A stretch of DNA of 32,453 bases from an uncultured Bacteroides sp. (GCA_945865495.1 CAMBEF010000005.1:1-32453), one strand, 5' to 3'; positions 1 to 32,453 are shown, counted from the first letter of the stretch. Numbers and translations: made by a program. Notes: generated by a model from the letters alone, not told the origin.

Positions 1-164
1 GTACTTATGCGGCGTATTCTGCCGCATTATGTACCGCTGCCAGCTCTAAGCAGCGAGAGCGTGTCTGCGTTGATTTGCTGATTTGCCCCTCATCAGACTA
101 TTTATAATAACTTATTTATAATAACTTCATTACTATGAAACTTTACAGGAGGTATAACAAAAGA

Positions 165-818
165 ATGCAAATAATGTCATCATTGCAGCAGGAAGCTTAC
201 AACTATATCAAGAATCTGATTCTCACCAATCAGTTGGATGTTAATTCTCTGTACTCGGAGACGAAACTCTCAAAGGAGCTTGGAATATCGAGGACGCCTA
301 TGCGTGAAGCACTTCAGTGCTTAAGCCAGGACGGATATATCACTGTTGTTCCGAGCAAGGGATTCCGTATAAGACAGCTTAATCAGAAGGATATGAAGGA
401 AACTATACAGATAAGATGCGCTATAGAAGGCTTCTGCACACAATGTCTGGCTGCGGATGTTAATACCGCAAGAGGTCAGAAGACTATACGGGAGCTTGGT
501 AATATCCTTGAATTGCAGCGACGCGCTGCCGATGATGATGATAATTATGAGACATTTATAGATTATGACCATCAGTTCCATCTGCTTCTGGTCCAATATA
601 TAAAGAATGAAGAGGTCAACCACATTTTCCAGAGGTTAATGTATCTGATAAGACTTACTTCGCAGTCCGCCCTTGCTGTAGAAGGACGTGTTACCGGCAC
701 AATGGACGAACACGCGAAGTATTATGAATATCTTAAGAATGGCAATGGCAATGATGCTTACAAAGTACTTATCGACCATCTTATGATGCCGCTTAATGTT
801 GTAAAAACTACAAAGTAG
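165..818 (+). CDS. GntR-family transcriptional regulator with FCD-type ligand domain
   Basis: N-terminal winged HTH (YSETKLSKELGISRTPMREALQCLSQDGYITVVPSKGFRI) and FCD-like C-terminus. ORF opens at 135, but AGGAGG at about 147-152 favours ATG at 165. Confidence 0.9.
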   Translation: MQIMSSLQQEAYNYIKNLILTNQLDVNSLYSETKLSKELGISRTPMREALQCLSQDGYITVVPSKGFRIRQLNQKDMKETIQIRCAIEGFCTQCLAADVNTARGQKTIRELGNILELQRRAADDDDNYETFIDYDHQFHLLLVQYIKNEEVNHIFQRLMYLIRLTSQSALAVEGRVTGTMDEHAKYYEYLKNGNGNDAYKVLIDHLMMPLNVVKTTK

Positions 819-836
819 TATTGGCGGCAGTATTTA

Positions 837-2234
837 TCAATGCCCTGCGCCTTCTCCTGCAAAGTATTCCTTTACAAGCTTTACTACTACACCGGAAAGC
901 AGGAATACGGCAATCAGGTTAGGTATCGCCATAAGCCCGTTGAAGGTCTCCGCAATGCTCCACATAAGTCCAAGATCCATCGTTGCTCCTACGATTGCAA
1001 CAAGTGAATATACAAGCATAAACGGCTTGTTCACCCCGGTCCCGAACAGAAACTCTATACATCTTGCTCCATATAAGCCCCAGCCTATAATTGTTGAGAA
1101 TGCAAAGCAGCACATTGCCACTGCCGTGAATACCGATACCCAGCTTCCGTAGGTAGTGGTAAATCCGAGAATCGTAAGCTCTGCTCCCGCCGCAGCGCCA
1201 TATTCGACAGGCACTCCGCTGCAAAGGATTACCAATGCAGTCATGGTACAGATTACGATTGTATCAACAAACACTTCAAATATTCCAAAGAATCCCTGCT
1301 TAACCGGCTTTCTTGTATCCGCACATGCATGCGCTATCGAACCTGTACCAAGTCCTGCCTCATTAGAGAAGATTCCTCTCGAAACACCCTTCTTCATGCT
1401 CATAAAAAAGCTCCCCACAGCGCCTCCTGTGATTGACGCAGGATTGAAGGCTCCTTCAAATATTGCAGCAAACACTCCCGGAATATTGCGGTAATTCAAT
1501 ACTATTACTCCGAGTGCAAGCACTATGTAAACCAGAGCCATAAACGGCACAAGCTTCTCCGTTACCTGACCTATACGCTTAACTCCGCCGAGCAGGATAA
1601 ATGCAAGTACAACTGCAATAACAATTCCTATGATAAGATTAACTGTTCCGACAGCATTGGAGGATATAACATTGTAATTATAAAGTGCCGTATCAATCGC
1701 CGTAGTAATTGTATTCACCTGTGTTGCATTACCTGTTCCAAATACCGTGAGCACACCGAATGCTGCAAACAGATACGCAAGCCAGTGCCAGTTTTTACTG
1801 AGTCCGTTCTTAATATAATACATTGGGCCGCCTACAAGCTCACCCTTCTCATTGGTCTCCCTGAAATGCACCGCAAGTGTTACCTCTGAAAACTTAGTAC
1901 ACATTCCAAGCACAGCCGATACCCACATCCAGAATACCGCACCCGGACCGCCTATCGCAATTGCGCCTGCTACTCCTGCTATATTACCCGTCCCAACAGT
2001 TGCAGCAAGTGCAGTGCACACCGCCTGAAACGGGGTCATTGCTCCGTCAGACGCATCTCTTTTACGCAGCATTCTTCCTATTGTCACCTTCATCGCGTAA
2101 GGAAACTTTCTTATCTGTATAAAATGTGTTCTGCAGCTTAATACAAGGCCGACACCGATAATGCATATCATTGCCGGTATACCCCAGATAAAATTATTAA
2201 CCGCTGAATTTACCGATTCAATTACTGATAACAT
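837..2234 (-). CDS. Alanine/glycine:cation symporter (AGCS family)
   Basis: AGCS-like sequence (TALAATVGTGNIAGVAGAIAIGGPGAVFWMW, GIFSNEAGLGTGSIAHA), many TM segments, RBS AAAGG upstream. Confidence 0.95.
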   Translation of the reverse strand: MLSVIESVNSAVNNFIWGIPAMICIIGVGLVLSCRTHFIQIRKFPYAMKVTIGRMLRKRDASDGAMTPFQAVCTALAATVGTGNIAGVAGAIAIGGPGAVFWMWVSAVLGMCTKFSEVTLAVHFRETNEKGELVGGPMYYIKNGLSKNWHWLAYLFAAFGVLTVFGTGNATQVNTITTAIDTALYNYNVISSNAVGTVNLIIGIVIAVVLAFILLGGVKRIGQVTEKLVPFMALVYIVLALGVIVLNYRNIPGVFAAIFEGAFNPASITGGAVGSFFMSMKKGVSRGIFSNEAGLGTGSIAHACADTRKPVKQGFFGIFEVFVDTIVICTMTALVILCSGVPVEYGAAAGAELTILGFTTTYGSWVSVFTAVAMCCFAFSTIIGWGLYGARCIEFLFGTGVNKPFMLVYSLVAIVGATMDLGLMWSIAETFNGLMAIPNLIAVFLLSGVVVKLVKEYFAGEGAGH

Positions 2235-2336
2235 ACTATAAAAACCTTTCTAAATTAAGATACTTAAGCAGTTTAACAGAGAAACTAAATTTGGGCAAAT
2301 TTTTAATAAATGTATCATGTTTTGATTAACTTTGAT

Positions 2337-2365
2337 ATGACACATTGCACGTTTTATTGTATAAT
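2337..2365 (+). promoter_or_regulatory. Predicted sigma70-type promoter for the two-component operon
   Basis: ATGACA (2337-2342), 17-nt spacer, TATAAT (2360-2365), about 50 nt before the response regulator ATG. Confidence 0.55.
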
Positions 2366-2415
2366 CACTACAAACACTGTTACGCTTTGGGATTGGAAGG
2401 GGAGGAGAATCTTTT

Positions 2416-3147
2416 ATGCGTTTTGCAATTGTTGATGATATTCCTGCCATGCGGCAGGAACTTAAAGATGTCATATATGAGTACTGCCGCATTGCAGATA
2501 CCGGAGCCGATATCTGCTGTTTTGACAAAGGTGAAGCATTTATCGAGGCATTTGTTCCTTACAGCTATGATATAGTTTTTATGGATATATATATGAAAGG
2601 CATGAATGGAACCGATGCTGCTTCTTTAATGCGGCAGTCCGATAACCGCGTTATTCTGATTTTTCTTACATCAAGCCATGACCACATGGCAGATGCATTC
2701 AATGTACATGCATTCCACTATATTGAAAAACCATTATCTAAAGAGCGTGTGTGCAGTTGTCTGGATGATGCGTTCAGGCTTATTCCGCATGATGAAGCAT
2801 ATATAACTTTTACGTCGGGTAATGTTAATGTACGCCTTGATTACAAAGATATAGTATTCATAAAGGCAGACCGCCATTATACAATTATATGTGACTGCAG
2901 CAATAATATTTACCAGCCGTATATCTACTTTACCGCACTTACCAAACCCCTTATTGGTGATGAGCGCTTTTTGCAGTTAAGCCGCGGGATTCTGTGCAAC
3001 ATGGATTATATAACGGGCTTTTCAAAAGACTGCTGTAACCTCTCCAATAATACCTTTCTCCCAATAACTATACGCAACGCCAAAAAGCTGGAGCAGGAAT
3101 GGCGTAATTATACTTTTGACAAGCTGCACCGATTCGTCGACAGATAA
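2416..3147 (+). CDS. LytTR-family response regulator (AgrA/LytR type)
   Basis: Receiver domain (FAIVDDIPAMRQEL, DIVFMDIYMKGMNG, FHYIEKPLSKE) plus LytTR C-terminus; RBS GGGGAGGAG upstream. Confidence 0.93.
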   Translation: MRFAIVDDIPAMRQELKDVIYEYCRIADTGADICCFDKGEAFIEAFVPYSYDIVFMDIYMKGMNGTDAASLMRQSDNRVILIFLTSSHDHMADAFNVHAFHYIEKPLSKERVCSCLDDAFRLIPHDEAYITFTSGNVNVRLDYKDIVFIKADRHYTIICDCSNNIYQPYIYFTALTKPLIGDERFLQLSRGILCNMDYITGFSKDCCNLSNNTFLPITIRNAKKLEQEWRNYTFDKLHRFVDR

Positions 3148-3194
3148 CATGATTTTTCTCCAGATTTTATCTCATTTTATGACCGGAGGTTTAC

Positions 3195-4516
3195 ATGAAT
3201 TACATATCATTACTTTTTCAGTTTTCTGTTTTAATACCGTCAGCATTTTTATGCTACCTTCCCATGAGGCATCAGCTGCGCTTTCCGGCATGGAAGATTC
3301 TTATTTCATTAACGCTTATTATGTGTGCGCTCATTCCCTCATGTGCTGCATTATCAAGACTTCTTGGCAGCGATTCAAATTACATAATGCTGCCCGTAAT
3401 GGCTCTTATGTTTTTTTGTATAATCACACTCTGCATACTTCTGCAGCGCAGAATCTTGCCATATTTCTTCTTGCATCGGCGCTTATGTCATTTCCGGCTG
3501 ACTTCTCACTTGCAATTGATGCGTTAATTCATCCTGACGGCACAATGTATTCAAGCTGTATAGTTGCAACAGGAACCCAGCTTTTATTAAGTATTATCTT
3601 TGTCATTATATCAGGCTGGTTCATATACCAATACATGGGACGTCTTGTAGACTTAATACCTAACCCGGCAACATGGGCTGCAATGATTCCGATTCCGGTT
3701 ATATTCACACTTATCAATATTGAAATACGTCCTCACTATTATTCAACACTCTACACAAACAGGATATTTGAAATATATATATTTATACTGATTATATGCC
3801 TGATGCTGATGATCATATTCTATGCCAGTTTCTACCTCATTGCCATGGATATGGTCAAAAATTCACAGGAACGTGAACGCATGCGCCTTCTTGAGATGCA
3901 ACAGCTCCAATATCAGAAGCAACAGGAATATATTAGGGAAAATTCGCGGCTGCGCCATGATTTCCGGCAGTCGATTGCCGTAATCAGGAATCTTGTACAG
4001 ACCTCCAATTATGACGCACTCAACGACTACATCAAAGACTATACGGACAATATTCCACACAATGATACTACATCATACTGCAATAATATCTGTATCAATG
4101 CCCTCCTGAATTACTACTCGGATGTAATGTCCCGCAATAATATCGAACGCAGCTGGAAGATCGAACTGCCTGATAATCTTTCAATAACGGATACTGAACT
4201 GTGCGGCATGCTTGGCAATCTTCTTGAAAATGTCTGTAGTGCATGCACAACTGTCACTGACGGGCCACGCTACCACAACATGTCTGTCTGCATAATGCAT
4301 GGTGATGAGCTCTACATTGTATCAACCAATAATTTTGACGGCAGGACTAATTTTCATGACGGCAGCTACCATTCAACCAAACCCGGAGCATTTGCTGCCA
4401 GCCAGTGCGGAATCGGCCTGGCGTCTATCCGCACAACTGCACAAAAATATGGCGGTATTGCAAGATTTCACAATACCGCCAATGAATTTTTCACTGATAT
4501 AATGTTCAAAATATAA
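3195..4516 (+). pseudogene. GHKL sensor histidine kinase, apparently frameshifted at T7 (3411-3417)
   Basis: RBS GGAGG (3185-3189) and ATG 3195 open a membrane-protein N-terminus in frame 3 (to 3527). The matching remainder, including the GHKL ATPase, is in frame 2 (to 4516). A -1 shift at TTTTTTT joins them as ...MALMFFLYNHTLHTSAAQNLAIFLLASALMSFPADF... The frame-2 ORF starting at 3116 has an implausible N-terminus overlapping the response regulator. Confidence 0.75.
4451..4490 (+). terminator. Intrinsic-terminator-like hairpin inside the kinase 3' coding region
   Basis: GGCGGTATTG (4451-4460), 10-nt loop, CAATACCGCC (4471-4480), then AATGAATTTTT. Confidence 0.5.
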
Positions 4517-4519
4517 TGA

Positions 4520-6811
4520 TTATCTTATGTTATATCTACTTTCAAACTCTTTCACCTGCACAGGCTTTGAGAAGAAATATCCCTGGAACATATTACAGCC
4601 CATATCTTTGAGCATATGAACCTGTGATTCCTTCTCAACGCCTTCTGTTATTACTTCCATTCCAAGCTTTCCCGCAAGACTGATTATACTCTCAAGGATA
4701 TCACGCCCCTTAAGTTCATTCTCCGAAGCACGTAAGAATCCCATATCAATCTTGAGTACATCTGCGCTTATATCCTTAAGCATGTTAAGTGATGAATAGC
4801 CGCTTCCAAAGTCATCAATCTCAATCTTGAAGCCATATTTCTGGAGGCGTCTTATTATCTCCATGTTCTTCTCAAAATCCGACATAAGTGCCGTCTCGGT
4901 TATCTCTAACTTAAGCTTGTCCGGATTAATGTTATACTTATCTGCAAGCCCCGTAAATGTCTCATATACATCAACAAGATAGAAGTCCTTGGTAGAGATA
5001 TTAACCGATATGTGATACTGCGTATAACCCTTTCTCTTCCATTCTCCAAGCTTCTCGGCTGCTTTCTCCCACATATATCTGTCAAGCTTGTATATAAGCC
5101 CTGCTTTTTCAAGGACATCTATAAATACCGCCGGTGAAAGAAGTCCTCTATCAGGATGCTGCCATCTTACAAGTGCTTCTGCTCCATAAGCCTTGCCCTT
5201 ATAATCAACCTGTGGCTGGAGGAACATAACAAACTCATTATTATCGATTGCTTTCTCGAACTCCCCGATTATTCGTCTTTCTTCTATTGAACGCTCGAGA
5301 AGCTCATTATTGTAATATGCAACATACTTCTGATAACTGTTCTTTATTGTTTCACTTGCGATATTAGCCTTATCACACATGATACTTACCGGCTCATCTA
5401 TGTCATCAATCTCATAGACACCTGCAAATATATGAAGCTTGAATGAACTGCTTTTGAATTCTTCCTGCATAAGTCTTACACATGACATTATATGCTCTTC
5501 AATCTTATGGTCAGACGGGACAAGCATTGCAAATCTGTCATTCTGTATCCTTGCACACAGGTCCCCTTCACGCTGGTATGCCTTCATAAGCTCGCCCTGC
5601 CTTATAAGAACACTGTTGCCCTTCTCAATTCCAAACAGTTCATTGACGAACTTAAAATCACGTATATTGCTGCATATCATGCTATACTTTCTGTCCGGAT
5701 TGCTGCGCAGCATCTTTCTTGTCTCTTCATAAAACTGGTCTCTGTTAAGAAGTCCTGTAAGACTGTCATGTGATGCCTTGTACTTTTCACTCTCCAGCGT
5801 TGCAATTGCATCAGATATATCATTTACAATAAAGTAATCACATATGTGATTATTCTTCTCGTCAAGAATTCTCTTGTACTCTATCTCATAATATCTCGAA
5901 CCTGATGCTGAGTTAACCGGAATATCATACTTCATATAATCTTTACGCGTGTCTTTATGCTTCTCAATCCACTTCCTGTACTCAGCCTCAAAATCACCAT
6001 GTGCTTTGCCGCTATGCGAGCTGTCTGATGCATACATCACATCTGCAACATCATTGCTGTATATACATCTGCCACGATTATCAAAGCATACGATTCCACT
6101 GTTCATATCCTTAATTATGAGCGACAGCATATTCTCTATCACCTCATTCGGTACGTACTGGAATGTAAGATAATATATAAGCATTGCCATGAAGCCAAAT
6201 ACCGGCATTGACAGATCATATATTGAATTATTGCCTATGGTTATTATATCAAGTGTAAATGCAGCTATAAGAACCAGAAGTATCATCTCATACCTGAATC
6301 TGTAGAATCTTGATGACTCAACTATCATAGTCAGATATGCGAGCATTACCACTATAATGCCAATGTAGTTATATATAAAGTGCGCTTTATATACCAGGCT
6401 TGCCTGATTAAACACTACATTGATCGCATCCGCTGATATATTGTCAATATAAAACATATTATGCGTCCATGTATTAGAAATCATCATTACCGTATCGAAC
6501 GCAGAATATACAAACATCGCTATTTTGACAAACCGCACTCCTTTGAACAGACCTGTGTAATACTGTGTGTAATACATGAGTGCTATAATAAGCCAGTCGA
6601 ATATGGCATATGTAAGTCCTGCACATAATGTCTTTATCATATTACCCGGGACAAATGTATATATTGCGAATACTATTCCGCATATAAATGAACCCAATTC
6701 GTATGCAAATGTTGTCTTAGCGAGTATTCCTTTTTTCCTGAATGCCAATACTGAACATGCTCCCAGAAGAAAAATCTCTACTGCAACCAATATCCCATAA
6801 GCTATTTTCAT
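4520..6811 (-). CDS. Membrane-anchored GGDEF-EAL protein; predicted c-di-GMP phosphodiesterase with degenerate GGDEF
   Basis: N-terminal TM helices, GGDEF-like domain with QNDRF at the signature site, EAL domain with EALVRW, NIS, ITETAL, DDFGSGYSS, KIDMGF, EGVE, QGYFFSKP. AGGGAG before ATG at 6811 favours this start over 6829. Confidence 0.9.
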   Translation of the reverse strand: MKIAYGILVAVEIFLLGACSVLAFRKKGILAKTTFAYELGSFICGIVFAIYTFVPGNMIKTLCAGLTYAIFDWLIIALMYYTQYYTGLFKGVRFVKIAMFVYSAFDTVMMISNTWTHNMFYIDNISADAINVVFNQASLVYKAHFIYNYIGIIVVMLAYLTMIVESSRFYRFRYEMILLVLIAAFTLDIITIGNNSIYDLSMPVFGFMAMLIYYLTFQYVPNEVIENMLSLIIKDMNSGIVCFDNRGRCIYSNDVADVMYASDSSHSGKAHGDFEAEYRKWIEKHKDTRKDYMKYDIPVNSASGSRYYEIEYKRILDEKNNHICDYFIVNDISDAIATLESEKYKASHDSLTGLLNRDQFYEETRKMLRSNPDRKYSMICSNIRDFKFVNELFGIEKGNSVLIRQGELMKAYQREGDLCARIQNDRFAMLVPSDHKIEEHIMSCVRLMQEEFKSSSFKLHIFAGVYEIDDIDEPVSIMCDKANIASETIKNSYQKYVAYYNNELLERSIEERRIIGEFEKAIDNNEFVMFLQPQVDYKGKAYGAEALVRWQHPDRGLLSPAVFIDVLEKAGLIYKLDRYMWEKAAEKLGEWKRKGYTQYHISVNISTKDFYLVDVYETFTGLADKYNINPDKLKLEITETALMSDFEKNMEIIRRLQKYGFKIEIDDFGSGYSSLNMLKDISADVLKIDMGFLRASENELKGRDILESIISLAGKLGMEVITEGVEKESQVHMLKDMGCNMFQGYFFSKPVQVKEFESRYNIR

Positions 6812-7032
6812 ATATATCTCCCTAGCCAAAAAACTGTTACATATTACCTATAAAATGATACTTTTTTACCTACATATTTTAAAACTATTGTCATTATTTG
6901 TAAATATCCACAATCTACAAACAAAATTCCTTATTACATTTTTTTTTGCAAATATTGCATATTTTTTTCTTCAGTGCTATTATTAGCCGATATGAATATG
7001 GACAAAATTCGGCACAGAAATGGAGGCCAGCT

Positions 7033-8019
7033 ATGAAAATATTTTTTTATGCACTAAGAAGCTATGATGAACTTATTTTTGTTAAGAAATTCCACGAACA
7101 GTATTCCTTTGATTATGATTATACGGAAGAATATCCTTCGCTTGAGAATGCACATCTTGCAGACGGCTGCGAAGCAATATCAATCATAACCAACACAATG
7201 TACCCGGAACTTCTTGATGAGTTCTACAAACACGGTGTCAGATACATCTCAACAAGAAGCATCGGCTATGAACATATGGATCTTGAATATATGCACAAAC
7301 TTGGTATGCGTGGCGCACATGTAACCTACTCACCTAACAGTGTTGCCAATTATACGATAATGCTTATGCTTATGGCATGCCGCAATGTACCATTTATAAT
7401 GCGTCACGCCGAAGAACAGAATTTTACACTGAAAGGCAAGATGGGAAAAGAGTTATCCACATCTACTGTAGGCGTAATTGGAACAGGTAAGATTGGAGAA
7501 ACCGTAATACGCCATCTTGCAGGATTCGGATGCCGTATTCTTGCATATGATCCATATCCGAAGAAGTCTCTTGACGGCATCGCAGAATATGCTGGTCTTG
7601 ACAGAATATATGCTGAATCTGACATTATAACACTTCATGCCCCGGGTGCTGCCGAGAATCATCATATGCTTGATTCCACAGCATTTGGCAAAATGAAAGA
7701 CGGCGTTATCATCGTTAACGCCGCCCGTGGTTCACTTATTGATACTGCTGCACTTATAAGCGCCATTGAGAGCCGTAAAGTCGGTTTTGCAGCTCTTGAT
7801 ACATTTGAGAATGAGACAGGCCTTTATTATCTTGACCACGAATATGCCATAATGGATAACCACAACCGTGCAATCCTTAACTCATTCCCTAACGTAATAC
7901 TTTCACCTCACATGGCCTTCTATACAGAACAGGCTGTATCTGACATGGTGGGCAATTCAATTCTCGGACTACTTGCATTTGAGAAAGAGGATGATAATCC
8001 TTTTGAGGTAACTCACTGA
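7033..8019 (+). CDS. D-isomer-specific 2-hydroxyacid dehydrogenase (D-lactate dehydrogenase / VanH-like)
   Basis: YISTRSIG, YSPNSVANYTIMLMLMACRNV, VGVIGTGKIG, NAARGSLIDT, SPHMAFYTEQAV; RBS TGGAGG at 7021. ORF track start 6946 is upstream of this RBS. Confidence 0.92.
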   Translation: MKIFFYALRSYDELIFVKKFHEQYSFDYDYTEEYPSLENAHLADGCEAISIITNTMYPELLDEFYKHGVRYISTRSIGYEHMDLEYMHKLGMRGAHVTYSPNSVANYTIMLMLMACRNVPFIMRHAEEQNFTLKGKMGKELSTSTVGVIGTGKIGETVIRHLAGFGCRILAYDPYPKKSLDGIAEYAGLDRIYAESDIITLHAPGAAENHHMLDSTAFGKMKDGVIIVNAARGSLIDTAALISAIESRKVGFAALDTFENETGLYYLDHEYAIMDNHNRAILNSFPNVILSPHMAFYTEQAVSDMVGNSILGLLAFEKEDDNPFEVTH

Positions 8020-8025
8020 TACAAT

Positions 8026-8058
8026 GCTTTATTGTTCATTTTTATTAACAATATAAGC
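8026..8058 (+). terminator. Possible terminator hairpin between convergent genes
   Basis: GCTTTATTGTT (8026-8036) and AACAATATAAGC (8047-8058) pair with one bulge around a T-rich loop. Confidence 0.4.
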
Positions 8059-9138
8059 TGCAACTGCATGATAGGCCGGGAATAATACGCCTGCTACCGG
8101 CCATATTATCCAGCTTCTGTCCCATCGGTTGGTTACAAAGCTGAGACACAGATATATTGCTGTTGCAACAAGCCAGTATACGGTTGTGGATGTTGATGTC
8201 TTTCTGTCAGTCCTTTTAGCGCTCCTTGTATAATCACCTTCTTCAAGCAGCTGATTGACGGCAGACATCTGCATTCCGCCTTTGACGAAGAAAAATACAC
8301 CGACTGCCACAATGGCAAGAAGCATCCCGACCGAGCATATTATCATAAAATCATCTTCTTCATTCACTGCAATTGCCATAAACATCGGTATTACCGAGCA
8401 TATACAAAGCACCGTTCCGACAACCATATCCCTTACATATCCATCGTGAATCTTGCTCTTATAATCTTTTACCATTCCGGTAACGCCATATTCGGTCTCA
8501 ATCTCTTCACTTTTTATGAACTCATACTGTTTAAGTTTCATTCCATTCATAATGAATATACCGACCGCAGACGCTACAAGCAGAATCAATACACACACTC
8601 CTGCTCCGGCAGCCATATTTTCACTTATTCCGCCAATCTGCATATCATTTGCAGATGCAAGTATCATAAGAACAACAGGAGATACTATGCACATCATTAC
8701 TCCGAGACCTATAGCCGGTGCGGTCTGCCTTGTAAGACTAAGGTAATTGTTGGCGTCCTCCATACTTACTTTATGCCTTACAGCCTCTCTGTTTTTATCC
8801 GCCTCAGTACCTTCCGTTCTGTCTTTTGTTCCGGCTCCCGGCTCTTCTTTGCTTTCCAACCTTACGGCTGACGGGATTTTGTCCCCCAGTATTACTTCAT
8901 CTGCTTTGTACCCCGTATACTCCGAATACTGCTCTTCTTCGATATCATCTTTAATAAGATAGTCTGTTGTTACACCGAATATCTCACTAAGCTTTAATAT
9001 CTTATCCAGATCAGGAACAGACTGTGCTCCTTCATATTTGGAAATCGACTGGCGGCTCACTCCGAGTCTCTCAGCCAGTTCTTCCTGCGACCACCCGTTT
9101 TTCTTGCGCAGGTTTATAATCTTGTCTGCCAATATCAT
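8029..9138 (-). CDS. XRE-family HTH regulator with C-terminal transmembrane domain
   Basis: HTH KIINLRKKNGWSQEELAERLGVSRQSISKYEGAQSVPDLDKILKLSEIFGVTTDYLI followed by several TM helices; RBS GGAGG upstream. Confidence 0.93.
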   Translation of the reverse strand: MILADKIINLRKKNGWSQEELAERLGVSRQSISKYEGAQSVPDLDKILKLSEIFGVTTDYLIKDDIEEEQYSEYTGYKADEVILGDKIPSAVRLESKEEPGAGTKDRTEGTEADKNREAVRHKVSMEDANNYLSLTRQTAPAIGLGVMMCIVSPVVLMILASANDMQIGGISENMAAGAGVCVLILLVASAVGIFIMNGMKLKQYEFIKSEEIETEYGVTGMVKDYKSKIHDGYVRDMVVGTVLCICSVIPMFMAIAVNEEDDFMIICSVGMLLAIVAVGVFFFVKGGMQMSAVNQLLEEGDYTRSAKRTDRKTSTSTTVYWLVATAIYLCLSFVTNRWDRSWIIWPVAGVLFPAYHAVAAYIVNKNEQ

Positions 9139-9235
9139 AATAATCCTCCATTACACAGGCACTATGTGCCGGGATATTTTTCAGTTAGTATGCATCTACC
9201 TGTTACAAAAACAATATCATTTTTCCCGGTTACAT

Positions 9236-9264
9236 GCTATATATCATCACTTACAATTTGTCAA
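9236..9264 (-). promoter_or_regulatory. Predicted promoter of the XRE-TM regulator
   Basis: On minus: TTGACA (9264-9259), 17-nt spacer, TATAGC (9241-9236). CAACCGGTGGTTG (9262-9274) overlaps the -35. Confidence 0.5.
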
Positions 9265-9283
9265 CCGGTGGTTGCACATGCGT

Positions 9284-9327
9284 AAAAACGGCTGTTGCGC
9301 CCATATTTAACACTGGACGAACAGCCG
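9284..9327 (-). terminator. Rho-independent terminator downstream of the Ddl operon
   Basis: On minus CGGCTGTT - loop - AACAGCCG followed by TTTTT. Confidence 0.65.
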
Positions 9328-9405
9328 CTCATTACAATTCATATATCATTGTGCATTACTGCATATATAATATTACTCAATATCTAATATTTATATGCCG
9401 GTTAC

Positions 9406-10587
9406 TTACATCTTGTTTCCCTTAGAGCCTCCGAAGCTTGCCTGATTAAGTATATTAGTATCAAATGTAAATGTAAGACTTTCTTCTGTACGCTCTCTCT
9501 TAAGAGCAAGCTGTATCATGCGGTCAAGCAGCTCCTTATACGGAACTCCTACAGGCTCCCACAGATAGAATGCAAGTGAACCCGGTATTGTATTAATCTC
9601 ATTGAAATACAGCTTATCTGTATCAGCATCTATCATAAAGTCGATTCTTGATACGCCGTTGCAGCCAAGCGCCTTGAATGACTTAACCGCAAGCTCTCTT
9701 ACCTCTTCCCTCTTTTCAGGTGTAAGCTCAGCAGGGATCTTACGTGATACGCTTGCCATGCCCTTAGAACCGCTTCCTTTGGCATTGCTTACGTATTTGT
9801 CCTCATAGCTTAAGATGTCCTTTGTATGAAGAGGCTCCTCACACTCAGATGCGATTGCATCATTCTCATCACCGAGAACTGAGCAGTTAATCTCTCTTAA
9901 GTTCGTAATTGCATGCTCAACGAGAACCTTTGTCGCATATCTGAACGCATCATCTACAGAATTGGCAAGCTCAACACGGCTCTTGGCTACACTGATGCCT
10001 ACACTTGAGCCGAGGTTGACCGGCTTGACTATTACAGGATAACCGAATACCTTTTCAATGTCATTCATCATGCCTTCCATATCAGCATAATCTGACAGTG
10101 TGTACAGGCGTGCATCTAGGACAGGTACATTGCTTTCCTTAAGAACAAGCTTTGTTATGTATTTGTCCATGCCGATTGCCGATGCAGTAACGTCACAGCC
10201 TACAAACGGAATTCCCATCGTCTTAAGATATCCCTGGAAGCCTCCGTCTTCAACATTTGTTCCGTGAACTACAGGGAATGCCACATCAATTCCAACTTCA
10301 ACATTCTTACCAAGCTTCTTCACAGGATACTGTACAAGCTTTACCCTGCCGTCCTCATTGATCATTATGACACGCTGCGACTTCTTAAGAAGCTCATCAA
10401 TATTCTTATATGACTCAATATCACCTATTGAATCACCGATATACATCTCGTTATTCTTAGTCATATAGACCGGTATAACATCATACTTGTCAGTATCCAT
10501 GCTCATATATGCCTGAATTCCCGATATTACAGAGACCTCATGCTCAACGCTCTTGCCGCCAAACATCATTGCTACTCTTGTCTTCAT
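9406..10587 (-). CDS. ddl: D-alanine--D-alanine ligase family protein (ATP-grasp)
   Basis: MMFGGKSVEHEVSVISG, VVHGTNVEDGG, PFVGCDVTASAIGMDK, VKPVNLGSSVGIS, SRIDFM, FNEINTIPGSLAF. GGAGG 8 nt before ATG at 10587 favours this over 10602. Confidence 0.9.
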   Translation of the reverse strand: MKTRVAMMFGGKSVEHEVSVISGIQAYMSMDTDKYDVIPVYMTKNNEMYIGDSIGDIESYKNIDELLKKSQRVIMINEDGRVKLVQYPVKKLGKNVEVGIDVAFPVVHGTNVEDGGFQGYLKTMGIPFVGCDVTASAIGMDKYITKLVLKESNVPVLDARLYTLSDYADMEGMMNDIEKVFGYPVIVKPVNLGSSVGISVAKSRVELANSVDDAFRYATKVLVEHAITNLREINCSVLGDENDAIASECEEPLHTKDILSYEDKYVSNAKGSGSKGMASVSRKIPAELTPEKREEVRELAVKSFKALGCNGVSRIDFMIDADTDKLYFNEINTIPGSLAFYLWEPVGVPYKELLDRMIQLALKRERTEESLTFTFDTNILNQASFGGSKGNKM

Positions 10588-10605
10588 TATTACATCCTCC
10601 ATATA

Positions 10606-12186
10606 TTAATAATTGTCAGGAAGGTCATTCTCAAGCAGGATGTACCTGTGTCCCTGACCTTTGATTGCATATGCATATGACAGTGCTTCTTCAAGCTTGT
10701 CGAATGACTGGCACTTCTGCGGTGTGAAGCCTTTGCTTAATACGCCTTCTTTGATTGGCTCTGTATGCTTTTTGCCGACCAGAAGTATATAATCACAACA
10801 GTCTGCCGCATAAGTACCGAATTTGTAATTGTACTCTTTTTCCTTATCACCAAGCTCTACCATCCCCGGTGTTATAAGAATTCTTATTCCGTCAAACATT
10901 GCAAGTGTCTCTACCGCTGCCTTGGAACCAACCGGGTTAGAGTTATATGCATCATCTATTATCGTTACCTGTCCGTGCTCTCTCATCTGCATTCTGTGAG
11001 GTACCGGCTGGATTCTTCTGACAGGAATCTTAAGATCTGACAGCGGTATTCCGAGTGTGTTGGCAGCTGCAATCGCACCGGCAACATTAATCACGTTATG
11101 CGCACCGATAAGACGCATCTGGAAGTTCTCTGTTGTTCCGTCCGGAGCTGTCATTGTAAATTCCGTTCCAAGCTGTGAAACCGCTATATCACTTGCGCAG
11201 TATCCGTTGCCGCTTCCCTGTGCGAAATAGAATACCTTGTTCTTATAATCCTTTGCCTTATCCTGAATATATTCGTTATCCCCGTTAAGGAACAGGATTC
11301 CGTCATCAGGAAGTGCATCCGCAAGCTCAAACTTTGTATTCTTGATATTCTCCATATTGAAAAATGTCTCAAGATGCTGCGGCCCTATTGAAGTAATAAT
11401 GCCATAATCAGGATGTACAATATCACAGATCTCTTTGATATCCCCTACATGCCTTGCACCCATCTCACATATGAATATCTCATGTGTTGATCTGAGCGAA
11501 CCTCTTATTGTTCTCACAACGCCCATAGGAGTGTTGAAGCTCTCAGGTGTAACAAGCACATTGTACTTCTCCTGCAGAAGTGTCTGGAGATAGAACTTAA
11601 CACTCGTCTTGCCGTAGCTTCCCGTAACTCCGATAACCTTAATGCCTTCAACCGCTTCAAGCTTTCTCCTGGCATCGTTAATATAATATCTGTTAATCGC
11701 AGCTTCTACCGGATGATTGATTATATTACATACTATGTTCATAAAGAACTGCACTGACACAAGCACCATCAGTACTCCACCAAGTGGTCTTATTCTGTCT
11801 GTAAAGCTTCCGCCTCCCAATACCACAGTAAGTATGATTATTATAAATGTCACAAGCACATTGGTTGTAATCATGCGCTTAACTCTCGGCGTATATACAA
11901 GCTTCTTCTTAGTTGTCATGCGCTTCATTGCCCTGTATACAACTATTATGAGAAGAAGTGACAGATACACAAGCACATCAACTGCCGTATACGGCAGTAC
12001 AAGCCTTACTATTCCGAGTATTATTCCATATATCAGCACCCACTGCATCCTTATGTTCTTCTTAAGCCAGTTGACATGCTCGCCATTCTTATATCCGTTA
12101 AGCTGGAACATATGCATATTGTAACGCAGCGTAAGGCAGAATGCCGGGATTGCAAGTAATACCGCTATAATAGTTCTGATTATCAT
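10606..12186 (-). CDS. MurF-like Mur ligase with N-terminal membrane domain
   Basis: Several predicted TM helices in the first ~160 aa, then a Mur ligase (GVTGSYGKTSVK, CEMGARHVGDIKEICDIVHPDYGIITSIGPQHLETF, DDAYNSNP). Confidence 0.88.
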   Translation of the reverse strand: MIIRTIIAVLLAIPAFCLTLRYNMHMFQLNGYKNGEHVNWLKKNIRMQWVLIYGIILGIVRLVLPYTAVDVLVYLSLLLIIVVYRAMKRMTTKKKLVYTPRVKRMITTNVLVTFIIIILTVVLGGGSFTDRIRPLGGVLMVLVSVQFFMNIVCNIINHPVEAAINRYYINDARRKLEAVEGIKVIGVTGSYGKTSVKFYLQTLLQEKYNVLVTPESFNTPMGVVRTIRGSLRSTHEIFICEMGARHVGDIKEICDIVHPDYGIITSIGPQHLETFFNMENIKNTKFELADALPDDGILFLNGDNEYIQDKAKDYKNKVFYFAQGSGNGYCASDIAVSQLGTEFTMTAPDGTTENFQMRLIGAHNVINVAGAIAAANTLGIPLSDLKIPVRRIQPVPHRMQMREHGQVTIIDDAYNSNPVGSKAAVETLAMFDGIRILITPGMVELGDKEKEYNYKFGTYAADCCDYILLVGKKHTEPIKEGVLSKGFTPQKCQSFDKLEEALSYAYAIKGQGHRYILLENDLPDNY

Positions 12187-12199
12187 TATCTACTCCATT

Positions 12200-12991
12200 C
12201 TACACAATCTGAAAGTAATTCTTCATTACATTTCTGAATACCGCCGGCTTCTCAAGGAATGAAAAATGTCCTGTTCCTTCAAGAACAACAAGTCCTGCGT
12301 GCGGAATCTTTTCTTCCATTATCTTAGCATCGCCGATTGGGGTTGCCGTATCCTTGTCTCCCCATATAAGCAGGGTATCCTGCTTAATCTTCGGCATAAG
12401 CTCTCTTAAATCTTCATTAACTGCCATAACAAGGCACTTACGCATAATCGGTGTTGCATTGCGGTAATCGGCAGAGCCCTGTCTTGAATTCCAGTCATCT
12501 ATTATCTCCGGAAACAATGCATGTATCATCTTATAATTAAGGAATTTCTTAAGGAACTTATATCTCTTAATCTTAAGCTTCTGGATTGCTGTCTTCTCCG
12601 GTACAATTCCCGCACTGTCTATCAGTACGATTCTGTCTATCTCAAATGGTATGCTGTCTCTTGAAGCAAGCTTTATTATAACTCTTCCGCCATATGAATG
12701 ACCTATAAGCGTTGCTTTTGCTATACCAAGCTTCTGCATAAGCTTACAGAAGAAATCCGCATATGCATCTACATTCCAGCCCTCCTTCGGCTCATCACTT
12801 CCGCCAAAGCCCGGAAAATCAAATTGTACAAACCTGTATCTGTTATCTCCCGCAAATACCGCTGCAACCGAATCATAAACTGCAAGCTCAGTTCCCCAGC
12901 CCTGCAGCATAACAACTGTCTTCGGACCATCTCCGGTAATCCTGTAGCAGATATTATATCCATCTATCGAAATGTTCATCTCTGTCTCCAT
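12200..12991 (-). CDS. Alpha/beta hydrolase
   Basis: VMLQGWGTELAVYD, FDFPGFGGSD, LIGHSYGGRV (nucleophile Ser), LLIWGDKDTATP, GTGHFSFLEKP. Alternative start at 12979 has GGAG at good spacing. Confidence 0.92.
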   Translation of the reverse strand: METEMNISIDGYNICYRITGDGPKTVVMLQGWGTELAVYDSVAAVFAGDNRYRFVQFDFPGFGGSDEPKEGWNVDAYADFFCKLMQKLGIAKATLIGHSYGGRVIIKLASRDSIPFEIDRIVLIDSAGIVPEKTAIQKLKIKRYKFLKKFLNYKMIHALFPEIIDDWNSRQGSADYRNATPIMRKCLVMAVNEDLRELMPKIKQDTLLIWGDKDTATPIGDAKIMEEKIPHAGLVVLEGTGHFSFLEKPAVFRNVMKNYFQIV

Positions 12992-13129
12992 ATTCTGAAT
13001 CTGAACCTTACATTTATTATGTAAAAAGCCACTCGTAATATAAAATTATAAGCGGCATTATTGATGATGTCAACCGCAAGAAAGCTTAATATTTAACATA
13101 TTCCATATGTATATTCTATGCACAACAAA

Positions 13130-13163
13130 GCCGGAGATTAACTGTGTATTAACACTCTCCGGC
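13130..13163 (-). terminator. Terminator-like hairpin downstream of ohrR
   Basis: GCCGGAGA (13130-13137) and TCTCCGGC (13156-13163), perfect 8-bp inverted repeat; on minus followed by TTTGTTG. Confidence 0.5.
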
Positions 13164-13186
13164 CCTGCTTGTTCAAATTAATTATT

Positions 13187-13642
13187 CTACTCACCAAATT
13201 TTTGCAGAAGCAGCTTAAGTATCCTGTAAAGCTCTCCCGCATCATCCCGGTCAAGCTTAACGCAACCCGCCATCTTGTATGGCACCTCCACAGCTCTTTC
13301 CTTAAGCGCCTCTCCCTCATCAGTTATGCTTACAATAAGATTCCTCTCATCCCTGCTGTCACGCTGTCTTGATATAAGTCCCTTCTGCTCAAGCCTCTTC
13401 AACACCGGAGTAAGTGTGCCCGAATCAAGAAACAGCCTGCTGCCAAGCTCCTTGACATTAACATTCTTCTCTTCCCACAACACCATAAGCGTGATGTACT
13501 GTGTATATGTAATTCCCAGCTCATCAAGAAATGGCTTATACCTTCTTACAATTTCCTTGGAGCACGCATATAAAGGGAAGCATAACTGATTATCAAGCTT
13601 TAACGCATTATATCTGTCCGTTTCGACGTATCTGTTATCCAT
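13187..13642 (-). CDS. ohrR: OhrR-type MarR-family redox regulator
   Basis: LKLDNQLCFPLYACSKEIVRRYKPFLDELGITYTQYITLMVLWEE and LFLDSGTLTPVLKRLEQKGLISRQRDSRDER closely resemble OhrR. Reactive Cys at C21, second Cys at C127. Confidence 0.9.
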   Translation of the reverse strand: MDNRYVETDRYNALKLDNQLCFPLYACSKEIVRRYKPFLDELGITYTQYITLMVLWEEKNVNVKELGSRLFLDSGTLTPVLKRLEQKGLISRQRDSRDERNLIVSITDEGEALKERAVEVPYKMAGCVKLDRDDAGELYRILKLLLQKFGE

Positions 13643-13654
13643 AGTATTATATCA

Positions 13655-13921
13655 TCAGTCAGACGGTTCGAGGACACCATCATGAGCCTTACGCACCGCT
13701 ATTGCAAGCTGACCTGAACACGATGTCGGTCTTCTGCCGCATCTGACATCTCCCAGCTTATTCTCTATCTCTTCTACCGTCCAACCGTCGAGTACCCTTT
13801 CTAAAGATTGCAGGTTGCCATCACACCCACCCATATACTTTATATTAGTGACCACATTATCATCCAAATCAAATGAAATCATCTGTGAGCATGTATTTTC
13901 CGTCAGATAATTATATCGCAT
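13655..13921 (-). CDS. TSCPD-domain small protein (TIGR03905-like)
   Basis: GGCDGNLQSLERVLDG and CGRRPTSCSGQLAIAV motif; RBS TAGGAG upstream. Confidence 0.85.
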   Translation of the reverse strand: MRYNYLTENTCSQMISFDLDDNVVTNIKYMGGCDGNLQSLERVLDGWTVEEIENKLGDVRCGRRPTSCSGQLAIAVRKAHDGVLEPSD

Positions 13922-13932
13922 ATTTCCATCTC

Positions 13933-14478
13933 CTACAATAATTCTCTTATCTTTTCTTCTACAACATCCATGCTGTCAGTAGGCTCAAATCGCTCAACAA
14001 CATGCCCTTTTCTGTCAATCAGGAACTTTGTGAAATTCCATTTAATATCTGAAGTTTCTGCATAATCCTTATGTGTTCTCTCCAACATTCTTTGCAGTAA
14101 AGGGGTGAGAGGGTTCTCCTCATCAAAGCCCTTAAATCCTTTCTCTTCCTTAAGGAATCTGTACAGCGGATGCTCATTCTCTCCATTCACGTCTATCTTG
14201 GCATAATGCTTAAATGTTATGCCAAACTTTGCATCACAGAATGACACTATCTCCTCATTAGAGCCTGGTGCCTGATTACCAAACTGATTGCACGGAAAGT
14301 CAAGAATCTCAAACCCTGCCCCATTATATTTCTCATAAATATTCTGCAGATCATCATATTGAGGGGTGAAGCCGCACTGTGTTGCAGTATTTACAATAAG
14401 GACAACCATGCCCCTGTATTCTTCCATCTTATGTACATCACATACTACGTCCTCTGCTTCAAAATCATAAAAATTCAT
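13933..14478 (-). CDS. Glutathione peroxidase family protein (Cys form)
   Basis: VNTATQCGFTPQYDDLQ, DFPCNQFGNQAPGSNEEI, IKWNFTKFLID; RBS GGAG before ATG at 14478. Confidence 0.94.
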   Translation of the reverse strand: MNFYDFEAEDVVCDVHKMEEYRGMVVLIVNTATQCGFTPQYDDLQNIYEKYNGAGFEILDFPCNQFGNQAPGSNEEIVSFCDAKFGITFKHYAKIDVNGENEHPLYRFLKEEKGFKGFDEENPLTPLLQRMLERTHKDYAETSDIKWNFTKFLIDRKGHVVERFEPTDSMDVVEEKIRELL

Positions 14479-14522
14479 AGCTGGTCTCCTTTTCATTGTT
14501 TAATATTAATTGTTTGTAATTT

Positions 14523-14536
14523 AATTGTGCACAATT
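14523..14536. promoter_or_regulatory. Candidate OhrR/MarR operator
   Basis: Perfect 14-bp palindrome AATTGTGCACAATT in the region upstream of the gpx-TSCPD-ohrR series. Confidence 0.5.
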
Positions 14537-14588
14537 TATTAATTTCCCGTATTTTTATGGTACAGTCATTATTATGCACTGCCTGCAT

Positions 14589-14636
14589 CGTTACTTCGCA
14601 ACAACGTTACTTCGCAACAACGTTACTTCGTAACGT
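14589..14636. repeat. 16-bp tandem repeat (2 perfect copies plus a partial third)
   Basis: CGTTACTTCGCAACAA at 14589-14604 and 14605-14620, then CGTTACTTCGTAACGT at 14621-14636, spanning the MscS stop codon. Confidence 0.85.
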
Positions 14637-15405
14637 GCACATCCAGCTGGCTGTATGGAATCTCGATTCCATTCTCTTCATATACATCCTGAATAATTCC
14701 ATAAGCCTGACGACGCACTATATTACGTAGCTCCGGATTACAGTGAATAAGCATCCTGTACATAATCTGGCTCTCATCGAATCTGTCAGTTCCCTGGAAC
14801 TCACATGACGTTACATTATCAAGCTTTTCTATCTTATTCCTTATATCTTCACAGATATCACGTGCTTTCCCGACCGGGATTCTGTATGATGCCGGTACAT
14901 GTATTATCTGCCAGTCCGACATTACCTCAATCTGTGATATATTACGATTGCTTATCGTAACGATATTACCGGTATTTATATCGTGCAGCTTCGTTACCTT
15001 GATATTGAATGCAATTACTTTGCCAACTATGTCATTATATTTGACGACATCACCAATTGAGAAAAATTTATCCCAGACAATATATGTTCCCATCAGAAGA
15101 TCCTTCAGGATATCCTGCAAAGCAAATCCGACAACAATACTTATTACACCAAGCCCCGTTATAAGTGCGCTTATATCAACTCCATTTATCTGGAGGATAA
15201 ATATAACTGCCATTGCTAATATAATGTACCTGATAACCATCAGCCCCAAACCTGTGTTGGTCGCTCTTCTGCCTTCCATATTCTCTTTCATGAAAAAACG
15301 CTCTGTCGCCTGTTTGATCAGTTTCCACCCTATAACTGCAGCTATAATAGCAATAATGCTCAACCAGAACTGATAATGAGCCAATATTCCTTTTAAAATA
15401 TCCAT
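14623..15405 (-). CDS. MscS-family small-conductance mechanosensitive channel
   Basis: GVDISALITGLGVISIVVGFALQDILKDLLMGTYIVWDKFFSIGDVVKYNDIVGKV. Likely start ATG 15405 (MDILKGIL). Confidence 0.93.
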   Translation of the reverse strand: MDILKGILAHYQFWLSIIAIIAAVIGWKLIKQATERFFMKENMEGRRATNTGLGLMVIRYIILAMAVIFILQINGVDISALITGLGVISIVVGFALQDILKDLLMGTYIVWDKFFSIGDVVKYNDIVGKVIAFNIKVTKLHDINTGNIVTISNRNISQIEVMSDWQIIHVPASYRIPVGKARDICEDIRNKIEKLDNVTSCEFQGTDRFDESQIMYRMLIHCNPELRNIVRRQAYGIIQDVYEENGIEIPYSQLDVHVTK

Positions 15406-15521
15406 GTATATGTATGCTCCCGTTTCATGCTTATAATTAATAAAAATTTTAAATCCTAATCTATTCATTGTCAATAAATGTGGTATTATATGATTAATCA
15501 TATTTTCAGGAGGATTGTGCC

Positions 15522-16283
15522 ATGCAGCCAGCTGCAACAAGCTATCTGCACGCATTTCTGGACATTGGCGAAGCTCTTTTATGCAGCGGTGCCGAGATTT
15601 TCCGTGTCGAAGATACTATCAACCGGATGGGATATGCGTGTGGTGCATCACAGATGAATGTATTTGTAATTACATCCAGCATTGTCATAACTATGGAACT
15701 TCCCGACGGCAATGCAAGGACTCAGACAAGACGCGTCCGTTCTGACAGTGGCAATGATTTTGCCAGGCTTGAAAAAATCAATGATCTCAGCCGCAGATTC
15801 TGTGCTAACCCAATGACTGTAGATGAGTTAAGACACGAGATAGATATTATAAATTCCAAAAAGCCCTCTATCATGGGACAGCTTGCAGGAAGCATACTTG
15901 CAGCCTTCAGCTTTGCAATATTCTATGGAGGCAATATTACTGACGGAATAGTTGCGGCTGTTGCTTCTGTCATAATATGGGCTTCGCAGATATGGCTCCG
16001 CCCTGTCTGCATGAATGGTGTGACGTTCCAGTTCGTTGCCTCATTTATTGCAGGATGCTTCATATGTGCAATGAAATGCCTGTTTCCGTCACTTCACATG
16101 GACAAGATTATGATAGGCGACATAATGCTTCTTATTCCGGGACTCATGTCTACCCACGCCATACGTGATATTCTGATAGGTGACACTATATCAGGTGTCA
16201 TGCGCTTCATAGAAGCCATGCTTCTCGCCGCAGTTCTGGCACTTGGTTTTATTGGAGCGATATGTCTGTTCAGATATATATAG
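15522..16283 (+). CDS. Threonine/serine exporter, ThrE N-terminal-domain type (split ThrE)
   Basis: LDIGEALLCSGAEIFRVEDTINRMGYACG, IPGLMSTHAIRDILIGDTISGVMRFIEA; RBS GGAGG upstream. Confidence 0.92.
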   Translation: MQPAATSYLHAFLDIGEALLCSGAEIFRVEDTINRMGYACGASQMNVFVITSSIVITMELPDGNARTQTRRVRSDSGNDFARLEKINDLSRRFCANPMTVDELRHEIDIINSKKPSIMGQLAGSILAAFSFAIFYGGNITDGIVAAVASVIIWASQIWLRPVCMNGVTFQFVASFIAGCFICAMKCLFPSLHMDKIMIGDIMLLIPGLMSTHAIRDILIGDTISGVMRFIEAMLLAAVLALGFIGAICLFRYI

Positions 16284-16301
16284 CAAATGGAGATTAATTT
16301 T

Positions 16302-16763
16302 ATGATTGATACACAGCTTTTTGTTCAGCTTATAACAGCCGCTGCCGGTTCGGCCGGCTTTGGTCTGCTTTTCCATATCAAAAAAAGATATATTGGGCTT
16401 GTTGGCATTGGAGGAATGATTGGATGGCTTGTCTATGTGTTCTGTACAGGCATATGGGATGGAGTTTTTCTCCCTTCACTTGCTGCCGGCTTTATTGTCG
16501 ATGTATATGCCGAGATTCTTGCAAGAATATGTAAGGAAACATCAACATCATTTTTTGTGACTTCAATAATTCCTCTTGTTCCGGGAAGTACACTGTTCTA
16601 CTGCATGAGCAGCATAGTAGAAGGCAATAATCACATGGCACTCATATACGGACGCGACACATTTTACTTTGCGCTCGGCATCGCCGTCGGTATGAGTGCA
16701 GCATGGTCAATATGCTATTTCGGACGTACAGTAAGGAATCGGGCAGAAGAAAGTTCTCATTAA
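16302..16763 (+). CDS. Threonine/serine exporter small subunit, ThrE C-terminal-domain type
   Basis: GFGLLFHIKKRYIGLVGIGGMIGWLVY and IIPLVPGSTLFYCMSSIVEG; TGGAG before ATG 16302; follows its partner directly. Confidence 0.9.
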   Translation: MIDTQLFVQLITAAAGSAGFGLLFHIKKRYIGLVGIGGMIGWLVYVFCTGIWDGVFLPSLAAGFIVDVYAEILARICKETSTSFFVTSIIPLVPGSTLFYCMSSIVEGNNHMALIYGRDTFYFALGIAVGMSAAWSICYFGRTVRNRAEESSH

Positions 16764-16802
16764 GCAGATTTTCATTTTCTTCAATAAATCATGGGGATGC
16801 AT

Positions 16803-16827
16803 CAGGCATTTATATCATGCCTGTTTT
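16803..16827 (+). terminator. Terminator hairpin between convergent thrE pair and cbiD
   Basis: CAGGCAT (16803-16809), loop, ATGCCTG (16817-16823), TTTT; overlaps the cbiD 3' end. Confidence 0.55.
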
Positions 16828-17963
16828 AGAATATCTCTTAACATATCTTCTGCCTGCGGGCTTTTTGCAAGCATACCATACTTATTGGAATATATCATAC
16901 ACTCAATATGCAGCCTGTCACCTGCACGTCTGGTGAGATTCTGCATAACTTTGTCAAGTACACATGACATTGTTGCTTCAAGCAGATTTCCCTGCCCTTC
17001 TGAATCTCTGTCAATAATATCAAGTGCATCTTCTGTTGTAACTGCATCAAGTATACGCAGTGCCGTATTACTGTCAGCCCCCGCACTTATTGCGGCTGCG
17101 GCAAGAAGCTCCATTCTGCAGTCGCCTTCTTTGGAGTGGGTATTCATAATTCCACCTGCCACCTTAATAAGCTTGCCAATGTGACCGGTAAGAATCATCG
17201 AATCAAATCCAAGCTCCTCTGCCATATCTATCGTGTCTCCGATATAATTACTGCATTTTACGCTTCTGTCAATATCATACCCGTATGTATTCTTAAGAAA
17301 ATCTCTTCCGTAATTGCCGGGTGTTACCGCAACCGATGCAATTCCGAGTGCGCGTTTCTGCCTGAGTTCAACACGGATTGTATCAAGAAGTGCTTTTGTA
17401 CTCATAGGCTCTACAATTCCACTCGTTCCAAGAATTGATATTCCACCCTCTATTCCAAGTCTCGGATTAAATGTATTTGCCGCGACTTCACGTCCCTCAG
17501 GCACAGAAATTTCAACCCTGATAACACCTTTGTAATCGCATATATCCATAACCTCAGCAACCTCATCTGCAATCATCTTTCTCGGAACATGGTTAATTGC
17601 AGCATTTCCCACAGGCTGGTCAAGCCCCGGCTTTGTCACACGACCCACACCGTTTCCTCCGTCAATTATTACTTTGGCATTGTCATTACTGCTGTCATTA
17701 CCCTGCATTGCATAAGGCTCCATCGTCACCAATGCACAGACATGTACGCCCGTTGTAATATCGGGATCATCACCGCCGTCTTTTATCACCGCACAGCTCA
17801 CCGAATTCTCATTCATTACTATATCTTCTATCTGTGCGTTAAATACTATTCCCTTAGGTGTCTGTATACTTATTGTCTCTTTTCTTCTTCCTGTCAGCAG
17901 CATATAGCATGCAGCCTTTGCCGCTGCTGCCGCGCAGCTTCCGGTTGTGAATCCGTATCTCAT
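16815..17963 (-). CDS. cbiD: Cobalt-precorrin-5B (C1)-methyltransferase CbiD
   Basis: MRYGFTTGSCAAAAAKAA, DGGDDPDITTGVHV, GVGRVTKPGLDQPVGNAAINHVPRKMI. Confidence 0.96.
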   Translation of the reverse strand: MRYGFTTGSCAAAAAKAACYMLLTGRRKETISIQTPKGIVFNAQIEDIVMNENSVSCAVIKDGGDDPDITTGVHVCALVTMEPYAMQGNDSSNDNAKVIIDGGNGVGRVTKPGLDQPVGNAAINHVPRKMIADEVAEVMDICDYKGVIRVEISVPEGREVAANTFNPRLGIEGGISILGTSGIVEPMSTKALLDTIRVELRQKRALGIASVAVTPGNYGRDFLKNTYGYDIDRSVKCSNYIGDTIDMAEELGFDSMILTGHIGKLIKVAGGIMNTHSKEGDCRMELLAAAAISAGADSNTALRILDAVTTEDALDIIDRDSEGQGNLLEATMSCVLDKVMQNLTRRAGDRLHIECMIYSNKYGMLAKSPQAEDMLRDILKQA

Positions 17964-17976
17964 AGTCACCCTTTTT

Positions 17977-18603
17977 CTAATGAATTATTTTTGTCACATG
18001 AAAATCACAGCAATCATTACCCTGCGCCAGTGTTTTGGTACGATGCAGCTGACCTCCTTCATTGCGATAATTTCTCTCATCCATATTACATAGGCACGGA
18101 ACAAATTCAAAGCAGTTCTCACGTTTGCCAAGCTTACATATGCCACATTCCGTATATGTATTGTAAAATTCATCTACACCCTTTTCGTAACAGAACTTCC
18201 AGTCAAGCTCATACGTTGAGGTCTGGCTTGCTATGCTTTCTCTCACCTTTTTATCCTGAACCTTATCTGTAAACAGGACACATTTTTTATTTTTGTGTAC
18301 ATTAACGATAAATGGCGAATCAAAGACTGCGGTTACCATTGTATCTATTACATCGGGTGTTATCATGGCCGGTTCTGCCTTATGTAACGAAAATACAAAT
18401 GCTGCTATATACAGATTCATCTCTAATGAGCTGCCTCCTATATCCGGTGTTCTTAAAAGCATCGCCTTGTATTCCTGTTTTACTTTTTTCCTGTATCTTT
18501 TCATATCCATCTTTGGATATATCATCGAAAGCCTTGCTAATGCAGTCTTGAAACATAATAATTCTACCGCTTTTGCATAAATTCCGTATTTTAACATATG
18601 CAT
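17977..18603 (-). CDS. L-2-amino-thiazoline-4-carboxylic acid hydrolase-like protein
   Basis: Cys-rich C-terminus (YTECGICKLGKRENCFEFVPCLCNMDE) and LHRTKTLAQGNDCCDFHV. ATG at 18597 is a possible start. Confidence 0.8.
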   Translation of the reverse strand: MHMLKYGIYAKAVELLCFKTALARLSMIYPKMDMKRYRKKVKQEYKAMLLRTPDIGGSSLEMNLYIAAFVFSLHKAEPAMITPDVIDTMVTAVFDSPFIVNVHKNKKCVLFTDKVQDKKVRESIASQTSTYELDWKFCYEKGVDEFYNTYTECGICKLGKRENCFEFVPCLCNMDERNYRNEGGQLHRTKTLAQGNDCCDFHVTKIIH

Positions 18604-18642
18604 TACCTGTCCTTTTTTTACATGTTACATGCATTTTCCTCA

Positions 18643-18702
18643 TTACTTATCATAATTGGCATCATACAGATATCCGTTCTGAGCCTTCTCCCATTCAGTC
18701 AT
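18643..18702 (-). pseudogene. 19-codon remnant of a maltose/galactoside O-acetyltransferase N-terminus
   Basis: Minus translation MTEWEKAQNGYLYDANYDK*; RBS GAGGAGG; start overlaps the upstream gene's stop (ATGA). Confidence 0.7.
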
Positions 18703-19307
18703 GACTGTACCTCCTCAAGCAGCCTGTCTATCTCCTGCCAGCCACTGCATCTTACAAACCTGTCATCAGGAAGCTCTGCCTGCCTGTTCCATGGGCGGTC
18801 AAAAACCGCCACCTTACATTTGTCAAAATGCATGACGTGTTCAAAGGCCGCAGGTGAATCCTCCACTGCAAAATCAAAGGTCATGCTGTAAAGCTGCTCC
18901 AGTGTCATATTGTATGTATAATCCTGTTTGAACATTTCACGTCCGTATTTGTCCACACAATAAAGCGGAATACGCTCAAGATTGTGCTCATCAAGCCACT
19001 GCCTTGACGGTTTGTATGCATCGAAAGGTCTTCCCGTAATCACAAAGACCTCATGTCCTTCATCCACCCACTTATTAATTGTCTCTGACGCCCCGGTAGT
19101 TTCCTCATAACTCAGCAGATTGTCAGGAATATGCCCTGCCTTCATCAATTCATCATACTGCTCGTCACTTAAGTCAACTGACCTCAGGAGATTAAAAAAC
19201 TGAACCTGCCGGTAAGGTACATCAATTCCAAACATTTTCCTGGCAATCTTCGTGAAATAAAGAGCTGTCTCACATATTACATCATCAAAATCTATATATA
19301 TCTTCAT
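18699..19307 (-). CDS. 5'(3')-deoxyribonucleotidase-like HAD phosphatase (NT5C type)
   Basis: MKIYIDFDDVICETA, VFVITGRPFDAYKPSRQWLDEHNL, DFAVEDSPAAFEHV; RBS AGGAG. Confidence 0.82.
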   Translation of the reverse strand: MKIYIDFDDVICETALYFTKIARKMFGIDVPYRQVQFFNLLRSVDLSDEQYDELMKAGHIPDNLLSYEETTGASETINKWVDEGHEVFVITGRPFDAYKPSRQWLDEHNLERIPLYCVDKYGREMFKQDYTYNMTLEQLYSMTFDFAVEDSPAAFEHVMHFDKCKVAVFDRPWNRQAELPDDRFVRCSGWQEIDRLLEEVQS

Positions 19308-19318
19308 TGTATCTCCTT

Positions 19319-19954
19319 TTAATGCATACCATACACCAGCGCATTACATATCGCCGCCGCGACATTACTTCCGCCCTTACGCCCCCGGTTCACAATATGC
19401 GGAACATCACTCTGTATGATAAGCTCTTTGGCTGCCTCCACATTAACAAAACCTACAGGAACACCGATTATGAAAGCAGGCGTGAATACTTCCTCCTGCA
19501 TCATCTCATGCAGACTTATAAGTGCCGTAGGTGCGTTGCCAATTGCAAATATCACCGGCCTGTTAAGGGCTGCTGCCCTCTCCATGCTTACCGTTGCTCT
19601 GGTAACACCTCTGCTTTTTGCCTCAGCCGCCACATCTTCATCCGCCATAAAGCAATGTACCTCTCCTCCATATCCGGCAAGGCGTTTCTTGTTAATTCCC
19701 GCCTTTGCCATGTTGGTATCCGTAACTATGTGTGCGCCGTTCTTTATGAGATTTCTTGCCTTTTCAACTGCATTTTCCGAATATACCAGAGTATCAGCAT
19801 AATCAAAATCTGCTGTCGTGTGAATAACCCTTTTCGTCACCGGCTCCTGCACCGCATCAAGGACTATTCCACGCTGCTCAAGCTCTCTTCCTATAATCTC
19901 AAAGCTGCGCTTTTCTATCTCATCCGGTCTGACATATTCTATGTGTGTATTCAT
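19319..19954 (-). CDS. cbiC: Precorrin-8X / cobalt-precorrin-8 methylmutase CbiC
   Basis: RVIHTTADFDYADTLVYS, IVTDTNMAKAGINK, AIGNAPTALISLHEMM, GVPVGFVNVEAAKE. Confidence 0.96.
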   Translation of the reverse strand: MNTHIEYVRPDEIEKRSFEIIGRELEQRGIVLDAVQEPVTKRVIHTTADFDYADTLVYSENAVEKARNLIKNGAHIVTDTNMAKAGINKKRLAGYGGEVHCFMADEDVAAEAKSRGVTRATVSMERAAALNRPVIFAIGNAPTALISLHEMMQEEVFTPAFIIGVPVGFVNVEAAKELIIQSDVPHIVNRGRKGGSNVAAAICNALVYGMH

Positions 19955-19975
19955 GTAAAGCTCCTTAAAATGTTA

Positions 19976-20950
19976 TTAATTGAGATACTTTATATTCTCC
20001 CCTGTCACAAGCGGATACTTCACTATATCTGTGCCATCAAGATTCTCTTTATGCATATCGACTGCCGTTATCTGATGATTCTCATATGTTGTGTAGTAAT
20101 ATATGCCCTTGTCCGCATTACAGCATGATGTGTAGAGCGTTATCTCGTACTTGCCGTCTGCCACTTCACAACAGCCTCTCTGCTGGTCTACGCTGTTAAG
20201 GATATGGAAGAACTGGCTTACGCTCTCATTCTCGGATGTTCCTGACTTAGAGTTCATCTTTACAAATGCCACTCTTGCAAATCGTGATTCTGACGAAAGG
20301 TCTCCCGGAAGTCCGATAGCACCCATACCACGGCTGTATGTGCAGAGTGAAAGCCTGTCCGAAAAATTACATTCCGGCTGCTTCGGAGAAAGCTTCATAT
20401 AGTTATTGAGCTGGAACATCTGCAATGGAAACGGTGGATTGTTGGTAAGCACTCCGACAGGATTATCGTACACATGAAGTCCGTCTGTCATCGACTCAAC
20501 AGTTACAGCCTCATTCTTATCTGCAATTATCCAGTGAAGCTGCGCCGAAGGAAGCTGTTCGCTGAACGGTGTACCTACAAGATTCATTCCTGCAAGCTTC
20601 TGCCTTGCCTCACTTACACTGGCACACTGTGCAAGTATCCATGGGATGAATTCATACTGTGCAACATTCCAGACGCCATCCTTTACATCCGCATACACCG
20701 CGTTGCCTACAAAGTTAAGTCCTGCCATTCCAAGACCCTTTTCATTAATTGCATCATAATAAAGCGGATACGTCCCGGCTACATGAGCCATTCCGATTAT
20801 CGCATAATGATTGTCGAGTTCTCCCATATGTCTGAATGTGAATTTGTAATTACGAGGTGTTATTGTTACATCATCCCCATATGAAAATTCATAATCAAGC
20901 GTCCTTCCAAAATAAAAATCTTCTGTCTTATACGTTGCTGCCGTACACAT
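19976..20950 (-). CDS. bsh: Choloylglycine hydrolase / bile salt hydrolase
   Basis: MCTAATY (Cys2), YFGRTLDYEFSYGDDVTITPR, NEKGLGMAGLNFVG, DNPVGVLTNNPPF, YSRGMGAIGLPGDLSSESRFARVAF, SVSQFFHILNSVDQQRG; RBS GGAGG before ATG 20950. Confidence 0.95.
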   Translation of the reverse strand: MCTAATYKTEDFYFGRTLDYEFSYGDDVTITPRNYKFTFRHMGELDNHYAIIGMAHVAGTYPLYYDAINEKGLGMAGLNFVGNAVYADVKDGVWNVAQYEFIPWILAQCASVSEARQKLAGMNLVGTPFSEQLPSAQLHWIIADKNEAVTVESMTDGLHVYDNPVGVLTNNPPFPLQMFQLNNYMKLSPKQPECNFSDRLSLCTYSRGMGAIGLPGDLSSESRFARVAFVKMNSKSGTSENESVSQFFHILNSVDQQRGCCEVADGKYEITLYTSCCNADKGIYYYTTYENHQITAVDMHKENLDGTDIVKYPLVTGENIKYLN

Positions 20951-21002
20951 ATCTGCCTCCATTTCTGCATATTAATCCAGGTTCCTGAACGCTGAATATA
21001 GA

Positions 21003-24000
21003 TTAATATGACTTAACACTCTTAAAATACTGAATCAGTATGTCTTTTATATAATTATATCGTCTGGCATAGGAATTTTCCACTCTTATAAGTTCAAAAC
21101 CATGCCTGCGGCATATCTCGTTTTTCTTGGCATCTCTCTGCATGACGATATCATTTTCCTGATGCTCTTTGCCGTCCAGCTCTATTGCAAGAATCGGAAT
21201 ATCCGTCCCCTTATATTCCTGCTCATATACAACAAAGTCAAATCTTCCGCTGTAAAACAGGTCATTATACTCAGTATTACCGTCAAATACATGTGCAATA
21301 CTTACTTCACGCTGCACAACGCACTTACGGTTGGTATTAAGGACGTTATCCAGCGCATGATTAAGCGTAGTGAGAAATGCTGCCTCCGTCTGTGTGCTGT
21401 ACGGCTTGATGCCGAGCGCCCTTGACGAATTCTCCCTTGGCGTAACCTGCGACTCTCCGTTGCTCTTTACATAACTGACAAGCTCGTATATATCATCCTG
21501 ACCTTCGCTGTGAAGCCTCTCAAGCTCACGGCTGTTGGACAGCACGATTAGCTGCTCCCTTGCCCTTGATGTTGCCACATTTATAAGCTCCCTGTTATTC
21601 TTAAGCCATTCATAAGTGCAGTGGGCTGTATTCGGTGTAAGTGCAAGTGAAAACAGCACAACATCCTTCTCATCTCCCTGAAATGCATGCACAGTTCCGC
21701 ACGTAACATTGCCGATGCCGTTTTTCTTAAGCTCCTCGTTAATCAGCTCCTTCTGGTTGGCAAACGGTGTTATTACTCCTATGCTTTTATCACTGTTTTT
21801 AAGCGCATACTTAACAATCTCCTCAGCCTCCCGCGGTGCCGTATTTCTGTAATATGACGCATCGTCCTCTACATCCATGAATACAAGCGGCTTTTCCTGC
21901 GTGCTTTTACTGTCTATCACAAGCTTGCCATTGTAATATTTTTTATTATTGAATTCTATTATCTTCCGGTTGCATCTGTAATGGTGGCTCAGAAGAATCT
22001 CCTCACTCACGGCATCGCATGCCAGATATGTCTTGTAGATTGAATTCTTAATGTAATCATATTCGTCCGTAATTCCGTAAGCCTTCCTGAGTGCCGCATT
22101 GTCGATAGGATTCAGCAGTATGACAGGACTTAGCTGCTGCGGATCACCTACAAGTGTAAGATTTCTGCCGCGGATAATCGGAATAAGTGACATTGCAATA
22201 TTGCCCTGACTTGCCTCGTCCATTATCACCATATCAAAATATGTGCCGGGACTTCCAAGCTTATGTGCAGATATTGATGTTGTCGCTATTATTGGAAATA
22301 TCTTCTGAAATTTTTTAAGATTTTCCTCTTTGTTAAGATAAGCATTGAACTGCTTTACCTTTTCAGCTTTATCATCACAGTATATTATCTTCAGCAGATC
22401 TTCATTCTTTGGCTCACTAAGCTTTTTGATATATCTGGCAGAGGTATAATAAAGATATTTTTTAAATTCATCCTCATCCTCCATAACAAGCTGCAAAGCC
22501 TCTTCGTCCGTTACCTCTCCTATATCTGCAAGTTTCTTTTTTACTGTCTGCAGCTGAACGCCATACAACTGCGTCTGAAATGCAAGATGCCTGTTAACCT
22601 CCATCAGCTTCTCTATTGCCTCTTCACGCTCCAGAAGCTCAAGCCTCTTCTCATGGCGGTGAAGAAGCGCCGTCAGCCGCTTTGTATTTTCAATCTTATC
22701 ATCCCTGTTGCGCTCTAGTGTGCTGTCATATATTCTTATCGGATTGGTCTGCTCATACAGCCTTTTCATATCTTCAAGCGCCTTAAGCACCATCTCATCA
22801 TTGCCAAGCCTTATAACCGGAAATGGAATCATTCCCTTGTTATGATACGCAATATTCTTTAATTTCTCGCATACGCCGTCTATCGGATGATTATTGTATG
22901 ATGCAAAGAGCACCGTCTTATCATTAAAAAATGCAGTTACAAGCGTGTTAACAATTGTGTTGGTCTTGCCCGTTCCCGGCGGCCCCTGTATATATGCAAG
23001 CGGATATTTCATTGAATTATGTATTGCAAGGAGCTGGTCAAGATTAATCTTCCTGTCAAGAAGCGTTATCGGATAGTCCTTTCGCCTGTCTACCTGTTTT
23101 AGGAGTTCCCCAAAGAATGCCTTTATCGGAATCGTAACTCTGTCCTCGCGGTACATCTCACTGATTGCGGCATATTCCTCATGAAGATCCAATATGTTAT
23201 TGCGCCCTATTGCAATAAGATAAGGCATATCGTCAACACCGTTTATCTGTGGATTGGAAGCTGTTATTCTGTCCTTAATAAGCTCCTCATTCCTGTCAAA
23301 ATCCTTCAGCAGCTCATAATCATCAGCATCTAAGAAACGATGGATGCTGCATTTGCTCTCAGGTCTGTCCTTATCCAGCACAAATTCTGTACATATCGTG
23401 ACCTCTTCATCCTGACGCAGCGTTCTTGCGGCAACATCAAGCCTGAGTTTCCTGTATGCAAGCACATACAGCCCTTTTGGCATATGAATACTTATTACAT
23501 TTATTGCAAGCTGCTTTATATTGCGGTTCATTCCGCCATGCTTTGCCGCATACTGAAAGTTATTTACAATCTGCCCGAACTGCCCTTCATTAAGCTTCAT
23601 GCTTCCCGTCCACTCTCTGTCGAGATGGTCAATCAGTGCGTAGTCAGTCTTATAAGGCGTTGAATCAAGCCTGTTACAGTCTGCCAGATAATTAAGTATC
23701 TTAAGATTGGCTGCGTTATCAAATATACTCTTATACTTAACCGGATTAATGCAGATATCCTCTATGAGCTTTTCATTTACATCAAAATAAGAGCCATCAA
23801 GCACTGATGATGACAATATTGAGTCTATATAAATCTTAAGTTCTAAGGTTGTCAGCCTTGCGAGGTGCAGTCCCTGAACCTTCATTGACCTGTCACTTGT
23901 GTCAATGTTCATAATCCCTATCCAGTACTTTGTCACCTCATCCTGACCATTCCGGTATTCAATACTGAGCCACTTGCCCTCATGAATTGCACGGAATATA

Positions 24001-24020
24001 TCGCGGCATACTGTATTCAT
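21003..24020 (-). CDS. WYL-like N-domain + SF1 (Upf1/Dna2-like) helicase + PD-(D/E)XK nuclease-like C-domain
   Basis: N-terminus IFRAIHEGKWLSIEYRNGQDEVTKYWIGI; Walker A GPPGTGKT; VIMDEASQ; GDPQQLSPV; INVATSRAREQLIVLSN; C-terminal FDFVVYEQ...ILAIELDGKEHQ...KNEICRRHGFELIRVEN. AGGAGAG before ATG 24020. Confidence 0.88.
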   Translation of the reverse strand: MNTVCRDIFRAIHEGKWLSIEYRNGQDEVTKYWIGIMNIDTSDRSMKVQGLHLARLTTLELKIYIDSILSSSVLDGSYFDVNEKLIEDICINPVKYKSIFDNAANLKILNYLADCNRLDSTPYKTDYALIDHLDREWTGSMKLNEGQFGQIVNNFQYAAKHGGMNRNIKQLAINVISIHMPKGLYVLAYRKLRLDVAARTLRQDEEVTICTEFVLDKDRPESKCSIHRFLDADDYELLKDFDRNEELIKDRITASNPQINGVDDMPYLIAIGRNNILDLHEEYAAISEMYREDRVTIPIKAFFGELLKQVDRRKDYPITLLDRKINLDQLLAIHNSMKYPLAYIQGPPGTGKTNTIVNTLVTAFFNDKTVLFASYNNHPIDGVCEKLKNIAYHNKGMIPFPVIRLGNDEMVLKALEDMKRLYEQTNPIRIYDSTLERNRDDKIENTKRLTALLHRHEKRLELLEREEAIEKLMEVNRHLAFQTQLYGVQLQTVKKKLADIGEVTDEEALQLVMEDEDEFKKYLYYTSARYIKKLSEPKNEDLLKIIYCDDKAEKVKQFNAYLNKEENLKKFQKIFPIIATTSISAHKLGSPGTYFDMVIMDEASQGNIAMSLIPIIRGRNLTLVGDPQQLSPVILLNPIDNAALRKAYGITDEYDYIKNSIYKTYLACDAVSEEILLSHHYRCNRKIIEFNNKKYYNGKLVIDSKSTQEKPLVFMDVEDDASYYRNTAPREAEEIVKYALKNSDKSIGVITPFANQKELINEELKKNGIGNVTCGTVHAFQGDEKDVVLFSLALTPNTAHCTYEWLKNNRELINVATSRAREQLIVLSNSRELERLHSEGQDDIYELVSYVKSNGESQVTPRENSSRALGIKPYSTQTEAAFLTTLNHALDNVLNTNRKCVVQREVSIAHVFDGNTEYNDLFYSGRFDFVVYEQEYKGTDIPILAIELDGKEHQENDIVMQRDAKKNEICRRHGFELIRVENSYARRYNYIKDILIQYFKSVKSY

Positions 24021-24045
24021 GGCTGTCTCTCCTGATGTAATGGTG

Positions 24046-25353
24046 TCAGATAAATGCAATCATATATAGTGGCAGTGTGATTATTCCATCTTCGCTCACT
24101 CCTGTGTTGCCGTCAACAAACTTATACCCATAAGGGATATCTTTATTATTCTTTAAAAGCGCTTTTAGTGAATTAGCCCGCGTATTCCCGCTCTTTACCT
24201 CAATCGGTATAACTTTTCCGTCTTGTTGGATAATAACATCTATTTCTCTTTTAGTTGTCTCATTTTTATAAAAATATAACCGGTACCCTTTCTTAAAAAG
24301 AGCATCTGCTACTGCACATTCAAATATTCCGCCCTTTGTGCTGCCTGCCAAAGTATTTTCAACAATATGCTGTTTTAATGAAAGGTCCTTCATTGCCATA
24401 AGCAGTGATAAATCTGTTGTGTATGCCCTGAAAAAATCATCTCTGGAATAATCATCCAGATCAAATCTTACATCTGTCACAAGTCTGGATAAATGTACCA
24501 TATCTGCACGAAGCAGCCACTCAATACTTGAATAATATTTTTGTGCTCTTCCGCCATGCTCGACTTCTTTATATTGAAATTTATGATTCTCTTTATCAAG
24601 CAACTGCTTTGCAACCGAAAGGTAACATTTTTCAGCTTTCACCTTCTCTTCGGCAGTTGCATAGTGTGCTATGTCATACTGATATCCCTGTAACAGACTA
24701 CGCTGCAGCCTGTCAACTTCCCTGAAATCCCTTGTATCTATATACTTCTGCACCACCTCCGGCATGCCGCCTGTTGCAATATACTGCCTGTAATAATTCA
24801 TCATACTTGAATTAATTGCTTGCGGTATGACCGTCTTTGAAGCCATATATCTGCGCAGATTATCTATCATATCTTCTGCAATTCCCATCCCCCAAAGGAA
24901 CTCTTCAAAATCCAAGCCATACATTCTCATATAATCAACATACCCAACAGGATAAGAAGATGCACGTTTATAATCAATTCCAAGAAGTGAACCTGATGCA
25001 ATAACGTCAAACCTGTTGTCTATTGCCCAGAATTTAAGTGATGTTATTGCTTCCTGACACTCCTGTATCTCATCTAAAAAAATTAAAGTTTTCCCCGGTA
25101 TTATTTTCTTTTCAGGAAAACGGAAACGCATAGCCATAACCATGTTTTCTACAGTGAGATCACCGGCAAAAATATCCACCGCTGAAATCATCTGCTTAAA
25201 ATTTATTTCAACCAGTTCCTCATAATTTTCTTCTGCAAACCGCTCAATTATATATGTTTTCCCTGTTTGTCTCGCTCCCTGGACAACAAGGCATTTCTTC
25301 TCCTTGGTGTCAGCCCAACTTTTTATAAATGCTGTTGCTTTTCTTTTTAACAT
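24046..25353 (-). CDS. AAA ATPase with DUF4143-type C-terminal domain
   Basis: GARQTGKT, TLIFLDEIQECQEAITSLKFWA, VIASGSLLGI, REIDVIIQQDGKVIPIEVKSG; GAGGTGA before ATG 25353. Confidence 0.92.
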   Translation of the reverse strand: MLKRKATAFIKSWADTKEKKCLVVQGARQTGKTYIIERFAEENYEELVEINFKQMISAVDIFAGDLTVENMVMAMRFRFPEKKIIPGKTLIFLDEIQECQEAITSLKFWAIDNRFDVIASGSLLGIDYKRASSYPVGYVDYMRMYGLDFEEFLWGMGIAEDMIDNLRRYMASKTVIPQAINSSMMNYYRQYIATGGMPEVVQKYIDTRDFREVDRLQRSLLQGYQYDIAHYATAEEKVKAEKCYLSVAKQLLDKENHKFQYKEVEHGGRAQKYYSSIEWLLRADMVHLSRLVTDVRFDLDDYSRDDFFRAYTTDLSLLMAMKDLSLKQHIVENTLAGSTKGGIFECAVADALFKKGYRLYFYKNETTKREIDVIIQQDGKVIPIEVKSGNTRANSLKALLKNNKDIPYGYKFVDGNTGVSEDGIITLPLYMIAFI

Positions 25354-25402
25354 AAAACACGTCACCTCATATCAACAAATAAAATGCAGCAAACGTAATA
25401 TA

Positions 25403-25484
25403 TCGACATTTTGGAATGTTAAAATGTATTCTAGATCAACATTTTGGAATGTTAAAACATTTACTATGTCAACATTTTAGAAAA
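25403..25484. repeat. Operator-like repeat array, 33-bp period
   Basis: TCGACATTTTGGAATGTTAAAA (25403-25424), TCAACATTTTGGAATGTTAAAA (25436-25457), partial TCAACATTTTAGAAAA (25469-25484), with AACATT/AATGTT inverted arms. Confidence 0.85.
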
Positions 25485-25496
25485 TTATATCACCGA

Positions 25497-27431
25497 TTAA
25501 AATGCATTTAAAGTAGTCACTGCTCCCGGATGCTCAGTTACAAATGCTTCTATCGCATCCATAAATCTCTGCCCGTACCGTTCATACTTGCTTGCTCCAA
25601 CACCCGATACATCAAGCATTGCGTCACTGTCCTTCGGAAGCCTGATGCACATGTCGGCGAGCGTCTTGTCACTGAACACAATATAAGGAGGGACTGACTC
25701 TTCCCTCGCAATCTCAAGTCTTAGCTGTCTCAGCTTTTCAAACAGCTCATAGCCTGCTGCCGTAAGGGAATCTTTGCTGCCACGCGCCTTACTGCCGGAA
25801 GACTTTCCTGTTGTACGTCTTCCTGTCCTTACTGTGCTGCCTCTGCTTTCACCCTTTGTGTCATAATAAAGCTGCTCAGGAGTCTTCTCATGCTTTCTTA
25901 TGACCACTCTTGCAGCTTCGCTGCGAAGAGGCTCTATATTCCCAATTCTCAGGACACTGTACTGCTCCTGTGTCTGATAAATGTATCCCAGCTGTATCAT
26001 CCGGCTTATGAGCAGCCTAATATCAGCCTCACTCATATCCTTAAGCACGCCATATGACCTGTACCCGGTTGTTCCAAGCTCTCTGAGCCTTGCACGGTCA
26101 GCCCCCATAAGCGTTCCGATAACTATTGTAAGCCCATATCGGCCATGCGTCTCGGCAATACAGTTGATAACCCATCTTGCTTCATCCGTCATATCGTACT
26201 CCGTGTAAGCCTGATTGCAGTTTCCGCAATTATTGCACGGTTCACCCGTATTCTCCCCAAAATACCGCAGTATATAATTGCGCAGGCATTCCGTTGTCCG
26301 GCAGTAATTCTCCATAACACGCAGTCTGTACATATCACGCTGCTTTATCAGTTCAATGTCTTCCATATCCGTATCACTGAAATCCTTACTTTCAAGAAGC
26401 ATCCTGTTTATTACGATATCCTGCGGTGAAAAAAGAAGGATACACTCCGCAGGCTCTCCGTCTCTTCCCGCTCTTCCGGCTTCCTGATAGTAGTTTTCCA
26501 TACTCTGTGGCATATTATAGTGGATTACAAAACGCACATCAGGTTTGTCTATACCCATTCCGAATGCGTTGGTCGCAACAATTACATCAACCCTGTCATA
26601 TATAAAATCATCCTGATTATTCTTTCTTTGCTCCGTGCCAAGCCCGGCATGATATTCCGAAGCCCGTATTCCTTCACTCTTCAGAAGCTCACATACTGCA
26701 TCCGTGTTCTTCCTTGTAGCACAGTATATTATTCCGCTCTGGTCCGGATGTTCCTTTATATAATCAACGATAAATGCATCCTTTTCCCTTACCTGCTCAA
26801 CCCTGTAATAAAGATTCTGCCTGTCAAAGCCTGTTATGACAACTTTTGGAGCATTAAGGTTAAGTATGCACAGAATGTCATCCTTTACTTCCTTTGTCGC
26901 CGTTGCAGTAAACGCGCTGACAACAGGACGCTTCGGCAATCCATTTACAAAATCAAGTATCTTAAGATATGCCGGTCTGAAATCCTGTCCCCACTGAGAT
27001 ATACAGTGCGCCTCATCTATCGTCACCATTGATATATGAGTGCTCCTTACAAATGCATTGAACTCATACCCGCCAAGCCTCTCCGGCGCAACATATATTA
27101 TCTTATATGTTCCCTGGGAAGCGAGGAAAAGTGCTTTGGATATCTGGCTCTCCGTAAGTGAAGAATTGATATATGCCGCATGGATTCCCGCCTCATTCAG
27201 TGCCTTAACCTGATCCTGCATAAGCGATATGAGCGGTGACACAACAATGGTTATTCCATCAAGCATCAACGCAGGAATCTGGTAGCATATGGACTTGCCT
27301 GCTCCTGTCGGCATTATTGCAAGCACATCACAGCCTTCAAGAATTGCATTCACCACTTCCTCCTGCCCGCCTCTGAAGGAATCATATCCAAAATAATGTT
27401 TGAGTGTTGATTTTGCGTCCATTGATAACAT
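25497..27431 (-). CDS. recQ: ATP-dependent DNA helicase RecQ
   Basis: FGYDSFRGGQEEVVNAIL, IMPTGAGKSICYQIPAL, TIDEAHCISQWGQDFRP, QEAGRAGRDGEPAECILLF, zinc-binding Cys cluster, C-terminal HRDC-like domain. Confidence 0.97.
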   Translation of the reverse strand: MLSMDAKSTLKHYFGYDSFRGGQEEVVNAILEGCDVLAIMPTGAGKSICYQIPALMLDGITIVVSPLISLMQDQVKALNEAGIHAAYINSSLTESQISKALFLASQGTYKIIYVAPERLGGYEFNAFVRSTHISMVTIDEAHCISQWGQDFRPAYLKILDFVNGLPKRPVVSAFTATATKEVKDDILCILNLNAPKVVITGFDRQNLYYRVEQVREKDAFIVDYIKEHPDQSGIIYCATRKNTDAVCELLKSEGIRASEYHAGLGTEQRKNNQDDFIYDRVDVIVATNAFGMGIDKPDVRFVIHYNMPQSMENYYQEAGRAGRDGEPAECILLFSPQDIVINRMLLESKDFSDTDMEDIELIKQRDMYRLRVMENYCRTTECLRNYILRYFGENTGEPCNNCGNCNQAYTEYDMTDEARWVINCIAETHGRYGLTIVIGTLMGADRARLRELGTTGYRSYGVLKDMSEADIRLLISRMIQLGYIYQTQEQYSVLRIGNIEPLRSEAARVVIRKHEKTPEQLYYDTKGESRGSTVRTGRRTTGKSSGSKARGSKDSLTAAGYELFEKLRQLRLEIAREESVPPYIVFSDKTLADMCIRLPKDSDAMLDVSGVGASKYERYGQRFMDAIEAFVTEHPGAVTTLNAF

Positions 27432-27434
27432 AGT

Positions 27435-27516
27435 TATAACTGTAACCTTTCTTTATATGATGCCTGGGCAAAAGCCCACCGGCTTCGATGCCTGCGGCTT
27501 TCTTACGCCCATTATA
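27435..27516 (-). promoter_or_regulatory. Possible structured recQ leader with upstream -10 box
   Basis: On minus TATAAT (27516-27511), then GGGCGTAAG, TGGGCTTTTGCCCA hairpin (27465-27478), and CAGGCATC twice (27487-27494, 27459-27466). Confidence 0.35.
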
Positions 27517-27616
27517 CCATATATTTAACAGTTACGTCATCATAAAGCAGGCTACCTGCGTATTGGTAGAATATTTGTTTTATGATATCATATAACATAG
27601 TTATATTTTATAATCC

Positions 27617-27799
27617 GTGATACCCCCATATTGTGTTGGCGGAAGCTTTGGCATGAAAGATAAGCTCAAAATGATTGCCAAACTTATGGCAATATGTTAT
27701 AAAGATGCTAATTGTATTGAGATTGAAGGCTATGATATTCCTGCACCAAAGGCATCACGGGCATTTTCAAAGAAGAATCTTTTCGGCATCCCTGATTGA
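27617..27799 (+). pseudogene. Short ORF, possible C-terminal remnant of a larger protein
   Basis: GTG-initiated 60 aa ORF, in-frame stop just upstream (27611-27613), no convincing RBS, protein-like composition. Confidence 0.35.
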
Positions 27800-27851
27800 C
27801 TGCTTTGCTTTAAGTTAAACATTAAAGATTACCATTTATGCACCTGATATT

Positions 27852-28448
27852 TTACTGATTTCTCACATACTTTGTGTTATATCCATGGTTCTCTGCAGGA
27901 CGCAGGTCATTCGGATACATCGTGTCTGAATAGATATTCTCCTGAAGTTCACGGACAAGCTGGAATACTTTTTCATATTCTTCTATGTTGGCTATATTCA
28001 TGCCCGCATGTCCATGGCACTCACTTACGACATCCCCTGTATGGCATATTCTGTCAAACACGCCAAGGTTGAGTGAAACATGTGACAAATCCGTAAATGG
28101 CTTCATCTCAACTCTCTTTGATATTATGCCGGTCTGTATGTATATTCCCTTATCAGTAATCAGATATTCCGTATTCTTAGCTTTCATTGCAGAAGTTATC
28201 ACACCTCCAATATAAAGCCATACAGGCATGAGATGCAGAAGGAAAAACGGCACCAGTATAAATGCCATTGAGTCACCGAATCCTCCGCCAAAAGCTGACA
28301 ATCCTATAAATCCTGCATCAAATGCAAGCCAGATTAATGCAAAAGGAAGCATTGGATTAAATATTGCCTCCAGCACCGACACTTTCACTGACTTCTTGCC
28401 ATTCCACAACACCGCCTCGCCGCGGCTTATCTGATCCCTTAAATTCAT
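27852..28448 (-). CDS. PH-domain membrane protein (bacterial PH type)
   Basis: Two TM helices then NTEYLITDKGIYIQTGIISKRVEMKPFTDLSHVSLNLGVFDRI; GGAGAG before ATG 28448. Confidence 0.8.
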   Translation of the reverse strand: MNLRDQISRGEAVLWNGKKSVKVSVLEAIFNPMLPFALIWLAFDAGFIGLSAFGGGFGDSMAFILVPFFLLHLMPVWLYIGGVITSAMKAKNTEYLITDKGIYIQTGIISKRVEMKPFTDLSHVSLNLGVFDRICHTGDVVSECHGHAGMNIANIEEYEKVFQLVRELQENIYSDTMYPNDLRPAENHGYNTKYVRNQ

Positions 28449-28592
28449 TTCTTCTCTCCTATTCTTATTCTGCCGGTGTACAAAATGGTATACATCGGTC
28501 CGATTAATATTATACAAATTACATTATACACCAAAAGAATTTATTTTTGTATATTAATCCACAATCTGAGTCTTAATCTACGCCTTAATTTA

Positions 28593-29609
28593 TCACTTTT
28601 TACCACGCACACGTGTTGAAACCACTGATGTAAGCGGAACCATATTTATATCAACCGTTCCATCACACTTCAAAGTAATCAGCGTTCCTCCTCTCTGTAC
28701 ATGCTGCCTGTCTATACCTCTATATCCCAGACAGTCAATCGACATGCCGTACGTAAGCTGTATCCCCTTATAGATTAGTGACAGCGTATTAAGATGGTCA
28801 TGGCCGCAGAACATCCATTTTATCACGCCATTCTTTACCGCCTCTTCAAAAAAATGTCCTTCTCTGTTGGATATTCCAAAATACCCGTCCTTTTCTCCGA
28901 TGCTCCCATGGCAGTATATAACACTCCTGTCCCCAAGCTTCATCTTCTCATAAGCTTCCTTGAATTCGCGTGGAGGCATATGAAAAAAAGCCATGGCTCT
29001 TATATTCTTATTAACTGCCTTAAGTTCATCCAGTCTGTCCATGCACCACTTTGTCTGGTCATCATGTATACAGTCAAATCCACTGAAGAACCATCCGTCG
29101 CCATACATGTTGGAATCAAGCATAACAAGCGGAATGCGTACATTTCCGGAACCATCCATAAGATTAACGATGAAGTTGCCTGTTCCTGATATATCCGCAA
29201 TTCCTTTGGAGAAAATGCAGTATCTGCCCTTCATAAATATATCTGCAAGCTCATCCTTGCCGCACACTGCCCCCATCTCACAGTCATGATTACCGAATAC
29301 CATCGTATACGGAACTTCAAAACCGTCCATAAACTTAATGAATTGCTCTGCCTCGCGGCGGTTGTTCATTGTTCCGCTTTTTGGAAAAAACGGAAATATG
29401 GAATCCCCCGTAAGCACAATCAGATCAGGGCATACTCTTTTAATTATAGTACGCACAGCATCCTGTGCCATTCGGTCTTTTCTGCACGAGAATATTCCAT
29501 ATCCCAGATGCAGGTCTGTAAGCTGCAGTATCCGGTAATCCCTGTCATCAGGAATCTCAAGGCTGAATGTATCTTCATTATCCTGTCTGAATTGTTCAGA
29601 TGAATACAT
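28593..29609 (-). CDS. Calcineurin-like metallophosphoesterase
   Basis: LQLTDLHLGYG, DLIVLTGDSIF, MVFGNHDCE, WMFCGHDHLNT; RBS GGAGG. Confidence 0.94.
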   Translation of the reverse strand: MYSSEQFRQDNEDTFSLEIPDDRDYRILQLTDLHLGYGIFSCRKDRMAQDAVRTIIKRVCPDLIVLTGDSIFPFFPKSGTMNNRREAEQFIKFMDGFEVPYTMVFGNHDCEMGAVCGKDELADIFMKGRYCIFSKGIADISGTGNFIVNLMDGSGNVRIPLVMLDSNMYGDGWFFSGFDCIHDDQTKWCMDRLDELKAVNKNIRAMAFFHMPPREFKEAYEKMKLGDRSVIYCHGSIGEKDGYFGISNREGHFFEEAVKNGVIKWMFCGHDHLNTLSLIYKGIQLTYGMSIDCLGYRGIDRQHVQRGGTLITLKCDGTVDINMVPLTSVVSTRVRGKK

Positions 29610-29647
29610 ATTTAATCCTCCATTCTACAGGCACAAAACATTAATTC

Positions 29648-30814
29648 CTAGCTGAGCGGAATCAAAGCTCCGACTGCTGATATTATTGTTGATATTATCA
29701 TAAGAATCTGAAACGGCTTTGTTCCTATCACACCGCATATAGGACTGCTTCCTGCCCTTCTGCGTGATTTGCCGTATGTAATAACAAGCATTATGCTTAC
29801 AAGGACAACTACTCCGCTCATTATTCTTGTAAGAATGATAAAACTGTTCACCCCAAATATTGCAAACAGAATACATGGCAGCGTTGCAAGAACCCAGCTT
29901 AATCTGTTGCCAATGCCGGTCTGCTCATGCACTACATCCCTGAGTGCAAGCGTATTGGACCAGAATGTTGTAAGCAGTGCAAATAATGAAAATATTCCCG
30001 CAAACACAACAGCCCATGGTCCTATGCTTTCTCCAAGCTGCATATAAGCAAGCTCCTTATCCGGGCTTCCTTTTGTTCCTAGCAGGACTGTCGCCGTCAC
30101 TACAAGTACAAAAAGTGACGACAGGGCAAATCCTATGAATATGGATTTCCTTATGCGCGGTGCATCTCCACCAAGTCCCTTAACGACCTGTATTACAGCC
30201 TGGTTGGCCGATGTTGCGAATACTACCATACTGTAAAGCGCTATCAGGTTGTTCCAGTGGAATTCCGCCCTGTACAGACTGTTAAGCGGATGCATGAATG
30301 TTGCTGCCGTCATTATTCCCACTATTGCAAAAAGCACCATAATTGCATATTTTTGTGCTATTCCCACAGCCTTCATTCCAATAAACACAACCACACCTGC
30401 AATCACATAATACAGTATCTGTGCCAATTCCAAAGGCATATTAAACCAGTTTACAAATATCTGCGCACCGCCATTTATATTGCCGCTTATTCCCGTCATG
30501 ATAGCAAGTCCGTACACCACAAATACTATCCAGCTAAACACCTTTTTCATCTTTCCGTGAAAAAGTTCTCCTTCAAAGCTCTTAACCAGCTGTACACCGC
30601 CGTTATTAAGCGACAGCTCTGCTATTATAAGGTGAAGGATTACATTTACCGCATATGCAATCAGAACCATCCATACAACATCAAGAAGGCTGTTCTTAGT
30701 TGCCAGATACGGCACAGCTATAATTCCCGTTCCTATGCTGTTTCCCATTATCATGCTTACCGATTCTGCCATCGTAAGCTTAGCTTCTGATCCTGATATT
30801 CCTGTGTCTGTCAT
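29648..30814 (-). CDS. Amino acid permease (aromatic amino acid/GerAB-like APC superfamily)
   Basis: AESVSMIMGNSIGTGIIAVPYLATKN and about 11 TM helices; RBS GGAGG. Confidence 0.82.
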   Translation of the reverse strand: MTDTGISGSEAKLTMAESVSMIMGNSIGTGIIAVPYLATKNSLLDVVWMVLIAYAVNVILHLIIAELSLNNGGVQLVKSFEGELFHGKMKKVFSWIVFVVYGLAIMTGISGNINGGAQIFVNWFNMPLELAQILYYVIAGVVVFIGMKAVGIAQKYAIMVLFAIVGIMTAATFMHPLNSLYRAEFHWNNLIALYSMVVFATSANQAVIQVVKGLGGDAPRIRKSIFIGFALSSLFVLVVTATVLLGTKGSPDKELAYMQLGESIGPWAVVFAGIFSLFALLTTFWSNTLALRDVVHEQTGIGNRLSWVLATLPCILFAIFGVNSFIILTRIMSGVVVLVSIMLVITYGKSRRRAGSSPICGVIGTKPFQILMIISTIISAVGALIPLS

Positions 30815-30971
30815 AACCGCCTCCGTTTAATACATATATTGTCATACCTGTCATCTTGAGGTTTTTGAATATCTATATTATAATCTAATAACTGCCACTT
30901 TGCATCATACAAATGGTGCTGTAAGGGAAATTTACACTAAAAATATTTACATCAAAATGGAGAAATATCAA

Positions 30972-32186
30972 ATGAAGAAAAAATCTTTTATGACAAGCCT
31001 GCCTGTTAAGCTGCTTGCAGCCGTTATTATCGGTATCCTGCTCGGTCAGCTTCTCAGTGCAACAGACGGAGCCGTAATCACAACATCAGCCCTCAATATA
31101 GTTGTCACGTTAAAATTTATACTGAATCAGATTATTAATTTCTGTATTCCACTGATAATCATAGCATTTATCGCACCTTCTATTACACAGATGGGCAAAA
31201 ATGCTTCAAAGCTTCTGATGATCGCGGTATGTATTGCATACACATCATCTGTGGGTGCAGCGCTTTTTGCAACAGGTGCAGGCTATATTCTGATTCCGCA
31301 CCTTTCAATCACGCCTATCGTTGACGGCTTAAAGGAGCTTCCGGAAGCCGTATTTGAATTATCAATACCTCAGATAATGCCCGTAATGAGTGCTCTCGTA
31401 TTCTCAGTAATGATCGGTCTCGGAGCTGCATGGACAAAAGCAGAATTAATAACTAATATTCTTGAGGAATTTCAGAAGATTGTTCTTCAGATTGTTTCAA
31501 AGATAATGATTCCTATTCTCCCGTTTTTCATAGGACTCACTTTCTGTGGGCTTTCATATGAAGGGTCAATTACAAGACAGCTTCCTGTATTTATCAAGAT
31601 TGTAATTATTGTACTGGCAGGACATTATATCTGGATGGCTCTTCTCTATACAATTGCAGGTATATATTCTAAGAAAAATCCGCTTGACGTAATACGCCAC
31701 TACGGCCCCGCATACCTTACAGCAATTGGTACAATGTCATCTGCTGCCACTCTGGCTGTTGCTCTTCAGTGTGCAGGCAGGGCTGAACCGCTTCGTAAGG
31801 ATATGGTCTCTTTTGGAATACCTTTATTCTCAAACATACATCTTTGCGGCTCGGTTCTCACAGAGGTGTTCTTCTGCATGACTGTATCAAAGATTCTGTA
31901 TGGCTCTATTCCGTCAGCCGGAACGATGATTCTTTTCTGTGTACTGCTTGGTATATTTGCAATCGGAGCTCCCGGTGTTCCGGGCGGCACTGTAATGGCA
32001 TCACTCGGTCTTATAACCGGTGTCCTTGGCTTCACAGATGTCGGAACTGCACTCATGCTCACTATCTTTGCACTTCAGGACAGCTTCGGAACTGCCTGCA
32101 ATGTAACTGGTGACGGCGCACTCACACTGATTCTTACAGGTTATGTTGAACGTCACAAAATCAGTGAAAGTCACAGTACTTTTTAA
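30972..32186 (+). CDS. Dicarboxylate/amino acid:cation symporter (DAACS, SstT/GltP-like)
   Basis: KFILNQIINFCIPLIIIAFIAPSITQMG, YLTAIGTMSSAATLAVALQC, GAPGVPGGTVMASLGL, LQDSFGTACNVTGDGAL; TGGAG before ATG 30972. Confidence 0.92.
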   Translation: MKKKSFMTSLPVKLLAAVIIGILLGQLLSATDGAVITTSALNIVVTLKFILNQIINFCIPLIIIAFIAPSITQMGKNASKLLMIAVCIAYTSSVGAALFATGAGYILIPHLSITPIVDGLKELPEAVFELSIPQIMPVMSALVFSVMIGLGAAWTKAELITNILEEFQKIVLQIVSKIMIPILPFFIGLTFCGLSYEGSITRQLPVFIKIVIIVLAGHYIWMALLYTIAGIYSKKNPLDVIRHYGPAYLTAIGTMSSAATLAVALQCAGRAEPLRKDMVSFGIPLFSNIHLCGSVLTEVFFCMTVSKILYGSIPSAGTMILFCVLLGIFAIGAPGVPGGTVMASLGLITGVLGFTDVGTALMLTIFALQDSFGTACNVTGDGALTLILTGYVERHKISESHSTF

Positions 32187-32300
32187 GCTCTGCTTTTAAA
32201 TACTCATATCTGAGGCGTTTTTCACTGGATTATTGTATAAATGTTATGGTATGCTTATAAATATAAAAATTGCGCACGTATGTGCAGAAATGAGGATTTT

Positions 32301-32453
32301 ATGCCATTTATCAATTCAAAAATAAGTACTCCCGTCACTGCTGAACAGGAAAACGAAATCAAATCACGCCTCGGCAAGGCTATCCAGACCATTCCCGGCA
32401 AATCCGAAAGCTGGCTGATGCTCGGCTTTGAGCCTGAATACAGGCTGTATTTC
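32301..32453 (+). CDS. MIF-like tautomerase, truncated by the window end
   Basis: Read manually (absent from ORF track): MPFINSKISTPVTAEQENEIKSRLGKAIQTIPGKSESWLMLGFEPEYRLYF...; Pro directly after Met; TGAGG upstream. Confidence 0.85.
   Translation, partial: MPFINSKISTPVTAEQENEIKSRLGKAIQTIPGKSESWLMLGFEPEYRLYF

What the first reader, a model, noticed from the sequence alone, without database searches (positions are those of the whole stretch)
21003..25497. Helicase-nuclease fusion paired with AAA/DUF4143 ATPase: candidate defence module
The 1005-aa protein combines a WYL-like N-domain, an SF1 helicase with intact motifs, and a C-terminal PD-(D/E)XK-like domain (ELDGKEH). It lies 25 nt downstream of an AAA/DUF4143 ATPase with its own D...ExK-like motif, and recQ lies upstream on the same strand. 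Seen directly: motifs and spacing. Established: helicase-nuclease fusions and WYL domains recur in prokaryotic defence loci. Inferred: that the pair acts together or in defence. DUF4143 ATPases are common singletons, so the pairing may be incidental.
Basis: partly seen in the sequence, partly recalled or inferred. Interest (0 to 1): 0.65.

Follow-up and report, generated by a model that had tools for sequence, protein, structure and literature searches.

The report
Lone helicase-nuclease beside repeat-promoter ATPase
A bacterial gene for a sensor-helicase-nuclease protein happens to sit next to an unrelated suspected phage-defence gene; the pair is a coincidence, but the second gene and many of its relatives across several bacterial phyla carry an evenly spaced array of short DNA repeats over their own promoter, which may be a first handle on how that very common suspected defence gene is controlled.

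Summary
In detail: window 21003-24020 (-) encodes a 1005-aa protein with a WYL-fold N-terminus, an intact SF1 (Upf1/Dna2-like) helicase and a C-terminal PD-(D/E)XK nuclease (Pfam DUF2726), 25 nt downstream of an AAA_14/DUF4143 ATPase (24046-25353, -). The reading of the two as one defence module does not hold. None of 64 related helicase loci has a close relative of this ATPase as neighbour, none of 23 ATPase loci has the helicase, and their co-occurrence in 397 genomes of the family is at chance (p=0.43). In a sister genome the ATPase DNA is identical while the helicase has lost 2,090 bp. The helicase is a stand-alone, patchy accessory gene (34/397 genomes); its only recurrent neighbour is recQ (7 of 92 loci). 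The ATPase is PADLOC's candidate PDC-S01, very common and functionally unproven. New here: its promoter carries three copies of a 33-bp-spaced repeat, and 44 of 83 relatives (Bacillota, Bacteroidota, Pseudomonadota, Chlamydiota) have 32/33-bp-spaced arrays of lineage-specific sequence in the same place, against 4 of 324 control promoters (p about 4e-31). I infer that the ATPase binds these arrays and regulates itself. Defence by either gene is untested.

The parts
21003..24020 (-). WYL-SF1 helicase-DUF2726 nuclease fusion, 1005 aa
   Evidence: aligned with about 80 relatives over its whole length
23751..24020 (-). N-terminal WYL-fold (SH3/Sm-like barrel) domain, residues 1-90
   Evidence: AlphaFold model and Foldseek top matches BrxR, CapW, PafBC, DriD
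21531..23048 (-). SF1 helicase core, residues 325-830
   Evidence: AAA_11, AAA_12; nearest solved structures by sequence Sen1, Dna2, Upf1/Nam7
21045..21395 (-). C-terminal PD-(D/E)XK nuclease domain (DUF2726), residues 876-992
   Evidence: Pfam above cut-off; conserved E879, D928, E947-x-D949; Foldseek EcoRI, VRR_NUC, AgeI, TnsA
24046..25353 (-). AAA_14/DUF4143 ATPase of the PDC-S01 type, 435 aa
24895..25299 (-). AAA_14 ATPase domain of the ATPase
24187..24678 (-). DUF4143 domain (PD-(D/E)XK-like residues E344, E369, E384, K386)
25399..25482 (-). Phased repeat array: units at 25450-25482, 25417-25449 and (partial) 25399-25416, period 33 bp, core AAAATGTTGAT
   Evidence: family-wide arrays; unit not found elsewhere in the genome
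25484..25512 (-). Predicted sigma-70 promoter of the ATPase (TTTAAA-17-TATAAT, extended -10), directly before the array
   Evidence: consensus match only
25497..27431 (-). recQ (context; the only gene that recurs next to this helicase elsewhere)

Best explanation
Two unrelated accessory genes lie side by side. (A) The helicase is a self-contained WYL-SF1-PD-(D/E)XK protein: the WYL domain is inferred to sense a nucleic-acid or nucleotide ligand, the Upf1/Dna2-like motor to translocate on single-stranded nucleic acid, and the C-terminal nuclease to cut what the motor exposes, most likely foreign or aberrant DNA. Architecture and catalytic residues are shown; ligand, substrate and biological role are inferred. 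(B) The ATPase is a PDC-S01-type AAA_14-DUF4143 protein whose promoter is covered or abutted by a 33-bp-period repeat array. Arrays with a 32/33-bp period but lineage-specific sequence recur over the promoters of its relatives in four phyla. The inferred mechanism is that ATPase subunits bind the repeats on nearly one face of the DNA, about three helical turns apart, and form an ordered assembly that controls their own transcription (autorepression until an invader or damage titrates or releases them). Array, position and conservation are shown; binding and function are inferred.
For: Pair not conserved: 0 of 64 helicase loci with a close ATPase relative next door, 0 of 23 ATPase loci with the helicase, co-occurrence 3 genomes against about 2 expected, p=0.43; the third shared genome, G101, has them on different contigs. 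In the sister genome G001 the ATPase gene is nucleotide-identical while the helicase has an exact 2,090-bp deletion, window 21530-23619. Helicase is patchy (34/397 genomes, 33/334 genera), with both terminal domains kept in about 80 full-length relatives. ATPase genes have no recurrent neighbours. Arrays: 44 of 83 distinct upstream regions against 4 of 324 intergenic controls, p about 4e-31; best lag in {32,33,64-66} in 56/83 against 21/324; for the first 52, shuffles give 0-1. Unsupervised motif core AAAAtgTGnA, log-likelihood 128 against 40 (shuffled) and 60 (control promoters). Of 30 arrays 11 span the best predicted promoter, 12 lie at or just upstream of its -35 box and 7 downstream of its -10 box. 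The window's unit occurs nowhere else in its genome.
Against: In the window the 25-nt gap suggests co-transcription, so a lineage-specific functional link cannot be excluded. RecQ recurs beside the helicase, which could mean DNA repair rather than defence. Homologs 33.5-38% identical to the ATPase mostly lack a detectable array (2 of 14 with score at least 10), and so do more distant DUF4143 paralogs in the same genome. There is no direct evidence that the ATPase binds the array. Promoter calls are consensus matches only.
Confidence: 0.7

Rival explanations
1. One reading: ATPase and helicase-nuclease form one two-gene defence module, the ATPase sensing or loading and the helicase-nuclease degrading invader DNA.
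For: 25-nt gap, same strand, no terminator-like site between them; both combine an ATPase with a nuclease-like domain; ATPase is PADLOC candidate PDC-S01.
Against: Pair absent from all other loci examined from both sides; co-occurrence at chance; helicase gutted in sister genome G001 while the ATPase stays identical.
Confidence: 0.08
2. The helicase is a Dna2-like end-resection or repair factor that works with RecQ (as BLM/Sgs1 works with Dna2 in eukaryotes), not a defence protein.
For: RecQ is the only recurrent neighbour: adjacent and co-directional in 7 of 92 loci, in both orders; genomes with the helicase have recQ more often (18/34 against 113/363, p=0.013); nearest solved relatives by sequence are Sen1, Dna2 and Upf1.
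Against: Nearly half of the helicase genomes lack recQ at this threshold; only 8.6% of family genomes have the helicase; several of the RecQ-adjacent loci share other neighbours and may be one lineage; WYL domains are linked to defence regulation (PMC4012209).
Confidence: 0.2
3. The 33-bp arrays are not sites for the ATPase itself but for another regulator, or are relics of a mobile element in which the ATPase is the only gene.
For: Arrays sit at promoters of a patchily distributed gene with no fixed neighbours; the motif core is AT-rich and could suit a generic regulator.
Against: Array sequence differs between ATPase lineages while the period is kept, and close ATPases share the unit; the unit occurs only at this promoter in its genome, so neither a regulon nor a second element end was seen.
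Confidence: 0.25

Closest known systems
WYL-SF1 helicase fusions listed by Makarova et al. 2014 (PMC4012209)
   Same: WYL domain joined to a superfamily-1 helicase
   Different: That text lists WYL partners such as SF1 helicase and Mrr-like REase; this exact WYL-SF1-DUF2726 order was not in the passages read
Hhe (DUF4011-helicase-nuclease anti-phage protein) and PADLOC PDC-S37
   Same: SF1 helicase followed by a C-terminal nuclease-like region in one polypeptide
   Different: Matches cover only part of the models: Hhe 79 bits against a cut-off of 2000, PDC-S37 residues 590-980 only; no DUF4011 found
Mokosh helicases MkoA/MkoC
   Same: Same Upf1-like helicase core (E=1e-50 to 1e-47)
   Different: Match limited to the helicase core and neighbouring stretches; this protein has WYL at the N-terminus and DUF2726 at the C-terminus
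Dna2 / Upf1 / Sen1 SF1 helicases
   Same: Closest solved relatives by sequence; Dna2 also joins a PD-(D/E)XK nuclease to the helicase
   Different: Dna2 carries its nuclease N-terminally (own knowledge); here it is C-terminal, with a WYL domain in front
PDC-S01, AAA_14-DUF4143 ATPases (PMC12988326: fourth most common defence annotation in prokaryotes, candidates from guilt-by-embedding)
   Same: The window ATPase matches PADLOC PDC-S01 over its whole length (E=3e-136)
   Different: Phased promoter arrays were not described in the passages read; function of the family is not demonstrated there
Autoregulated defence operons (BrxR, CapW) and plasmid iterons (own knowledge)
   Same: Repeated or palindromic sites at the promoter of the gene whose product (here presumably) binds them
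   Different: Here the inferred binder is an ATPase-nuclease, not a wHTH-WYL regulator or a Rep protein, and the period is 32/33 bp

Membership tests
PDC-S01 (PADLOC candidate) | Whole-length match to a PDC-S01 profile | tested here: met
   PDLC04786, E=3.4e-136, residues 1-433 on profile 3-431 of 439
PDC-S01 (PADLOC candidate) | Anti-phage activity | not testable with these tools
WYL-domain proteins | WYL fold | tested here: met
   Foldseek: all 14 best matches are WYL proteins, probability 0.96-1.00, E 3e-3 to 1e-2
WYL-domain proteins | Match to a WYL sequence profile | tested here: not met
   No WYL family among Pfam matches at E up to 0.1; the assignment rests on fold alone
SF1 helicases, Upf1/Dna2-like | AAA_11 and AAA_12 with intact motifs | tested here: met
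DUF2726 / PD-(D/E)XK nucleases | Profile above cut-off and conserved acidic residues | tested here: met
   33.3 bits against 24.7; E879, D928, E947, D949 conserved; REase-fold matches
Hhe anti-phage protein | NCBIfam NF042953 above its cut-off | tested here: not met
   79 bits against 2000
Mokosh | Whole-length MkoA or MkoC match | tested here: not met
   Best match covers profile 632-1100 of 1112
Two-gene defence system (ATPase + helicase) | Conserved gene neighbourhood | tested here: not met
RecQ-linked repair pair | Conserved adjacency of recQ and the helicase | tested here: inconclusive
   7 of 92 loci adjacent; more than two random genes would be, but a minority

The most novel reading that the evidence does not exclude
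PDC-S01 ATPases, among the commonest suspected defence genes of prokaryotes, are one-gene units made of an ATPase-nuclease plus a phased array of its own binding sites. The protein assembles as an ordered oligomer on sites spaced 32/33 bp apart at its promoter, the site sequence drifts together with the protein while the spacing stays fixed, and loss of the assembly (for example by titration onto invading DNA) switches the gene on.
Probability: 0.45. Interest if true: 0.72.

Novelty: new variant of a known kind. Interest (0 to 1): 0.5.

Why it matters
The proposed helicase-ATPase defence module can be set aside. The by-product is more useful: PDC-S01 is annotated tens of thousands of times (29,494 in bacteria and 9,986 in archaea, PMC12988326) with no demonstrated mechanism in the papers read. 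A promoter array with conserved spacing but changing sequence, present in four phyla, gives a direct and cheap test of what the ATPase binds and how it is regulated, and a sequence feature that could sharpen annotation of functional members. The helicase adds a stand-alone WYL-SF1-nuclease family with about 80 full-length relatives and RecQ as its only recurrent neighbour, testable as defence or repair.

Tried and rejected
Helicase-ATPase pairing searched from both sides: rejected. Phage and plasmid collections for the helicase: no record where one place covers 80% of it (best coverage among rows shown 53%). Defence-island test of helicase neighbours: PADLOC hits among 120 near and 120 far neighbours are of similar extent and mostly generic (RecQ read as DpdF; a few TIR, N6_Mtase, RhuM/PDC-S05), so no clear enrichment. 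Viral contigs for the ATPase: none confirmed. PDB sequence search for the ATPase: only a weak UPF0102 match. Upstream-ORF reading of the 33-bp repeats (33 = 11 codons): rejected, because several arrays have a 32-bp period and the window copy runs into a stop. The array as part of a regulon: rejected for the window's unit, found only at this promoter. Literature: DUF4143 occurs in one paper of the open library, PF13173/PF13635 in one, a combined search for upstream repeats gave none; subscription journals are not covered, so the novelty of the array is unproven.

Full report
Observation. The helicase is 21003-24020 (-), 1005 aa from ATG; the ATPase is 24046-25353 (-), 435 aa from ATG; 25 nt separate them; recQ (25497-27431, -) lies upstream.

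Helicase. Pfam gives AAA_11, AAA_12 and, above its cut-off, DUF2726, which Anantharaman et al. 2013 call a REase-fold DNase (PMC3710099). In 80 aligned sequences the helicase motifs and the nuclease residues E879, D928, E947, D949, E952, H953 are near-invariant. An AlphaFold model of residues 1-329 (mean pLDDT 72; residues 1-100 at 79-94) has WYL proteins as its best PDB matches: BrxR, CapW, PafBC, then DriD, with probability about 1 but E only 3e-3. A model of residues 838-1005 finds restriction-enzyme folds (EcoRI, VRR_NUC, AgeI, TnsA), weak by E-value (0.025 and up) but consistent. WYL fusions to SF1 helicases were listed in 2014 (PMC4012209), so the architecture is a new member of a known kind.

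Distribution. 34 of 397 sampled genomes of the family carry the helicase (one of them the broken copy), spread over 33 of 334 genera; named relatives come from Lachnospiraceae, Ruminococcus, Treponema and Atopobiaceae among others. It is accessory. In the one sister genome with the locus (G001), the helicase has lost exactly window 21530-23619, leaving its N- and C-terminal ends at about 97% DNA identity. A second congener, G002, has neither gene.

The pair. Of 64 fetched helicase loci none has a close ATPase relative adjacent; one (L032) has a 27%-identical DUF4143-type ATPase two genes away on the other strand. Among 23 ATPase-bearing genomes of the family three also have the helicase (the window's genome, the sister, and G101 on different contigs), as expected by chance. 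The module hypothesis is therefore not supported. RecQ is the only gene that recurs directly beside the helicase: 7 of 92 loci, co-directional, six with recQ downstream and one upstream. Presence of recQ and of the helicase is weakly associated (p=0.013, not corrected for relatedness). A Dna2-RecQ-like role is a fair rival to defence. PADLOC scans of near and far neighbours show no clear defence-island signal.

The ATPase and its promoter. The ATPase matches PADLOC PDC-S01 over its length. PDC-S01 is reported as the fourth most common defence annotation in prokaryotes, a candidate found by guilt-by-embedding, with an ATPase fused to a PD-(D/E)XK-type domain (PMC12988326). Between recQ and the ATPase lies a repeat array, 25399-25482, with units TTCTAAAATGTTGACATAGTAAATGTTTTAACA, TTCCAAAATGTTGATCTAGAATACATTTTAACA and TTCCAAAATGTCGATATA... 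spaced 33 bp. It begins next to a predicted -10 box. The unit occurs nowhere else in the genome.

Family-wide array. The same kind of unit recurs upstream of ATPases 58-86% identical. More distant ATPases carry other units with the same spacing, for example TTTTTCTATAGAAAAAT, ATTCGTGGGGAAAATCTGCA, GGGCATATAAATCTGTAA, and so does a paralog in the window's own genome, at 32 bp (L005). After adding 20 further genomic loci and 12 plasmid loci (Bacillota, Fusobacteriota, Bacteroidota, Pseudomonadota, Chlamydiota), 44 of 83 distinct upstream regions have a strong 32/33-bp repeat against 4 of 324 intergenic controls (p about 4e-31), and 56 of 83 against 21 of 324 have 32, 33 or 64-66 as their best lag. 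The Fusobacterium example lacks it. Homologs in the 33.5-38% band mostly lack it (2 of 14), so it is not universal. An unsupervised motif search finds the core AAAAtgTGnA. Caveats: the controls come from Firmicutes-rich helicase loci, the ATPase sequences are related to each other, and the threshold was set after first seeing the pattern in close relatives; the phylum-level and plasmid loci were tested afterwards with the lags already fixed.

Mechanism. 32/33 bp is about three turns of B-DNA, so successive sites lie on nearly the same face. With fixed spacing, changing sequence, promoter position and restriction to one gene, the simplest inference is that the ATPase binds its own array cooperatively and regulates itself. 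Whether it then acts on invading DNA is unknown.

Recombination note. A 1,460-bp tract (23926-25385) covering the whole ATPase gene is identical between the window and G001 while the flanks differ by 3-4%. Recent recombination between the two species is likely; other low-divergence tracts occur nearby (19944-20900, 27460-28750), so it is not unique. The window comes from a 280-contig assembly, so chimerism cannot be excluded.

Verdict. Observation confirmed; module interpretation rejected; domain reading accepted; a conserved phased promoter array of PDC-S01 ATPases is the finding worth pursuing.

Noticed in passing
window 25399-25482 and upstream of ATPase homologs L146-L236: 32/33-bp phased repeat arrays over the promoters of PDC-S01-type ATPases in several phyla; followed up and made part of the report.
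   Followed up: yes
window 23926-25385 against G001 (L113): 1,460-bp tract spanning the ATPase gene is nucleotide-identical between two congeners whose flanks differ by 3-4%: recent recombination tract or assembly chimerism.
   Followed up: partly
window 21530-23619, absent in L113: Exact 2,090-bp deletion removes most of the helicase in a sister genome; almost no homology at the junction.
   Followed up: yes
L028, L032, L049, L052, L119, L139, L140: recQ immediately adjacent to the WYL-helicase-nuclease gene, same strand, in seven loci and in both orders.
   Followed up: partly
L202: Another DUF4143 gene of the same genome has an upstream repeat of 76-bp period (score 30.5), not 32/33.
   Followed up: no
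L005 / L199: A paralogous ATPase (39% identical) in the window's genome has a three-copy 32-bp array (AAAGTGGCTCATGAAAATGTAAAAATTATAAA) before its start.
   Followed up: partly
window 19976-20962: Choloylglycine (bile salt) hydrolase gene directly after the helicase, 99.5% identical in G001, absent from G002.
   Followed up: no
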